Part shown: positions 1 through 64,000 of the stretch, in pieces
How the letters are laid out: each line of letters begins with the position of its first letter
How positions within the stretch are numbered: position 1 is the first letter of the stretch
Assembly: GCA_026706485.1 (NCBI GenBank)
Contig: JAPOYR010000002.1
Location: 124,001 to 188,000, forward strand
Origin: Chloroflexota bacterium
GTDB lineage: Bacteria > Chloroflexota > UBA11872
DNA: 64,000 bases
Direction: 5' to 3'
The notes under the pieces: model-generated
The model's database searches: none
What the model was told of the DNA's origin: nothing
Seen by the model: only the letters and a program-made list of their open reading frames with translations
Program-made: the position numbers and the translations under genes

Positions 1-334
1 CACCGCCGACATCCTGCCCGTGCACAGTCCGCAAAGCACGGTGAGCGTGCTGGCTCAGGGTAACGAAGCCACGGCGGACGGCACGTTGGACGGGACCAAT
101 GGGGCCGATCTCGTGATGCGCCACATTGACGCCGAGGCCGCGATCATGGTGGGCGACCCGGTCGTGACCTCCAGCCTTGGCGGCAGCCTCCCGCGCGGAA
201 TCCCGGTGGGGCGAATCGTGGCCATCGAGGTTTCGCCCACAAGCGTGCTGCGCCAGGCGATCGTGGAGCCGCTGGTGCAGCCCGAGCATTTGGACGTCGT
301 CCAGGTCATCCTGGGACAGACCGCCGGGGCGTAG
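1..334 (+). CDS. mreC: Rod shape-determining protein MreC, C-terminal part (5' truncated by window edge)
   Basis: This is the last ~110 residues of MreC, the periplasmic scaffold of the elongasome that links MreB to PBP2 and RodA. The reading frame is open from base 2 to the TAG at 332-334. The visible part is the conserved beta-rich C-terminal domain, including GDPVVTSSLGG and GIPVGRI, which are typical of MreC ends, followed by a short tail. The N-terminal membrane segment and coiled coil lie outside the window. mreD starts 2 bases downstream, and mrdA and rodA follow, which is the classic mreCD-mrdA-rodA order. The identification rests on both sequence and neighbourhood. Confidence 0.88.
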   Translation, partial: TADILPVHSPQSTVSVLAQGNEATADGTLDGTNGADLVMRHIDAEAAIMVGDPVVTSSLGGSLPRGIPVGRIVAIEVSPTSVLRQAIVEPLVQPEHLDVVQVILGQTAGA

Positions 335-336
335 GC

Positions 337-903
337 ATGATTTCGCATCTCGGCACGGCCGCGCGCGGTGTGCGCTGGCTTCCATCGCCCGGCACATTGG
401 CGGCGGCGCTGTTCCTGGCGCTGCTGGCGCTGGTGCAAACCTCGGTATTGCCCTACTTCGAGATCATGGGCGCGCAGCCGTCGCTGGTCCTGGTCAGCGT
501 CGTGATCCTGGCCACGATGCAGGTGGGGACGCGGGCCCTCGGCTGGGGCTTCGGCGGCGGGCTGTTGGTCGACCTGTTCTCGGCCGCGCCCCTCGGAACC
601 AACGCCCTGCTGTTCACGTTGATCGCCTATCTGGCCGGCGGCGGCTTCGGCGGCGTCGACCGTGCGAACGTGCTCATCCCGGCCGTCGCGGTCGCGCTCG
701 CAACCGCCGCCTACTACCCAAGCGTGCTGCTGGCCCTGCAGCTGCAGGGCCTCGACATCTCGTGGGAGGCCCATCTGCCCGCCCGCTTGTGGCCGGCGAT
801 CGGCGTCAATCTTGGCGCCGCGGCGGTGCTCTACTACCCGGTGCGGGTGCTCGAACGCTGGACGCACGGTCGCCCAATTCCGACGTTTCGAGGAGTACGC
901 TAG
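337..903 (+). CDS. mreD: Rod shape-determining protein MreD
   Basis: A 188-residue, very hydrophobic protein with about five predicted membrane segments, matching the usual 160-190 residue size of MreD. MreD is an inner-membrane elongasome component that works with MreC to regulate PBP2/RodA. The segment GWGFGGGLLVDLFSAAPLGTNAL resembles the conserved GFxxGLxxDxxSxxPLG region of the family (cut here as GFGGGLLVDLFSAAPLG). It starts at ATG 337, two bases after the mreC stop, and is probably translationally coupled to it. mrdA follows after 5 bases. MreD is poorly conserved, so synteny carries much of the weight. Confidence 0.88.
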   Translation: MISHLGTAARGVRWLPSPGTLAAALFLALLALVQTSVLPYFEIMGAQPSLVLVSVVILATMQVGTRALGWGFGGGLLVDLFSAAPLGTNALLFTLIAYLAGGGFGGVDRANVLIPAVAVALATAAYYPSVLLALQLQGLDISWEAHLPARLWPAIGVNLGAAAVLYYPVRVLERWTHGRPIPTFRGVR

Positions 904-908
904 AAGCC

Positions 909-2861
909 ATGGCGGCGAACGGCGGGCCAAGCGATCAATCGGCGGCGGGGGCGCCTGGAACCAAGAGCGACGGCGGCGCGAGCGCCAATCGCAAGCTCAG
1001 GCGCGGCCTGATCCTCGGTGGCGCGGTGGTGGCGGCCAATACGGCTCTGGCGGGACGGCTCTGGCAACTCCAGGTCGTAGAAACCGAGACCTACCAGGAG
1101 CAAGCGGCGCGAAATCGTCTGCGAACCGAACCGGTGCGGCCGGTCCGCGGTCTGGTGTTTGACCGCAACCGCGAGCCGTTGGTGCGCAACGTCCCCGTGT
1201 TCGGTGTATGGGTCACACCGGCCGACGTGCCCAAGTCTCGCGAAGGCTCAATCATCGCCAGCCTGGCCGCCCTCACGGGGGAGCAACCCGACGACGTGCG
1301 CCTCAAGTTGTCGCAAGCCCGCTACGACCCGGGGCGCCCGGTGCAGGTGGCGGCGGACGTGCAGCGGGACTCGGCGCTGGCGATCGAGGAGCGACGCCAC
1401 GACCTGCCGGGCGTGCAGGTTCGTTCCGGGATTCGTCGGCACTATCTCCACGGCGACATCTTTGGGCACATGCTGGGATTCGTCGGTCCCGTTCCGGCCG
1501 AGTCGCTGGAGGAATACCAGGCGCTTGGCGTGGGCTTCGACGAAACGGTCGGGCTGGCGGGCCTGGAACGCCAATTCCAGGGGGCGCTGCGCGGTGCCGA
1601 CGGCTCGCGGAGAGTCCAGATCGACGCGCTGGGGCGCGAGCTAAGCGAGATCGAATCCGAAGCGCCGGTCGAGGGACGACACCTCGTGCTGACGGTCTCC
1701 GTTCGCGAGCAGCGGGCCATCCGCGAGATTCTGGCGCGGCATCTGGCCCTCCGTGACTCCGGCGCCGGGGTCGCCGTCGTCATTCGACCGGAGGACGGAT
1801 CGATCGTGGCGCTGGCCAGCCTGCCGGACTACGACAACAACGCCTTCGGAGTGGGCGGAGATCCCAGCGTGCTGACGCGGCTGGTCACCGATCCGCGCCG
1901 CCCCCTCATCAACCACGCGGTGGCCGGCCTCTACCCGCCCGGATCCAGCTACAAGGTCATTGCGGCCTCGGCGGCGCTCGAAACGGGGATCGTCTTGCCG
2001 CAAACCAAGATCCGGTGCGACGGACAGTTGGTGCTGCCGACCGGCTGGGCCTTCAACGACTGGCTGGCGACCGGCCACGGCATGGTGGACCTGCACCGGG
2101 GCATTTCGGAGTCGTGCAACATCTACTTCTACAACATCTCCGGCGGCAACCCGTATACCAACCTCACCGGGTTCGGCAACCGGCGGCTGGTGGAGTTCGA
2201 GCGAGGGTTCGGATTCGGCGAAGTCAGCGGGATCGACCTTCCCGGCGAGGCGGCCGGCCTTGTCCCAACCGCCGAATGGAAGCAGGGCAACCTGGGACAG
2301 CCCTGGGTGACGGGCGACACCTACCACGCGGCCATCGGCCAGGGGCTGGTGCAGGTCACGCCGCTGCAGATCGCCATGATGTATGCGGCCTTGGGCAACG
2401 GTGGGCGCCTGCTGCGCCCGCGCCTGGTGGACCGCATCGTGGACTCGCAGGGCAACGTGCTCCAGCGCCTGCCCATCAGCGAGCGGGGGCAATTGCCCGT
2501 CTCGGACGAGCACCTGCGCCTGATCCGCAATGCGCTTCTGGAGGCCGTCAACGGTCGCAATGGCACTGGCAAGTGGGCCCGCTCTGAATTCGCCGTCGTG
2601 GCCGGAAAAACCGGCACCGCCGAGTACAGCGGAACGCGGGACTCCCAGGGCAAGCTCCCGAGCCATGCGTGGTTTGCGGGCTACGCCCCGGCGGGCAACC
2701 CCGAATACGCATTCGCCGTCCTGGTTCGCGACGGCGGCGAGGGCGCATTCGCGGCCGCGCCGATCGCGCGGGACATCATCGACTACTTGATGACGGGTGA
2801 AATGCCCCCGCTGCCCCAGGACCGTCCGGACTTCATCCCGCCAACCCGGCGGCTGGCATGA
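909..2861 (+). CDS. mrdA: Peptidoglycan transpeptidase PBP2 (class B penicillin-binding protein)
   Basis: A 650-residue class B penicillin-binding protein that cross-links peptidoglycan during side-wall growth. One N-terminal membrane anchor (about residues 34-52) precedes the dimerisation/pedestal region, which includes RGLVFDRN. The transpeptidase domain has all three catalytic motifs: SSYK with nucleophile Ser346 and Lys349, SCN at 402-404, and KTGT at 567-570. ATG 909 was chosen because it lies just after the mreD stop; longer readings of the frame run back through mreD. The rodA start overlaps its stop as ATGA, which suggests that PBP2 and RodA are made in matched amounts. Confidence 0.94.
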   Translation: MAANGGPSDQSAAGAPGTKSDGGASANRKLRRGLILGGAVVAANTALAGRLWQLQVVETETYQEQAARNRLRTEPVRPVRGLVFDRNREPLVRNVPVFGVWVTPADVPKSREGSIIASLAALTGEQPDDVRLKLSQARYDPGRPVQVAADVQRDSALAIEERRHDLPGVQVRSGIRRHYLHGDIFGHMLGFVGPVPAESLEEYQALGVGFDETVGLAGLERQFQGALRGADGSRRVQIDALGRELSEIESEAPVEGRHLVLTVSVREQRAIREILARHLALRDSGAGVAVVIRPEDGSIVALASLPDYDNNAFGVGGDPSVLTRLVTDPRRPLINHAVAGLYPPGSSYKVIAASAALETGIVLPQTKIRCDGQLVLPTGWAFNDWLATGHGMVDLHRGISESCNIYFYNISGGNPYTNLTGFGNRRLVEFERGFGFGEVSGIDLPGEAAGLVPTAEWKQGNLGQPWVTGDTYHAAIGQGLVQVTPLQIAMMYAALGNGGRLLRPRLVDRIVDSQGNVLQRLPISERGQLPVSDEHLRLIRNALLEAVNGRNGTGKWARSEFAVVAGKTGTAEYSGTRDSQGKLPSHAWFAGYAPAGNPEYAFAVLVRDGGEGAFAAAPIARDIIDYLMTGEMPPLPQDRPDFIPPTRRLA

Positions 2862-4024
2862 CGCACGTCCTGCGGCGCTTCGATCTTGCCGTCATCATTC
2901 CGTCGATCGCGCTGGTCTCGGCTGGGATTCTCATGCTCTCCACCACCGGCGATCCCGGCCAAACAGGCCTGGATCACAAGGCGGTGCAGCAGGGCGTATT
3001 CGTGGCCATTGGATTCGCCATCGCCCTGGTGATGGCCTTCCTCGACTATCGGCTGCTCAATGCCGTGGCGCTGCCGGCATTCATTCTCGGGACGATCCTG
3101 GTTGCCGCCGTGGTGGTATTCGGCGACGCCAGCCTGGGCGCCCAGCGCTGGTTCGTGGTGGGGCCCATCGTGATTCAGCCGTCCGAGATCATGAAGCTCG
3201 CCGTCATCGTCTTTCTGGCACGGTTCCTGGCGCGGCGCGGCGAACGCGTCCGTTCCATTCGGACGCTGCTGCTGAGCTTGCTCATCGTGCTGGCGCCCGC
3301 GGCCCTGGTATTCATCGAGCCGGATCTCGGTTCGGCGTTGGTATTCGTGGCGATCTGGTTGGCGATGGTGTTCGTCGCCGGCGCGCGCTGGTGGCATGCG
3401 CTGATTCCGGCGGGGATAGCCTTGGCCGCCTTCCCCTTCGGCTGGTTCTTTGCGCAGGACTACATGCGTGAGCGCTTCGTCGCGTTCCTCGACCCCGGGA
3501 GCGATCCGCTTGGCGCCGGCTATAACGTGCTGCAGGCCCGGATTTCGATTGGCTCGGGCGGCTGGTGGGGGCAGGGCATTGGCCAGGGCACGCAGTCGCA
3601 ACTCGAGTTTCTGCGCGTCCGCGACACGGACTTCATCTTCGCCGTGCTGGGCGAGCAGCTGGGATTCGTGGGCGCCCTGGGCGTCATCTTGTTCTTCGCC
3701 ATCCTGCTCATCCAGGCCGTGATCATCTCCATTCGCGCGCGCGACGATTTTGGCCGCTACCTCGCCATCGGCATTGCGGGCATGCTGTTCTTCCAATCGT
3801 TCGTCAACATCGGCATGAACGTGGGGCTGATGCCGGTGACCGGCATCACGCTTCCGCTGCTCAGCTTTGGCCGCAACTCGCTCGTGGTCACGCTGGCGGC
3901 CATCGGCATCCTGCTCAGCATCAATGCGCACCGCACGGCCGCCCCGCACCGTCAGCAGGGCGTCTGGTGGGTGTCGAGCGTCAGGCGGCTGACGGCCGGC
4001 CCCGGGTCTTCGCCGCGGCCGTGA
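2858..4024 (+). CDS. rodA: Peptidoglycan glycosyltransferase RodA (SEDS family)
   Basis: A 388-residue polytopic SEDS protein with about ten membrane segments. RodA polymerises lipid II into glycan strands and pairs with PBP2, whose gene overlaps it by four bases. Family signatures are visible: GAQRWFVVGPIVIQPSE, an acidic DTDFIF motif, and PVTGITLPLLSFG near the C-terminus. The usual GGSS-like tail of that last motif reads GRNS here, a mild deviation. RodA rather than FtsW is inferred from the mreCD-mrdA context. The thrB start GTG overlaps the rodA TGA, so a housekeeping metabolic gene is coupled to the cell-shape operon. Confidence 0.92.
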   Translation: MTHVLRRFDLAVIIPSIALVSAGILMLSTTGDPGQTGLDHKAVQQGVFVAIGFAIALVMAFLDYRLLNAVALPAFILGTILVAAVVVFGDASLGAQRWFVVGPIVIQPSEIMKLAVIVFLARFLARRGERVRSIRTLLLSLLIVLAPAALVFIEPDLGSALVFVAIWLAMVFVAGARWWHALIPAGIALAAFPFGWFFAQDYMRERFVAFLDPGSDPLGAGYNVLQARISIGSGGWWGQGIGQGTQSQLEFLRVRDTDFIFAVLGEQLGFVGALGVILFFAILLIQAVIISIRARDDFGRYLAIGIAGMLFFQSFVNIGMNVGLMPVTGITLPLLSFGRNSLVVTLAAIGILLSINAHRTAAPHRQQGVWWVSSVRRLTAGPGSSPRP

Positions 4025-4959
4025 GCGGCCCCGGTTGGGCCGAGGTTGCCGTCCCCGCGTCGTCGGGGAATCTGGGCGCCGGTTTCGACGCGCTTGGCTT
4101 GGCGCTGGAACTGCGGAACACCTACAGGTTCGAGCCCAGCAGCCACGACCACATCGAGGCCACCGGAAAGTTCGCCGAATTCGTGCCGCGCGATGTCCGG
4201 CGCAATCTGGCCTTTCGCGCGTTCCGGTCCCTGGCGCCGGCGGCGGCCGGTCCCTACCGATTGCACGCTCGGCGGATCATCCCCGCCCAAGGCGGCCTGG
4301 GCAGCTCGGCCAGCGCCATCGTTGGCGGACTCGTGGCGGCCACGCTCGCCTTCGACCTTGACGTGCCCCAGGACGACCTGCTGCGGCGGGCGGTCGAGCT
4401 CGAGGGGCATGCGGACAACGTGGCGCCCGCGTTGCTGGGCGGCATGGTGGTCACCGTGCCGGACGGACCCGACCTGGCCTGGCTGCGACTCGAGTTCCCG
4501 GCAACGGTCGGGATCGTGCTGGTCGTGCCGGGCTACCGGGTGCCTACGCACCGCGCGCGCCAGGCCCTGCCCGACGAAGTCCCGCGGGCCGACGCCGTGG
4601 CCAACCTCGCCCGTGCGGCGCTGATGGTGGGCGCCGTGAGCCAGGAGCGTTTCGACCTGTTTCAGGAATCCATGACCGACCGGCTGCACCAGCCGTACCG
4701 CGCCACGTTGAATCCGGCGCTGGAACCCTGTATGGCTGCCGCGCGTGAAGCGGGCGCCTACGGCACCGCGCTTAGCGGATCGGGCCCCACGGTCATTGCC
4801 TTCGGCCCGCGCGACCGCAACCTCTCGGTCGCCAGCTCGATGGCCGACGCCTGCCTCGACAGCGGCCACTCGTGCGAGACCTACGTGGTCAGCGCCGCGG
4901 TTGAGGGCGCACACCCAACCGAGGCCTGGCGAACGCGGACGCGGCCGGCCGACCTATAA
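4021..4959 (+). CDS. thrB: Homoserine kinase
   Basis: A 312-residue GHMP-family kinase that phosphorylates homoserine with ATP, the step before threonine synthase. The GHMP ATP-binding motif PAQGGLGSSASA begins at about residue 88. The N-terminal VPASSGNLGAGFDALGLAL and C-terminal LSGSGPTVIAF are typical of ThrB. The GTG start at 4021 overlaps the rodA stop (GTGA) and gives the normal ThrB N-terminus; upstream extensions run through rodA. The stop TAA (4957-4959) lies inside a TATAAT box, the presumed guaA promoter. thrC and hom are not in this window. Confidence 0.9.
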   Translation: MSGPGWAEVAVPASSGNLGAGFDALGLALELRNTYRFEPSSHDHIEATGKFAEFVPRDVRRNLAFRAFRSLAPAAAGPYRLHARRIIPAQGGLGSSASAIVGGLVAATLAFDLDVPQDDLLRRAVELEGHADNVAPALLGGMVVTVPDGPDLAWLRLEFPATVGIVLVVPGYRVPTHRARQALPDEVPRADAVANLARAALMVGAVSQERFDLFQESMTDRLHQPYRATLNPALEPCMAAAREAGAYGTALSGSGPTVIAFGPRDRNLSVASSMADACLDSGHSCETYVVSAAVEGAHPTEAWRTRTRPADL

Positions 4960-4960
4960 T
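4955..4960 (+). promoter_or_regulatory. Candidate sigma-A -10 box (TATAAT) for the guaA-pur operon
   Basis: A perfect TATAAT covers the last bases of thrB, including its TAA stop. No good -35 hexamer is seen 16-18 bases upstream. Transcription would start near 4967, either almost at the GTG at 4972 or about 40 bases before an AGGGAGG ribosome-binding site at 5006-5012. Confidence 0.5.
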
Positions 4961-4971
4961 CGGCCGTCGGC

Positions 4972-6627
4972 GTGCACCGTCGCCTGAACGCGCGGCGGGC
5001 GCCGCAGGGAGGCCTACTGCTCACCGAATCGAGCGCGCGCGGAGTTGTCCCACGCGCGGACGCGACCGGCGTCGGCGCGGACATCGCTGCATCGGTCGGA
5101 CACGAGACCATCGCGGTCCTCGACTTCGGGTCGCAGTACAGCCAGCTCATCGCGCGGCGAATCCGCGAAGTCGGCGTCCGCACCGAGCTCCTGGCCCCTG
5201 ACCAACTGGGCACGGTCGATCGCCGCAACCTGCGCGGCATCGTGCTCTCCGGCGGTCCAGCCAGCGTCTACGCGCCGGGTGCCCCGCAGCTTCCGGCAGA
5301 CGTGCTCGACGCGGGCGTCCCCATCCTGGGCATCTGCTACGGCATGCAGCTGCTCAGCCACAGCCTGGGCGGCCGCGTGCAAGCCGCGGCACGGCGCGAA
5401 TACGGTCCGGCGCGCGTGCGCGTCGCCGACGGCGCACACCCGCTGTTCGCCGGCCTGCCGCCGTCTTTTGACGTGTGGATGAGCCATGGCGACGTGGTCG
5501 AAGAACTGCCGCCCGGCTTTCGCTCGGTCGCCGCAACCGCACACTCGCCCACGGCGGCCATGTCCAACGGCAACGGCGTGAGCGCGCTGCAGTTCCATCC
5601 CGAGGTCCGGCACACGTCGCACGGGCTGGATCTGCTGCGCAACTTCGCGCGCGACATCTGCGGCTGCCGCGGTGACTGGACCCCCGCGTCGCTCGTGCGG
5701 GAGGCCATCGGCGACATTCGCCGCCGTGCCGCCGGCGCCCGCGTGATCTGCGGGCTCAGCGGCGGCGTCGACAGCGCCGTCACCGCCGCGCTGGTGCACG
5801 CCGCCATCGGCGACCGGCTTACCTGCATCCTGATCGACACCGGCTTGCTGCGCGCGGATGAAGTGGCGCAGGTCCGAGACGCGCTGCACACCAGCCAAAA
5901 CCTCGACCTCAGTGTCGTTGACGCGGCGGAGGAGTTCCTGCGCGCCCTGCAGGGCGTGACCGACCCGGAGCGGAAGCGCGCCATCATCGGCGAGGCCTTC
6001 ATTCGCGCCTTCGAGCGCGAGGCCGGCCGCATCGACGACGCGCGCTTCCTGGCGCAGGGCACGATCTACCCCGACGTGATCGAAAGCGGCGGTCGGGTAG
6101 GGGCGGCAGTCATCAAATCGCATCACAACGTCGGCGGGTTGCCCGACCGGCTCGGCCTGGAATTGCTGGAGCCGCTGCGCGAGCTCTTCAAGGACGAAGT
6201 GCGAGCCGTGGGACGCGAGCTCGGCCTCCCGGGATCGATCGTCGACCGCCAGCCGTTTCCCGGGCCGGGACTCGCCGTGCGCGCGCTCGGCGACCTGACG
6301 CCCGCGCGAGTCGAAACCCTGCGGGCAGCCGATGCCATCGTGCTCGAAGAGCTGGAACCGATCGCCGCCGCGCATTCCCTCGCGCAGTACTTCGCCGTGC
6401 TGCCGGGCGTGCGCAGCGTCGGCGTGATGGGCGACGAGCGCACCTACGGCGAGCTGGTGGCCGTCCGGGCCGTAACATCCGACGACTTTATGACCGCCGA
6501 CTGGGCGCGTATCCCCGCCGACGTGCTGGCGCGCATCTCCAGCCGGCTGGTGAACGAAGTCCCAGGCGTCAATCGCGTGGTCTACGACATCACCTCCAAG
6601 CCGCCCGGGACCATCGAATGGGAGTAA
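4972..6627 (+). CDS. guaA: GMP synthase (glutamine-hydrolysing)
   Basis: Converts XMP to GMP using glutamine and ATP. The N-terminal class I amidotransferase domain has [12 protein letters not shown], the nucleophile Cys in GICYGMQLL (about residue 122 from GTG 4972) and a HPEV His. The ATP-pyrophosphatase domain has the PP-loop LSGGVDSAV, and the C-terminal dimerisation domain ends [11 protein letters not shown]. From GTG 4972 the protein is 551 residues, about 25 more than usual. That GTG has no ribosome-binding site, whereas AGGGAGG at 5006-5012 sits 4 bases before an in-frame CTG at 5017, giving 536 residues. The start is therefore uncertain. guaA leads the purine operon and overlaps purD. 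Confidence 0.93.
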
Positions 6628-7915
6628 ACGTGCAGCACCCGGACCCGAAGCTCCTGGTCGTGGGCGGCGGCGGCCGCGAGCACGCAATCTGCTGGCGGCT
6701 GCGGCAGGACCGCCCACACGCCGAGATCTACTGCGCGCCGGGCAACGCAGGCGCCGCGGAAGTCGCCCGCACGCTCGACATTGGGGCGGGCGACATTGAC
6801 GACCTCGTCCATTGGGCGCGATCCGAGCGTCCCGACATGGTGGTCGTCGGTCCGGAGGATCCCTTGATCGACGGGCTCGTGGACGAACTGCAAACAATCG
6901 GGGTGCCGGCCTTTGGACCGTCGCGGCGCGCGGCGGAGATCGAAGGCAGCAAGGCCTTTTCGAGTGCCCTGGTCACACGGCTCGGCGTGCCGGCGCCCGT
7001 CCACGCCACCTTCGTCAACGTCGACGAGGCGCTGGCCTACGTGGAAGACGAGCCCGACGGAGTCGTGGTCAAGGCCGACGGCCCGGCCCTTGGCAAGGGC
7101 GTGATCGTCTGCGGCACCCCCGAGGAAGCCGATGCGGCGATTCGCCGGATGATGGTCGACGGCGCGTTCGGCGCCTCGGGATCGCGCGTGGTGGTGCAAG
7201 AGCTGCTGCATGGTCCCGAGCTGTCGGTGCTCGCGCTGTCGGACGGCACGACCTTTCGCACCATCGGCGTGGCCCGCGACTACAAGCGGATCGGCGACGG
7301 CGATCGAGGACCCAACACCGGCGGCGTGGGCAGCTACACGCCCGTGCCGGACGCGCCCGCGGCGCTCGTGGCGCGCGTCGAGCGCGAGATCATCGCCCCG
7401 GTCCTGGCCCGGCTGCGGGCGGAGGGACGACCCTATGTCGGCGTTCTATTCGCGGGACTCATCCTCACGGCCGAGGGCCCCAAGGTGATCGAGTTCAATT
7501 GCCGCATGGGCGATCCCGAAACCCAGGTGCTGTTGCCGGTGCTGCCAGGCGACTTTGTTGACCTCATCGACGCCGCGGTGAGCGGCACGCTGGACCGCAC
7601 GGAAATCCCACCGCCCGAACAGGCGGCGGTCGCCGTCGTGCTGACGTCCAAGGGTTACCCCGGCCCGTCCGAAAGCGGCCTCCCGATCGACGGGCTGGAC
7701 GCCGTCGACCGCGGACTGATCTTTCACGCGGGCACGGAGCGGCGAGACGGCGCGGTGCGGACCGCAGGAGGTCGCGTCCTCGCCGCCGTGGGCATCGCCG
7801 ACGACCTCGGCGAGGCACGCGACGAGGCCTATTCCCTCGCCGCCTCGATCCGCTTTCGAGGCGCGGGCTACCGCTCCGACATCGCTGCCGACGCGCTCGG
7901 CATGGCGGTCGCGTT

Positions 7916-7919
<4 letters not shown>
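6618..7919 (+). CDS. purD: Phosphoribosylamine-glycine ligase (GARS)
   Basis: An ATP-grasp enzyme of 433 residues that joins glycine to phosphoribosylamine, the second step of purine synthesis. The N-terminal motif [15 protein letters not shown] is diagnostic, followed by [13 protein letters not shown] and the ATP-grasp signature [15 protein letters not shown] 6618 overlaps the end of guaA by 10 bases; an in-frame GTG at 6630, just after the guaA stop, is an alternative. purB overlaps its stop as GTGA. The length is normal for the monofunctional enzyme. Confidence 0.95.
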
Positions 7920-9255
<1,336 letters not shown>

Positions 9256-9259
<4 letters not shown>

Positions 9260-10137
9260 CGACGAACACGGTTACCCAAACCGATCTGGAGGGCCTGCGG
9301 CTCATCAACCGCGGGAAAGTGCGTGACATTTACGACCTCGACGACAAGCTGCTGATCGTCACCACCGACCGCATTTCGGCATTCGACCACGTGCTGCCAA
9401 CGGCCATTCCGGACAAGGGCGCCGTGCTTACGGGCATGTCGGAGCGCTGGTTCGGTCTCACTGAAGATATCGTGCCGAACCACCTCATCACGACCGACGT
9501 GGACGCCATGGGCGACGACGTGCGCCGGCACGCCGACGTGCTGCGCGGCCGGACCATGCTGGTCAAGCGCGCCGAGCGCATCGACGCCGAGTGCGTCGTG
9601 CGCGGATACATCACCGGCTCCGGCTGGGTGGATTACCAGCGCACCGGCCAGATCTGCGGCATCGACATCCCGTCCGGGATGAAAGAGGCCGAGCCCTTTG
9701 CCGATACGCTGTTCACGCCCGCGACGAAGGCCGAAACCGGCCACGACGAGAACATCAGCTTCGCCCAACTGAGCGAGCTGGTGGGCACCGAGCTGGCCGG
9801 GCGCCTGCGGGACGTCAGCATTGCGGTGTATTCCCGCGGCCGCGACTACGCGGGCGAGCGCGGCATCATCCTGGCCGACACCAAGTTTGAGTTTGGCTGG
9901 GTCGACGGCGAGCTGACCTTGATCGACGAGGTCCTCACGCCGGATTCGTCCCGGTTCTGGGACGTGGCGGAATACGACGTGGGCCTTTCGCCGCCGAGCT
10001 TCGACAAGCAGATCGTGCGCAACCACCTGATCGAGATCGGTTGGGATCGGGAACCGCCGATCCCCGCGCTGCCGGAGGCGATCGTGGAGCGCACCGCCGC
10101 GCGCTATCGCGAGATCCGCGAGCGCCTGGCGGCGTGA
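9256..10137 (+). CDS. purC: Phosphoribosylaminoimidazole-succinocarboxamide synthase (SAICAR synthase)
   Basis: A 293-residue ATP-dependent ligase that couples aspartate to CAIR. Family features seen are RGKVRDIYDL near the N-terminus, TTDRISAFDHVLPT, the VVRGYITGSGW segment and LADTKFEFG. ATG 9256 overlaps the purB stop (ATGA); longer readings lie inside purB. Its substrate CAIR needs PurE/PurK, which are not in this cluster. Confidence 0.96.
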
Positions 10138-10430
10138 GCGGCCTGCCCCAGATCTACACCGCGCACGTGTTCGTGCGTCTCAAACCGGGCGTCAACGACC
10201 CGCAGGGGGCCACCGTCGCGGCGGGACTGCGCGACCTGGATTTCGACGGCATTCGCGACGTGCGCGTCGGCAAGATCGTCGATGTCGAGCTGGCCGCGCC
10301 GGACGCTGTGACCGCGCGCGCGCGTGTCGAGGCCATGTGCGAGCAGCTGCTGACCAATCCCGTGATCGAGGAATTCGAGCTGGAGCTGATCGAGCCACAA
10401 CCGCTCAAACTCAGCGACACCGCCTGGTAG
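10134..10430 (+). CDS. purS: FGAM synthase subunit PurS
   Basis: A small 98-residue protein that bridges PurQ and PurL in the three-part FGAM synthase and helps channel ammonia. The N-terminus AHVFVRLKPGVNDPQG and the middle DVRVGKIVDVEL match the PurS pattern. The GTG start at 10134 overlaps the purC stop (GTGA); longer frames are inside purC. Its presence fits the short PurL and separate PurQ that follow. Confidence 0.94.
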   Translation: MSGLPQIYTAHVFVRLKPGVNDPQGATVAAGLRDLDFDGIRDVRVGKIVDVELAAPDAVTARARVEAMCEQLLTNPVIEEFELELIEPQPLKLSDTAW

Positions 10431-10435
10431 CCAGC

Positions 10436-11128
10436 GTGCGCGCGGCGGTCATCGTCTTTCCGGGCAGCAACTGCGACACCGACACGCACCATGCGCTGAC
10501 GGAAGTGATGGGGGTGCGGACTGATCTCGTCTGGCACGCCACGCCGTCGCTGGACGGCTACGACCTGGTGATCCTGCCGGGCGGATTCAGCTACGGGGAC
10601 TACCTGCGCACCGGCGCGATGGCGGCGCAGGCCCGTGTGATGCGCGCCGTGCGCGAAGCGGCCAACCGCGGCGTGCCGGTGCTCGGCATCTGCAACGGTT
10701 TCCAGATCCTGCTCGAATCGGGCTTGCTCCCCGGCGCGATGCTGCCCAATTCCTGCGTGGAGTTCCGTTGCGAGTGGGTGCACGTGCGGGTGGAGACGCG
10801 CCGCACGCCGTTTACGGAATCGGCCGACGTGGGCCAGGTCCTGCGCATGCCCATCGCGCACGGCGAAGGCAACTACGTCGCCGACGCCTCCACGCTCGAC
10901 GCGCTGCACGACAACGACCAGGTCGTCTGGCGCTACACCGACGCCGACGGCAGCCGCACGGCGGAGGCCAACCCCAACGGCTCGGTCGGCGACATTGCCG
11001 GCATCTGCAACGCTCAAGGCAATGTGGTTGGGCTCATGCCCCACCCCGAGCGCTGCAGCGAGACCGCGCTCGGCGGCACCGACGGGCGCATGGTGTGGGA
11101 GTCCGTGCTCGCTCGCGTGACCGCGTGA
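10436..11128 (+). CDS. purQ: FGAM synthase glutaminase subunit PurQ
   Basis: A 230-residue class I glutamine amidotransferase that feeds ammonia to PurL. It has FPGSNCDTD at the N-terminus, the nucleophile Cys in GICNGFQIL, and the catalytic His-Glu pair in MPHPERC. The GTG start at 10436, five bases after the purS stop, gives the standard N-terminus; longer readings overlap purS. The purL GTG overlaps its TGA. Confidence 0.95.
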   Translation: MRAAVIVFPGSNCDTDTHHALTEVMGVRTDLVWHATPSLDGYDLVILPGGFSYGDYLRTGAMAAQARVMRAVREAANRGVPVLGICNGFQILLESGLLPGAMLPNSCVEFRCEWVHVRVETRRTPFTESADVGQVLRMPIAHGEGNYVADASTLDALHDNDQVVWRYTDADGSRTAEANPNGSVGDIAGICNAQGNVVGLMPHPERCSETALGGTDGRMVWESVLARVTA

Positions 11129-13347
11129 CCGCACCCACCGATCGCGCCGTCCCGGACGACGCCACGCTGCGCGAAGTCGCGCTGACGCGCGACGAATTCC
11201 ACCACGCCTTCGACCTGCTCGACCGCGCCCCGAATGCGGTGGAGCTGGGAATCATTGGCGGCATGTGGAGCGAGCACTGCGGCTACAAGCACTCGCGCCC
11301 GCTGCTGCGCCGCTTTCCCGGAACGGGGCCGCAGGTGCTGATCGGCCCCGGCGAGGAGAACGCCGGCGCCGTCGACATCGGCGACGGGCTGGCGATCGTG
11401 ATGAAGGTCGAGAGCCACAACCACCCGAGCGCGGTCGAGCCGTTTCAGGGCGCGGCCACCGGGGTGGGCGGAATCCTGCGCGACATCTTCACCATGGGTG
11501 CCCGGCCCATTGCCATCCTGGACAGCCTGCGCTTCGGCTCGCTCGACGACGCCCGCAGCCGCTTCCTGGCAAACGGCGTGGTCGGCGGCATCGCCTGGTA
11601 CGGCAACTGCGTGGGCGTGCCCACGGTCGGCGGAGAGATTCAGGTGGCGCCGTGCTACGCGGGTAATCCGCTGGTCAACGCCATGTGCGCGGGGCTGATT
11701 CGCCACGAAGACCTGACCAGCGCCGCCGCCTCGGGACCGGGCAATCCCCTGATTTTGGTCGGCACGGATACCGGGCGCGACGGCATTCACGGCGCCACGT
11801 TCGCGTCGGTGGAAGACCCGGAGGCCTCTCACCGAGGCGTGGTGCAGGTCGGCAACCCCTTCATGGAAAAGCTGCTGCTCGAGGCATGCCTGGAAGCGCT
11901 GACGACGGGCGGCGTGGCCGGCTTGCAAGACCTGGGAGCGACCGGTCTCACCAGCGCCACCATCGAAGCCGCGGAACGCGGCGGCTGCGGCGTCACCATC
12001 GACGTGGCGCGAGTTTCGCGACGCGCCGACCGCATGACGCCCTACGAAGTTATGTTAAGTGAGAGCCAGGAGCGCATGCTGGTCGTGGCGCACGCCGGGC
12101 GCGAGGACGACGTCCGCGCCGTCTTCACCAGGTGGGGACTGCACAGCGACGTCATCGGTCACGTGGCCGAGGGGCAGGACGTGCGCGTCACCGAGGGTTC
12201 GGTCGACGTGGCGCAGCTTCCAGTGTCGATGCTGGTCGATGCCCCGACCTACGAGTTTCCGGTCGAGCGACCGGCCTACCTCGACGACGTGCAGCAGCTC
12301 GACGTCGAGGACGTGCCCGAGCCGGAGGATCTCTCTCAGACCTTCCTCAGAATGCTGGCTTCGCCCAACATCGCCAGCCGGCGCGGCGTCTACCGCCAAT
12401 ACGACCACATGGTGGGCACGCACACGATCGGACCGCCCGGAGGCGACGCGGCGGTGATGCGCATCAAGGGAACCGACCGCGCGATCGCGCTGTGCACCGA
12501 CGGCAACGCGCGGCATTGCTACCTGGACCCATTCCACGGCGGCGCCATGGCGGTCGCAGAGGCCGCGCGCAACGTGTCCTGCACCGGCGCCACGCCGCTC
12601 GCGATCACCAACTGCCTCAACTTCGGCTCGCCGGAAGACCCCGCGGTCTACTACCAACTGGCGCGCGTGATCGACGGCATGACCGCGGCCTGCGAAGCGC
12701 TCGGCACGCCGGTGGTCAGCGGCAACGTGAGCCTCTACAACGAATCCGGCGACCAGGCCATCTGGCCGACGCCGGTGGTCGGCATGCTCGGCCTGCTCGA
12801 ACAGGCCGACACGCACTGCGGCACTGGGTTCGGCGCGGCGGGCGACATTGTGGGATTGCTCGGCGACGGGCCGCCGGCGCTCGACGGCAGCGAGTACCTG
12901 GCGGTTGTCCACAGTCAGGTCGCCGGAGCGCCAACCATCGATCTCGACGCCGAGGTGGCCGTTCAGTCTTTGCTCCGCGAGCTGATCCAGACCGGGCTGC
13001 TGGCGTCGGCCCATGACTGCAGCGACGGAGGCCTGGCCGTGGCCGTCGCCGAGAGCGCCTTCGCGGGCGGCATCGGCGTGAGACTCGAAGTCGATCCATC
13101 GGCCGAGCGAGACGACGTGGCGCTTTTTGGCGAAGCTCCGTCCCGAATCGTGATCAGCGCCAAGGCCGCGGCGTGGTCCGACGTCGAACGACGCGCGGCC
13201 GCGGCGGGCGTCTCCGTGCGCGCGCTGGGCCACGTTGGCGGCGACCGGCTGCGCATCGGTCGCATCGACGTGGCGCTCGACGACGCTCACCGAGCATGGG
13301 ATCAGGGCCTGGATGCCGCACTCGCCGGACGCGAGCCGAACGGTTAA
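11125..13347 (+). CDS. purL: FGAM synthase catalytic subunit PurL (small form)
   Basis: A 740-residue ATP-dependent synthetase that converts FGAR to FGAM with ammonia from PurQ. Motifs include GGMWSEHCGYKHS near residue 45, ESHNHPSAVEPFQGAATGVGG (cut: ESHNHPSAVEPFQGAATG) and HDCSDGGLAVAVAE late in the protein. The length is that of the small, three-subunit-type PurL. GTG 11125 overlaps the purQ stop. A TAAGAT hexamer overlaps its TAA stop (13345-13350), the same arrangement as at the thrB/guaA junction, and might give internal transcription of purF. Confidence 0.96.
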   Translation: MTAPTDRAVPDDATLREVALTRDEFHHAFDLLDRAPNAVELGIIGGMWSEHCGYKHSRPLLRRFPGTGPQVLIGPGEENAGAVDIGDGLAIVMKVESHNHPSAVEPFQGAATGVGGILRDIFTMGARPIAILDSLRFGSLDDARSRFLANGVVGGIAWYGNCVGVPTVGGEIQVAPCYAGNPLVNAMCAGLIRHEDLTSAAASGPGNPLILVGTDTGRDGIHGATFASVEDPEASHRGVVQVGNPFMEKLLLEACLEALTTGGVAGLQDLGATGLTSATIEAAERGGCGVTIDVARVSRRADRMTPYEVMLSESQERMLVVAHAGREDDVRAVFTRWGLHSDVIGHVAEGQDVRVTEGSVDVAQLPVSMLVDAPTYEFPVERPAYLDDVQQLDVEDVPEPEDLSQTFLRMLASPNIASRRGVYRQYDHMVGTHTIGPPGGDAAVMRIKGTDRAIALCTDGNARHCYLDPFHGGAMAVAEAARNVSCTGATPLAITNCLNFGSPEDPAVYYQLARVIDGMTAACEALGTPVVSGNVSLYNESGDQAIWPTPVVGMLGLLEQADTHCGTGFGAAGDIVGLLGDGPPALDGSEYLAVVHSQVAGAPTIDLDAEVAVQSLLRELIQTGLLASAHDCSDGGLAVAVAESAFAGGIGVRLEVDPSAERDDVALFGEAPSRIVISAKAAAWSDVERRAAAAGVSVRALGHVGGDRLRIGRIDVALDDAHRAWDQGLDAALAGREPNG

Positions 13348-13470
13348 GATGCGGCAGGGAGGCACTCCGGGGTAGCCCCGCTGGCATTCACGCGCTCCAG
13401 TCCACGCGGGCCGACGCCGTCCAACGCACCGGCGCCGGCGAGGTTCCGAGTCCCATCGCACCCTCTCCCG

Positions 13471-14985
13471 ATGTACGAACCGGCTGCCCCATTGGGGCTG
13501 CCTAACCTGCGCGAAGCCTGCGGCGTCGTGGCGGTCTATGGCCCCGACGCCGACGTCGCCGCCCTTGCCTACGTGGGGTTATACGCCGTCCAACATCGGG
13601 GGCAGGAAGGCGCGGGCATCACCCTGGGGAACGGCGAGGACCTCTACACCGTCAAGGACGAGGGGCTGGTCTCGCAGGTGTTCCGCGGCGACATCCTGGC
13701 GGAAGCCCACGGGCATCTCGCGATCGGGCACTGCCGCTACTCCACCAGTGGCTCGAACACCACACAGAACATTCAGCCAGTACTGCAAGCGACCGAGTTG
13801 GGGCCGATATCGGTGGCCCACAACGGCAACATCGTCAACGCCTTGCACCTGCGGGACGCCAACGGCGAAGCGGGCTATCACACCACTGCCACGTCCGACA
13901 CGGCCGTCATCGCGCAGGCAATTGCCGGCGCGCCCGGCGCCAGCGTGTTCGAGCGGGTGTGCCACACGGTGCCGCGGCTTCAGGGCTCGTTCTGCCTGGC
14001 CGTGGCGACCCCCAGCGAAATCATCGTGGCGCGCGACTCCATGGGCAACCGCCCGCTGTGTCTCGGCTCAATCGACGGCGCGTGGATTGTCACCTCGGAA
14101 ACGTGCGCCCTGGACGCGGTGGGCGCCGAGTTTGAGCGAGAAATCGAGCCGGGCGAGGTCTTGGCCATCGGCGCCAACGGCCTGAGGTCTCAGCACGCGA
14201 CGCCGCCGCACCGCCACGCCCTCTGCGCCTTCGAGTACATCTATTTCACGCGGCCCGACTCGTCCCTCAGGGGCGAATTGGTCCACTCCGTGCGCCGCGA
14301 AATGGGACGCCGGCTCGCGCTGCAGAATCCGGTGGACGCGGACCTGGTGGTGGGCGTGCCGGACTCGGCCATCGCCGCCGCCACTGGGTACGCCGAGGCG
14401 AGCGGCCTGCCTTATGCCGACGGCTTCCTGCGCAACCGCTACATCGGGCGCACGTTCATCGAGCCGTCCACCGAGCTGCGCAAGCTCTGGGTGCGCCTCA
14501 AGTACAACGCGCTGCCCAGCGTCACGCGCGGCAAACGCGTGGTCATGGTCGACGACAGCATCGTGCGCGGAACATCGCAGCACCAGCTGGTGGACCTCCT
14601 GCGTGACCGAGGCGGCGCAAGCGAGGTTCACGTCCGCATCACCGCCCCGCCGATCCGCTGGCCCTGCTTCCTCGGCATCGACATTCCCGACCCCGACGAG
14701 CTGATCGCGCACGAGCGGCCGGTGGCGGACGTCTGCCAGGCCATTGGCGCCGACAGCCTGGACTACCTCAGCATTCCGAATTTGGTGGCCGCCACCCGCC
14801 AGGCGCACGGCGAGCTGTGCCTGGGATGCTTCACCCGCGACTACCCCATCGACGTGCAGCTGGCCTTCGACAAGTTCGAGCTCGAGCGGCCAACCGAGCT
14901 CCAGACCGCGCCGGTGTTCCCTCGGCAGGCCGCGATGTTTCCGCTGGAGGAGTCCGAGGCCGATCCCGCCGAGAACGGCGCATGA
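13471..14985 (+). CDS. purF: Amidophosphoribosyltransferase
   Basis: A 504-residue enzyme that makes phosphoribosylamine from PRPP and glutamine, the committed step of the pathway. Cys17 (in EACGVVAVYG) would become the N-terminal nucleophile after loss of a 16-residue propeptide. The PRPP loop VVMVDDSIVRGTS is intact. Cysteines in HALCAF, RWPCFLG and the C-x-x-C of CLGCF match the four 4Fe-4S ligands of the Bacillus-type enzyme, suggesting an oxygen-sensitive, propeptide-processed form. The start ATG 13471 has no clear ribosome-binding site. The 123-base gap upstream holds a CGGGG-TAG-CCCCG hairpin at 13368-13380. purM overlaps its stop as ATGA. Confidence 0.95.
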   Translation: MYEPAAPLGLPNLREACGVVAVYGPDADVAALAYVGLYAVQHRGQEGAGITLGNGEDLYTVKDEGLVSQVFRGDILAEAHGHLAIGHCRYSTSGSNTTQNIQPVLQATELGPISVAHNGNIVNALHLRDANGEAGYHTTATSDTAVIAQAIAGAPGASVFERVCHTVPRLQGSFCLAVATPSEIIVARDSMGNRPLCLGSIDGAWIVTSETCALDAVGAEFEREIEPGEVLAIGANGLRSQHATPPHRHALCAFEYIYFTRPDSSLRGELVHSVRREMGRRLALQNPVDADLVVGVPDSAIAAATGYAEASGLPYADGFLRNRYIGRTFIEPSTELRKLWVRLKYNALPSVTRGKRVVMVDDSIVRGTSQHQLVDLLRDRGGASEVHVRITAPPIRWPCFLGIDIPDPDELIAHERPVADVCQAIGADSLDYLSIPNLVAATRQAHGELCLGCFTRDYPIDVQLAFDKFELERPTELQTAPVFPRQAAMFPLEESEADPAENGA

Positions 14986-16001
14986 GCACGGCGCCGCGCT
15001 CGGCCTATGCGGACGCCGGCGTCGACCTCGACCACAACGACTCGCTGAAAGCCGCCCTGCGGACCGCCGTGGCCAGCACGTCGGACGATGCGTCGTTGCC
15101 GGGATTTGGAGCCTTTGCCGGTGGCCTGCGGCTGCCTGCGGATCTGAGCGACCCGGTGCTGCTGGCGAGTACGGACTCGCTGGGCACGAAGCTCCTGCTC
15201 GCGTTGGATTGGGACCGTCCGGAGCTTGCCGGCGGCGACATCGTGCGCCACTGCATGAACGACCTCGCCGTGCAGAACGTGCGCCCGCTGGCGTTTCTGG
15301 ACTACGTGGCGGCGGCGCATCTTGAGCGCGACGTGGTGACGCGATTGGTGCGCGGCATCGCCCAGGCCTGCCGCGCCGAGGGCGTGGCGCTCATCGGCGG
15401 GGAGTCGGCGCAGTTGCCCGACACCTATCGGTCCGGGGCCTATGACCTCGCCGGCACCGTCATCGGCGTCGCCGAGCAGGCCGACCTCGCAAGTCCCGAC
15501 AATATTCGCGAGGGTGACGTCTGCGTGGGGCTGCCGGCGGCGGGTCCGCACACCAACGGCTACAGCCTGGTCCGACGCGCCCTGGAGCGCGGGAATCCCA
15601 TGGCGCCGCTCGGCGAGACCACCGTGATCGAGGCTGCGCTCACGCCCCACGAGTCCTACGTGGCTGCGCTGCTCCGGGCCTTCCAGGTTCCCGGCGTGCA
15701 CGCGGCCGCCCATATCACCGGCGGCGGACTCATTGACAACCTGCCGCGCGTGCTGCCGGACGGGCTCGCGGCGCGGCTGTCGCCCGCGGCGTGGGCGATT
15801 CCGCCGCTGTATGCGTGGATTCAGAAAACCGCCGACGTCACCACCGACGAGATGTATCGGGTCTTCAACATGGGCGTCGGCGTGATCGTCGTGTGCCGGC
15901 CCGATGCCGGCGCAACGCTGCTGGCCGAGCTACCCGGCGCATTCGCGGCCGGGACGGTAGCGCCGCGGGACGGCGCGGCGGTGGAGCTCATCGACGCGTG
16001 A
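14982..16001 (+). CDS. purM: Phosphoribosylformylglycinamidine cyclo-ligase (AIR synthase)
   Basis: A 339-residue enzyme of the PurM/PurL fold that closes FGAM to AIR with ATP. The N-terminus YADAGVDLDHND, the motif STDSLGTKLLLAL and the glycine-rich ALIGGESAQLPDTY region are family hallmarks. ATG 14982 overlaps the purF stop (ATGA). purN begins at its stop codon (TGATG). Confidence 0.95.
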   Translation: MSTAPRSAYADAGVDLDHNDSLKAALRTAVASTSDDASLPGFGAFAGGLRLPADLSDPVLLASTDSLGTKLLLALDWDRPELAGGDIVRHCMNDLAVQNVRPLAFLDYVAAAHLERDVVTRLVRGIAQACRAEGVALIGGESAQLPDTYRSGAYDLAGTVIGVAEQADLASPDNIREGDVCVGLPAAGPHTNGYSLVRRALERGNPMAPLGETTVIEAALTPHESYVAALLRAFQVPGVHAAAHITGGGLIDNLPRVLPDGLAARLSPAAWAIPPLYAWIQKTADVTTDEMYRVFNMGVGVIVVCRPDAGATLLAELPGAFAAGTVAPRDGAAVELIDA

Positions 16002-16627
16002 TGCGGCTCGGCATCATGGCCTCGGGTCGCGGGTCCAACGCCCGCGCGATTCTGGAGGCCGTTCGGGACGGTCGGCTGCGCGCGGAAGTGCCGGCGCTGG
16101 TGTGCAACCGGGCAGGCGCCGGAGTGCTGGACACCGCCCGAGACTTCGGCGTGCCCGCTCACCTCATCGTCCGCGGCGATTTTCCGACGCGCACGGCGCA
16201 GCAGCGGCGGATGCTGGAAGTCCTGCAACACGCGCGGGTCGACACCATCGCGCTCGCCGGGTTCAGCGCGATCTTTCGTCCGTTCTTCCTGGAAGCTTTC
16301 CCCAACCGGATTCTGAACATCCACCCATCGCTGCTCCCGGCGTTCGGCGGGACGATGGCGCCCAGACCGCAAGCCGACGCCCTGGCCGCAGGCGTGAAGC
16401 TCTCCGGCTGCACCGTGCACCTGGTGACGGAAGACCTGGACAGTGGGCCGATCGTGGCGCAGGCGGCCGTATGCGTGCATCCTGACGACACGGTGGACAC
16501 GCTTTCGGCGCGCATCCTGGAGCAGGAGCACCGCGTCTATCCCGAAGTGCTGCAATGGTTCGCGGACGGACGGGTTCGCGTGCTCGACGGCATCGCGCGC
16601 GTCGACCCGCCGGTGGCCACGGCATGA
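16001..16627 (+). CDS. purN: Phosphoribosylglycinamide formyltransferase
   Basis: A 208-residue 10-formyl-THF-dependent transferase acting on GAR. The start gives RLGIMASGRGSNA, and the catalytic Asn-x-His is in NIHPSLLPAF; the catalytic Asp is in TEDLDSGPIV. ATG 16001 shares one base with the purM TGA, and an in-frame GTG at 15998 is a near-equal alternative. purH overlaps its end as ATGA. Confidence 0.94.
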   Translation: MRLGIMASGRGSNARAILEAVRDGRLRAEVPALVCNRAGAGVLDTARDFGVPAHLIVRGDFPTRTAQQRRMLEVLQHARVDTIALAGFSAIFRPFFLEAFPNRILNIHPSLLPAFGGTMAPRPQADALAAGVKLSGCTVHLVTEDLDSGPIVAQAAVCVHPDDTVDTLSARILEQEHRVYPEVLQWFADGRVRVLDGIARVDPPVATA

Positions 16628-18174
16628 GCGTCCCGCGCGCCCTCCTCGCGGTCGCCGACAAGCGCGGAATCGAACGCCTGGGCGCCGGTTTGCACGCCCT
16701 CGGCTGGGAGATCGTGGCGTCGTCGGGCACCGCCCAGGCGCTGCGGGATGCCGGCGTGCCGGTGGTGTCGATTGACGAGGTGACCGGCTGGCCGGAGATG
16801 TTCGACGGCCGCGTAAAGACGCTGCACCCGGCGATTCACGCCGGCCTGCTGGCCAGACGCGATCTTGAATCGGACCACGACCAGCTAGCCGAGCATGGGT
16901 TGGCGCCCATCGACCTCGTCGCGGTAAACCTCTACCCGTTCGCGGCGACGCTCGCGCGGACGGACGACCATGCGGAGCTCGTCGAGAACATCGACATCGG
17001 CGGGCCGGCCATGATTCGCGCCGCCGCCAAGAATCACGCCGGCGTCTGGACCGTCACCGACCCCGACGACTACGACCGTGTGCTGGCCGCGATCAGCAGC
17101 GGGAAGGACGGCGCGGATCTGCGGCGCGAGCTGGCGGCCAAGGCCTTCGCGCTCACGGCCTTCTACGACGCGCACGTGGCCGGGTATTTCCAGGCGGAGG
17201 CCGGGGACAACTTTCCACGTCGGCTCACGGTGCCGCTACAGAAAGTCCAGGACCTCCGCTACGGCGAGAATCCCCATCAGCGCGGCGCGTTCTACGCCGC
17301 GGGAGATCCGGAACTCGGCCACGGCGCGCTCGCGGGCATCGAGCAACTGCACGGTATGGAGCTCTCCTACGTCAACATCCTCGACCTGCAAGCTGCCTGG
17401 GCCGCCGCCAACGACCACGACCGGCCGGCCGTCGCTATCGTCAAGCACACCAATTCGTGCGGCCTTGCGGTGCGGGATTCGCTGCGAGAGGCGTATGTGA
17501 GCGCGCGCGCTGGCGATCCGCTGTCTGCCTTTGGCGGCATCGTGGGATTCAACCGCGAGGTCGATATTGAGACCGTTGCGGCGATGAAGGGCCACTTCTA
17601 TCACGTGGTCGTGGCGCCCGGGTACGCCGACGACGCGCTGCGACGCCTGCGCCGGCGCAAGAACCTGCGCATCATCCGCTGGTCCGAACCACCGGACCGG
17701 CGCTCGCTGCGCTTCGAGTCCGCGCACGTGTGGGGCCTCGACCGCGGCTATCTGGTCCAGGACCCCGACCGAAGTCCGGGGGAAGACCTCGAAATGCGCT
17801 CGGTGTCGGCCGTGCCTGCCACCGACGCGGACGTCGCGGAGTTGCAGTTTGGGATGCGGGTCATTCGCCACGTGAAATCCAACGCGGTCGTGCTCGTCAA
17901 GGACGGCATGCTCGTCGGCGTGGGCGTCGGCCAGATGAACCGCGTCGACGCGGTGCGCCATGCCATCACGCACGCGGGAGCCATGGCCGCCGGCAGCTAC
18001 CTCGTGTCCGATGCCTTCTTTCCCAAGACGGACGGCCCGGAGGAGGCGCTGGCGGCGGGCGTGCGGGCCATTGCGGCGCCCTCCGGCTCAATCGAGGACG
18101 ACGCCGTCGTCGCCGCCGTAGACGCTCATGGCGGCGTGATGGTGTTCGTGGGCGAACGGCACTTCAAGCATTGA
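16624..18174 (+). CDS. purH: Bifunctional AICAR formyltransferase / IMP cyclohydrolase
   Basis: A 516-residue bifunctional enzyme for the last two steps to IMP. The N-terminal MGS-like cyclohydrolase domain contains DGRVKTLHPAIHAG and NLYPF; the C-terminal formyltransferase domain contains DLRYGENPHQ, VKHTNSCG and SDAFFPKTDG, ending GERHFKH. ATG 16624 overlaps the purN TGA. The next gene, glgA, overlaps its stop as TTGA, so the purine genes and glycogen synthase form one transcript. Confidence 0.96.
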   Translation: MSVPRALLAVADKRGIERLGAGLHALGWEIVASSGTAQALRDAGVPVVSIDEVTGWPEMFDGRVKTLHPAIHAGLLARRDLESDHDQLAEHGLAPIDLVAVNLYPFAATLARTDDHAELVENIDIGGPAMIRAAAKNHAGVWTVTDPDDYDRVLAAISSGKDGADLRRELAAKAFALTAFYDAHVAGYFQAEAGDNFPRRLTVPLQKVQDLRYGENPHQRGAFYAAGDPELGHGALAGIEQLHGMELSYVNILDLQAAWAAANDHDRPAVAIVKHTNSCGLAVRDSLREAYVSARAGDPLSAFGGIVGFNREVDIETVAAMKGHFYHVVVAPGYADDALRRLRRRKNLRIIRWSEPPDRRSLRFESAHVWGLDRGYLVQDPDRSPGEDLEMRSVSAVPATDADVAELQFGMRVIRHVKSNAVVLVKDGMLVGVGVGQMNRVDAVRHAITHAGAMAAGSYLVSDAFFPKTDGPEEALAAGVRAIAAPSGSIEDDAVVAAVDAHGGVMVFVGERHFKH

Positions 18175-19655
18175 GTCCAGCCGACGCGCGTCCGCTGCGG
18201 GTGCTGATGCTCGCCGCCGAATGCACGCCCTACGCCTGGACCGGTGGCCTGGGCGACGTGGTCGGGTCGCTACCGACGGCTCTCCGCAACCTGGGCGCCG
18301 ACGTTCGAGTCGCGCTGCCGCACTACGGGTCGATCGATCCCGCGGTGCATCCGATCACCGCGAACGGCGCCGCTCTAGAGGTTTCCATGAATGGGGTCGT
18401 CGAAGAGGGCGAGGTCGGGCAGGTTGAGCACAGCCCATTCCCGCTGTACCTGATCGGCAGCGACGACTACTTCGCCGACCGGCCCAATCTGTACGGCTAC
18501 CCCGACGACGGCCATCGGTTCGTGTTCTTCTCGCGCGGCGCGCTAGAGGCCACGCGCACGCTGGGATGGCGTCCGGACGTGGTCCATTGCCACGACTGGC
18601 ACTCCGGCCTGGTGCCCAACTGGATTCACGCCGCGCGCTCCAATAGAGCGCACGCCGACGGCCCGGCCACGGTGCTGACGATCCACAACCTGGCCTACCA
18701 GGGGCATTTCGGCGAAGAGCTGCTGCACGCGGCGGGGCTTGCGGACGGCGAGTTTCCGGAGCACTCCACGGATTCCGAACCTGCGCCGCGGGTGAACTTC
18801 CTCGCGCACGGCATTCGCTACGCCGACGCCGTCAATACCGTGAGCGACACCTATGCGCGCCAGATCCTGACGCCGTCCTACGGGGAGGGACTGGACGCGC
18901 TGCTGCGTGAGCGCCAGGACGGCATCGCGGGCATCGTCAACGGCATCGACACCGTCACCTTCGACCCGGCCACCGACCCGCAACTGGCGGCCAACTTCAG
19001 CGTGCGAGACGTGGCGCCTCGGGCTCGAAACAAGGCCGCGCTGCAGCGCGAGCTCGGGCTGCCGGTCGAGGCCGATGCGCCCCTGCTCGGCATGGTGTCG
19101 CGGTTGGCCGATCACAAGGGGCTGGATCTGCTGGCGCCGGTCGTGCCGCACCTCGTGGAGCGCGGCGCGCAGCTCGTGGTGCTCGGCACCGGCGACCCGC
19201 GCCACCACGAACTGCTGTCCCAGGCCGCCGGCCGGCACCCCGATCACGTCGCGGTCGCTCTGCGCTTCGACCCGCCGCTCGCGCAGCGAATCTACGGCGG
19301 GTCGGACATGTTCCTCATGCCGTCGCGCCACGAGCCCTGCGGCTTGGGCCAGCTCATCGCCATGCGCTACGGCAACGTGCCGGTCGTGCGCGCCACGGGC
19401 GGGCTTGCCGACACCGTGGCGGACTTCGATGCGCGTACCCAGCACGGCACCGGGTTCGTGTTTCATCGCTACGATCCCATCGACTTCTTCGGGGCCGTCG
19501 CGCGCGCGTTGGAGACTTATCGCTACCCAGACGCCTGGCGCGCGCTCGTGCGCCAGGGCATGTCGCGCGACTCCTCGTGGGACGCCGCGGCGCGCAGCTA
19601 TCTCGATCTGTACAGCCGTGCGATCGAGAGCCGACGGACCGCCCGGGTCGGCTAA
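18171..19655 (+). CDS. glgA: Glycogen/starch synthase (GT5 family)
   Basis: A 494-residue GT-B glycosyltransferase related to ADP-glucose-dependent glycogen synthase. The C-terminal half has the family motif SRHEPCGLGQLIAMRYG and RATGGLADTV. The N-terminal nucleotide-sugar motif, normally K-x-G-G-L, reads WTGGL with Trp23 in place of the conserved Lys, so donor use or activity may differ. The start is taken as TTG 18171, which overlaps the purH stop as TTGA; in-frame GTG 18201 and ATG 18207 would remove the first ten or twelve residues. The coding end overlaps tsaD on the other strand by four bases (CTAA). Confidence 0.88.
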   Translation: MSPADARPLRVLMLAAECTPYAWTGGLGDVVGSLPTALRNLGADVRVALPHYGSIDPAVHPITANGAALEVSMNGVVEEGEVGQVEHSPFPLYLIGSDDYFADRPNLYGYPDDGHRFVFFSRGALEATRTLGWRPDVVHCHDWHSGLVPNWIHAARSNRAHADGPATVLTIHNLAYQGHFGEELLHAAGLADGEFPEHSTDSEPAPRVNFLAHGIRYADAVNTVSDTYARQILTPSYGEGLDALLRERQDGIAGIVNGIDTVTFDPATDPQLAANFSVRDVAPRARNKAALQRELGLPVEADAPLLGMVSRLADHKGLDLLAPVVPHLVERGAQLVVLGTGDPRHHELLSQAAGRHPDHVAVALRFDPPLAQRIYGGSDMFLMPSRHEPCGLGQLIAMRYGNVPVVRATGGLADTVADFDARTQHGTGFVFHRYDPIDFFGAVARALETYRYPDAWRALVRQGMSRDSSWDAAARSYLDLYSRAIESRRTARVG

Positions 19656-20713
19656 GCCAGCGTCAATCCAGGTTCGGGTTCGAGGGGGTCAGTCGACACC
19701 TCGCCGCGCGACAGCCGCCAGGTTCCGGCGACCGCGATCATGCTGGCGTTGTCCACGCAGTGCTTGAGCGCGGGCACGTGGACAGGAACCGGCGCAGCGG
19801 CGGTCAACGCCGCGCGCAGCCGAGCATTGGCCGCCACGCCGCCCGTGAGCGTGATCGAGGCGGCGCGCATCTGCCTGGCCGCCCGCACCGTCTTGGCCAC
19901 CAGGACGTCAACCACGGAAACCTCGAACGCATAGGCCACGTCCGCCACGAATTCGGGATCGTCGATTCCAGCGGCGCCATCGTGTGCCGCACCGATCTGC
20001 GCCGCCTCGACCGGTCCCAACTCGTCGTGGACCAACCGCCGCACCGCCGTCTTGAGCCCGCTGAAGCTGAAGTCGCTGGTGCCCGGGAGCCAGGCGCGCG
20101 GCAGCTCGAAGGGGGACCCGTCGCGCCCTGCCGCCGCCCGCTGGATGGCCGGACCGCCCGGATAGGACAGGCCGAGCATCCGCGCCACCTTGTCGAACGC
20201 TTCGCCGGCGGCATCGTCGCGCGTGCGGCCAATGACGCGGTATTCGCCGGGCGCGGCGCCGTAGACAAGCTCGGTGTGCCCGCCGGACACGATCAGCGTC
20301 ATCAGCGGAAACTCCGGCGGGTCGCCGTCGTTGAGCCACGGCGAGGCGAAATGGCCTTCCAGGTGGTTTACGGGAATGAGCGGGCGATCCAGGGCAACCG
20401 CCAGACCCTGCGCGAATTCCAGCCCAACCAGCAATGAGCCGGGCAGTCCGGGACCTTGCGTGACGGCCAGTCCGTCGAGCTCGCTTGGGTCAACCCCCGC
20501 GTCGGAAAGACACGCGTTCCACACGGCATCGATGGCCTCGACGTGGATGCGGGCGGCGGCTTCCGGCACGATGCCGCCCATCGCGGCGTGCGGCTCGATC
20601 TGGGTTTGGCTCTTGAGCGCCAACTCCTCGCGTCCCGCCCGCACCACCGCCACGGAGGTGTCGTCGCAGGAGGTCTCGATGGCCGCGACCAGCGGCCCGT
20701 TGGCGTCCGTCAT
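19652..20713 (-). CDS. tsaD: tRNA N6-threonylcarbamoyladenosine synthase catalytic subunit TsaD
   Basis: A 353-residue ASKHA-fold protein that transfers the threonylcarbamoyl group to A37 of ANN-decoding tRNAs. It has ETSCDDTS at the N-terminus, the metal-ligand pair in NHLEGH, the phosphate motif SGGHTEL and the late TGGVAANARLR motif. It is the last gene of tsaE-tsaB-rimI-tsaD, so the t6A transferase complex genes lie together; tsaC is not seen here. Its ATG overlaps the rimI stop (ATGA). Confidence 0.96.
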   Translation of the reverse strand: MTDANGPLVAAIETSCDDTSVAVVRAGREELALKSQTQIEPHAAMGGIVPEAAARIHVEAIDAVWNACLSDAGVDPSELDGLAVTQGPGLPGSLLVGLEFAQGLAVALDRPLIPVNHLEGHFASPWLNDGDPPEFPLMTLIVSGGHTELVYGAAPGEYRVIGRTRDDAAGEAFDKVARMLGLSYPGGPAIQRAAAGRDGSPFELPRAWLPGTSDFSFSGLKTAVRRLVHDELGPVEAAQIGAAHDGAAGIDDPEFVADVAYAFEVSVVDVLVAKTVRAARQMRAASITLTGGVAANARLRAALTAAAPVPVHVPALKHCVDNASMIAVAGTWRLSRGEVSTDPLEPEPGLTLA

Positions 20714-21333
20714 AAACGCGACGCCCAGCTGAGGCGCTCGGCGAGATCGCGCTCATTGCGCGTGAGGCGCGCATGGAAGTCCGGCCCGTGGATGGGCTCG
20801 CTCCACATGATCAGCGCGTCTTCCCGATCGTCGCTGTAGTAGCGCGGGCGCACGCCATGGTCCACGAAGCCGTATTTGCGATAGAGGTTTTGCGCCGCTT
20901 GATTGCTCATGCGCACCTCGAGCGTGATGCGCGTGGCGCCGCGCAGCCGGCTGAGCTTGGCCATCTCGATGATCAGCGCCTCGGCGAACCCGCGTCGGCG
21001 GTATTCGGGATCGACCGCGATGGTCGTGATATGCGATTCGTCGATCATGAGCCACATTCCACCGAACGCGACGACGTCGATGCCCGGCGCCGGGGCGCGC
21101 GGCCACAGGTTGAACGGGAACCGTCGCGGCGGAAGTGGCGGCGGCGGCTCCACGCCGGGGCGGCGCGCCACGAAGTACCACGCCCGCTGATTGTTCAAAA
21201 TCTCCCGTCGATATGAGTCGCGCGGCCACGGAACGGAAAATGACGCCTGCTCGATGCGGCGCACCTGGGGCAGGTCATCGAGCTGCATCGGCTCGATCAC
21301 GATCTCCGGACCGTCGGTGCGACCGTCAACCAT
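20710..21333 (-). CDS. rimI: GNAT acetyltransferase RimI-like (ribosomal protein S18 alanine N-acetyltransferase)
   Basis: A 207-residue GNAT protein. The acetyl-CoA loop region reads VDPEYRRRGFAEAL and the C-terminal motif NQAAQNLYRKYGFVDHGVRPRYY (cut: NQAAQNLYRKYGF) is typical of RimI, which acetylates the N-terminus of ribosomal protein S18. A proline-rich insert (about residues 62-82) lies between the first two motifs and is longer than usual. ATG 21333 was chosen because it overlaps the tsaB end by only 8 bases and gives MVDGRTDGPEIVIE; a longer reading to 21501 runs through tsaB. Location between tsaB and tsaD is common for rimI. Confidence 0.88.
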   Translation of the reverse strand: MVDGRTDGPEIVIEPMQLDDLPQVRRIEQASFSVPWPRDSYRREILNNQRAWYFVARRPGVEPPPPLPPRRFPFNLWPRAPAPGIDVVAFGGMWLMIDESHITTIAVDPEYRRRGFAEALIIEMAKLSRLRGATRITLEVRMSNQAAQNLYRKYGFVDHGVRPRYYSDDREDALIMWSEPIHGPDFHARLTRNERDLAERLSWASRL

Positions 21334-21958
21334 GGCCGGCGGCAGGCATATAGATAGGCCGTGCCACTTCCACGCCAACGATCGACGGATCGCGCTCGCC
21401 CGCCAGGCAGCCGACGGCATATGCGACCTCAACGGGCTGAATGCGTTGCAGCCGCAAACCGGCGGCGAGGATTCCCTCCGCCGTGCCGTCGTCCACGTCA
21501 CCGGCCACGGTCACGCCTGCTCCAAGCTGTGCCGCAAGCTCGGGCGCGCCAATGGCGGGAGTAGGCGGCGCGCCCTGCCCACCGGTCCAGCAATAGACGC
21601 GGCCACGGCCGGCGGGAATGACGATCGGCCCGCGGTGTCCGCCGGCGGCGCGAGCCACGGCTGCCGCGGACCGCACGCCGACGAACGGCACGCCCAGTCC
21701 GGTCGCCAGGCCCTTGGCAAACGCCACGCCGGCGCGCAGTCGCGCATAGCGTCCCGGCCCCATCGCCCCGGCGACCGTAGTCAGGCGCCCACGCAATTCC
21801 CGGAGGGGCAGGTTCCGGCCCGCGACCACGGCGCGCAGGCCGTTGCCGAGCGGCGTCTGCGCGGTGTCGCCCTGCCACGACGCCAGCACATCGTCCCCGT
21901 GCAGCAGCGCCATGGCGGGCGCGGAGCCTGTGGTGTCCATCGCGAGTACCATCGTCAT
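21326..21958 (-). CDS. tsaB: tRNA threonylcarbamoyladenosine biosynthesis protein TsaB
   Basis: A 210-residue ASKHA-fold partner of TsaD, lacking TsaD's metal site. The N-terminus LAMDTTGSAPAMALL and the central GPGRYARLRAGVAFAKGLA (the GPGSFTGLRxG-type motif) identify the family. It overlaps tsaE by four bases (ATGA) at its start and rimI at its end. TsaB holds TsaD and TsaE together in the bacterial t6A complex. Confidence 0.93.
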   Translation of the reverse strand: MTMVLAMDTTGSAPAMALLHGDDVLASWQGDTAQTPLGNGLRAVVAGRNLPLRELRGRLTTVAGAMGPGRYARLRAGVAFAKGLATGLGVPFVGVRSAAAVARAAGGHRGPIVIPAGRGRVYCWTGGQGAPPTPAIGAPELAAQLGAGVTVAGDVDDGTAEGILAAGLRLQRIQPVEVAYAVGCLAGERDPSIVGVEVARPIYMPAAGHG

Positions 21959-22449
21959 CGCGCCGCCATCCGTGCCCCCACGGCCGCGAGGAGTTCCCGA
22001 CTGCGAGGTCCACCGGCTGAGAGCGTCAGCGTGCGCCGGTTCGTCGACTCGGCCTGGATCGCCACGAGCAAGCAGTCGTCGGGCATTCGATCACCGGCTC
22101 GTTCGGACCACTCGACCGCCGTCACCGCCGGTTCGTCGAGCAGGTCCTCCCAGTCGATCGAGTCCAGGTCGAGCGCGCCCGCCAGGCGGTAGAGATCAAC
22201 ATGCTGCAGCCGCAACCGGCCCGACACATAGACCGACACGAGCACGTAGGTCGGCGATGTCACGCCTTCCGCGACGTCAAGCCCCTGGGCCATGCCCTGG
22301 GCGACCACGGTTTTGCCCGCGCCCAGCTCGCCATGGAGCGCGACGAGGTCTCCCGGCCGCGCGCACCGACCAATGGCAACGCCGACGGCCCGCGTAGCGT
22401 CAGGCCCGTCCGAGACCATTTGGGTGCGGGCAAGCGTACGGAACGTCAA
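21955..22449 (-). CDS. tsaE: tRNA threonylcarbamoyladenosine biosynthesis ATPase TsaE
   Basis: A P-loop ATPase that drives turnover of the TsaBD complex. The Walker A HGELGAGKTVVAQGMA follows LVAL, and SPTYVLVSVY and HVDLYRL are the family's other conserved blocks. The start is uncertain. TTG 22449 has a GGAG about six bases upstream and gives 164 residues beginning TFRTLARTQ; ATG 22419 gives 154 residues; GTG 22461 is also in frame. It is the first gene of the minus-strand t6A operon. The divergent glycosyltransferase starts only 26 bases away, so the two promoters must sit inside or overlap the coding ends. Confidence 0.9.
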   Translation of the reverse strand: MTFRTLARTQMVSDGPDATRAVGVAIGRCARPGDLVALHGELGAGKTVVAQGMAQGLDVAEGVTSPTYVLVSVYVSGRLRLQHVDLYRLAGALDLDSIDWEDLLDEPAVTAVEWSERAGDRMPDDCLLVAIQAESTNRRTLTLSAGGPRSRELLAAVGARMAAR

Positions 22450-22475
22450 GGCGCGCTCCACGAAAGGCGGCGGCG

Positions 22476-23678
22476 ATGAGCCTGCGCGTCGCCATGATCG
22501 CGCCGACGGGCTTCTTCGCGGACTACGGGTGTCACGTGCGGATCCTGGAGGAGGCCCACGCACTCCAAGCGCTGGGCCACGCCGTCACAATTTTTACCTA
22601 TCCGACCGGCACAACGCCGGACGGACTGCGCGTGGTGCGCCTGCCGGCGTTTCGCCGTCGGTCAGACGCGCACGTCGGCTCGCACCGGCGCAAGCTGCTG
22701 CTCGACCCGCTGCTGGCTGGATTGGTGCTCGCTCGCGGCCTGCGTCAACCCATTGACGTGGTGCACGGCCACCTGCACGAAGGCGCCGCGATTGGCTGGC
22801 CGCTGGCTCGCGCGCGTCGGGTGCCGCTGATCCTGGACTATCAGGGAAGCCTGACCAGCGAGATGGTCGACCATCGATTCCTCTCGCCGGACGGCCCCGG
22901 CGTACAGATATTCGGGGGAATCGAGCGCGTAATCGAGGCCGTGGCCGACTGCATCGTCACGAGTTCGGCGTTTGCCCGAGACCAGCTTGCCGCGCGTAAG
23001 TCGTGGTCGGCAGACCGAATCCTCGGCGTCCCCGACGGCGTTGACGTCGGGCGGTTTCGCCCGCGAGCGCCGGACGATGCCCCCGACCTGGCCGCGCTGC
23101 GCCGGCAACTCGGCATTCCGCCGAGCCGGCTGGTCGTCGGCTACCTGGGCCTGCTCGCGGAATACCAGGGCACCGGCGACCTCATCCGCGCCGCGCGCCT
23201 GGTCGTGGACGCCGAGCCGGGGACGCATTTCCTGATCATGGGCTACCCGAATGCCGCGGAGTACGAGCAGGCGGCCAGGCAGGCGGGCCTGGCCGAGCAC
23301 GTGACGTTCACGGGCCGGATTCCCTATGCCCAAGCCCCGGCGCACCTGCGGCTCTGCGACCTGGCCGTCGCGCCCAAGCGGTCGGAAACGGAAGGCAACG
23401 GCAAAGTGCTCAACTACATGGCCACCGGCCTGCCGACCGTGGCCTACGCGCGCGGAGTGGCCGCCGAGTTCCTGGGGCCGGGGGCCCGGCTGGCCGAGCG
23501 AGGGTCGGTGTCGGCGCTCGCCAGTGAGATCCTGCGCCTGGTGCGAGACGCCGATACGCGCCGGACCTACGGCGAGAACCTGCGGGCGCGCGCCGAGCGA
23601 GAGTTTTCCTGGCAGCGGCAGGTTGGCAGGATTCTCGACGTATACGCGTCTGTCGGCGCGGAAGCGCGGCACGACTGA
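22476..23678 (+). CDS. Glycosyltransferase family 4 (GT-B fold)
   Basis: A 400-residue GT-B glycosyltransferase. The N-terminal half starts RVAMIAPTGFFADYGCHVRI and the C-terminal half has the GT4-type GYLGLLAEYQGT and the E-x7-E-like stretch KRSETEGNGKVLNYMATG, where the nucleotide-sugar donor binds. The acceptor cannot be told from sequence; neighbours mraY-like and murF suggest a cell-envelope glycan, but this is inference. It begins at ATG 22476 with GGCGGCG upstream rather than a good ribosome-binding site. Confidence 0.8.
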   Translation: MSLRVAMIAPTGFFADYGCHVRILEEAHALQALGHAVTIFTYPTGTTPDGLRVVRLPAFRRRSDAHVGSHRRKLLLDPLLAGLVLARGLRQPIDVVHGHLHEGAAIGWPLARARRVPLILDYQGSLTSEMVDHRFLSPDGPGVQIFGGIERVIEAVADCIVTSSAFARDQLAARKSWSADRILGVPDGVDVGRFRPRAPDDAPDLAALRRQLGIPPSRLVVGYLGLLAEYQGTGDLIRAARLVVDAEPGTHFLIMGYPNAAEYEQAARQAGLAEHVTFTGRIPYAQAPAHLRLCDLAVAPKRSETEGNGKVLNYMATGLPTVAYARGVAAEFLGPGARLAERGSVSALASEILRLVRDADTRRTYGENLRARAEREFSWQRQVGRILDVYASVGAEARHD

Positions 23679-23733
23679 TTGCTACCGTAACCCTGACGCC
23701 CGCCACACGTCGGAGGGTCGCATAGAGCCTGGG

Positions 23734-25098
23734 TTGGCGATCGGCCTGGCGGCCGGCTTCGCCTTCGTCATTGCCGCGGGGGGCTCTGCCGCGCTTCGAC
23801 GTCTGTTGCCGCACTTTCGATCGGCCGAGGTCAAGCGCGGGGCGCACCAGATCGCCACACCGCTCGGCGTGTCCGGCAAGCTGCCGCTCGTGGGCGGCAT
23901 TGCCGCCGCCGTCGCGGCAGTCGTCGTCGCGGCGCTGTTGTCGGCAGGCCCGGCCGCCTCCAGCGCCTGGTGGGTACTGGTCGTCGCGGCCGGGTTCTTT
24001 CTTTTCGGGCTCGCCGACGACCTGCGCAAGACGCGCACCGGGCGCGGCGTGCCCGAGGGCGCCTATCTGGTCATCGCTCTGCTACTCAGCGTCGGCGCGA
24101 CGGCGCTCCTGGTAGGCCCCGGCGCCCACGCGTCCGGCTCGGCATCGCCCTACGCCATGGCGCACTGGCTGGGATCGGGAGCGCATGTGCCGCTGAGCGT
24201 CTGGTACCTGGCGCTAATCCTCGGAACGACGCTGGCGACCAGCTTCAGCGACGGCATGGACGGGCTCACACCGGGCACGGTGGCCATCGCGACGGCCGGC
24301 GCCGCGCTCGCGGCCGGGCTCGCCGCCGGCGTCGGCCACGCCGGTTGGCCGCTCAGCGTCGCGGCCATTGCCGCCGGGCTCCTGGTCTGGAATCTGCCTT
24401 CGGAGTGGTCGCCGGCCAACCGCGGCGCCAACCGTCGAGCCGGCATCTACATCGGCGACAGCGGCGCCCTGATGCTGGGAGCGGCCTCGGCGGCCGCCGC
24501 AATCGTGGCGGGCGTGGACCTGCTGTGGCCGCTGGTCGCGGCGCCCCTGCTGCTGGAAGGCCTCTCGTCGCTGCTGCAAGCCAAGATCCTAGTGCCGCTG
24601 TACCGACGCTGGCGTGATCCCCGGCTGCCGGACGGGACGCCGGTTCCACATCAGCAATTCCCGCTGCCGCTGCTGGCGTCGCCGCTGCATTACCACTGGG
24701 AAATCGTCGGCCTGAACCGGCAGAAGATCGTGCTGGGGTTTTGGGCCGGCACCGCCGCCACCGCGGGCCTGTGCGTCATTGCGGCCGCGATGCTCGAATC
24801 GGCGTGGGCCGCGCTGGCGATAGCCCTCGCCGTGGCGGTGGGCGCGGCGTTCTGGGGCGCCGCCACGTGGACCCGTCCGGCATTCGTCACCGCCGACGGC
24901 GACTTCTTGCTGCTGTTTCACGGCCGGCCTATCACGCTGCTTGGATGGCTGCTGGCGCGACGGCGACGCGTGGTGGGCGACGCGGATGCGGTGAGGGCGG
25001 CCGCGGACAGGGGCCTTCTTGACCAGCCCATGAACGCCCATCTGCTCAATGCGACGCTCCACGAGCTGCTGGGCGATACGAATCGACCGGCGACGTGA
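23734..25098 (+). CDS. mraY: MraY-like phospho-N-acetylmuramoyl-pentapeptide transferase
   Basis: A membrane sugar-phosphate transferase of the MraY/WecA family with about ten membrane segments. Catalytic landmarks are present: Asp-Asp in GLADDLRKTRTG, SFSDGMDGLTPGT (the NxTDGxDGLA motif with Ser for Asn), YIGDSGALMLG, and a C-terminal HYHWE matching MraY's HHH-F-E loop. With murF two genes on, lipid I synthesis is the likely role. From TTG 23734 it is 454 residues, about 100 longer than MraY, with a cytoplasmic C-terminal tail. The start is unclear: GGAGG at 23712-23716 is ideally spaced for an in-frame ATA at 23722, while TTG 23734 is 17 bases away. Confidence 0.78.
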   Translation: MAIGLAAGFAFVIAAGGSAALRRLLPHFRSAEVKRGAHQIATPLGVSGKLPLVGGIAAAVAAVVVAALLSAGPAASSAWWVLVVAAGFFLFGLADDLRKTRTGRGVPEGAYLVIALLLSVGATALLVGPGAHASGSASPYAMAHWLGSGAHVPLSVWYLALILGTTLATSFSDGMDGLTPGTVAIATAGAALAAGLAAGVGHAGWPLSVAAIAAGLLVWNLPSEWSPANRGANRRAGIYIGDSGALMLGAASAAAAIVAGVDLLWPLVAAPLLLEGLSSLLQAKILVPLYRRWRDPRLPDGTPVPHQQFPLPLLASPLHYHWEIVGLNRQKIVLGFWAGTAATAGLCVIAAAMLESAWAALAIALAVAVGAAFWGAATWTRPAFVTADGDFLLLFHGRPITLLGWLLARRRRVVGDADAVRAAADRGLLDQPMNAHLLNATLHELLGDTNRPAT

Positions 25099-26171
25099 GC
25101 ACATCAGGCGTGAACGAGGACCTGCGTTCCGGACTGCGCGCAATTCTGGCCGCTCGCGGCCAGGCCGGCCCCTGGACGTGGCGCGCCGTCGCCGCCGACG
25201 CACGGCACGAAATCTGGCGCCTTCGCGCCGGAGCCGCGTCGCTCATCGTCAAGGTCTACCGGCCGGGGGCTGACCGTTACTACCACCACCGCTGGCGGCG
25301 CGAGGAGCGGGCATTGGACCTGCTGAGCCGCCAGGCGCCGGGATTGGCGCCCGAGCCACACGGGGCTCTGCTAGCGTCCGACGCATTCGCCGCCGTGGCC
25401 ATGGAAGACCTGGGATCGGAGTCCTTGGCCCAAGTGCTCGAAAGGGCGGACTCGGACGAGCGCGCAAGCTTGCTGGCGCGCGCCGTCGAGGCGCTGGCCG
25501 CATTCCGCGACGTGGCATCGCGCCACCAGGGCATGCTGCGGGCTCTGGCCTATCAGAGCGATCTGGACCGCATCACGCGCGACACGCTGCGGCGACGCCT
25601 CGCCATCGCCGCGGTTCGGCTCCGCGATCCGCTGACCGCGCCGGAGCCCGACGCGGCGCCGCGTGCCCTAGCACCGGGGTTGCCGTGGCGAGACCTCGAG
25701 GCCGGCATCGTCAGACTGCTAGTCCGCGCGCCGCGGCGGGTGGTGCACAACGGCTTCTCGCCGCTCAACCTGATGCCGCGTCCCGACGGACGGCTGGCGG
25801 TCATCGACTGGGAAACGCTGGCGGCGGCGGCACCGGCACTGGACGCAGCCGACCTCCTCACGTTTCCGAGTTTCGGCCTCTCGGCCAACGCCATCGAGGA
25901 CGAAGCGGCCCGGCTTGCCGACGCGTCGGACGCCGCCGGTCCAATCCAGGTGTTTTGGGCCGCCGCCGCCGAGCGCAGCTTGACCTACGCCGCCACCGCC
26001 GCCGTGCGCGAGCGCCGCGCACAGGCGGCGTCGCAATCCGACCGGGCATCGACCTACGCCGCTCGACGTCGGTGGTATCTCGGCATTTTTGACGACGCCC
26101 TGGAGCGCCTGCATCTGGACGATGCCGCGCGCCGTCGCATCCGCGACGCATTGGCCGGGCACCACGGCTGA
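25095..26171 (+). CDS. Aminoglycoside-phosphotransferase-like protein with degenerate catalytic loop
   Basis: A 358-residue protein with the layout of the APH/choline-kinase fold: an N-lobe with a beta-strand Lys (LIVKVYRPG), a linker MEDLGSESL, and a C-lobe. The catalytic loop, normally H-x-D-x-x-x-x-N, reads HNGFSPLN (His218, Gly220), so the catalytic Asp is missing, but the metal-binding Asp238 in VIDWE remains. It may be a pseudokinase, a nucleotide sensor, or use another base. The GTG start overlaps the mraY-like stop and its own stop touches the murF ATG, so it is tightly embedded between two peptidoglycan genes. The substrate is unknown. Confidence 0.7.
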   Translation: MSTSGVNEDLRSGLRAILAARGQAGPWTWRAVAADARHEIWRLRAGAASLIVKVYRPGADRYYHHRWRREERALDLLSRQAPGLAPEPHGALLASDAFAAVAMEDLGSESLAQVLERADSDERASLLARAVEALAAFRDVASRHQGMLRALAYQSDLDRITRDTLRRRLAIAAVRLRDPLTAPEPDAAPRALAPGLPWRDLEAGIVRLLVRAPRRVVHNGFSPLNLMPRPDGRLAVIDWETLAAAAPALDAADLLTFPSFGLSANAIEDEAARLADASDAAGPIQVFWAAAAERSLTYAATAAVRERRAQAASQSDRASTYAARRRWYLGIFDDALERLHLDDAARRRIRDALAGHHG

Positions 26172-27583
26172 TGTTCACCCTGGCGGACGTGGCCGCCGCC
26201 GCCGAGCAGCCGGTCCCACGCGGCGCCGACGATCTCGTCATGACTGCCGCGCACTTCGACAGCCGCCGCATCCAACCGGGCATGCTGTTCGTGGCGCTCC
26301 CCGGCGCGCGCGTGGACGGCCACGACTTCATCGGCAACGCCTTCGCCCGCGGCGCCGCGGCGGTGCTGTGCGCCAGGCCCGACCCGGATCAACCCATTGA
26401 GCGTCAGGTCATTGCCGCGGAGCCGCAGACTGCATTTGAGCGCCTGGCGGGCGCGTTGCGCTCGCGCTCGTCGGCGACGTTCGTGGGCGTCACGGGCAGC
26501 AACGGCAAGACGACCACGAAGGAAGCCGTGGCCGCGGCCCTTGGCGCCGCCGGCCCCACCCTTTCCACCGACCGAAGCGAGAACGCCGAGGTGGGCGTGC
26601 CGGCCACCCTGTCGCGGTTGGCGCCCACGCACCGCTACGCGGTTGTCGAGATAGGCGCCCAGGTTGTGGGGGAGATCGCCCACTACTGCAGCTACGCGAA
26701 GCCCGATGCCGGCATCATCACCTCCATCGCCGGCGCGCACCTGGGGCTGTTCGGCTCGATGGAGGCCATTGCCACGGCCAAGGGCGAGCTCTTTGAGGCC
26801 CTCCCGGAAAACGGGCCGGCCATCGTCAACGCCGACGACCCTTGGACCGAGTCCCTTCGGCGACGCGCGCCGGGACCGGTGGTGTCGTTCGGCCGGTCGG
26901 ACGCGGCGGACGTGCGGGTGAGCGGCGAGCTTCGGACCGATCCTCCAGGCACCCGCGTGCACATCACGGCCGGGAGCTTTGCCGACAGCGTTGACGTTCC
27001 CGGCACGGCGGGCGCCATCGATCTGGCTTTCGGCGCGGCGTTGGCGGCGACCCAGGCGCTGGGGGTGGATCCCGCGACGGCCTGCCGGGGGTTGCGCGAG
27101 TTTCGGCCCGCGCCGCACCGCATGCGGCTCCAGGCGCTACCGGGCGGCGGACTGCTGCTCGACGACACCTACAACGCGAACGCCGCCTCGATGAAGGTCG
27201 CCCTGGACACGCTTCACGCGGTGTCGGTTCCGGGACGCCGGATCGCCGTGCTGGGCGATATGTTCGAGCTTGGCGGCTTTGCCGCAGCCGCCCATCAGCA
27301 GGTGGGACGGGATGCCGCCACCGTGGATCGGTTGCTCTGCGTCGGCGCGCTGGCCGCCGATATTGCTTCGGGAGCTCGCGCGGCGGGCCTGCAAGCCGTG
27401 GACCTGATTCCCGCGGATACGGAGGACTCCGCGTCGATCGCGGCGGCCGTGGACGCGGCGGCTGCGTGGCTTCGGCGAGAGCTGGCAGCCGGCGACGCGG
27501 TGCTGCTGAAAGCCAGCAACGGCATGGGCTTCGCCCGCCTGCCGGAGGCGGTAACGGAAGCCCCGCAGCTCTCCTCCGGCTGA
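26171..27583 (+). CDS. murF: UDP-N-acetylmuramoyl-tripeptide-D-alanyl-D-alanine ligase
   Basis: A 470-residue Mur ligase that adds D-Ala-D-Ala to the UDP-MurNAc tripeptide, the last soluble step of peptidoglycan precursor synthesis. The N-terminal domain has FDSRRIQPGMLFVALPG, typical of MurF; the P-loop GSNGKTTTKE spans residues 109-118 with Lys113; the C-terminal domain has DDTYNANAASM. Its ATG shares one base with the stop of the kinase-like gene (TGATG). It ends convergently with the next minus-strand gene, with a single base between stop codons. Confidence 0.95.
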   Translation: MFTLADVAAAAEQPVPRGADDLVMTAAHFDSRRIQPGMLFVALPGARVDGHDFIGNAFARGAAAVLCARPDPDQPIERQVIAAEPQTAFERLAGALRSRSSATFVGVTGSNGKTTTKEAVAAALGAAGPTLSTDRSENAEVGVPATLSRLAPTHRYAVVEIGAQVVGEIAHYCSYAKPDAGIITSIAGAHLGLFGSMEAIATAKGELFEALPENGPAIVNADDPWTESLRRRAPGPVVSFGRSDAADVRVSGELRTDPPGTRVHITAGSFADSVDVPGTAGAIDLAFGAALAATQALGVDPATACRGLREFRPAPHRMRLQALPGGGLLLDDTYNANAASMKVALDTLHAVSVPGRRIAVLGDMFELGGFAAAAHQQVGRDAATVDRLLCVGALAADIASGARAAGLQAVDLIPADTEDSASIAAAVDAAAAWLRRELAAGDAVLLKASNGMGFARLPEAVTEAPQLSSG

Positions 27584-27584
27584 G

Positions 27585-28478
27585 TCAGCCCCCGGCGCGT
27601 TTGGCCTTGCGCGCCTCTTCGCGAGCCTGCTCGGCGCGGTAGTTGGAGATCCAGCTCATGGAATATTCATCGCGGCCGCGGATCAGGTTGGCGGCCAGCA
27701 CCGCGTGGCGAATCTCCTTGTGCGTCATATCCAGGATCGCCGCGGTTAACCCGGCCTCCATGGCCATGAGCAGGGTCGCCGCGTTGAGGGAACGTCGGGC
27801 CGGCAATCCGAATGACACGTTGCTTAGCCCGATGGACATATTCAGGTCGTCCTCGCGGTGCAGCGTGCGAATCGCGCCGAGCAAGCCGGGGCCGAAGACA
27901 TCATTGGCCCCAACCGGCAAGCACACCGGGTCAATGACGATCCGGTCGGCGGATATGCCGTGCTCCGCGGCGCTGGCCACCAGCGCGCGCGCGTTCTCGA
28001 CCCGTTCCTCCGCCGTCTCCGGCATGGCGGCGCCGCCCTTGGTGCACATCCCGATCATGCAGGCGTCGTGCTCGGCAATCGCCGGGAGCAACTCCTGCAT
28101 GTAGTCCGCCTCGAATGGGACGGAGTTCACCAGCGGGCGTCCCCGCGCGACCTCCAGACCGACCAGCAGCACGTCGATGGTGTACGAGTCGATCGACACG
28201 GGCACCTCGACCACGTCCTGCACCGCGCGCACGGCATCGCGCATCTTGCGCGCCTCGATCTCGTGGTGCGGGTCGCCCGTGTTGACGTCGATGACCTTGG
28301 CGCCCGCCGCGACCTGTCGCGTCGCGTCGCGCTGGACGTAGGTCCAGTTGCCTTCGTCGTAGGCGCGCTGGAGCCGTGGCTTGTTGGTGGGGTTGAGGCG
28401 CTCGCCGATGGGCACGAAGGCCTCATCCGGGCTGATCACCACTTCCAGGCCGTCACGGCCGCGAAGAACCGTACGCAC
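27585..28478 (-). CDS. Methyltetrahydrofolate-binding methyltransferase (pterin-binding TIM barrel, AcsE/MetH type)
   Basis: A 297-residue DHPS-like TIM barrel. FVPIGERLNPTNKP, VIDVNTGDP, VSIDSYTIDVLL and RIVIDPVCLPVG match the methyl-H4folate domain of corrinoid methyltransferases such as AcsE and the folate domain of MetH. It would transfer a methyl group from CH3-H4folate to a corrinoid protein, but no corrinoid protein or activating enzyme is nearby. The start is taken as GTG 28478, preceded by GAGG at a 4-base gap; ATG 28517 would add 13 residues without a ribosome-binding site. It lies downstream of folP on the same strand, so two pterin enzymes are neighbours. Confidence 0.8.
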   Translation of the reverse strand: MRTVLRGRDGLEVVISPDEAFVPIGERLNPTNKPRLQRAYDEGNWTYVQRDATRQVAAGAKVIDVNTGDPHHEIEARKMRDAVRAVQDVVEVPVSIDSYTIDVLLVGLEVARGRPLVNSVPFEADYMQELLPAIAEHDACMIGMCTKGGAAMPETAEERVENARALVASAAEHGISADRIVIDPVCLPVGANDVFGPGLLGAIRTLHREDDLNMSIGLSNVSFGLPARRSLNAATLLMAMEAGLTAAILDMTHKEIRHAVLAANLIRGRDEYSMSWISNYRAEQAREEARKAKRAGG

Positions 28479-28608
28479 GAAACCTCGACTAACGACGTGG
28501 GCGCGGCACCCTGGCATGAGGCGTGCGCAAAGGAGTAGTTGAGCATACGAACGGCGCGGCAGCCTGGCAACGCGTCCAGAACTGCGAAGCCCAGCTTCTA
28601 CAGATTCG

Positions 28609-29541
28609 TCATTCCCGCGGAGGAGCGATTCCCATCTCGGCTCGCCCGCCGTCCGCCGGAGCGCCCGCGCGATAGATCGCATCCGCCATCGCCAGCGCGC
28701 GCCTGGTGGCCGCCACGTCGTGGACCCGCACCATGTCCGCGCCGTTGGCCACCGCGATCACCGCGGCGGCCAACGAACCCTCCAGCCGCTGATCGGCCGG
28801 CAGTCCCAGCACGAAGCCGACGAACGACTTCCGCGACACGCCCACCATGAGCGGGGCCCCAAGCGCCTTGAGTGCTGACATTCCCCGGAGCAGGTCGATG
28901 TTCTGCTCGGGCGATTTGCCGAAGCCAAAGCCGGGATCGAAGAGCAGGCGTTCATGCGGAATGCCGGCGCCTTGCGCCCGGTCGAGCAGTCGCTCGCCGT
29001 CGCGGTACACGTCGCGCACCAGGTCGTCATAGGCAACGGCTTCGACATGCGGGCCGATTGCGGAGCGCCGCACGTTGCCCCGACGATTGTGGGTGACGAC
29101 GAAGACGGCCCCGGCCTCGGCGGCGACATTGAGAATCTCGGGATCGTGCGTGCCGCCGGTCACGTCGTTCACCATCGCCGCACCCATTCCGAGCGCCGCG
29201 CGCGCCACGGCGGCCTTGCGCGTGTCGATGGACAGCGGCATGTCCGGCGCACGGGAGCGAAGGGCCTCGAGCGCCGGGGCGACGCGTCGAATTTCCTCGT
29301 CCACCCAGACCTCCGCCGCACCGGGCCTCGTGGATTCGCCACCCACGTCAATGACGTCGGGCGCCTCCTCCAGCAGCGCGTCAATCCGGCCTTGCAACGC
29401 CTCGGCATCGTTCGCCACGCCATCGCCGCTGAAGGAGTCCGGGGTCACGTTCAGCACGCCCATCACGAACGTGCGCGCGCCCCACTCGAGAACGCGAGTG
29501 CCGAGCCGCAGCGCGCCGCGGACCACGGCCGGGTCATTCAC
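28609..29541 (-). CDS. folP: Dihydropteroate synthase
   Basis: A 310-residue enzyme condensing p-aminobenzoate with dihydropterin pyrophosphate in folate synthesis. Both PROSITE-type signatures are clear: MGVLNVTPDSFSGDG and DVGGESTRPGA; NDVTGG, DPGFGFGKSPEQN and GVSRKSFVG complete the pterin and sulfonamide sites. The start is GTG 29541, overlapping the cupin stop as GTGA. The last codons and TGA stop lie inside a GTCATTCCCGCG repeat element (28609-28630), so the C-terminal tail APPRE may come from that repeat. Other folate genes are not adjacent. Confidence 0.92.
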   Translation of the reverse strand: MNDPAVVRGALRLGTRVLEWGARTFVMGVLNVTPDSFSGDGVANDAEALQGRIDALLEEAPDVIDVGGESTRPGAAEVWVDEEIRRVAPALEALRSRAPDMPLSIDTRKAAVARAALGMGAAMVNDVTGGTHDPEILNVAAEAGAVFVVTHNRRGNVRRSAIGPHVEAVAYDDLVRDVYRDGERLLDRAQGAGIPHERLLFDPGFGFGKSPEQNIDLLRGMSALKALGAPLMVGVSRKSFVGFVLGLPADQRLEGSLAAAVIAVANGADMVRVHDVAATRRALAMADAIYRAGAPADGGRAEMGIAPPRE

Positions 29542-29945
29542 GTCGGTCGCGCGACATCGCCTTTGGACATGTGACGCACGGTCTTGCCGGAATCGGCGAA
29601 CGTCCGCATGACCTCCGGCTTGCCGTAGGTCCAGACGATGCGCATCGCCTCCGCGCCCTCGTTCCAGAACCGGTGATGCGAGCCCTCGGCGATCCAGATG
29701 TGATCGAACGGCCGGAGTTTCAGCACCTCGCCGTCCACCGAGCACATCGCTTCGCCTTCCACGCAAGTGATGCACTCCTCGGTGTCGTGGAAGTGCATGG
29801 GCAGGCCCGCGCCGGGCTCCATGATGGTCATGCCGGACGAGACGTTCTGTGAGCCGCGATCGCCGTTCATCAGCGGGATGCTTCGGACTCCGGATCCGCG
29901 ATCGAAAACCTGCGCGTCGCTCTCTCGAATCACGACCTTGGGCAT
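29538..29945 (-). CDS. Cupin-domain protein
   Basis: A 135-residue single-domain cupin. The metal-binding motif 1 is HFHDTEE (His-x-His-x3-Glu type) and motif 2 carries a His in AEGSHHRFW. Such small cupins include sugar isomerases, dioxygenases and sensors, so no substrate can be assigned. It is the first gene of cupin-folP with a GTGA overlap; this may be a transcription convenience rather than a folate link. The start ATG is followed by PKVVIRES. Confidence 0.75.
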   Translation of the reverse strand: MPKVVIRESDAQVFDRGSGVRSIPLMNGDRGSQNVSSGMTIMEPGAGLPMHFHDTEECITCVEGEAMCSVDGEVLKLRPFDHIWIAEGSHHRFWNEGAEAMRIVWTYGKPEVMRTFADSGKTVRHMSKGDVARPT

Positions 29946-29962
29946 CTACTTCTCCCTGCAAC

Positions 29963-29982
29963 GCGCCGGCGCACGCCGGCGC
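29963..29982. other. Perfect hairpin in the divergent cupin / GH4 promoter gap
   Basis: GCGCCGGC and GCCGGCGC form an 8-base stem around a GCAC loop, between the divergent cupin (start 29945) and GH4 gene (start 30082). No T-run follows, so it is not a classic terminator. It could act on either transcript's leader or be a palindromic operator. Confidence 0.4.
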
Positions 29983-30081
29983 AGCGTCCTTACGCTACCC
30001 CACTCGGACCATGTTCGGCGTGGTAGCTTCGGCGACGACAGTGGACGCCTTGAGCCCCACTCGCCCGAGGAAGGCTGCACC

Positions 30082-31371
30082 ATGCCCAAGGTGGCCATGA
30101 TCGGCGCCGGCAGCACCGTCTTCGCCACGCGCCTGATCGGCGACATGCTGACCTATCCGGAGCTGGCCGACTCGACGATCACGCTCGTCGACGTCGACCA
30201 GAAGCGGCTGGCCACCACCCAGGCCCACGCCGAGCGGGCGGTCCAGCAGCTCGGCGCCGGCATGCGCATCGAAGCCCCGGCCACCAGGCGCGAGGCGCTG
30301 GAAGACGCGGACTACGTGATCGTGATGGTGATGATCGGCGGCGTGGCGCCATTCGAAGTCGACATCCAGGTGCCCGCCCGATTCGGCATCGACCAGACGG
30401 TCGGCGACACGCTGGGTCCCGGCGGGGTGTTCCGCGGCCTGCGGACCATTCCGTTTCTGCTGGAGCTCGCCGACGAGATGGAAGAGGTCTGCCCCGACGC
30501 GCTGCTGCTCAACTACGCCAACCCCATGGCCATCAACTGCTGGGCCATGAACGCCGCGACCGACATCGAGACCATCGGCCTCTGCCACAGCGTGCAGGGC
30601 ACCGCCCGGCAACTGGCCGGGTACTGCAACATCCCCGCCGACGAGGTGACCTACTGGGTCGCGGGAATCAATCACATGGCCTGGTTTTTGCGATTCGAGC
30701 ATCAAGGCGAAGACGCCTACCCGCGCATTTGGCAGGCCAGCGAAGACCCGGACATCGTGGCGCAGGACCCGATTCGCTTCGACATGTTCAAGCACTTCGA
30801 CTATTTCGTCACCGAGTCCAGCAACCACATGTCGGAGTACATCCCCTACTACCGCAAGAACGCCGACCTCATAACCCAATACATTCCCGAAAAGTGGGAC
30901 TACCCGAGCTTCTGGCCCATGGCTCGCGAGGCATCGCAGGAGAAGGTCAGAAAGCAGCTGTCCTCGACGGAGCCGCTGGACCTCTCCCGCAGCCACGAGT
31001 ACGGCGTGCAGATCATTCACGCCATCGAGACCGACCGGCCGCTCCGCGTGAACGCCAACGTGGAGAACACCGGCCTCATCACCAACTTGCCGGCAGGCGC
31101 CTGTGTCGAGGTCCCCTGCCTGGTGGACAAGACCGGCGTGCAGCCGTGCCACGTGGGCGACCTGCCGACGCAGCTTGCCGCGCTGAATCTCTCCAACATC
31201 AGCGTGCAGGAGATGTGCGTGACGGCAGCCCTCGCCGGCGACCGCCGCATGGCGATGCAAGCCGTGCTGTTGGACCCCCTGACGGCCGCCATCCTCACCC
31301 CGGCGGAGATCGAGCGAATGGTCGAGGAAATGCTCGACTCGCAAACCGACTACCTCGACTACCTGCAGTAA
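30082..31371 (+). CDS. GH4-family glycosidase (alpha-galactosidase / 6-phospho-glycosidase type)
   Basis: A 429-residue NAD- and divalent-metal-dependent glycosidase of family GH4, which works by oxidation-elimination rather than classic hydrolysis. The NAD fold begins KVAMIGAGSTVFATR; the metal-site Cys-His is C168-H169 in GLCHSVQG, and H198 lies in GINHMAWF. The Cys-His-Ser form is common in unphosphorylated-sugar enzymes such as MelA or AglA. ATG 30082 follows GAGGAAGG by six bases. It starts the plus-strand catabolic region, with an amidohydrolase 50 bases downstream. The exact sugar is unknown. Confidence 0.87.
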   Translation: MPKVAMIGAGSTVFATRLIGDMLTYPELADSTITLVDVDQKRLATTQAHAERAVQQLGAGMRIEAPATRREALEDADYVIVMVMIGGVAPFEVDIQVPARFGIDQTVGDTLGPGGVFRGLRTIPFLLELADEMEEVCPDALLLNYANPMAINCWAMNAATDIETIGLCHSVQGTARQLAGYCNIPADEVTYWVAGINHMAWFLRFEHQGEDAYPRIWQASEDPDIVAQDPIRFDMFKHFDYFVTESSNHMSEYIPYYRKNADLITQYIPEKWDYPSFWPMAREASQEKVRKQLSSTEPLDLSRSHEYGVQIIHAIETDRPLRVNANVENTGLITNLPAGACVEVPCLVDKTGVQPCHVGDLPTQLAALNLSNISVQEMCVTAALAGDRRMAMQAVLLDPLTAAILTPAEIERMVEEMLDSQTDYLDYLQ

Positions 31372-31421
31372 GTGCCAGGGCCGATGTCGCCGTCCTCCGT
31401 CCCCCGAGTCAGGAATCACCC

Positions 31422-32381
31422 ATGATCATTGACGCGCACACCCACATCTTCGACCGCTCGGTTGGCGGCGCCAGCGAGAACTTTCCGCTCTGGCCCGGCA
31501 ACCGCTGGGGCGCAAGCGCCCCGGACTTGATCGAGCAAATGGACCGGGCCGGCATCGACAAGGCCTTCATCATCAGCTATACGGCCGTCGACGTAATGGC
31601 CCACTACCGGCCCGAGGAGCGCGACCACAAGCTCGCCGTCTTCCAGCACTATCTGACCAAGGAATACTTCGTGCGGATGTGGCGGCAACATCCGGACCGG
31701 TTCGTGTGGATCTCGGATTCCATCGACCCGCGAGTCCCCGGCTACGTCGAGCGGGCGGCGGCGGACCTCGACCTCGGGGCAGCCGGCCTCAAGCTGCTGC
31801 CGCTCTTTGTCGACACCGAGATGGGCGATCCCCGCTGGCGGCCGATCTTCGAGCTGCTGCGCGACCGAGGCAAGCCCTGCATCATCGACATCTCGTGGTG
31901 GTACGCCCATTTCCCGTGGTTCGCGCCGAGCGTCCTCGGAAAGTACGCCTCGTTCACGGAGTACGTGAAGGGCTTCGGCGAGCTGGTGGCCGACTTCCCC
32001 GAGGTCGGGATCCAGCTGGCCCACTACGGCACGCCCGCGCTGCGAGACCGCGACAATCCGTCGGCGCCGTTGCGCTACCACCTGCTCGACGAGGTCATCG
32101 AGTTCATGCTGGCCTACCCGAATCTCCATTGCGATTTGGGGGCCTATCAGCACGTGATCGGCGCCGACGAACCGTATCCCTACATGAGCGCGCTGACGAT
32201 CCTTGAAATCCTGGTGGCCGGCATCGGGACCGACCGCATTCACTGGGGCACCGACTGGCCCTACCTGGGCGTGCAGCCCTACGAGAACCTCATCCGCGCC
32301 ATCCGCGAGGCGCCGTTCCTCGACCAGGATGGGGCTGACAAGATCCTGGGCCTGAACGCGCAGCGATTCGTCGGAGCCTAG
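31422..32381 (+). CDS. Amidohydrolase family 2 (metal-dependent TIM-barrel hydrolase)
   Basis: A 319-residue amidohydrolase_2 (ACMSD-like) protein. The metal site is seen as HTH in IIDAHTHIFD, a later His in IQLAHYG and the catalytic Asp in HWGTDWPY. Family members hydrolyse or decarboxylate varied carboxylated compounds. AGGA precedes ATG 31422 by about eight bases. It follows the GH4 gene and probably shares its transcript, so it may act on the released aglycone or a derived lactone; this is inference. Confidence 0.83.
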   Translation: MIIDAHTHIFDRSVGGASENFPLWPGNRWGASAPDLIEQMDRAGIDKAFIISYTAVDVMAHYRPEERDHKLAVFQHYLTKEYFVRMWRQHPDRFVWISDSIDPRVPGYVERAAADLDLGAAGLKLLPLFVDTEMGDPRWRPIFELLRDRGKPCIIDISWWYAHFPWFAPSVLGKYASFTEYVKGFGELVADFPEVGIQLAHYGTPALRDRDNPSAPLRYHLLDEVIEFMLAYPNLHCDLGAYQHVIGADEPYPYMSALTILEILVAGIGTDRIHWGTDWPYLGVQPYENLIRAIREAPFLDQDGADKILGLNAQRFVGA

Positions 32382-32403
32382 ACCTCGGCCCTGTCGAATC
32401 CGG

Positions 32404-33465
32404 TCAGGGCAGCGACGCCTCGATCACCCGCAGCATGTTGCCGCCCAGAATCTTCAGGGTCTCGTCCTCCGTGTAGCCGCGCTCCAGCAACGCCACCGTC
32501 ACGTTCGGCAGCGTGCTGGTGTCCTCGAAGTCCTTGGCCCAGGTGAAGTCGTCCTCGGCAATCCGCTGATTGAAGCTCACGTTGCGGGTTCGCTGGGTGC
32601 CGTCCAGGAGGTAGTCGGGGCCGAGGCCCACGCTCTCGATCCCGCCCGCGTCAACCAGGTAGTCGATGTGCGTCAGCACGTCGTCGATGGTGGCGTGGCC
32701 GCTGTCGAGCAGCACCCGCGAGCAGAAGTGGACGGCGGCCACGCCGCCGTTGTCCGCGAGGTCCTTGATCTGATCGTCCCAGAGCAACTGGGTGCTCCTG
32801 GGGTTGAGCTCGCGCGCGCCGGTGTGGGAGTTGATGACGGGTCGGTCGGTCATGGCCAGCACGTCGGCAATCGTGGCGACCGACGAGTGCGACACGTCGA
32901 GCAGCATCCCCAAGGCGTTCACTTCGGCCACGACGTCGCGGCCAAACGCCGTCAGGCCCGGCTCGTCGGTGTCCGACTGCGCCGTTCCCACCTGGTTGCG
33001 GGTGGCCCAATGCAGCTGCAAGTGGCGCATACCGAGGCGGTAGAAAACCCGAAGTGCCGCCAGGCTCCCCTCCAGCAGCTTGGCGCCTTCGGCGCCCAGG
33101 ATCAGACCCAGGCGGCCGGTGCGCTTGGCCTCCTGGATATCGGCCGCGCGGCGAACCACGAAGACCTTGTCAGGCATGGTCTCGATGGTGGCGAAGATCT
33201 CGTCGTAGGCCCCCATGGCATCGCGCATAAAGCCCTCGGTGCTGTAGAGCGACCGCTCGAATTCCGCCCGGCTGTCCGAGAAGGCCCGCCCGGACACCGT
33301 GGCCTGCACCACCTTGGCCGTCACGCCGCCGGCAATGTCCCGCCGCAAGTCCTCCGCCCGCACCATGTGGTCGTGCGCCAGCACCACCAGCGCGCGCTCG
33401 TGCAGGGCATGCCCGGCCGATTCTTGTGTCTGCACGCGTCCGCTACCCCATCTGACTGAACCCAT
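32404..33465 (-). CDS. Membrane dipeptidase family (M19) metallopeptidase
   Basis: A 353-residue member of the renal-dipeptidase family, which cleaves dipeptides, often with D- or modified C-terminal residues. The metal-bridging Glu is in LILGAEGAKLLEG; His ligands are in DVSHSS and VINSHTG, and SVGLGPDYLLDG matches the conserved C-terminal loop. The first metal motif, usually H-x-D, reads AHDHM, a deviation worth noting. No signal peptide is evident, so it probably acts in the cytoplasm on imported dipeptides. It is divergent from the aminotransferase with only 24 bases between starts if the first ATG is used. Confidence 0.85.
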   Translation of the reverse strand: MGSVRWGSGRVQTQESAGHALHERALVVLAHDHMVRAEDLRRDIAGGVTAKVVQATVSGRAFSDSRAEFERSLYSTEGFMRDAMGAYDEIFATIETMPDKVFVVRRAADIQEAKRTGRLGLILGAEGAKLLEGSLAALRVFYRLGMRHLQLHWATRNQVGTAQSDTDEPGLTAFGRDVVAEVNALGMLLDVSHSSVATIADVLAMTDRPVINSHTGARELNPRSTQLLWDDQIKDLADNGGVAAVHFCSRVLLDSGHATIDDVLTHIDYLVDAGGIESVGLGPDYLLDGTQRTRNVSFNQRIAEDDFTWAKDFEDTSTLPNVTVALLERGYTEDETLKILGGNMLRVIEASLP

Positions 33466-33489
33466 CCCGCGCCGCCAACGATACCCCTA

Positions 33490-34794
33490 ATGCCCTCGAG
33501 TCCCGGCGCCATTCCAAGTCGAGCCGAAACGGCGCTGCGTGGTAGCCTCGCGCCCACCAAACTTCCGGTGCAAGCGGCGCCGTTGAAGACTGCGCAACAC
33601 ATTCGGGCCATGCCCCCTGTGGGTTCGCGGCTGCTCGCCAGCCAGGTGAAGGCCGCCCGCCGCCGGGGCGTTGACGTGCTGCCGCTGATGCCCTACGCCG
33701 AGCGGGCCCTGTCGCCGGAAGCGATCGAGGCGGTGGTGCGCGAAATACGTCGCAACCGCGAGGCCCCTTCGCGCGGCCTGCCGGAGCTCCGTGAGGTCGT
33801 GGCGGACTGCATCGGCGGCGAAATCGGCCAGCCGGTCGACCCCGAGGCCGGGGTGCTCATCACCAACGGCTCGATGCAGGCGCTCAACCTGGTGTTTCGC
33901 GCGATCCTTGACCCCGGCGACGAGGTAATCATCCCCGCGCCCTGCTATTTCTTCGGCGGCTGCGTGGAAATGGCCGGCGGCCGCCCGGTCCACGTGCCCA
34001 TGGACGAGGCCGCGGAATACGCCTGGGACGTCGAGTGCATCGCCGCCGCCGTCACGCCGCGCACCGTGGCCATCGTCGTCAACACCCCGGTGAATCCCAC
34101 CGGCGTGGTGCTGGAGAGCGACACGCTGCGCGCCATTGTCGACCTGGCCGAGCGCCACGATCTGCTGATCGTGTCGGACGAGTCGTACGACACCATGGTC
34201 TATGACGGACGCCGGCACGTGAGTTGCGCGAGCATCGGGAACGCCGCCTCGCGCACGGCACTGATCCGCAGCTTCACCAAGAGCTACGCCATGCCCGCAT
34301 GGCGAGTGGGATATATTGTCGGCCCCGCAAGCGTCATCGACGCATGCACCAAGGCGATGGAATGGGAACAGCTCCACGGCAGCCACGTCGCGCAAGCCGG
34401 AGCTGCCGCCGCCGTGCGGAACCCGGCGTATCCGGGGGACAGCATGGCCCGGGAATTCCAGCGGCTGCGCGACGTGATCCATCCCTTCGTGGCGCCCGAC
34501 CGTCCGCTGCACGCCCTGAAGCCGGCCGGGGGGCCATTCGTGTTCATCAATGTGTCCGAAGCGTTCGACTCATCCACGCAGGCGTCGGCCGCCTTGCTGG
34601 AGGCCGGAATCCCGACCACCGCGGGACACTTCTGCCGGTCCGACCGGCACGTGCGCATGGCATTCGGTGCGTCGCCGGAAGTCCTGCGCGAAGCCGGGCG
34701 CCGCATTGCCGAGGTCGTCGCGGCCACCACCAACGGTCAACCAGTTCGAGCCGAGCAAGCAGCGAATAGGAGGGCCGTACTCAGCAGGACGTAG
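33490..34794 (+). CDS. Class I/II PLP-dependent aminotransferase
   Basis: A fold-type I aminotransferase, 434 residues from ATG 33490. The PLP lysine is in SFTKSYAMPAWRVGY; NPTGVVLE and SDESYDTMVY are the usual Asn and Asp/Tyr cofactor contacts. Homology appears to begin near PPVGSR, so the first ~35 residues may not be translated; GTG 33568 and ATG 33610 are in-frame alternatives. It sits between the M19 dipeptidase and the ABC importer, which fits amino-acid release followed by deamination, but the amino donor is unknown. Confidence 0.87.
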   Translation: MPSSPGAIPSRAETALRGSLAPTKLPVQAAPLKTAQHIRAMPPVGSRLLASQVKAARRRGVDVLPLMPYAERALSPEAIEAVVREIRRNREAPSRGLPELREVVADCIGGEIGQPVDPEAGVLITNGSMQALNLVFRAILDPGDEVIIPAPCYFFGGCVEMAGGRPVHVPMDEAAEYAWDVECIAAAVTPRTVAIVVNTPVNPTGVVLESDTLRAIVDLAERHDLLIVSDESYDTMVYDGRRHVSCASIGNAASRTALIRSFTKSYAMPAWRVGYIVGPASVIDACTKAMEWEQLHGSHVAQAGAAAAVRNPAYPGDSMAREFQRLRDVIHPFVAPDRPLHALKPAGGPFVFINVSEAFDSSTQASAALLEAGIPTTAGHFCRSDRHVRMAFGASPEVLREAGRRIAEVVAATTNGQPVRAEQAANRRAVLSRT

Positions 34795-34814
34795 TCGAGG
34801 AACACATTTAGTCG

Positions 34815-34854
34815 AGATCAGTCCGCTAGGACGTTCCTGGACATGGGCTGATCT
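34815..34854 (+). promoter_or_regulatory. Structured leader before the ABC binding-protein gene
   Basis: AGATCAGTCC (34815-34824) and GGGCTGATCT (34845-34854) form a 10-base stem with one G-T pair, and AGGA-CGT-TCCT (34828-34838) nests inside it. It ends just before the GGGGAGG ribosome-binding site at 34860-34866. It may be a cis-acting RNA control element or an operator dyad; no known riboswitch class is recognised. Confidence 0.4.
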
Positions 34855-34872
34855 GAGACGGGGAGGATGTTT

Positions 34873-36801
34873 GTGACAGCGAAACGAGCACTATCGAAGG
34901 CGCTCAGCCGCCGGATGATTCTGCGTAGCGGAGCCGCGGCCGTCGCGGGCGGCGTCGGCGCTGCCGCGCTCGCCGCGTGTGGCGAGGCTGAGGTTGTCGA
35001 AAAGACGGTGACGGTAACCGTCACCGAGGTCAAGGAAGTCGTCAAGGAAGTTCCGGTCGAGACGGTCGTCACCAAGGAAGTCGTCAAGGAAGTTCCGGTC
35101 GAGACGGTCGTCACCAAGGAAGTCATCAAGGAAGTTCCGGTCGTCGAGGTCAAAGAGGTCGAAGTCGAGAAGGTCGTAACCCAGGAGAAGGTCGTCGAGG
35201 TCCAGGTCGAGAAGGTCGTCGAGCGGGAGAAGGTCGTCGAGGTCATGGCCCAGAACCCCAAGGCCGACAGCCTCGTGATCGCGAATCCTCAGACGCAGAA
35301 GGTCGACGACCTCGATGGGTCGCAGGTCTACGAGTTCCAGACCAAGATCCACGCCTTCTGCACGTCGGAGAGCCTGCTGCTCTACGACTATCAGACCCAG
35401 ACCCTGAAGCCGCGCCTGGCCGAAAGCTGGGAAGTGGCGCCCGACGCCACGTCGGTCACCTTCACGCTGCGTGAAGGCGTCACCTGGCACAACGGCGACC
35501 CGTTCACGCCGGAAGACGTGGTCTTCAACTTCAACCGGATCTTCCGGGACGACGATCCGTACCACGCCGAGGGCACCTTCTACTACAACGGGTTCGCGCA
35601 GCCGTTCTACGGCGACACCGAGGTGCTGGACGGCCGCACGGTGCGCGTGAACTTGACGCAGCCCGACGCGCTGGCGGCGGAGAAGTTCGGCGCGCTGGAC
35701 AGCTCGTACATGGCCCATCCGCCCAGCGTGATGGAGCATGGCAACCGCGAGTACTCCACCGACCCGGACAAGTACGTCGGCACGGGGCCCTACATCCCCG
35801 TGGAGGTGCGACCAGCCGAATTGGTGCGCATGGTACGCAACGAGAACTGGTGGGGCCCCCAGCCCGACTTCAAGGAGCTGATCTTCCGGATCTTCCCGGG
35901 TGGGGCGGCCGGCGCGGACGCGCGGGTGAACGCGCTGCTCGCCGGCGAAGTCGACGTGGCGCTGTACACGCCGGCGACCCGTCGCAACGATCTGTTCCGC
36001 ACGCCCGGCATCGGCGCCAAGTGGTTCCCCAACTTCGTGCTGGGGTACTTCTACATCAACCACACGTTCCCGCTGTTCCAGGACAACCGGGTGCGGCAGG
36101 CCGTGGCGCGATCGTTTGACCGCGTCAGCTACTACGAGGCCACCGCCGGCCCAACCGTGCTGCCGTGGGGCAGGTTCTGGTTCCCCGGCTCGCCGTATCT
36201 GAACGACGCGGCGGAGCTGGACTACGACCCGGCGCAAGTCGCGTCGTTGATGCAGGACGCCGGCTTCTCCATGGGCGGCGACGGCGTATGGGCCAACGGC
36301 GACATGCGGGCCGAGTTCAAGATCCAGTACCGGGGCGACCCGGGCGCGCCTCCGGACCGCGAGACGTTCTGGATGCAGGGCTTGAACGACCAAGGGTTCT
36401 CCGTGGAGCTGGAGGCCTGGGACCCGGCCATCGGCGCCGACTTCGATAACGGCCCCTTCGCCCAGCAGAATCTGCACTTGGGCGGCTGGGGCGTCGGCGT
36501 ATTCCTGGGCGACCCGGCCTTCGCCTATCAGCGTTGGACGGCGGGCGATCTCTTTTCCCGCAGCTACATGGACAACGCTGAGATGAACCAGCTCTACCAG
36601 GACATCCTGGTCGAGGCCGACGCCGACAACCGGACGTCGAAGGTGCATCGGATGCAGGAGATCGCAGCCGATCAGGTCGCCTGGATTCCGGCCACGGTAT
36701 CCACGCTTGGTGCGGCCTGGCGGGAGGAGAAAGTCACCAACGTGACCTCGGGTGCGACCCAGTACAGCTACCCGTGGCTGTACAAGGTGGCGCCTGTTTA
36801 G
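34873..36801 (+). CDS. ABC transporter substrate-binding lipoprotein (family 5, peptide/opine type)
   Basis: A family-5 solute-binding protein of 642 residues. The signal sequence has a twin-arginine-like SRRMILRSG and a lipobox LAAC, so it is probably a Tat-exported lipoprotein. About 90 residues of Val/Glu/Lys repeats (KEVVKEVPVETVVT, encoded by 42-base direct repeats) form a stalk before the binding domain, which shows the family block LAESWEVAPDATSVTFTLREG (cut: LAESWEVAPDATSVTF). GTG 34873 is preferred: GGGGAGG lies six bases before it and directly abuts the alternative ATG 34867. It heads the importer operon; the ligand is unknown. Confidence 0.9.
   Translation: MTAKRALSKALSRRMILRSGAAAVAGGVGAAALAACGEAEVVEKTVTVTVTEVKEVVKEVPVETVVTKEVVKEVPVETVVTKEVIKEVPVVEVKEVEVEKVVTQEKVVEVQVEKVVEREKVVEVMAQNPKADSLVIANPQTQKVDDLDGSQVYEFQTKIHAFCTSESLLLYDYQTQTLKPRLAESWEVAPDATSVTFTLREGVTWHNGDPFTPEDVVFNFNRIFRDDDPYHAEGTFYYNGFAQPFYGDTEVLDGRTVRVNLTQPDALAAEKFGALDSSYMAHPPSVMEHGNREYSTDPDKYVGTGPYIPVEVRPAELVRMVRNENWWGPQPDFKELIFRIFPGGAAGADARVNALLAGEVDVALYTPATRRNDLFRTPGIGAKWFPNFVLGYFYINHTFPLFQDNRVRQAVARSFDRVSYYEATAGPTVLPWGRFWFPGSPYLNDAAELDYDPAQVASLMQDAGFSMGGDGVWANGDMRAEFKIQYRGDPGAPPDRETFWMQGLNDQGFSVELEAWDPAIGADFDNGPFAQQNLHLGGWGVGVFLGDPAFAYQRWTAGDLFSRSYMDNAEMNQLYQDILVEADADNRTSKVHRMQEIAADQVAWIPATVSTLGAAWREEKVTNVTSGATQYSYPWLYKVAPV
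35032..35142 (+). repeat. 42-base direct repeats in the binding-protein stalk
   Basis: Two full copies and a 27-base partial copy with a 42-base period start at 35032, 35074 and 35116. They encode KEVVKEVPVETVVT units. The near-identity of copies suggests recent expansion or gene conversion, and the copy number may vary between strains. Confidence 0.85.
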
Positions 36802-36814
36802 GAGTTGCCTTGGT

Positions 36815-36866
36815 GGCGGGGACTCGCGCTCGAGGTCCTAACGGACCGGAGGCGCGGGTCCCCGCC
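36815..36866 (+). other. Nested stem-loop between binding-protein and permease genes
   Basis: GGCGGGGACTCGCGC (36815-36829) pairs with GCGCGGGTCCCCGCC (36852-36866) over 15 bases with one G-T pair. Inside it GGTCC-TAAC-GGACC (36834-36847) forms a second hairpin. No T-run follows, so it is more likely an mRNA-stabilising or processing structure, giving more binding protein than permease, than a full terminator. Confidence 0.6.
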
Positions 36867-36898
36867 TCCCCGCTTGGCCATCAACTGATCCGCCCACC

Positions 36899-37870
36899 AT
36901 GAGCCGATACATCGCGCGCCGTCTTCTGTCCGTCATCCCGCTGCTCATCGCGGTGAGCATCATCGTGTTCGGGATGAGCAAGGCCTTGCCGGGGGATCCG
37001 GTCGAAATATTCCTACAGCAAGCCGACATTGCGAATCCGGAATTAGTGAAATCCATGAAGGACAAGTATGGACTCAATGACCCATTGCCGGTGCAGTATT
37101 GGACCTGGCTAAGTCTTATGTTTCGAGGTGACATGGGTGAGTCGATTCGGCGGGGTGAACGCGTATCCGACTTGCTCTTCCGAGGAATGCGGAACACGTT
37201 CAGCGTCGCAGTCGCCTCGGTCATTCTCGTGGTGGTCGTCGGTTGGACCATGGGTGTCCTGGCCGCCGTCGTCCACAACCGCGCCTGGCCTCAGGTCATT
37301 ACGCGCTTCCTGGCGCAGTCTCCCGTCTTGATGCTCAGCATTCCCGGCTTCGCCGTCGCCGTGTTCATGGTGCTCATCTTCGGTGTCTCGCTTGGTTGGC
37401 TCCCCACCAGCGGCGTCTCCAATCCCCGGGCAGGGGGAGACGACGTCATCGACCTCGCCAAGCACCTCATCCTGCCAACCATCGGCCTGGCGCTCGCCTC
37501 GGTCGGCGCAAATTGGCGCTTGGCGCGAAACACCATGATCGAGGTATTGCGTGAGGACTATATTCGCATGGCCCATGCCAAGGGCCTGCCCCTTTGGCGG
37601 GTCTACTTTGTGCATGGTCTACGCACCACACTCGTCCCCCTGCTGACGAGTGCCGGGCTCCTATTCGGATCATTGCTAACTGGATCCTTCATCCTCGAAT
37701 ACATCTTCGCTTGGCCAGGAATCGGTTTGCTAGTTGTCGAGTCTACGGTCAACCGCGATGTTCCGGTCGTCATGGGTGCAACGATGTTGATCGCCACGAT
37801 GTATATCTTCCTCAACCTTGCTGTCGATGTCATTTACGCCCTCGTCGACCCACGTGTCCGCTATGCTTAG
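36899..37870 (+). CDS. ABC transporter permease (DppB/OppB type)
   Basis: A 323-residue inner-membrane permease with about six membrane segments. The N-terminus YIARRLLSVIPLLIAVSIIVF and the coupling-helix region REDYIRMAHAKGLPLWRV are characteristic of DppB. With the next gene it forms the translocation pore of the importer. Base composition is lower in G+C than in neighbouring genes and codons such as TTA appear, suggesting an acquired segment. The second permease overlaps its end by eight bases. Confidence 0.92.
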   Translation: MSRYIARRLLSVIPLLIAVSIIVFGMSKALPGDPVEIFLQQADIANPELVKSMKDKYGLNDPLPVQYWTWLSLMFRGDMGESIRRGERVSDLLFRGMRNTFSVAVASVILVVVVGWTMGVLAAVVHNRAWPQVITRFLAQSPVLMLSIPGFAVAVFMVLIFGVSLGWLPTSGVSNPRAGGDDVIDLAKHLILPTIGLALASVGANWRLARNTMIEVLREDYIRMAHAKGLPLWRVYFVHGLRTTLVPLLTSAGLLFGSLLTGSFILEYIFAWPGIGLLVVESTVNRDVPVVMGATMLIATMYIFLNLAVDVIYALVDPRVRYA

Positions 37871-38852
37871 CCCTCGAGCGCTCGAAAGCGCCGCCGGCTA
37901 CCATGCGAGGCGGACCGTGAAGTTCTTGCGTGACCACCCGGTTTTGAGCGTCTCGCTCATCCCCATCCTCATTACCATCATCATCGCCTTGCTCGCACCA
38001 ATTCTCCCGATTCCCGATCCGAACCGCGGGAGCATTAACGTGCGCTATCTCTCGCCACTAACCGAAGCCTATGTCTTGGGGATCGACAGCTTAGGGCGTG
38101 ATGTCATATCCGAGGCAAAAAATCCAGATCCTTTCCCATCAAGTGTCGTCGAACGCTATGTGCCACCGGTGCCGAAACCATACATTCTCGGAACAGACAG
38201 CCTCGGCCGAGACATGATGTCTCGCCTCATCTGGGGCAGCCGCATCTCGCTGATGATCGGCATTTTCGCCAACGTGGCCGTCACGCTGATCTCGGTGTTC
38301 TTTGGGCTGCTCGCCGGCTATCTCGGCGGGCGTGTGGACGGCGTGATCATGCGCCTGGTCGACATTGGGCTTGCGTTTCCGGGCCTTCTCCTTGCGCTCC
38401 TGATCCTCACCGTGCTCGGGCCATCGGTGATCAACATGGCGATTGCCGTCATCCTGTCGTCCGTGCCCCTCAACATTCGTTTCTTCCGTGGGCAGGTCCT
38501 CACCGTGAGGAATGCCAAATACGTCGAGGCGGCGCGTCTCCTTGGCTACAACAACCTGCGGATCATGTTTCGAGAAGTGCTGCCGAACGTAATGCCGCTC
38601 GTCATCACGGTCACCGCCTTGCACGCCACAAGCTTCTTCATCTTCACCGCCGGCTTCAGCCTGATCGGCATGGGACTCAAGCCGCCGGACCCCGATTGGG
38701 GAACCATCATGTCGGACGGCCTGCGCGCGCTCTACGAGGCGCCGGCGGTGATCCTAGGCCCGACGATCCTGATCTCGGTGCTGGCGATCTGCTTCAACGT
38801 CCTCGGCGACGAAGTGCAGAAGATCCTGAGCCCGCGCGAGAGCCAGCTTTGA
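37863..38852 (+). CDS. ABC transporter permease (DppC/OppC type) with internal duplication
   Basis: A 329-residue permease. The conserved post-TM1 motif LGTDSLGRD, normally single, occurs twice: YVLGIDSLGRDVIS near residues 70-83 and YILGTDSLGRDMMS near 107-120, within repeats of exactly 37 codons (bases 38043 and 38154). The first copy and the 5' part are AT-richer and use rarer codons than the rest, so the gene looks like a mosaic. Downstream it has normal features: VEAARLLGYNNLRIMFREVLPN as the coupling helix (cut: VEAARLLGYNNLRIMF). ATG 37863 overlaps dppB; an upstream in-frame ATG at 37818 lies deeper in dppB. Confidence 0.9.
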   Translation: MLSPRALESAAGYHARRTVKFLRDHPVLSVSLIPILITIIIALLAPILPIPDPNRGSINVRYLSPLTEAYVLGIDSLGRDVISEAKNPDPFPSSVVERYVPPVPKPYILGTDSLGRDMMSRLIWGSRISLMIGIFANVAVTLISVFFGLLAGYLGGRVDGVIMRLVDIGLAFPGLLLALLILTVLGPSVINMAIAVILSSVPLNIRFFRGQVLTVRNAKYVEAARLLGYNNLRIMFREVLPNVMPLVITVTALHATSFFIFTAGFSLIGMGLKPPDPDWGTIMSDGLRALYEAPAVILGPTILISVLAICFNVLGDEVQKILSPRESQL

Positions 38853-38853
38853 A

Positions 38854-39843
38854 ATGAGCGTCTCCGCCGCGACGGAACCGGTGCTGGCCGTGAAGGATCT
38901 GCACACGCACTTCTTCACCAAGACGGCGACGGTGCGCGCCGTCAACGGCGTGAGCTTCAGCATCTTTCCCGGCGAAATCGTCGGACTCGTCGGCGAATCC
39001 GGCTGCGGCAAGTCGGTAACCGCGATGTCCATCTTGGGACTGGTTGACACCCCGGGACGGGTCGTCAACGGCACCATCACCTTCGATGGCCGTGACATGC
39101 GAAAGATGTCCGGGGGCCAGCTTCGCCGTATCAGGGGGCATGAGATCGCCATGATCTTCCAGAACCCCATCGGCGCCTTGAATCCAGTGTTCAGCGTAGG
39201 CCGTCAACTCGTCGAGGCGATTCGCACGCACCAGCGCGTCAGCCGCCGCGAGGCATACCGGCAAGCCGTCGGTCTGCTCGACCGCGTCGGGATACCCGAC
39301 CCCGAGCAGCGGCTGCCGCAATTCCCGCATCAGTTCAGCGGCGGCATGGCGCAGCGGGTGGTCATTGCCATGGCGCTGGCCAACCGGCCCAAGCTGCTCA
39401 TTGCCGATGAGCCAACGACGGCGTTGGACGTCACCATCCAGGCGCAGATCATCGACCTGCTGGCCGAGCTGAACCAGGAGTTCGGCATGGCCGTCTTGCA
39501 CATCACCCACAATATGGCGCTGGTGGCCGAGAGCTGCGCGCGGACCATCGTGATGTATGGCGGAAAGATTGCCGAGAGCGGCGAAACGCAGGTCGTGTTC
39601 GACGATCCGCAGCATCCCTACACGCAGGCGCTGCTCGGCTCGGTGCCGGACCTCGACCAACCCGAGCAGACCATCGATCCGCTCGAAGGGTTTCCGCCCG
39701 ACATCACCCGGGAGTGGCCGGGCTGTGAGTTCGAGCCGCGTTGCAGCCAACGCTTCGAGCGCTGCCCGGTCGAGAATCCCCAGCTGCGCGAGGTAGCCCC
39801 CGGACACGCCGTCCGCTGCCACCTCTACGAGGCGGCCTCATGA
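38854..39843 (+). CDS. ABC transporter ATP-binding protein (DppD/OppD type)
   Basis: A 329-residue ATPase. Walker A GESGCGKS, signature FSGGMAQRV, Walker B LLIADEPTTALD and a C-terminal oligopeptide-transporter extension with Cys residues (CEFEPRCSQRFERCP) are clear. The H-loop reads ITHNMALV, with Asn in place of the common Asp after His. It pairs with the next gene to power the importer. It starts at ATG 38854, one base after the dppC stop, and dppF overlaps its end as ATGA. Confidence 0.94.
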   Translation: MSVSAATEPVLAVKDLHTHFFTKTATVRAVNGVSFSIFPGEIVGLVGESGCGKSVTAMSILGLVDTPGRVVNGTITFDGRDMRKMSGGQLRRIRGHEIAMIFQNPIGALNPVFSVGRQLVEAIRTHQRVSRREAYRQAVGLLDRVGIPDPEQRLPQFPHQFSGGMAQRVVIAMALANRPKLLIADEPTTALDVTIQAQIIDLLAELNQEFGMAVLHITHNMALVAESCARTIVMYGGKIAESGETQVVFDDPQHPYTQALLGSVPDLDQPEQTIDPLEGFPPDITREWPGCEFEPRCSQRFERCPVENPQLREVAPGHAVRCHLYEAAS

Positions 39844-40811
39844 GCGACACCGCCGCCCCCCTCCTGCAATGTGAAGGGCTGGTCAAGGCGTTCAGCCTGC
39901 CCCGTACCAAGATCATGGAACGCCGGCGGTCACTGCTCGCGGTTGGCGGGGTCGATCTCACCCTCGACGCCGAGGAAACGCTGGGACTGGTTGGAGAGTC
40001 AGGCTGCGGCAAGACCACACTTGGGCGCCTGATCGTCGGCCTCGAGCAACCCACCAGCGGCAGCGTCTCCTTCAGCACGCGCAAGGCGCCATCTGCTGAC
40101 GCCAATGAGCGTCTCGATCTGGCACGGAACGCCCAAATGGTCTTTCAGGATCCATTGGGGTCGCTCAATCCGCGGAAGCGCATCCGAGACGCAATCGCCG
40201 AGCCGCTGAGAATCCATGCCATCGTTCCCGACGCCGAGATTGGCGAGCGCGTCAACGACCTGCTCCAGGAGGTCGGCCTGCCGGTCGAGTTCGGCGCGCG
40301 CTTCCCGATGCAGGTGAGCGGCGGACAGCAGCAGCGCGTGGCCATCGCGCGCGCCCTGTCGGTGGAAAGCGAGCTGCTGGTCGCCGACGAGCCGCTATCG
40401 TCCCTGGACGTCTCGGTGCAGGCGCAGATCCTGGACCTGCTGCGGCGCATCCGCGACCGGCGACGCCTGAGCGTCATCTTCATTTCGCACGATCTCGCCG
40501 TCGTGCAACAGCTCTGCAACCGCGTGGCGGTGATGTACCTCGGCAAGATCGTGGAGGAAGGGGAAACACGCACGCTGTTTCAGCGCCCGCGTCATCCCTA
40601 TACCACCGCCCTGCTCTCGGCAGTGCCCCGCGTCAAGGCCGCCGCCGGCGACCGCATTCGCCTGTCCGGGGAACCGGCCAGCGCCGCCAACATTCCGCCC
40701 GGATGCCCGTTCCATACCCGCTGCTGGAAAGCCCAGGACATCTGCCGCACCGACGTGCCCAAGCTGGAGTCGCTGAACGGCGCCCGGGTGGCCTGCCACT
40801 TTCCCGAGTAA
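39840..40811 (+). CDS. ABC transporter ATP-binding protein (DppF/OppF type)
   Basis: A 323-residue ATPase with Walker A GESGCGKTT, signature VSGGQQQRVAIARAL, Walker B LLVADEPLSSLD, H-loop ISHDLAVV and a C-terminal extension with CPFHTRCWKAQDIC. It completes a five-gene importer: binding protein, two permeases, two ATPases. ATG 39840 overlaps the dppD stop. The SDR gene begins five bases after its stop. Confidence 0.94.
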   Translation: MSDTAAPLLQCEGLVKAFSLPRTKIMERRRSLLAVGGVDLTLDAEETLGLVGESGCGKTTLGRLIVGLEQPTSGSVSFSTRKAPSADANERLDLARNAQMVFQDPLGSLNPRKRIRDAIAEPLRIHAIVPDAEIGERVNDLLQEVGLPVEFGARFPMQVSGGQQQRVAIARALSVESELLVADEPLSSLDVSVQAQILDLLRRIRDRRRLSVIFISHDLAVVQQLCNRVAVMYLGKIVEEGETRTLFQRPRHPYTTALLSAVPRVKAAAGDRIRLSGEPASAANIPPGCPFHTRCWKAQDICRTDVPKLESLNGARVACHFPE

Positions 40812-40816
40812 CGCGC

Positions 40817-41569
40817 ATGAGCCTGCTGCAAGACCGAGTCGCCATCGTCACCGGCGCCGGCGGCTTGCACGGCATCGGACGCGCCATTGCCCTGGCCTAC
40901 GGGCAGCATGGCTGTCGCGTGGCGGTCGCCGGCGGCAGCGCCGTCGAGCAGGTCGCGGACGAAATCCAAGCGGACGGGGGAACAGCCGTCGCCATCCCCT
41001 GTGACGTGTCGATCCCCGGCGATGTCGAGTGCCTGGTGCAGCGCACCGAGGCCGAGCTTGGCCCCATCGACATCCTGTGCAACAACGCCGGCATCCTCCG
41101 CCGCGGCCATCTGCACGAGATCACGCTGGACGATTGGAACCGCACCCTCGCGGTCAACCTGACCGGGCTGTTTCTCTGCACGCAACTCGTGGCCGCGCGC
41201 ATGATTGCCCGCGGCGCCGGCGGCCGCATCGTCAACATTTCTTCGCTGTGCGGTCACCAGGGATGCCCGGGGCAGGTGAGCTACGCCGCCTCCAAGGCCG
41301 GGGTCGAGGGCTTCACCAAGTCGATCGCCGAGGACCTCGGGGCACACGGCATCACGGCAAATTGCATCGCCCCCGGCCCGGTCTACACCAACATGACGGG
41401 CAAGGACGCCCCGTCCGGCCAAGCGCCGGTGCGCTGGAACGGGGCGCCGATTCCGGACTTCGGGCTGCCGCCCGACGTGGCCGGCGCGGCGGTGTTCCTG
41501 GCCAGCGATCTTGCCAGCTGGATCACCGCCGCCACCCTGGTGGTCGACGGCGGGCGGCTGGTGCAGTGA
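40817..41569 (+). CDS. Short-chain dehydrogenase/reductase (SDR)
   Basis: A 250-residue classical SDR: cofactor motif TGAGGLHGIGRA, NNAG in ILCNNAGI, catalytic Ser in VNISSL and the Tyr-x3-Lys in SYAASKAG. The C-terminus TLVVDGGRLVQ is also typical. It follows the importer with a 5-base gap and precedes a second GH4 gene, so it probably oxidises a polyol, sugar or hydroxy acid from the imported compound. The substrate is not readable. Confidence 0.88.
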   Translation: MSLLQDRVAIVTGAGGLHGIGRAIALAYGQHGCRVAVAGGSAVEQVADEIQADGGTAVAIPCDVSIPGDVECLVQRTEAELGPIDILCNNAGILRRGHLHEITLDDWNRTLAVNLTGLFLCTQLVAARMIARGAGGRIVNISSLCGHQGCPGQVSYAASKAGVEGFTKSIAEDLGAHGITANCIAPGPVYTNMTGKDAPSGQAPVRWNGAPIPDFGLPPDVAGAAVFLASDLASWITAATLVVDGGRLVQ

Positions 41570-41620
41570 CCCGGGCCGTCCCACCGCGAGCGCCCGCGCG
41601 CTAGCGAGCCGAAGGCCGCC

Positions 41621-42913
41621 GTGGCAGCCGTCAAGCTCGTCGTCATCGGGGCCAGCCGCGTCTTCGCCCCCTCCATCGTGGCCGACCTCTGGCACGCCCG
41701 CGACGACCTGGCCGGCAGCACCGTCGCCCTCTGCGATGTCGACGCGGACACGCTCGGCGTCACCACGCGCGTCGTCGAGCGCATGGTCGCCGAGCGGGAC
41801 ATGCCCTACCGGATCGAATCGTCCACCGACCGCCGCGACCTCCTGGACGGCGCCGACTACGTCATCGTCGCCATCGCGCTGGACCACCGGCGCCTGTGGA
41901 CCATCGACCTCGACATCGCCGAGAAGTACGGCATGGTCCTGACCACCGGCGACACGGTTGGCCCAGGCGGATGGTCACGGGCGCTGCGCACGGTGCCGGT
42001 GTTCCAGGCCATCGCGCAGGACATAGACGACCTGTGCCCCGCTGCCTGGCTCTTCAACTACACCAATCCCATGTGCGCCATCTGCCGCACCCTGAACAAG
42101 ACCACGGACTTGAATGTTGTGGGGTTGTGCCACGGTATCGAGGGCACCACGCGGCGCCTGGCGAAGTTCTTGGACCTTCCGGAAGACGACATGTCCGTCC
42201 GCGCCGCCGGCATCAACCACCTGCAGTGGATTCTCGACCTGCGCCGCAACGGCACGGACCTCTACCCCGCGCTCAAGGCCGCCCAGCGCCCGCCCGCGAG
42301 CGACCGGCTGGACGTGAGCTGGGACCTGATGGAGCTCTACGGCTGCTTCCCGTCCCCCGGCGATCGCCACGTCAGCGAATTCTTCCCCTGGTACTGCCGT
42401 CCGGGTGACGACGGCAAGCTGCCGCGAGGCCTGTTCCGCTTCGACATGGATGAGTACTTCGACCGCGGAGCCGAGGTTCAGCAACGGTTCAGCGAGATTG
42501 CCACCGGCTCAGATCCGCTGCCCGACTCGCTCTTCAAGCCCACGAGCGAGAAGGCCGTGAAGCTGATCGCGGCGCTGGCGGCCGGCCGCGGCGGCAGCTA
42601 TCACGTGAACATCCCCAATGAGGACTCGATTGGCAATCTCGCGCCCTGGGCCAACGTGGAGGTTCCGGCCTGGTTCGACGCGAGCGGCATGACCCGCGAG
42701 CCGGTCGGCGCGCTCCCCGAACCTGTCGCCGGGACGCTGCGCCCGTGGATTGACCAGCTGGAGCTCCTCACCGACGCCATCATCCAACGCGACCGAGAGC
42801 TCGCCCTGCTGGCCCTCCTCGCCGACCGCACCATCGTCGACGTAGACGCCGGCCTCGCCATGGGCCGCGAGCTCATGGACTCGCACGCCGACTACGTGCG
42901 CGAATATCACTAG
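41621..42913 (+). CDS. GH4-family glycosidase (second copy, divergent)
   Basis: A 430-residue GH4 protein. The NAD fold begins KLVVIGASRVFAPSIV; the metal Cys-His is C170-H171 in GLCHGIEG, with GINHLQWI further on. It differs from the first GH4 (30082-31371) through most of its length, including Gly in place of Ser after the Cys-His, so the two probably differ in sugar or anomer. GTG 41621 has GAAGG six bases upstream. The REP-like region follows its stop. Confidence 0.86.
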   Translation: MAAVKLVVIGASRVFAPSIVADLWHARDDLAGSTVALCDVDADTLGVTTRVVERMVAERDMPYRIESSTDRRDLLDGADYVIVAIALDHRRLWTIDLDIAEKYGMVLTTGDTVGPGGWSRALRTVPVFQAIAQDIDDLCPAAWLFNYTNPMCAICRTLNKTTDLNVVGLCHGIEGTTRRLAKFLDLPEDDMSVRAAGINHLQWILDLRRNGTDLYPALKAAQRPPASDRLDVSWDLMELYGCFPSPGDRHVSEFFPWYCRPGDDGKLPRGLFRFDMDEYFDRGAEVQQRFSEIATGSDPLPDSLFKPTSEKAVKLIAALAAGRGGSYHVNIPNEDSIGNLAPWANVEVPAWFDASGMTREPVGALPEPVAGTLRPWIDQLELLTDAIIQRDRELALLALLADRTIVDVDAGLAMGRELMDSHADYVREYH

Positions 42914-42943
42914 GCTGCCTGGACAGGAGACCATCGCCTATCT

Positions 42944-43075
42944 CATCGTCATTCCTGCGCAAAGAGAGCTTGGCGTCGCCTCTCCGTCATTCCGGCGGAA
43001 GCCGGAATCCAGTCCGGCCAAAACTGGGGGCGCTGAACACTTCGGGTAGGGGCGGGTCTCAGACCCGCCCGTTTG
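42944..43075. repeat. REP-like repeat cluster with two hairpins
   Basis: CGTCATTCC occurs twice. ATTCCGGC-GGAA-GCCGGAAT (42989-43008) is a perfect 8-base stem with a tetraloop, and GGGCGGGT-CTCAG-ACCCGCCC (43050-43070) is another, followed by GTTTGT. The same CGTCATTCC core recurs near 28610 and 62092. The second hairpin could stop transcription from the GH4 gene. Confidence 0.7.
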
Positions 43076-43111
43076 TGCCCTCAGCAGACGTTACGAAAAG
43101 GAAAACGCCCA

Positions 43112-43486
43112 ATGCCATTCGTCGACCCGGCCACCGCCAACAACCTGACCCACGACGCCATCGCCGCCATCAAGCAGCGCAACGGCTCGGGGCAATGGCG
43201 TGAACGCATCAGCGCCACCGCCGAGCACCGCAGCGTGCTGCTGCACTGGCCGCCGGGATCCGCCCAGGCCGCGCACTATCACCCCGACTGCGAAGAGGTC
43301 TTTGTCGTCCACGAGGGCCGCGTCGAATTCACCTTCGACGACGAGCCGCCGGTCGAGGCCGGACCGGGTTCGGTGCTCTATGCGCCTCGAGGCTCCCGGC
43401 ACTCCCTACGCGTGGTCGGCGACGCCCCCCTGCTGATGATGTGCTTCCTCGCGCCCAACCTCCCGGAAGACGAGGTTCCGGCCTGA
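43112..43486 (+). CDS. Cupin-domain protein (second)
   Basis: A 124-residue cupin with metal motif HYHPDCEE and a second-motif His in PRGSRHSLRV. AAAAGGAAAA lies just before ATG 43112. It is separated from the GH4 gene by the repeat cluster and converges on the minus-strand deacylase operon. The substrate is unknown; sugar or amino-acid derivative binding is common in the family. Confidence 0.78.
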   Translation: MPFVDPATANNLTHDAIAAIKQRNGSGQWRERISATAEHRSVLLHWPPGSAQAAHYHPDCEEVFVVHEGRVEFTFDDEPPVEAGPGSVLYAPRGSRHSLRVVGDAPLLMMCFLAPNLPEDEVPA

Positions 43487-43520
43487 GGCGAGCAGCCGGC
43501 GGAAGCTAGGCGTACCCCCG

Positions 43521-44552
43521 TCAGCGGGCGAGCTCGAGCCGCGGGTCGAGGTGGGCGTCCGGGCGGAGCTCGGACAGGCGAATCAGGCCGCGGTGCCAGG
43601 GGTAGCCATGCGGCACGCGCTCGGCATTGATCGCCGGGCTGGTCCAGAAATACTGGACCACCGCGTCTTCCGGCGCCGTATACGTCTTGATGTGGTTGCC
43701 GGCCAGGTCTTCGAGCACGCCCACCCGCTGGCCCTTGCGCACCTTCTGACCAATTCGCACCACCGACTGCCAATACCCGCTCTCCAGCGATTCCATGCTC
43801 CAGCGTCGCGGACCCAGGATCGCCTGCGGCGGAACCTCCACCGGCTCGCCGTCGATCATGTCGAACCGCTTCAAGGCGTTCGCCAGGCACTGGTACTGCA
43901 GCTCGATCTCCGCCGGATCCTGGACGCCGTTCTGGCCGATTTCCGTCCAGACGTTCGCCACGCCCTCGCGCAGCAGCGCGAACGGCAGCCCCTGGTCCAG
44001 CTTTGAAAACTCGTCCTGAATCTCGGCCTGGCGCGGGTCCAGGTAGGGCACCGGCATGGAACCGGCCAGCCGCCAGGTGTCCCGCCGCAGGCGTTCATTC
44101 GTCGTCGGTTCGGCGAAGGCCACCCACGGGTCGAGTGCTTGCACGTACTCGCCCGCGTGCATGTCGACGTGAAAGTCGAGGTCGCGCAGCAGATTGAACA
44201 TGCAGTCGATCTGGAATTCGGAGTAGGTCCCCTCGGGCCGACCCGCCGGCTGGAAATGCAGCTCGCGCTCGTCGACCGGGGACAGCTGCGTCGACCGGGT
44301 GAAGAACGCCCGCGTGCTCATGATGGGAATGATGCGGACCTCGCCGCGAAGCGTCTCCGGATCCAGCTCCTGCCAGAGCCGAATGGCGCCGTGAATGCCG
44401 GCGAACTCACCCGCGTGCATGCCCGAGGAGACGCCGAACTTCGGGCCCGACCGCGCACCGACAACCGTGCCGACGGGGATCTCCAGCTCTTCGCCCGAAT
44501 GGTGGACATACCGCTCGACCCGAGAGGTCTTGGACCCGCCGCGAGCGCTCAT
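43521..44552 (-). CDS. Succinylglutamate desuccinylase / aspartoacylase family deacylase (intact metal site)
   Basis: A 343-residue zinc carboxypeptidase-fold protein. The first two ligands are in GMHAGE (His, Glu) and the third His in HVDMHAGEY, all in order. Such enzymes cleave N-acyl amino acids or related amides. ATG 44552 overlaps the M20 peptidase stop (ATGA). It is the last gene of a three-gene minus operon: degenerate paralogue, M20 peptidase, this gene. The combination suggests de-acylation of an N-acylated amino compound, as inference. Confidence 0.82.
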   Translation of the reverse strand: MSARGGSKTSRVERYVHHSGEELEIPVGTVVGARSGPKFGVSSGMHAGEFAGIHGAIRLWQELDPETLRGEVRIIPIMSTRAFFTRSTQLSPVDERELHFQPAGRPEGTYSEFQIDCMFNLLRDLDFHVDMHAGEYVQALDPWVAFAEPTTNERLRRDTWRLAGSMPVPYLDPRQAEIQDEFSKLDQGLPFALLREGVANVWTEIGQNGVQDPAEIELQYQCLANALKRFDMIDGEPVEVPPQAILGPRRWSMESLESGYWQSVVRIGQKVRKGQRVGVLEDLAGNHIKTYTAPEDAVVQYFWTSPAINAERVPHGYPWHRGLIRLSELRPDAHLDPRLELAR

Positions 44553-45838
44553 GCCGCCTCCCACCCGCACCAGTCGAGGACGAAGGCAATCGCCGTCTTC
44601 GTCACCGGCGCCAGATCGTCCAAGTCGAAGAATTCATCCACCGAATGCGCCCCGGCGCCGCCGCCCGGACCAAAGAGGCAGCCGGGCGTTGGGCGTCGCA
44701 GGCTGTGCTGGTGCAGGTCGCAGAAGCCGGTGATCGCCACCGGCCCGAGCGGCAGCCCCGTCGTCACCTGGTGCGCCTCGGCCAGATGCTGAACCACGGC
44801 GTTGTCGTCGCCCATGTCCAACGGCTCCAGAGCCAGACCTTGAAAGGTGACCTGCGGCGGATGGTCCCGCAGCCATTCGTCCTGCGCGGCCGCCTCGGCC
44901 ACGGTCGCCTCGATCTCGGCCCGCGCGTCGGCCACCGTCTCGGGCGGCATGAAGCCCAGCGTCGCGTCCAGCACGCAGCGGGCGGCGACGGTTCCGACCC
45001 ACTCGCCGCCGGTGATGCCATAGACGTTGAAATGAATCGGATGCTCGGTGTCGGCCCAGCGCGGCGGAATGCTCTCGTTCTTCTTCGCCTCCAGCTCCCG
45101 CAGCGCCCGGATCACCACCGAGGCCTTTTCGATCGCGTTCACGCCGCGGGTGGCCGCGATGTACGGCACCGGCTTGCCGTGGATGGTGACGCGAAAGGCC
45201 ACGTGACCCGGATGGGCCACGATCGCGCGCCCTAGGCCGGTGCCGTCCAGCATCAGCACGCCGTCGGCCTCGTAACCCGCCGCAACCAAGGCCAGCGACC
45301 CGTTGCCGGAGCACTCCTCGTCGATCGTGGTCTCGAGAATCAGGTCGCCCTTGAGGCGCAGCCCCGCGTCCTGCAGCGCCTGCACCACGAAGAGCATCTC
45401 GCAGCAGCCGGCCTTGTCGTCCTGCGCCCCGCGCGCGTAGAGGCGATTGCCCGCGATCTCGCCGCCCCACGGGTCGCGGCTCCACAGCTCGACCGGCTCC
45501 GGCGAGGTGGTGTCCACGTGCGCGTTGAGGATCAGCGACCGCCCGCCGCCGGTCCCCGGCCAGCGGCCCGCCACATTTGGCCGGTTCTCGTAGGACCAAT
45601 CGGTGGGGCTCCAGGTTGGATAGCGGGCCAGCGCGTCGGGATCGCAGTCGATCATCGCCACGTCCAGCCCGAGGTCGCGCATGCGGCGCGCCATCCACTG
45701 CTGCGCCGCCAATTCCTCGCCGCGCGCGCTCGGAATCCGGACAAACTGTTGCAGGCTCGCGACATGCTCGCCATGGCGCCGGTCGAAGGCCTCCCACGCC
45801 GCCGTCCGCGCGGCGGTGAGATCAAGCGTCGCGGTCAT
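44549..45838 (-). CDS. M20-family metallopeptidase (ArgE/DapE-type deacylase)
   Basis: A 429-residue di-zinc hydrolase. Metal ligands and catalytic residues are clear: AHVD, the bridging Asp in GAQDDKAG, Glu-Glu in TIDEECSG, and a C-terminal His in AHSVDEFF. Family members remove acetyl, succinyl or other N-acyl groups, or cleave dipeptides. ATG 45838 overlaps the preceding gene's stop (ATGA); a longer reading to 45880 enters that gene. Confidence 0.88.
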   Translation of the reverse strand: MTATLDLTAARTAAWEAFDRRHGEHVASLQQFVRIPSARGEELAAQQWMARRMRDLGLDVAMIDCDPDALARYPTWSPTDWSYENRPNVAGRWPGTGGGRSLILNAHVDTTSPEPVELWSRDPWGGEIAGNRLYARGAQDDKAGCCEMLFVVQALQDAGLRLKGDLILETTIDEECSGNGSLALVAAGYEADGVLMLDGTGLGRAIVAHPGHVAFRVTIHGKPVPYIAATRGVNAIEKASVVIRALRELEAKKNESIPPRWADTEHPIHFNVYGITGGEWVGTVAARCVLDATLGFMPPETVADARAEIEATVAEAAAQDEWLRDHPPQVTFQGLALEPLDMGDDNAVVQHLAEAHQVTTGLPLGPVAITGFCDLHQHSLRRPTPGCLFGPGGGAGAHSVDEFFDLDDLAPVTKTAIAFVLDWCGWEAA

Positions 45839-46809
45839 TCCTGACTTGCCTCCGCCACCGTGACCGTGCGTCCAAACCACGGGTCGCCGTCGGCGCCACG
45901 GTCGCCGGTGACGGCCATGCTGGTCGTCACCGCCAGGACGCTGCCGTCGAGCGGCGAAACCACCTCCTGCACGGGCTCGCCGAAGTAGTCCCAGATTTGA
46001 CCCAGCACTTCACCGGCGGCCACCTGCGCCCCCGGCGTGGCTGCCGGCACCCATAGCCCCTCGGAGTCGACCACGTGGCTCCAGATCTCGGGTCCGACGA
46101 CACGCAGCGGCACCGCGCGGTCCGTCACGACTCCGTCAATCACATCCAGGGCGTCCAGCACGCGCAGTAGGTCGTCCAAGAGAACCTGGGCGTCACCGAC
46201 GACATCGCTTACGCCGCCGCCACCCGTCACGATGAGCGCCGCCCGGCCTCGAGCCGCCATGCGCCCGGCGGCGCCGAGCTCGATCGCCCTCGGGTCGTCC
46301 TGATCCACGGCAACGCGCATGTCGGCGCCGGAGGCCACGGCCATGGCCAGCGACTCGAATTGCGAAGCCGCCGGAGGAACGGCGGCCCAATGTGCGTGCA
46401 ACTCGGTCAGCTCGCCGCCCCGGACATCGATGTGAACGTCGGCGTCCGCCAGGGATTCGGTCACGGCCTGGGCGATGCGGTCGCTCGCCGAGGGCTCCTC
46501 CGCCTGCTCGGCGGCCGCAAATGCTGCGACCACCGCGCGGCCATCGAGCGGGCAGAACCGGGCGACTCGTCCGTAGAACCCCGCCACATCCACAACCGGC
46601 ACGATGCGCACGCGTCCCCTGGTCAGCAGCCCAGGCAGTCGCTTGGCCAACATGCGGCACGCCGAGATTCCCGGATAGGCCGTGCCCGCCAGGCCGCCGA
46701 CGATGTTGACGACCGGTCCCGGCGTCGCCGCTGAAAACTCAATCAGCGGAATATCGGCCGAGGGATGCCCGGGCACGGCAATCGCCCTCACCTCTCGCTC
46801 GGCCGTCAT
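45835..46809 (-). CDS. Aspartoacylase-family paralogue lacking metal ligands
   Basis: A 324-residue protein that aligns with the AspA-like gene two genes downstream but has lost the site. Where that protein has GMHAGE this one has GLAGTA (His and Glu both replaced by Ala), and where it has DMHAGEY this one has DVRGGEL (His to Arg). The C-terminal domain, ending VSPLDGSVLAV, is kept. It is likely inactive as a zinc deacylase and may be a regulatory or binding partner. It is the first gene of the operon and has a candidate TATGCT -10 box about 85 bases upstream. Confidence 0.75.
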   Translation of the reverse strand: MTAEREVRAIAVPGHPSADIPLIEFSAATPGPVVNIVGGLAGTAYPGISACRMLAKRLPGLLTRGRVRIVPVVDVAGFYGRVARFCPLDGRAVVAAFAAAEQAEEPSASDRIAQAVTESLADADVHIDVRGGELTELHAHWAAVPPAASQFESLAMAVASGADMRVAVDQDDPRAIELGAAGRMAARGRAALIVTGGGGVSDVVGDAQVLLDDLLRVLDALDVIDGVVTDRAVPLRVVGPEIWSHVVDSEGLWVPAATPGAQVAAGEVLGQIWDYFGEPVQEVVSPLDGSVLAVTTSMAVTGDRGADGDPWFGRTVTVAEASQE

Positions 46810-47141
46810 ACGTCAGCCACTCGGCGCCGATCCATGCAACCGGACGAGTTCGGGCGACGCATCGCTCACGCGTAGTCCGGTCGGCAACGCCGGAGCATAA
46901 AGATTCCACCAGGATTGCGGCGCCGGAGTCTAGCACTCTGACGAAAAGGGTAATGCTGCTCCGCAGATCAGAGACTGTTCGAACCGCCAATCAATCCTGG
47001 CCTGATATCCGTCACTTTACGCAATGACAAATCGAGAATTAGCAGCATACTCATCCCAATGTTTCTCTTGATATTCAAGCCGAATCTGACCGCATGCTAT
47101 CATTCGCGCCACCATTGCATAGACGCGCATCGGTTCAACAC
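46810..47141. other. Intergenic, AT-richer divergent regulatory region
   Basis: No gene is seen. The stretch from about 46950 to 47140 is clearly richer in A+T than its surroundings. It holds an imperfect dyad GTCAC-n8-ATGAC (47011-47028), a candidate operator, a plus-strand TGC-TATCAT extended -10 (47095-47103), and on the minus strand TATGCT near 46893-46898. Confidence 0.5.
47098..47103 (+). promoter_or_regulatory. Candidate extended -10 box (TGC-TATCAT) for the SDR gene
   Basis: TATCAT preceded by TGC lies 39 bases before ATG 47142. A possible -35 TTCAAG is 18 bases upstream. No ribosome-binding site is visible before the ATG. Confidence 0.42.
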
Positions 47142-47912
47142 ATGGTCACTCCAAGGCTCACAGGCAAGGTCGCCATCGTGACCGGCGCGGCGTCCGGCAT
47201 CGGACGCGCCAGCGCCATTCGCTTCGCCCGCGAAGGCGCCACGGTGGTGATCGCCGACATCAACGCGTCCGGGGGCGACGAGTCGGCCGACCTCATACGG
47301 CAGGAAGGCGGCGAATCGTCGTTCATCCGTTGCGACGTATCCGATACCAAGGACGTGCAGGCGCTCGTCGATGAAACCCAGTCAACACACGGCCACATCG
47401 ACATCCTGTTTGCCAACGCCGCCTACCTGGACGAGCTTTTCGCCATCGCCGAGACGTCCGAGGAGGTCTGGGACCGGCACATCGGCGTCACCCTCACGGG
47501 CGTCTACTTGTGCTGCAGATACGTCATTCCCCACATGATCGAGGCTGGCGCCGGATCGATCCTCGCCACCTCATCGGTGGGCGGCTCGGTCGCCTTCGAT
47601 CGGCAGGCGGCCTACTGCACCGCCAAGGCCGGCGTGGAGATGCTGATGAAGACCATCGCGCGCGACTATGGCCGCGCCGGCATCCGGGCCAACGCCATCG
47701 CGCCCGGCGCCGTGTATACGCCAGTGATGGAGGACGTGAAGCGGCGCAATCCCGACGGGTGGGACCAGGTCCTGCGCGACATGAGCTTGCTCGAGCGCCT
47801 CTGGGCCGAGCCCGAGGACATCGCCGCCGCCGCCGCCTACCTCGTCAGCGACGAAGCGGCGTTCGTCACCGGCACCGTGCTCACCGTCGACGGCGGCTGG
47901 ACGGCCCACTAG
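47142..47912 (+). CDS. Short-chain dehydrogenase/reductase (SDR), second
   Basis: A 256-residue SDR with TGAASGIGRA, a variant FANAAY in place of NNAG, catalytic Ser in ATSSVG and YCTAKAG as the Tyr-x3-Lys. The C-terminus TVLTVDGGWTAH fits classical SDRs. The start is ATG 47142, giving VTPRLTGKVAIVTG; ATG 47094 would place the start before the candidate -10 box. It is divergent from the deacylase operon and probably co-regulated with it. Confidence 0.87.
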   Translation: MVTPRLTGKVAIVTGAASGIGRASAIRFAREGATVVIADINASGGDESADLIRQEGGESSFIRCDVSDTKDVQALVDETQSTHGHIDILFANAAYLDELFAIAETSEEVWDRHIGVTLTGVYLCCRYVIPHMIEAGAGSILATSSVGGSVAFDRQAAYCTAKAGVEMLMKTIARDYGRAGIRANAIAPGAVYTPVMEDVKRRNPDGWDQVLRDMSLLERLWAEPEDIAAAAAYLVSDEAAFVTGTVLTVDGGWTAH

Positions 47913-47935
47913 CCTCGAGCCCGCCCAGTCGAGCA

Positions 47936-48919
47936 TTACGCCCGCTCGAGAAACACCTGAATGACCCGTCCATCGGTGCGGACCATGACGTTGCCGGCGA
48001 GGTCGGTGCGAAAGACCGCCGCGCCACGCTCACGGAGACGGCGCAGGGCGCCATCCCGCGGGTGATCGAAGGCGTTGTACCAACCGGCTGACACCACCGC
48101 GATCTGAGGGTCGACGGCATCCAGAAATGCGGCGGTTGACGAGCTGTTGGACCCGTGGTGCGGCACCTTGAGCACGTCGACGGGCGACATGACCCCGGAC
48201 GCCGCCAGTTCCCCTTCGGTGGACGCCTCGATATCGCCCGTCAATAGCATCGACGATGTCCGATAGGCCAGATGCAGCACGACCGACCGGTCGTTGTCGT
48301 CGTCCGGTCCCGGTTCCGGCGGATTCAGCACCGACAGGTCCACGCGTGGGTGCCATGCCAGCGCGTCGCCGCGCTTGACTTCTTTGACCGGCACGCCGGC
48401 GTCGACGGCCAGGTCAATTACCTCGCGCATCACCGGATGGCTCAGGTTGGCATCGGCGTGCACCACAGCTCCCACGGCGAATTCGCGCATGACCGTCGGC
48501 GCGCCGCCAATGTGGTCACCGTCGGCATGCGTCAAGACCAGGTAGTCGAGGCGCTCCACGCCCAGCCGGCGCAGCTGCGGCACGATCGCCGCGCCCGCGG
48601 TCTGCGGGTCCGGTCCCGCATCCACCAGCATGGTCGCGCCGTCGAGCCGTATTAGCAGGGCGTCGCCCTGACCGACATCCAGTGCGCGCAGCTCCAGCTC
48701 GCCGTCCGCGAGCGGCGGAAGCGCGGCGCCGTCCGGTTGAGCCCGGATGACGCTGGCGACCACGATAAGCAGCGCCACCAGCAATAGAAGCGCCGCCAGG
48801 CGCGGCCTCACGGCCGGACCGACGGGCGGCAGCCCCGCCCGGCGCAGGCGCTCCGCAACGTGCTCGGCCTGCCGCCCAATCCATTGGACTGATGCGGCGC
48901 CAAGGACCTTCAAGGGCAC
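47936..48919 (-). CDS. Single-pass metallo-beta-lactamase-fold protein (ComEC C-terminal-like)
   Basis: A 327-residue protein with one membrane segment (about residues 41-58) followed by an outward-facing metallo-beta-lactamase domain. The metal motif THADGDHIGG, RALDVGQGDALLIR and LKVPHHGSNSS are those of the ComEC C-terminal domain, but no DNA-channel membrane domain is present. It may be a secreted nuclease or phosphodiesterase, or a degenerate ComEC piece. It lies 121 bases downstream of proA on the same strand. Confidence 0.8.
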   Translation of the reverse strand: MPLKVLGAASVQWIGRQAEHVAERLRRAGLPPVGPAVRPRLAALLLLVALLIVVASVIRAQPDGAALPPLADGELELRALDVGQGDALLIRLDGATMLVDAGPDPQTAGAAIVPQLRRLGVERLDYLVLTHADGDHIGGAPTVMREFAVGAVVHADANLSHPVMREVIDLAVDAGVPVKEVKRGDALAWHPRVDLSVLNPPEPGPDDDNDRSVVLHLAYRTSSMLLTGDIEASTEGELAASGVMSPVDVLKVPHHGSNSSSTAAFLDAVDPQIAVVSAGWYNAFDHPRDGALRRLRERGAAVFRTDLAGNVMVRTDGRVIQVFLERA

Positions 48920-49040
48920 GAGGCAGGGCCCTTCCGGCCTAGCCCGTCAGCTAGGGAGACCGGGTTGAGTTGGCCGGAGGCCATGTCGCGGTGTAAGCGA
49001 GCACGCCGAAGGCACCGCTGCACTCGGCGGACGCGGAGCG

Positions 49041-50351
49041 TCAGAGCGGGCGCACGTGCCCATCGCCGCGCACGACCCATTTGTACGTGGTCAGCTCGCG
49101 CAAGCCCATCGGCCCGCGTGCGTGCAGCTTTTGGGTGCTGATGCCCACTTCGGCACCGAGCCCAAACTCGCCGCCGTCCGTGTATTGGGTGGAGGCGTTC
49201 ACGTAGACCGCCGCCGCGTCGACCTCGTCGAGGAAGCGCTCGGCATTGGTGAGCGACCGGGTCACGATGGCCTCCGAGTGGCCCGACCCATGCGTTTGAA
49301 TGTGGTCCAGCGCCGCGTCGATGCCATCCACGACGACCACCGACATGCGCAGGTCAAGCCATTCGGTGTCGAGGTCGTCGCCCGCCAGGTTCACAACCCG
49401 GGCAAGGCCGTCCAGCAACGGCAGCGCCTCGGCGTCGGCGTGCATCTCGACGTTCTTTTGCGCCAGGGCCTGCCCCACCGTCGGCACGAACTCGGACGCC
49501 ACCGATCGATCGACCAGCAGGGTGTCGAGGGCGTTGCAGATCGACGGTCGCCGGGTCTTGGCGTTCACCACGATGCGCTCAGCCGCCGAAAGGTCGGCGC
49601 TCGCGTCCACATAGGTGTGGCACACGCCCCATCCCGTTTCGATCACCGGCACCGAGGCCGTCTCGGTCACGAAATCAATCAGCCCCTGGCCGCCGCGAGG
49701 CACCACGACGTCCACGCCGTGGCGCGCCTGCAACAGCTCGCGCACCAAGTCCCGGTCGGGGTTAGTGATGGCCTGAATTGCATCCGCCGGCACGCCGGCC
49801 GCCGGCAGCGCCTCGCGCGCCAACCGGACCAGCGCGCCGGTGCTGTGCTGGGACTCGCTGCCGCCGCGCAGAATCACCGCATTTCCGGCCTTGAGCCCCA
49901 GGGCCGAGATATCGATGGCCACATTGGGGCGCGACTCGAAGACAGCACCGATCACCCCCAGCGGCACGCGACGTCGGGCAACCTCCAGACCGTTGGGCAA
50001 GCGCCGCGCGTCGACCGACTCGCCCACGGGGTCGGGCAGGCCGATGACGGTCCCCAGCGCGTCGGCGATCCCGTCGATCCGCGACGGAGTGAGCGTCAGG
50101 CGGTCGATGAAGGCGTCGTCGCGACCCGCGGCGCGCGCTTGCGCAACGTCCTCGGCGTTGGCAGCCAGCACGTCGGACTGCTCGGCTCGGAGCGCCGCCG
50201 CCATCGCCTCGAGCGCCTGATTCTTGGCGTCGGCGTCCAGCTTGGCGACCTCCCGCGCGGCGCGGCGCGCCGCCGCAACCAGATCGGGAACGCTCGGCCG
50301 AACGGCGGTCGGCGCGTCAATGGCGGCGTTGATGTTGACCTCCTCGGTCAG
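49041..50351 (-). CDS. proA: Gamma-glutamyl phosphate reductase
   Basis: Reduces glutamyl phosphate to the semialdehyde in proline synthesis. The catalytic Cys lies in PVIETGWGVCHTYVD; SRPNVAIDISAL and GGEFGLGAEVGIS are also conserved. The first ATG (50204) gives 387 residues and cuts off a clearly homologous N-terminus (LVAAARRAAREVAKLDADAK). No ATG, GTG or TTG exists upstream in frame. Two candidates remain: CTG 50351 overlapping the proB stop as CTGA (436 residues), and ATC 50333, five bases after AGGAGG. CTG is used here because NTGA overlaps dominate this DNA. Confidence 0.9.
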   Translation of the reverse strand: MTEEVNINAAIDAPTAVRPSVPDLVAAARRAAREVAKLDADAKNQALEAMAAALRAEQSDVLAANAEDVAQARAAGRDDAFIDRLTLTPSRIDGIADALGTVIGLPDPVGESVDARRLPNGLEVARRRVPLGVIGAVFESRPNVAIDISALGLKAGNAVILRGGSESQHSTGALVRLAREALPAAGVPADAIQAITNPDRDLVRELLQARHGVDVVVPRGGQGLIDFVTETASVPVIETGWGVCHTYVDASADLSAAERIVVNAKTRRPSICNALDTLLVDRSVASEFVPTVGQALAQKNVEMHADAEALPLLDGLARVVNLAGDDLDTEWLDLRMSVVVVDGIDAALDHIQTHGSGHSEAIVTRSLTNAERFLDEVDAAAVYVNASTQYTDGGEFGLGAEVGISTQKLHARGPMGLRELTTYKWVVRGDGHVRPL

Positions 50352-51460
50352 GCCTGGGAACTGTCGAGCAATACCAGGTTGTTGCGATGCACGGCTTCCG
50401 CTCCATGATCGTAATCGAGAATCGACGCGATCAAGTGTGACGGCCGACCCAGGATCCGCACCAAGTCGTGCGAGGCATAGTTTACGAGTCCGCGAGCGAA
50501 GACGCGGTCGTCCGGGCCGGCCACCGCCACCACGTCACCCCGGATGAAATCGCCATCCACGGCGCAAATGCCGGCGGGAAGCAGACTCCGCCCGGCATCG
50601 GTGAGCGCGTGCTTGGCGCCCCCGTCGACGCGCAGGGTGCCGCGCTCGGTGGCCGCAGAGCTGAGCCAGCGCGCCCGGCTGGTGCGGGTGACTTCTCGCG
50701 GCGCGAATCGGGTGCCGATGCGCTCGCCGGCAGCGATGCGCGGGAGCACGTCCGGCTCATTGCCGCCGGCGACGACGACCTCGATTCCGTCGAAGCTGGC
50801 GCTGCGCGCCGCCTCGACCTTCGACCGGACGCCTCCCGACCCGCCGGCGCCAGCCGCCCCCGCCGCGCTGGCCAGCAACTCGTCCGTCATCACATGTCCG
50901 TCTCGAATCAGCTCCGCGTCCGGATGGCGACGAGGATCGCCGGTATAGAGACCGTCAGTCGCCGTCAACAGGATCAGCAAATCGGCATCGACCAGTTGCG
51001 CGATCAGGGCCGACAGCGGGTCGTTGTCGCCAAATCGCAGTTCCTCCGTCGCTACCACGTCGTTCTCGTTTGCGATCGGCAACACGCCCTGATCCAGCAG
51101 TCCCGTGAGGGCGTTACGCGCGTTGAGAAACCCGTCACGCGTGGTCAGGTCGGCGCGGGACATCAGCGTCTGCGCCACCGTGATGTCGTGAGCCGCGAAC
51201 ACGGTGCCGTAGCGGGCGATGAGCGGCGCCTGTCCCACGGCGGCCAAGACCTGGCGCGTGGTGAGCTGATTGCCCTGCAGATGGAGCGTGGCGCGTCCCG
51301 CCGCCACGGCCCCGGACGACACGAGCACCACCTCCGCGCCGCTCCGGATGAGCGAGGAAATCTGCGCCGCGATCTGGTCGATGTATGACTCGTTGAGGCC
51401 CGCAGGCGTCGTGAGCAGCTGCGTGCCGCATTTGACGACGATGCGCTTTCGACCAGACAT
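50348..51460 (-). CDS. proB: Glutamate 5-kinase with PUA domain
   Basis: A 370-residue enzyme that phosphorylates glutamate for proline synthesis. The amino-acid kinase domain has IVVKCGTQLL, VLVSSGAVAAGR and NENDVVATEELRFGDND (Glu-binding); a C-terminal PUA domain (about residues 275-365) follows. ATG 51460 gives the standard start. It leads proB-proA-(ComEC-like) and is divergent from the EF-G-like gene across 123 bases. Confidence 0.95.
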   Translation of the reverse strand: MSGRKRIVVKCGTQLLTTPAGLNESYIDQIAAQISSLIRSGAEVVLVSSGAVAAGRATLHLQGNQLTTRQVLAAVGQAPLIARYGTVFAAHDITVAQTLMSRADLTTRDGFLNARNALTGLLDQGVLPIANENDVVATEELRFGDNDPLSALIAQLVDADLLILLTATDGLYTGDPRRHPDAELIRDGHVMTDELLASAAGAAGAGGSGGVRSKVEAARSASFDGIEVVVAGGNEPDVLPRIAAGERIGTRFAPREVTRTSRARWLSSAATERGTLRVDGGAKHALTDAGRSLLPAGICAVDGDFIRGDVVAVAGPDDRVFARGLVNYASHDLVRILGRPSHLIASILDYDHGAEAVHRNNLVLLDSSQA

Positions 51461-51520
51461 GGTCACCGGGGCTCCAGATCCGCCGTGCCGCTCGGGTGCG
51501 TGATTGTAGGGACTCGCCGA

Positions 51521-51526
51521 TATAAT
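51521..51526 (+). promoter_or_regulatory. Candidate -10 box (TATAAT) for the EF-G-like gene
   Basis: A perfect TATAAT 57 bases before ATG 51584; the -35 region is weak. GAAGGA at 51568-51573 is a good ribosome-binding site for that ATG, and the mRNA leader would be about 50 bases. Confidence 0.5.
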
Positions 51527-51583
51527 GGCGCTCCCCCGCGCCGCGCGCCTTGTGGCGCGCCCAGCCCGAAGGAACTCACGGCC

Positions 51584-53647
51584 ATGGATCGGGACAACAG
51601 CGACACGATCCGGAACGTGGTGTTCGTGGCGCACAGCGGCGCCGGCAAGACCTCGCTCACCGAGGCCATGGCCTATGTGACCGGGCAAACCTCGCGACTC
51701 GGTCGGGTGGAAGACGGCAACACCATCTCCGACTTCGACCCGGACGAGGTGGAGCGGGGCATGTCCATCAATCTCTCGGTCGTGCCGTGTCCCTGGCGCG
51801 GCGCCACCGTCAACGTCATCGATACGCCGGGATATCCCGACTTCATCGGCGACGTGGTCTCGGGACTGCGGGCGGCGGATGCGGCGATCGTGGTGATCGA
51901 CGCGACTGCCGGCATCCAGGTCGGCACCGAAATCGTGTGGCGGCTCGTCGACCGGCGCGACCGCCCGCGGCTCGTGGTCGTGAATCGCATGGACCGCGAA
52001 AACGTGAGCTGGGAAAACGTCGTCCAGGAGCTGCGCGACAAGTTTGGCGCGGCCATCGCCCCCATCCAGATCCCGCTGGGCGACGCGCCGGCGTTCGACG
52101 GGGTGGTCGATCTGCTGGACGGCACGGCCCGCGCGTTCACCGACGACGGCAGCGAGCCGATTCCGGTTCCCGACGAGTTGAGCGAGGCGGTCGAGATCGC
52201 GCGCGAGCAACTCACCGATGCCGTGGCCGCCACGGACGACGACCTGCTTGAGAAATACCTGGAGGGCGAGGAGCTCGAGCGCAGCGATTTGGAGCGGGCG
52301 CTGCGGGAAGGCGTGCGCGCCGGTGAGGTCTACCCCGTCGTGTTTACCGCCGCCACGGCGACCCACGGCGCGCGCGAATTGCTCGACGCCATCACCGCCG
52401 TGTTGCCGGCGCCGTCCGACCTGCCCGTCGCGCCCGGCGCCAATGGCGCGACCCTTGACTTCGCCAGCGACGGGCCGGTCGTGGCCCAGGTGTTCAAGAC
52501 CCTGGCCGACCCGTTCGTGGGCAAGGTCTCTCTGCTGCGCCTCTACACCGGGACGATCTCGGGCGACGTGGAGTTGCGGAACCAGACCAGCGGCCGAAAT
52601 GAGCGCCTCTCGGGCTTCCAATACCCGGTGGGCAAGGGCGGCGAGCCGGCGGGAGTCGTGGTTGCGGGGGACATTGCCTTCGTCACCAAGCTGGAGAACG
52701 TCGCCACCGGCGACACGCTGGTGTCGGACGGCTCCGCGCACCAGATGGCCGCGCTGGACATGCCCACGCCGCTGTTCGAGGCCGCCATCACGCCGGCGAC
52801 CCAGGCCGACCTGGACAAGATGGGCCAGGTGCTGGCGCGGATCGCCGAGGAGGACCCGTCACTGCAGGTGCGGCGCGACGACCAGACTGGCGAAACCATC
52901 CTGGCCGGACTCGGCGAGTCGCACGTGCACATCAGCCTCGAGCGCATCCGGCGCAAGTTCGGCGTGAACCTGCTGGCGGACGTGCCGCGGGTGCCCTATC
53001 TCGAAACCATCCGCAAGACCGTGAACGCGCATGGACGGCACAAACGCCAATCCGGCGGTCGCGGGCAGTTTGGCGACGTGCACATCGAGTTCTCCCCGCG
53101 GGAGCGAGGTGCGGGCTTCGAGTTCGAGGACCGCATCAAGGGCGGCGCGATTCCCAGGCAGTACCTGCCCGCCGTGGAGAAAGGGCTCGTCGAGTGCTTC
53201 GCCAAGGGCGCGCTGGCGGGATTCCCCGTGGTGGATATCAAGGCGGCGGCGTTCGACGGCCAGTATCACGACGTCGACTCGTCCGACGAGTCCTTCCGCA
53301 ACGCCGCCCGGCTAGCGGTGGAGGACGGCTACCACCAGGCCAGCCCCGTGATCCTGGAGCCGATCGTCAAGCTGGCCATCGAAATCCCCGACGTCAATAC
53401 CGGTGACGTGATCGGTGATATCAGCGCGCGGCGAGGTCATGTCTTGGGCATGAATCCCGCCGACTACGACGGCGCTTCGATCGTCGAAGTCGAGGCGCCC
53501 AAGGCGGAGGTGCAGCGCTACGCCACCGACCTGCGCTCGATCACGCAGGGGCGCGGGCAGTTCACCAGCGAATTCGTCCGCTACCAGGAAGTGCCGCCGC
53601 ACGTTCAGGATCGCCTCGTCGCCGAGGCGGCCGCCGCGGACGGCTAG
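51584..53647 (+). CDS. Elongation factor G-like GTPase (EF-G-2 / FusA2 type)
   Basis: A 687-residue translational GTPase. G1 is AHSGAGKT (residues 16-23), G3 DTPGY and G4 NRMD, and domains II-V follow, with HGRHKRQSGGRGQFGDV in domain IV. The P-loop with Ser-Gly-Ala and the short switch I (RGMSINLSV) place it with the EF-G-2/FusA2 group rather than the canonical EF-G, which lies next to rpsL/rpsG in most bacteria. Its role is unclear; some members bind ribosomes without supporting normal translocation. ATG 51584 is used because of GAAGGA upstream. Confidence 0.88.
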   Translation: MDRDNSDTIRNVVFVAHSGAGKTSLTEAMAYVTGQTSRLGRVEDGNTISDFDPDEVERGMSINLSVVPCPWRGATVNVIDTPGYPDFIGDVVSGLRAADAAIVVIDATAGIQVGTEIVWRLVDRRDRPRLVVVNRMDRENVSWENVVQELRDKFGAAIAPIQIPLGDAPAFDGVVDLLDGTARAFTDDGSEPIPVPDELSEAVEIAREQLTDAVAATDDDLLEKYLEGEELERSDLERALREGVRAGEVYPVVFTAATATHGARELLDAITAVLPAPSDLPVAPGANGATLDFASDGPVVAQVFKTLADPFVGKVSLLRLYTGTISGDVELRNQTSGRNERLSGFQYPVGKGGEPAGVVVAGDIAFVTKLENVATGDTLVSDGSAHQMAALDMPTPLFEAAITPATQADLDKMGQVLARIAEEDPSLQVRRDDQTGETILAGLGESHVHISLERIRRKFGVNLLADVPRVPYLETIRKTVNAHGRHKRQSGGRGQFGDVHIEFSPRERGAGFEFEDRIKGGAIPRQYLPAVEKGLVECFAKGALAGFPVVDIKAAAFDGQYHDVDSSDESFRNAARLAVEDGYHQASPVILEPIVKLAIEIPDVNTGDVIGDISARRGHVLGMNPADYDGASIVEVEAPKAEVQRYATDLRSITQGRGQFTSEFVRYQEVPPHVQDRLVAEAAAADG

Positions 53648-53655
53648 CGCGCCAA

Positions 53656-54714
53656 ATGGACGACGCCGGCCGCGAGTTTCTGCAGCGGCTGATCGACGCA
53701 CCCAGCCCGTCGGGCTACGAGCAGGCCGTGCGCAAGGTCTGGCACGAGGCGGTCGCCGAGTTCGCCGACGAGGTGCGCGGCGACGTGCACGGCAATGTCA
53801 TCGCGACGCGCAATCCGGGGGGCAGCCCGAGGCTGATGTTCGCGGGCCACTGCGACGAGCTTGGCCTGCAAGTCAACTACATCTCGGATAAGGGGTTCCT
53901 GTACTTCAACACCATCGGCGGTCACGACCCGAGCCTGATCTCAGGGCGGCGCGTGATCGTCCACGCGCAGGATGGTCCCGTGCGCGGGGTCACCGGGCAG
54001 AGGGCCGTGCACCTGACGCCTCGCGACGAACGCGGCAAAGAGAAGAAGGTCGAAAACATCTGGATCGACATCGGCGTCAGCGACAAGGCGGAGGCTGAGT
54101 CGCTAGTTCGGGTCGGCGACGCGGTGACCTATGAGCTCAGCATGCAGCCGCTGCGCAACGGGCTGGGAGTCGCACGGGCGTTCGACAACAAGATCGGCGC
54201 CTGGGTGGTGGCCGAGGCGCTGCGGCGCGTCGACGCCGCCAAGTGCTCCGCCGAAGTGGTCTCGGTGGCCACGGTGCAGGAAGAGATTGGTCTGCGCGGC
54301 GCTATGACGAGCGCGTTTGGCATCGACCCGCTGGTCGGTGTGGCGGTAGACGTGACCCACGCCACCGACCATCCCAACGTCAACAAGGTCACTGCCGGCG
54401 ATATCAGCCTGGGCGGCGGTCCGGTCATCACCCGCGGCGCCAACGTGAACCCGGTGGTCGAGCGGCTGCTGATGGAAAGCGCCGAGGCGCTCGGGATGGA
54501 AATCCAGATCGAAGCCGAGCCCCGCGGCACCGGCACCGACGCCAACGCCATGCAGCTTTCGCGGGCCGGCGTGGCAACGGGCCTCGTGAGCGTGCCGCTG
54601 CGCTACATGCACACGCCGTCGGAGATCATCTCGCTCGACGTGGCCTACCAGGCCGCCGACCTGCTGGCGGCGTTCGCCGAGCGCCTGACGCCGGACATCG
54701 ACTTCACGCCCTAG
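53656..54714 (+). CDS. M42-family aminopeptidase (FrvX/deblocking type)
   Basis: A 352-residue di-metal aminopeptidase. SPSGYEQAVR at the start, the ligands in GHCDELGLQV, DNKIGAWVVAEAL, the catalytic Glu-Glu in QEEIGLRGA and GTGTDANAMQ match the M42 family, which forms large tetrahedral particles that trim peptides. It starts 8 bases after the EF-G-like stop and is likely co-transcribed. No signal peptide is seen, so it is cytoplasmic. Confidence 0.9.
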   Translation: MDDAGREFLQRLIDAPSPSGYEQAVRKVWHEAVAEFADEVRGDVHGNVIATRNPGGSPRLMFAGHCDELGLQVNYISDKGFLYFNTIGGHDPSLISGRRVIVHAQDGPVRGVTGQRAVHLTPRDERGKEKKVENIWIDIGVSDKAEAESLVRVGDAVTYELSMQPLRNGLGVARAFDNKIGAWVVAEALRRVDAAKCSAEVVSVATVQEEIGLRGAMTSAFGIDPLVGVAVDVTHATDHPNVNKVTAGDISLGGGPVITRGANVNPVVERLLMESAEALGMEIQIEAEPRGTGTDANAMQLSRAGVATGLVSVPLRYMHTPSEIISLDVAYQAADLLAAFAERLTPDIDFTP

Positions 54715-54811
54715 CGAGAGCGGGTCGCTGTCAGAGGGCCTTGTCCAGCGCATCGTCTCCCAGGCGAGCGCCCGGACGACGAGCTTGTAAGGGCCTCCGC
54801 CGCTTCGACGC

Positions 54812-55162
54812 TCACTGTGCTGGCGGCGGATGGGCCGGCGCAGTGTGGGTCGGCACTCGAGGCTCAACCCGTTCAGCGATGTCGGGCCCAGACCTTAGCT
54901 CCGCCGCACGCAATTCAAAGGTCTTCTGAAGATTCAGCCAAAACTGCGGCGTGGTGCCGAAATAGCGCGACAAGCGCAGCGCGGTGTCGGCCGTCACCCC
55001 TCGCTGGCCCTTGAGGATGGCCGTGATTCGGTTGGTCGGGACGGCCAGGGCCTTCGCGAGCGCATTGGCTGAGAGGCCGAGTTCGTCGAGCTCGCCGCCC
55101 AGGATTTCTCCCGGGTGCACCGGTCGCATGCGGTTGGTCGTCGCCATCACCAGCCCCCTCAT
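54812..55162 (-). CDS. higA: HigA-family antitoxin (HTH, XRE/VapI type), orphan
   Basis: A 116-residue DNA-binding protein. RPVHPGEILGGELDELGLSAN and ALAKALAVPTNRITAILKG (helix-turn-helix) followed by LSRYFGTTPQFWLNLQ are the usual HigA pattern. The start ATG 55162 overlaps the TGA of a HigB remnant (ATGA), which fixes the start; ATG 55147 would also be possible. The C-terminal Pro/Thr-rich tail is longer than normal. With the toxin gene broken it may persist as a repressor only. Confidence 0.86.
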   Translation of the reverse strand: MRGLVMATTNRMRPVHPGEILGGELDELGLSANALAKALAVPTNRITAILKGQRGVTADTALRLSRYFGTTPQFWLNLQKTFELRAAELRSGPDIAERVEPRVPTHTAPAHPPPAQ

Positions 55163-55227
55163 CGGTGGTAGTCCACGATCTCTACGTCGTACGGCCCGTC
55201 ATCGCCCCACCGGAAGCAGACGCGCCA
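55159..55227 (-). pseudogene. Remnant of HigB toxin (C-terminal 22 codons)
   Basis: Directly upstream of higA the frame reads WRVCFRWGDDG-PYDVEIVDYHR then TGA, matching the conserved end of HigB/RelE-type toxins. An in-frame TAG (55228-55230) precedes the Trp codon, and an IRL-like stretch continues in another frame, suggesting a frameshift plus loss of the N-terminal part. No start codon or ribosome-binding site is present, so no toxin is made. Confidence 0.75.
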
Positions 55228-55379
55228 CTAGCCAGCCGAATTCTAGAGTGCCCGTGATGGCTCCTCCGTCGGCGGCCGGATCCACGCGGCACGCGACGCG
55301 GGGCACTATCGGCGTTGCCTGGCGTTTGCGCGGCCCGAATTCGCCGGATTGGTCACACTGCGGGTGCTTGGGACGAGGC

Positions 55380-55385
55380 TATGCT
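55380..55385 (+). promoter_or_regulatory. Candidate -10 box (TATGCT) of the first paralogous lipoprotein
   Basis: TATGCT ends a 27-base block (55361-55387) that is 23/27 identical to 57311-57337 before the second paralogue. Both blocks end exactly 31 bases before an ATGCGCC start, supporting promoter function and the chosen starts. Confidence 0.5.
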
Positions 55386-55418
55386 CGGAGCGTGGCTCGC
55401 ACACGCATGGATGGCTTC

Positions 55419-57239
55419 ATGCGCCCTGAGGATGAACGCAACCGCTCGCGCTCCCGGATACGTCTGCGAGGCGGACGAGGCTGGGCGCGGCCTGGCCGCG
55501 TGGCCGGGATAGCGGCGCTGACGATCGGAATCGCGGTCATGCTGCTGGCGGCAGCTGCCTGCGGCGAGGATGAACCGCCGCCGGCGCCGGCCACGCCGAC
55601 CGCAGCGGCCGCGGCGCCTTCGCCCACGCCGGAGCCGCCCCCACCCACCGCCGCGCCAACGGCCACTCCCACCCCGACCGTCGCGCCAACGAAGACTCCA
55701 ACCCCAACGCCGACGCCAAGCCCCACAGCCACGCCTTCGCCTACCCCTACCCCCGACCCGACGGCCGCGGCCCTCGACGCGTCCGACTTCGACCGCGAGC
55801 GCCTGAACGAGGCCGTCGTCAACAATCCACCGACCTCTGTCCGCATATCTGCCGAGGCCGGCCTGTTGCCGATGGTCGAGGGCGACCTCGCGGTGACGAT
55901 GGAGCTGGTTCCGGCGGACGAGGCGATGCGCATGCTGACGGAGTTCGATTCGGATGACCAAAAGCTGAGCCTCGAGTTGATTGTGATCGGCGACACGCAA
56001 TACATCCGCTTAGCGGATCCGGATGGGAACGAGAGCCCCTGGCTGGCGTCTGACATCAGCGACGGCGAGGCGGCGCTGGTGGACGCCGTGGGCGCCGGTG
56101 ACCTGCTGGACGACTTGATTCCCGACGACGACCAGTCGCCGATCGAAGCGATCGGCGTGGAGGCCTGCGGTGACGGCCGGCAGTGCTTCGTGCTCATAAG
56201 CCCGGAGGATCCCTCGGTGCAGATGCTGGTCGATACCGAAACCTATCTGCCGGTGGCGTTTCGCGGCCCGGTTCTCGGCGGCGGCGTCGACACGGACGTC
56301 GAGGTGCGGATCGAATGGAACGCCGAGATTTCGATCACCGCGCCGGCCGACGCGCAGCAGGTAACCGCAGAGGAGTTCGGCCTCGCCTTGATCAGCTTTT
56401 TCCTCGGCTCGGAGGGCATCAGCCCGGTACCGGTCGAACAGACCGAGACCGTCGTCACCCGGGAGATCATCAGAGAAGTGCCGGCGGAGACAATCGTCAC
56501 CCGGGAGGTCGTCAGAGAGGTGCCGGTGGAGACAGTCATCGCCAGCGAGCGCTCGGCGTTGTGGCTGGCCTTCGGGGCATCGCCCTATGGAGAGGCGCTC
56601 GACGAGATCGGCGACCAGTTCCACGGCGATCCCGGCATTTCGCCGGCACGCCACGACCCCACGGTGGACATCTGGAACTGGGGCGCGGGACGCATTGAGC
56701 TGGCCGAGGCCACGGCGGGTCAGCTGTTCGGGCCGGACGGCGAGTTTCCCTGCGGCTCGCTGGACCCGGTCGTCGCCTGCGGCGCGGATGGCCTCGCCCC
56801 CGGGACCTACCTGCTGGTCTGGAGCGAGGTGCTCGACCCGGTCCCGCTCGACGACCCCGCCTACGTTCGCACCTTCTGGACGCTCTTACAGGACGGCGAT
56901 CCGGCAAACGATTGGGAGGCGCTGCCGCAGTTCGCCAACGATGTGCTGGACGGCAGCGACACGCACTACTGGATTGCGGCAATACCTGGCGGCTGGGAGT
57001 TGCGCCGCACCTTCGGCCCGCAGCTGGAGCCCATGCCGACCGACGGCGCTGCCATGATTCTGGCGAACGTCGTGGTCTTCTGGGTGCCGCTGTCGGAGCT
57101 CGGCGATCTTGACGCCCTGAGCCTGGGCGTCGCCAGCTTCAGCGGTCCCGTCGATGATCCATATGGCGTGAACGGAACTCTCGACCGGTCACCGGAGCCG
57201 CAGCAGCCGCTCACGCCGCTCGACGACGTGGGGTTCTAG
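55419..57239 (+). CDS. Lipoprotein of unknown function, paralogue A (Pro/Thr-rich spacer)
   Basis: A 606-residue predicted lipoprotein: basic N-region, hydrophobic stretch and lipobox AAAC, then a 60-residue PTPTP-rich spacer. The first domain (about 125-340) resembles LppX/LprG-like all-beta lipoproteins, with DTETYLPVAFRG and IEWNAEISITAPADAQ. A second linker holds REVVREVPVETV repeats like those in the ABC binding protein. A C-terminal domain (about 395-590) with WGAGRIELAEA and FGPDGEFPC is shared with the next gene. ATG 55419 is chosen from the conserved promoter spacing; ATG 55407 and GTG 55392 are in frame. Function is not recognised. Confidence 0.72.
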   Translation: MRPEDERNRSRSRIRLRGGRGWARPGRVAGIAALTIGIAVMLLAAAACGEDEPPPAPATPTAAAAAPSPTPEPPPPTAAPTATPTPTVAPTKTPTPTPTPSPTATPSPTPTPDPTAAALDASDFDRERLNEAVVNNPPTSVRISAEAGLLPMVEGDLAVTMELVPADEAMRMLTEFDSDDQKLSLELIVIGDTQYIRLADPDGNESPWLASDISDGEAALVDAVGAGDLLDDLIPDDDQSPIEAIGVEACGDGRQCFVLISPEDPSVQMLVDTETYLPVAFRGPVLGGGVDTDVEVRIEWNAEISITAPADAQQVTAEEFGLALISFFLGSEGISPVPVEQTETVVTREIIREVPAETIVTREVVREVPVETVIASERSALWLAFGASPYGEALDEIGDQFHGDPGISPARHDPTVDIWNWGAGRIELAEATAGQLFGPDGEFPCGSLDPVVACGADGLAPGTYLLVWSEVLDPVPLDDPAYVRTFWTLLQDGDPANDWEALPQFANDVLDGSDTHYWIAAIPGGWELRRTFGPQLEPMPTDGAAMILANVVVFWVPLSELGDLDALSLGVASFSGPVDDPYGVNGTLDRSPEPQQPLTPLDDVGF

Positions 57240-57329
57240 AAGACTACTTCCCGCGACCGGTCCCACGCTGCACACAGGACGCGGCGTAGCGTTGGTGACT
57301 CGTCAGACCGCGGGCGCTCGGGATGCGGC

Positions 57330-57335
57330 TATGCT
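57330..57335 (+). promoter_or_regulatory. Candidate -10 box (TATGCT) of the second paralogous lipoprotein
   Basis: It lies in the 57311-57337 copy of the duplicated upstream block. A hairpin GCCGAAG-n8-CTTCGGC (57344-57365) sits between it and ATG 57369 and could reduce translation. Confidence 0.48.
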
Positions 57336-57368
57336 CGTGTCTTGCCGAAGTCGTGGTGCTTCGGCTTG

Positions 57369-59144
57369 ATGCGCCTCACGGGGAGTCCTCGCCCAGTGCC
57401 TGAAACGTCGGTGTCAGGGAAGGCAGAGCGCCTCCGCCGCACGGCCAGCGCCGTCTCGCTGACCCTTGGAGCCGTGGTCATGCTCGCCGTTGCGGCCTGC
57501 GGCGAGGAGGCTGCTCCGCCGGAGACGGTTACGCCAACCGCCGTCGTCGACGCAGCGACGCCTTCGCCCACGCCCCCGCCGGACACGCCCGCGGCAGCCA
57601 CACCCACGCCAACTCCCGCCGCAACTCCTACGACGCCCCCAACGCCAACGCCGCAGCCCACCGCCACGCCCACGCCGCGGGCGACGCCAACGGCACCCAC
57701 CGACGCCTCGCTCGGCCGCGCCCAAGCCGTGGGCTTCGATGCCGGACGGTTCGAAGACGCCCTCCAAAACGTCGCCGGGAACGCCACCCGTGTATCGATT
57801 GATATTGGCCCACCGATCTTCAAACCAGGGGATTTCACGATGATGGTCGAGACCGGGCCGGCGGGCGACACGATACGCACCCTGATGACCAGCGCGTCTT
57901 CAGGCCGCCCGCTGAGCATCGAGATGCTTCGAGTTGAAAACACGCTATTCGCACGTGGGCACGACGCCGACGGCAACTGGACTCCGTGGGTGGGCTCGAT
58001 CGTCGCCGAGGACCTCGCCTTGCCGCTCGGCGCCATGGGGACCGCGATTGAAGATCTCGAGGCTCTCGGCGTCTCGGGTGACGATCCCGGCTACAGCGTC
58101 ATCGGCAGGGTTGGGTGCCCGGACGGCCGAACGTGCTTTCTCCTCCAACTCCCCGACTTTGGCGAAGGGCAATTTGCAGAGCTGCTGGTCGATACGGAGA
58201 CGTATCTACCGGTGGTGATGCGCCTGCGGCTCGAGGGGTTCCCCGGCGTCTACGACATGCTCATCGACTGGAACGCCGACGTCGACATCACGGCGCCGCC
58301 GGACGCGCAGATGCTCACGTCGGAGGAGTTCACGGCGGCGGTGTCGACGCTTATCGCCGAACAGTCGGGCGCCATCGTGGACTCGAACCTGCCCGACCCG
58401 GCAGCCGCGGGCGGCCCGGACGAGGCCATCCTGGAGTTGATTCGGCTGCTTCCCGAGCTTGGCGCGTTGCCGGACTTAGAAGCGCGCGACGGCAGGGGCG
58501 ACTTGTTCCACCCCGATCTCGACGGCGCAAACGTGCGCAGCGATTCCACGATTGATATCGACACCTGGGGCGCCGGAGTGGTCGACCTGAGCAACTCAGG
58601 CGCGCGCGAGCTGTTCGGACCGGACGGCGCGCTGGCCTGCGGCCCGGCGAATCCCGCCGTGGTCTGCGGCGGCACCGAAGTCGCTCCCGGGCAGTATCTC
58701 GTGGTCTGGATGGCGCTCGTCGACGAGTTTCGCCTCGACGACGACAGTCTCTTCCGCACCTTCTGGGCCGTGTTCGACGACGGCGACCCGGCGAACGACC
58801 CTCCGCGGCTGCCGATGATCTCCCGCGATGTGCTGGAGAGCGCCGACCAGAACTACCGGATCGAGGCAACGCGTAGCGGCTGGCGGCTTGTTCGCACGTT
58901 CGGGCCGGAGTTTGAACGCACGCCGACCGGCGGCGCGGCGATCCTCGCCGAGGCCGTCGTGCTCTTTTGGTTGCCCGTGTCGGAGCTCGGCGATCCGGAG
59001 GCGTTGAGCCTGGGCGTGGCCAGCTCGAGCGGCTCACGCTCGAGTCCGTTCGGCCCGAATGGGGCCTTCGACCGGTCACCGGACCCCGGACAGCCGCTCA
59101 CGCCGCTCGAGGAAGTCGTGCCGCCAGCTCTCGTGAAGCGCTAA
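57369..59144 (+). CDS. Lipoprotein of unknown function, paralogue B
   Basis: A 591-residue predicted lipoprotein with lipobox VAAC and a PTP-rich spacer. The two globular domains parallel paralogue A: DTETYLPVVMRL and IDWNADVDITAPPDAQ in the first, WGAGVVDLSNS, FGPDGALACG and RTFGPEFERTP in the second. It lacks the REVVREVP linker and instead has a loop near PDPAAAGGPDEA. The start ATG 57369 is at the same distance from the duplicated promoter as in paralogue A; GTG 57396 with GGGGAG upstream is an alternative. The two genes look like a tandem duplication that has diverged. The end overlaps the DUF3179 gene by CTAA. Confidence 0.72.
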   Translation: MRLTGSPRPVPETSVSGKAERLRRTASAVSLTLGAVVMLAVAACGEEAAPPETVTPTAVVDAATPSPTPPPDTPAAATPTPTPAATPTTPPTPTPQPTATPTPRATPTAPTDASLGRAQAVGFDAGRFEDALQNVAGNATRVSIDIGPPIFKPGDFTMMVETGPAGDTIRTLMTSASSGRPLSIEMLRVENTLFARGHDADGNWTPWVGSIVAEDLALPLGAMGTAIEDLEALGVSGDDPGYSVIGRVGCPDGRTCFLLQLPDFGEGQFAELLVDTETYLPVVMRLRLEGFPGVYDMLIDWNADVDITAPPDAQMLTSEEFTAAVSTLIAEQSGAIVDSNLPDPAAAGGPDEAILELIRLLPELGALPDLEARDGRGDLFHPDLDGANVRSDSTIDIDTWGAGVVDLSNSGARELFGPDGALACGPANPAVVCGGTEVAPGQYLVVWMALVDEFRLDDDSLFRTFWAVFDDGDPANDPPRLPMISRDVLESADQNYRIEATRSGWRLVRTFGPEFERTPTGGAAILAEAVVLFWLPVSELGDPEALSLGVASSSGSRSSPFGPNGAFDRSPDPGQPLTPLEEVVPPALVKR

Positions 59145-60880
59145 CCCTGATCGGCGCCGTAGAGCGTCGTCGCGGGGTGGAATGACGACCAGCCGAGCCA
59201 GTAGGCCAGGTGGCCCGGTAGCCGAGCAAGTTGGGCGCCGTCAGGGTGGACGAGCGCTTCTTCGGTGAGATTCCAGGTGGTTCCCTGGTCGTCGACAACC
59301 GTGCGCGGCTCGGTGCCCGGCCCGAATTCCCGCTCGCCGCGCTCGAACGCCCGCACCGCCGCGCCGGCGCTCCAGGAGACATTGCCCCGGCGACGGTCCA
59401 TGCCGTCGATGGTCAGCTCCTCACCCAGCGCCACGAGTACGACCGGTTGGTCGGCGACGGTGTCGTTGAGCACCCGGGCCTCGACCACGTCGGCCACCGC
59501 ATAGGCGCGAGCGGCGTCCCCGAGCACAAGCGCGAACACGCGATCCTTGGGAGCCAGGCCATCCGCCGTCGGCGCCGGGAACATCACGTCGGGGCTGGCG
59601 AAGTAGCCGCCATAGGCCGCGCCGGGCGAATAGTCGCGGCGGTGGCCGGTGTTGATGCTCAGCACCGCGGTCGTCGGATTGGCCGTGCGCCAGGCCTCCC
59701 ACGTCGTGGTGACGATGGGGATGACATCGAGCCGGCCCGGATCGGCCGCCAGCGGCCCAAGCACTGGCTCACCAGTCAACTGGTTCCAGAGCGTGAACGT
59801 GCCGCGGTCGTACATCAGCTTGTTGCTACGCATGAGGAAGCCCGACGTGCCGATGCTGAGCACGTCGCCCCGGTAGCGCCGGCTGAACAGCACCCCCGCG
59901 CCGCAGAGGGTGCAGTAGGCCAGCGCCACGGGCTCGCCGCCCACGACGTCGTTGGCCATCTCGTGCCAGTCCAGGATCCGGAGCGGGTAGGCGCGATAGT
60001 CGCCGTTGATCGCAACGCCGAATACCACGTCTTCGGGCTCGAGGTAGGCGGCGCTCTCGGCCGCGACCATCGGCGCGGACTCCAGCGGCGGGATGCCGTC
60101 CAGGCGCACGCCGCCCCAGACGATCTCCTCGAAGCGGATGCTGCGCGGAGCGGATTCGTCGAAGAACCGGGCGAACTGCGGGTCGACGCGGCTGTAGATG
60201 CGGCCCTTCCAGGCGGCAAACCCCGGCACGGTGGTCAGGTCGGTTCTGGCGTACCACTCGGCCCACTCCGCCCACGATTCGTGTTGTTCACCGGTGAGTT
60301 GGAACAGACCCTGCCGAGCCTTGTCCCACGAGTCGGGATGAAACGCCCCAAGCTGCGCCGCCCGCAGGACCTCGATGAGCACCCCGATCAGGCGCTTGTC
60401 GCCGGTGGTTCCCATGTAGGCCACCAGCTCCACCTGCGCCTCCGGATAGGTCGGGTCGAGCAGCAGGCCGTCAAGCAGCGATTGCGCCTGTTCGTCGGAC
60501 AGCCGGCGGTCGTCCGGCACAGGAGTGCCGGCAAGCGCCGGGCGCGGCGTGGACTCGGCAGTCGGAGTCGGCGTGGGCGCGGCGGTTGGCGTTGGCGCGG
60601 GCGTGGCGGTGGGACTGGGTGTCGGAGATGGGGGCGCGGTGACAATCACCTTGGCAGCGGCGGGGGGCCTGGTCGGTGTTTCGGTCGACGGGGTGTCATC
60701 GCACGCCGCCAGCGCCGCCGCCGCGCCCGCGGTGGCCAGCAGTCCGAGCGCACGGCGGCGCGACACCACCGCACGTCGCGGGGCGGCTTGCTGACTCCGC
60801 GCGCGCCCGGCTCCCTCTCCCCCGGAGGGAGAGGGCTGGGGTAAGGGAGATCCGAGACTCGGGCGAGGAAGGTCGGCCAT
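59141..60880 (-). CDS. DUF3179-domain lipoprotein
   Basis: A secreted lipoprotein with a twin-arginine-like SRRRALGLL and a lipobox LAAC, a PTPTP spacer, then a DUF3179 domain. ILDWHEMANDVVGG, YCTLCGAGVLFSRR with Cys-x2-Cys, GTSGFLMRSNKLMYDR and LWNQLTGEPV are the family hallmarks. Function is unknown; the family is frequent in Chloroflexota. From ATG 60880 it is 579 residues, but the first ~35 are encoded by a hairpin repeat (60813-60845), so GTG 60769 or 60766, just before the twin-arginine motif, may be the true start. Its end overlaps the lipoprotein B stop. Confidence 0.85.
   Translation of the reverse strand: MADLPRPSLGSPLPQPSPSGGEGAGRARSQQAAPRRAVVSRRRALGLLATAGAAAALAACDDTPSTETPTRPPAAAKVIVTAPPSPTPSPTATPAPTPTAAPTPTPTAESTPRPALAGTPVPDDRRLSDEQAQSLLDGLLLDPTYPEAQVELVAYMGTTGDKRLIGVLIEVLRAAQLGAFHPDSWDKARQGLFQLTGEQHESWAEWAEWYARTDLTTVPGFAAWKGRIYSRVDPQFARFFDESAPRSIRFEEIVWGGVRLDGIPPLESAPMVAAESAAYLEPEDVVFGVAINGDYRAYPLRILDWHEMANDVVGGEPVALAYCTLCGAGVLFSRRYRGDVLSIGTSGFLMRSNKLMYDRGTFTLWNQLTGEPVLGPLAADPGRLDVIPIVTTTWEAWRTANPTTAVLSINTGHRRDYSPGAAYGGYFASPDVMFPAPTADGLAPKDRVFALVLGDAARAYAVADVVEARVLNDTVADQPVVLVALGEELTIDGMDRRRGNVSWSAGAAVRAFERGEREFGPGTEPRTVVDDQGTTWNLTEEALVHPDGAQLARLPGHLAYWLGWSSFHPATTLYGADQG
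60813..60845. repeat. CCCTCTCCC/GGGAGAGGG hairpin repeat
   Basis: CCCTCTCCC and GGGAGAGGG form a 9-base stem with a 5-base loop, followed by CTGGGGTAAGG. A second copy lies at 62488-62520. It is probably a small dispersed element that has entered the 5' part of the DUF3179 reading frame. Confidence 0.75.
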
Positions 60881-61188
60881 TTATGCGAAGGTCTCTTTCA
60901 AGGGGGACGGGACCGTACGTCGGCGGACGTAGAGGGGTGCGTCATCGCAATCGCAACGATCGACTCCACCTTGAGCGGCCATGCGCGCCCTTGAGCTATC
61001 ATCGCCGCTACTGTCAGCGGCCCCAAGGTCAGGCCGCCGTATCACGCGTGCGCTATTGACATCCATTGCCATGACTCCGGTGGGGCCCTTCACCAAGCCA
61101 TACGTATTTGGCCGCCGGGCCGTTTTGCCTTCCGTGCCAAAGCTCCCTTTCGCGCACCGGGCGCCGACCATCTTGCCGAGCGGCTGAC
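60881..61188. other. Intergenic region without a recognised gene
   Basis: A divergent promoter region between the DUF3179 gene and a methyltransferase. TATCAT at 60997-61002 is a weak -10 candidate, with TTGAGC 20 bases before it. A 68-codon reading frame (60981-61187) shows no recognisable domain and is probably chance. No terminator is seen. Confidence 0.4.
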
Positions 61189-62064
61189 GTGACTGTCGAC
61201 GCCAAGGATCTCCCCTCGCCCGAGGATTTGCACTTTGGGCACTTCGCGGCCGTGCCCGAGTATCGCCAAGTCAACCGCGAGCTGGTGCAAGAGCTATTCC
61301 GCCACATGCCGAATCCGTTCGTGCACGTCGATCTGGCCACGGGTACGGGACTCGTGCCGCAGCTGCTGATCGAGGAAGCCGAGAAACGGGGGTTCCGGGG
61401 CACCATCATCGGCATCGACCGCAGCCCCAAGGCCCTGGAGATTGCCGAGGCCACCACGCCGCGACCGTCGAACATTGACCTGCGCTTCGTGGAAGCCGAC
61501 GCGCGATATCTCGAGCGCCTGCAAGGCGATGAGCTGCCCGCCGACGGCGCCGACAGCCTGAGCATTCACGACGCCATCCACGAGATCACCGACCAGGAAG
61601 GGCAGCGTCAGGTCTATAACGGCATGGCCGCCATCGCGCGGGACGGCGCCCTGCTGTCGTCGAACAGCACCTTCACCACCGTCTCGATGGCGGTGGCGAA
61701 CTCGCTGCGGGGACACGGCGAGTGGAAGCTGCACTTCATGCGGCTCACCGGCGCCCGCCGCAACGACAAAGGCGGCGCGCTGCCCTACCGCCGGCCCGAG
61801 GACTACCGCAAGATGATCGAAGAGGCCGGGTTCAAGGTCGTGCACGAGCTGGAGCGGGCCATCCACCTCACGCGCGAGGCCCTCAAGGCCATCGCCCGCT
61901 ATCCGGCCTTCGTGGAAGGCGTCGCGGGCGACCTGGACTTCCCCCGCAAGTTCAGCCTGGCGGAGCAGAGCCACTACCTGAGCCTCGCCGTCGACAAAGT
62001 GCGCTACGACGGCCTGCCACGCATCTGGCACGAAATCATCGGGCGGCGACGCGCGACGCCCTAG
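61189..62064 (+). CDS. Class I SAM-dependent methyltransferase
   Basis: A 291-residue methyltransferase. The SAM motif I is VDLATGTGLVPQLL, the acidic motif II end is IGIDRSPKALEIA, and SIHDAIHEI is a motif IV-like block. The C-terminal region EEAGFKVVHELE fits UbiE/small-molecule methyltransferases. The GTG start at 61189 has only a weak GAG upstream; longer frames begin in non-homologous sequence. The substrate is unknown and neighbours give no clue. Confidence 0.8.
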   Translation: MTVDAKDLPSPEDLHFGHFAAVPEYRQVNRELVQELFRHMPNPFVHVDLATGTGLVPQLLIEEAEKRGFRGTIIGIDRSPKALEIAEATTPRPSNIDLRFVEADARYLERLQGDELPADGADSLSIHDAIHEITDQEGQRQVYNGMAAIARDGALLSSNSTFTTVSMAVANSLRGHGEWKLHFMRLTGARRNDKGGALPYRRPEDYRKMIEEAGFKVVHELERAIHLTREALKAIARYPAFVEGVAGDLDFPRKFSLAEQSHYLSLAVDKVRYDGLPRIWHEIIGRRRATP

Positions 62065-62091
62065 TCCCGCCCGCTCCTCGGCACGCCGGCC

Positions 62092-62167
62092 CGTCATTCC
62101 CGCTTCGCCGTCATTCCCGCTCCCTCCGTCATTCCCGCTTCGCCGTCATTCCCGCGCAGGCGGGAAT
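62092..62167. repeat. Tandem CGTCATTCCCGC repeats ending in a palindrome
   Basis: CGTCATTCCCGC occurs four times, starting at 62092, 62109, 62127 and 62144 (17- or 18-base spacing). The last copy opens the perfect hairpin ATTCCCGC-GCAG-GCGGGAAT (62148-62167). The regular spacing suggests expansion from a REP-like element. The core also appears at 28609 and 42944. Confidence 0.8.
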
Positions 62168-62327
62168 CCACCCGTCACTGAACCCGGGGGCGGACAGGTT
62201 GCGCCCTGTCATCCCCAAGCCCGGCTGTACTTTGCAAAAGTCTCCGAAGGTGGGAATCCACCGCCCACCACATCTGGCGCGCACGGATATCCACCGCCCG
62301 GCAGAAACCTCATTCCACACCAGATCC

Positions 62328-62409
62328 GTCATTCCGAGCGCAGCGAGGAATCTAAGGACGCTGGCGCCGGCTCCGCGCCGCTAATACTCCTCGCGCCGCT
62401 CGAAGTGAC
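62328..62409. mobile_element. 82-base MITE-like element with imperfect terminal inverted repeats
   Basis: GTCATTCCGAGCG (62328-62340) and CGCTCGAAGTGAC (62397-62409) are inverted repeats matching at 11 of 13 positions. No coding capacity is seen inside. The size and ends fit a miniature non-autonomous element; no transposase gene is in this window. Confidence 0.55.
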
Positions 62410-62487
62410 AACGGTGGCCCGCGCTGCGCGCAGTGTGGGACCGGCCGCGTCGAATCTCCGAGACGGGCCAGCGGCGCCAGTCCGGTT

Positions 62488-62520
62488 CCCTCTCCCACAG
62501 GGAGAGGGCTAGGGTGAGGG
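62488..62520. repeat. CCCTCTCCC/GGGAGAGGG hairpin repeat, second copy
   Basis: CCCTCTCCC-ACA-GGGAGAGGG followed by CTAGGGTGAGG, a close relative of 60813-60845. It ends 25 bases before the restriction-modification gene and could cap transcription from upstream. Other sequence between 62065 and 62545 holds no recognised gene. Confidence 0.75.
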
Positions 62521-62545
62521 GCTCCGGCGCGGCTACCATGCCCCC

Positions 62546-64000
62546 ATGTCGCGGCTGACGACCGCCGTCGAAACCTACTTCGCCGATCTGCGGCGAATCC
62601 GCGCCACCGGCGGCGCCACCGCCGAAACGTCCCGCTACACCCCGCTGGAGAACCTCCTCAACGCGGTCGGCGCCAGCCTCAAACCCAAGGTCTTCGGCGT
62701 CGGGCAACTGGCGAACCTGGGCGCCGGCCATCCCGACTTCGGCCTCTACGCCGCCAAGCAGGTGCAGCGCGGCCAGCCCCGCGAGGGGCAGCGACCCGAG
62801 CACGGCGTGGTCGAAGTCAAACCTATCGGCGACGACGCCTGGGTCACCGCCGGCGGCGATCAGGTTAGCCGGTATTGGGGCCACTACCGCCTGGTCCTGG
62901 TCACCAACTACCGCGACTTCGTGCTCGTCGGCGAGGACGCAGCGGGCCTTCCGGCAAAGCTCGAAACCTTCCGCCTGGCCGCCAACGCAGAGGACTTCGA
63001 CCGGCAGCTGGACAAGCCGCGCGCCTTCGCCAACCGCGTCGGCGCGGGACTGGCCGAATATCTGCTGCGCGTCTTCTCGCACCGCGCCGTGCGCGGGGCG
63101 CTGGAAGAGGCGCTGGGCGTCAAGTTCGAGGGCGAGCGCGGCGCGGCGTTCTTCCGCTCCACCCTGGTGCAAACCCTCTTCTACGGCGTCTTCTCCGCCT
63201 GGGTGCTCTGGGCGCGGCAGACGCCCCCGCCCGCGGGCGCGTTCGACTGGCGCACGGCCGTCTGGCACCTGCGCGCGCCGGTGCTGCGGGCGCTGTTCCA
63301 GCAGCTCTCCGATCCCGGCCGCCTGCAGCCGCTGGGGCTGGTCGAAGTGCTGGACTGGACCAATGCCGCGCTGGACCGCGTGGACCAGGCCGCCTTCTTC
63401 GCCCGCTTCAACGAGGGCGAGGCCGTCCCCTACTTCTACGAGCCGTTCCTGCAAGCCTTCGACCCCGCGCTGCGCAAGCAGCTCGGCGTCTGGTACACGC
63501 CCGCCGAGGTGGTGCGCTGCATGGTGGCGCGCGTGGACCGCGCGCTGCGGGACGACCTGGGCATCGCCGACGGGCTGGCGGCGGAGAACGTCTACGTGCT
63601 CGATCCCTGCTGCGGCACCGGCGCCTACCTGGCGGAAGTGCTGCGCCGCATCGCCGCCAACCTGAGGGACCGCAGTTCCGGGGCGCTGACCGGGGCGCAC
63701 GTCAAGCGGGCCGCGCTGGATCGCGTGTTCGGCTTCGAGATTATGCCCGCGCCCTTCGTGGTGGCCCACCTGCAAGTCGGCATTACGCTGCAAGAGCTCG
63801 ACGCGCCGCTGGCCGAGGACGGCGTCGAGCGCGCCGGCGTCTTCCTCACCAACGCGCTCACCGGCTGGGAACCCACGGTGCAGAAGCCGCTGCCGTTTCC
63901 CGAGTTGGAGGAGGAACGCGACCGTGCCGAACGGGTGAAGCGAGAGACGCCGATCCTCGTGATTCTGGGCAACCCGCCCTACAACGGGTTCGCCGGTATG
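62546..64000 (+). CDS. Type IIG/ISP-like restriction-modification enzyme (N-terminal nuclease plus N6-adenine methylase), 3' truncated
   Basis: The frame is open from ATG 62546 to the window end (485 codons) with no stop. An N-terminal PD-(D/E)xK-type site is seen: Asp64 in HPDFGLY and Glu90-Val-Lys92 in VVEVKP. A helical region is followed by YTPAEVVRCMV, the SAM motif DPCCGTGAYLAEV (from residue 353) and the N6-adenine methylase motif NPPYNG (residues 476-479 for NPPY). Nuclease and methylase in one chain fit type IIG/ISP systems that need no separate partner. The target-recognition part lies beyond the edge. The dense repeats upstream suggest an accessory-island boundary. Confidence 0.88.
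   Translation, partial: MSRLTTAVETYFADLRRIRATGGATAETSRYTPLENLLNAVGASLKPKVFGVGQLANLGAGHPDFGLYAAKQVQRGQPREGQRPEHGVVEVKPIGDDAWVTAGGDQVSRYWGHYRLVLVTNYRDFVLVGEDAAGLPAKLETFRLAANAEDFDRQLDKPRAFANRVGAGLAEYLLRVFSHRAVRGALEEALGVKFEGERGAAFFRSTLVQTLFYGVFSAWVLWARQTPPPAGAFDWRTAVWHLRAPVLRALFQQLSDPGRLQPLGLVEVLDWTNAALDRVDQAAFFARFNEGEAVPYFYEPFLQAFDPALRKQLGVWYTPAEVVRCMVARVDRALRDDLGIADGLAAENVYVLDPCCGTGAYLAEVLRRIAANLRDRSSGALTGAHVKRAALDRVFGFEIMPAPFVVAHLQVGITLQELDAPLAEDGVERAGVFLTNALTGWEPTVQKPLPFPELEEERDRAERVKRETPILVILGNPPYNGFAGM

Follow-up and report, generated by a model that had tools for sequence, protein, structure and literature searches.

A kinase-fold protein without the catalytic aspartate, encoded next to mraY in one order of Chloroflexota, as a candidate nucleotide-binding pseudokinase

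Background

What does a protein with the fold of a phosphotransferase do when it is encoded between two genes of peptidoglycan synthesis and the residue expected to drive phosphate transfer is replaced? This question is raised by a locus in the window analysed here, a stretch of 64,000 nucleotides from a Chloroflexota genome of 3.37 Mb, in which an APH-like gene (hereafter KIN) lies between mraY, whose product is an antibiotic target, and murF. An earlier note on this DNA had proposed a pseudokinase or atypical kinase tied to lipid I synthesis, new as a regulator or as a modifier of cell-wall precursors. We asked how far this proposal holds among the relatives of the window's genome and which explanation suits the protein best.

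Results

The gene run and its cell-wall context

Four genes follow each other in close succession on the + strand:

22476..23678, + strand: GT4-type glycosyltransferase, upstream of mraY in the same gene run (Pfam PF00534, 4.3e-23)
23734..25098, + strand: mraY, divergent, with a C-terminal cytosolic extension past the membrane part (TIGR00445, 4.4e-20)
25095..26171, + strand: KIN, APH-fold pseudokinase candidate of 358 aa, GTG start (alternative start GTG 25110)
26171..27583, + strand: murF (TIGR01143, 1.3e-102, above the cut-off)

The end of mraY (25098) and the start of KIN share bases in a GTGA overlap, and the KIN stop and the murF ATG (26171) overlap as TGATG; GTG 25110, which corresponds to the start in genome G005, is also a possible start for KIN. 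The earlier note took these overlaps to join KIN to both neighbours, and this stands for the window's genus, of which the exact overlaps are a trait, whereas the next genus shows gaps of ~4 bp. Since the genes overlap or sit a few bases apart, KIN and mraY are probably expressed together in both families that have a KIN gene.

The start of mraY is inferred, either as TTG 23734 or a nearby codon or as a non-standard start closer to the GGAGGG at 23712 (23728-25098 in the window). We call this MraY divergent because it scores below the TIGR00445 cut-off (72 vs 192 bits). Its catalytic Asp and His residues are kept in the DD, DGxDG, GDSGA and H-x-H motifs, with D97, D98, D175, D244, H321 and H323 invariant among the seven sequences compared and the H-x-H motif reading HYH in the window's genus and HHH elsewhere. 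No second, canonical mraY was found in the genome, where the sole other match (C10, 68 bits) likewise falls short of the cut-off. Of the seven loci fetched from the order, six have the GT4 gene in this position, and genome G023 gave no match.

Elsewhere in the genome, profiles identified a murC and murG region, beside which rsmH, a penicillin-binding protein, ftsW, ftsA and ftsZ were recognised by reading, and other contigs or stretches hold murE, a murD candidate and a MurT/GatD-like pair. This dcw-like cluster, together with murE, the murD candidate and the MurT/GatD-like pair, rules out a wall-less lineage. The pair consists of overlapping genes:

L080:3037-5180: MurT-type Mur ligase (Pfam Mur_ligase_M, 50.6 bits) and GatD-type amidotransferase (apart from the ligase match, assigned by reading)

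Such a pair suggests stem-peptide amidation in this Chloroflexota lineage.

An APH fold without the catalytic aspartate

The Pfam family PF01636 (APH) matches KIN over residues 28-271 (9.6e-15) and, at E<=1, 19 of the 21 family members. AlphaFold models reached a mean pLDDT of 89.6 for the window protein and 90.3 for a 28%-identical member of the second family, and Foldseek searches with the two models gave best E values of 4.8e-9 and 1.3e-10 at a probability of 1.00, with TM scores by query length of at most 0.66. APH structures are the nearest solved relatives of both models, which points to the bilobal APH fold: the window protein is closest to 3csv (a kinase without assigned function; PMC10996006), to APH(3')-Ia with bound ATP and to LicA, and the second-family protein to ComG, LicA and NahK. 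ComG (PDB 8agy), the corramycin phosphotransferase, also ranks first among solved relatives in the sequence-profile comparison (1.1e-6, N-lobe). As in active kinases, the model of the window protein has K53 in beta3, E70 and E71 in helix C, and the catalytic loop ahead of the metal strand. The residues concerned are as follows:

25251..25253, + strand: Lys53 of beta3 (ATP phosphates), invariant; beta3 placement from the model
25302..25307, + strand: Glu70-Glu71 of helix C, partner of Lys53, both invariant
25566..25571, + strand: Asp158-Arg159, in the insert ahead of the catalytic loop, invariant; local model confidence ~75
25746..25769, + strand: catalytic loop HNGFSPLN (H218-N225), with Gly in 16/21 and Ser in 5/21 relatives
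25752-25754, + strand: Gly220 codon, at the catalytic Asp position of APH enzymes
25806..25814, + strand: metal-binding motif D238-W-E240 (DxE), invariant

We aligned 21 full-length KIN members, which represent six genera in two families of a single order, with identities down to 28%. Ten residues are invariant in all of them (K53, E70, E71, D158, R159, H218, N225, D238, E240 and D250), and the marks of an active APH-type phosphotransferase are therefore present as regards the beta3 Lys, the loop Asn and the metal Asp. The HxDxxxxN loop, in contrast, is without its Asp throughout: Gly stands in this column in 16 members, Ser in 5 and Asp in none. Thus the reading first made for the window protein, that Gly220 replaces the catalytic Asp while Asp238 and the N-lobe Lys are kept, extends to all 21 aligned members in respect of the lost Asp, and the conservation of Gly itself is partial. 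KIN thereby shows a mark of pseudokinases, namely a kinase fold that is under constraint but has lost a catalytic residue throughout a lineage. As a baseline, Asp was found at the same position in 34/34 other APH-family proteins of the class with a locatable loop, 21 placed by profile and 13 by a pattern leaving that residue unspecified, a set that includes several mutual orthologues and lacks some class APH proteins that could not be placed. Judged from these sequences, the contrast between Gly/Ser (21/21) and Asp (34/34) is beyond chance.

An alignment error, named at the outset as one way in which this reading could fail, was ruled out by the agreement of three methods. HNGFSPLN pairs with HRDVKPGN of PknA in HMMER; hhalign pairs it with HGDFRPDN, the loop of an APH paralogue encoded in the same genome, and with HGEFYASN from a relative in the phylum; and the KIN profile places Gly and Asp in the same column when set against other APH-like proteins.

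Could KIN nevertheless be an active enzyme?

The same residues may be read as those of an atypical but active small-molecule kinase acting on a cell-wall sugar, a precursor or another metabolite. We consider such an enzyme, perhaps a weakly active one, rather unlikely; in it, another acid (e.g., the invariant Asp158, or E240 in the DxE motif) or substrate-assisted catalysis would make up for the missing Asp. The invariance of all remaining ATP and Mg residues is consistent with it, as an active enzyme would likewise keep its Mg ligands, and so is the invariance of D158-R159. These two residues lie in the insert that separates helix E from the catalytic loop, which is typical of small-molecule kinases (PMC4702295) and contributes to the putative substrate site of this kinase group (PMC2860764); they are possibly substrate-site residues or a replacement acid, although the stretch around D158 is among the less confident of the model. 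The presence of the sugar and antibiotic kinases NahK and ComG among the structural neighbours also favours activity. In ComG, both acids of the DFE motif coordinate Mg in simulations (PMC10996006), and every KIN member has a DxE metal motif as well; however, ComG is an active antibiotic kinase, whereas KIN carries Gly or Ser in place of the catalytic Asp. Neither residue offers the carboxylate of Asp or Glu, and a published account of APH enzymes calls this Asp essential (PMC3691515).

The five best-scoring relatives from outside the order, all from other Chloroflexota, carry Glu in place of Asp in a loop of the form HGE[FY]xxxN, and the catalytic position therefore tolerates change in the wider group, a further point in favour of an atypical kinase. 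These APH-like proteins are encoded as follows:

L063:940-1968
L064:1396-2247 (-)
L065:1288-2328 (-)
L066:847-1938
L067:907-1932

Note that an FkbM methyltransferase gene neighbours the L063 gene, and a glycosyltransferase-like gene and a YdjC-like gene the one in L064. Among APH-like proteins that act on the cell wall, AmgK is the MurNAc/GlcNAc 1-kinase of cell-wall recycling and is active on a peptidoglycan sugar. An AmgK-like origin of KIN would suit its genomic context; AmgK, however, is an active kinase, and KIN is without the catalytic Asp that an active sugar kinase should have.

Distribution, gene order and the link to mraY

KIN was found in 23 of the 24 genomes of the order, and searches of the class and of 400 phylum genomes gave no KIN outside the order, only generic APH matches. 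The mraY-kinase-murF order suggested by the window was upheld for its first half, since mraY is directly upstream of KIN in all 23 KIN-bearing genomes, and for its second half within the first family, where murF directly follows KIN in the 16 loci whose contig reaches far enough. In the second family (three loci inspected), the gene directly after KIN is a MurF-like/alanine-racemase fusion instead of murF, which comes only after a further, TIM-barrel gene. The fusions, present besides the separate murF, are located at:

L083:8982-11072
L084:8625-11144
L085:8678-11182

The ligase half of the L083 fusion has an apparently degenerate sequence, having lost the P-loop and scoring just 77 bits with TIGR01143.

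These data bear on a further possibility, that the job of KIN is unrelated to lipid I and that it stays beside mraY only through an old, stable block of the chromosome of the order. Taken by itself, adjacency says little in favour of a functional link because the block purH-glgA-tsaD-rimI-tsaB-tsaE-GT4-mraY-KIN-murF-folP is largely syntenic in the fetched loci. In addition, one first-family genome, G006, has no KIN in an otherwise conserved block, and KIN is also absent from the rest of its reduced assembly (2.1 Mb, 76% complete):

L093:6418-9283: G006 locus, mraY, 97 bp, murF

In both the MurF and the MraY trees, G006, whose branch is long, falls inside its family among KIN-bearing genomes, which points to a secondary loss of KIN. 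Since G006 dropped KIN and kept mraY and murF, KIN is not obligatory for either, and the tie to lipid I synthesis proposed earlier is weakened accordingly. The same is suggested by another family of the class, with a related divergent MraY and neither KIN nor murF adjacent:

L088:7148-8635 (-): mraY
L090:6749-8242: mraY

A TIM-barrel sugar-isomerase-like gene lies upstream of both. On the other side, the probable co-expression of KIN with mraY in both families argues against an unrelated job, and the mraY-KIN pair stayed intact in the second family despite the genes that separate KIN from murF. We therefore hold an unrelated job to be rather doubtful. The example of Bud32 could suggest that KIN belongs with the t6A genes (tsaB/D/E), but this was ruled out, as these genes are on the opposite strand and form a divergent group.

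Selection and other features of the window

Mean dN/dS (Nei-Gojobori, six genomes of the genus) was 0.22 for KIN, 0.15 for mraY and 0.17 for murF; the value of 0.22 indicates purifying selection and thus a constrained, working gene. With independent genomes carrying Gly or Ser and all complete KIN copies keeping open frames, there is next to no chance that Gly220 stems from faulty sequencing or assembly or that KIN is a decaying pseudogene, and both were ruled out. KIN was also rejected as a defence protein since PADLOC gave no match. No Rfam match to an RNA element was found in the window, and a consensus scan for an operon promoter gave nothing exceeding chance level.

Discussion

Our results point, tentatively and at somewhat less than even confidence, to KIN as a nucleotide-binding pseudokinase of the APH group that serves as an accessory protein of the MurF/MraY step. 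The fit to a nucleotide-binding pseudokinase comes from the loss of one catalytic residue with all needs for Mg-ATP kept, and on this sequence evidence KIN is probably catalytically crippled yet able to bind nucleotide. The operon suggests the accessory role, and we lean slightly towards an action of KIN on the MraY/MurF step. Concretely, KIN would be without the residue needed to orient and activate the acceptor hydroxyl while retaining Mg-ATP binding, and would work by binding rather than by efficient phosphate transfer. In an accessory or regulatory role at the final cytoplasmic steps by which peptidoglycan precursors are made, it could couple a nucleotide state or the binding of a precursor to MraY and/or to MurF-type ligases of the same operon, partners and ligands that we infer, as we do the binding of nucleotide and the poor catalysis. 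A narrower version, in which KIN would be a Mg-ATP-dependent, non-phosphorylating regulator or scaffold coupling MurF-type ligation to MraY and private to one Chloroflexota order, appears improbable. Several observations weigh against the preferred reading as a whole, namely the Mg ligands shared with active enzymes, the clean loss in G006, the class family with MraY and no neighbouring KIN, the largely syntenic block, and the fact that known pseudokinases of the same fold lost more motifs than the Asp alone.

The latter are the bacterial spore kinases (BSK: CotI/YtaA, CotS, YutH, YsxE), which have a choline/aminoglycoside-kinase fold and of which several classes are predicted pseudokinases after loss of the catalytic Asp, some being tied to glycosyltransferases (PMC2860764). 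KIN resembles them in its fold and in the lost Asp; in contrast, BSKs lost other motifs too and are spore-coat proteins, while KIN lost only the Asp and adjoins mraY. A pseudokinase of the cell wall is likewise known: the pseudokinase domain of MviN (MurJ) of Mycobacterium tuberculosis (ActPs3) regulates peptidoglycan synthesis, but it is of the Ser/Thr-kinase type, fused to a membrane protein, with a blocked ATP pocket, and acts via PknB and FhaA (PMC12599244). Unlike MviN, KIN is APH-type and free-standing, with its ATP/Mg residues intact. The interpretation given in the earlier note is thus upheld in part, the operon being the one sign of a link to lipid I synthesis, and because APH-group pseudokinases are already known (PMC2860764), KIN is less new than that note proposed. 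A dedicated kinase-fold partner of MraY was not found in the literature searched.

Altogether, KIN, translated with mraY, provides a test case for an APH fold turned cell-wall regulator. If the pseudokinase reading is true, the pseudokinases of the small-molecule-kinase group would extend past spore coats, and, should the narrower version hold as well, an APH-fold pseudokinase would control lipid I synthesis as an extra layer of cell-wall control in one order of Chloroflexota.
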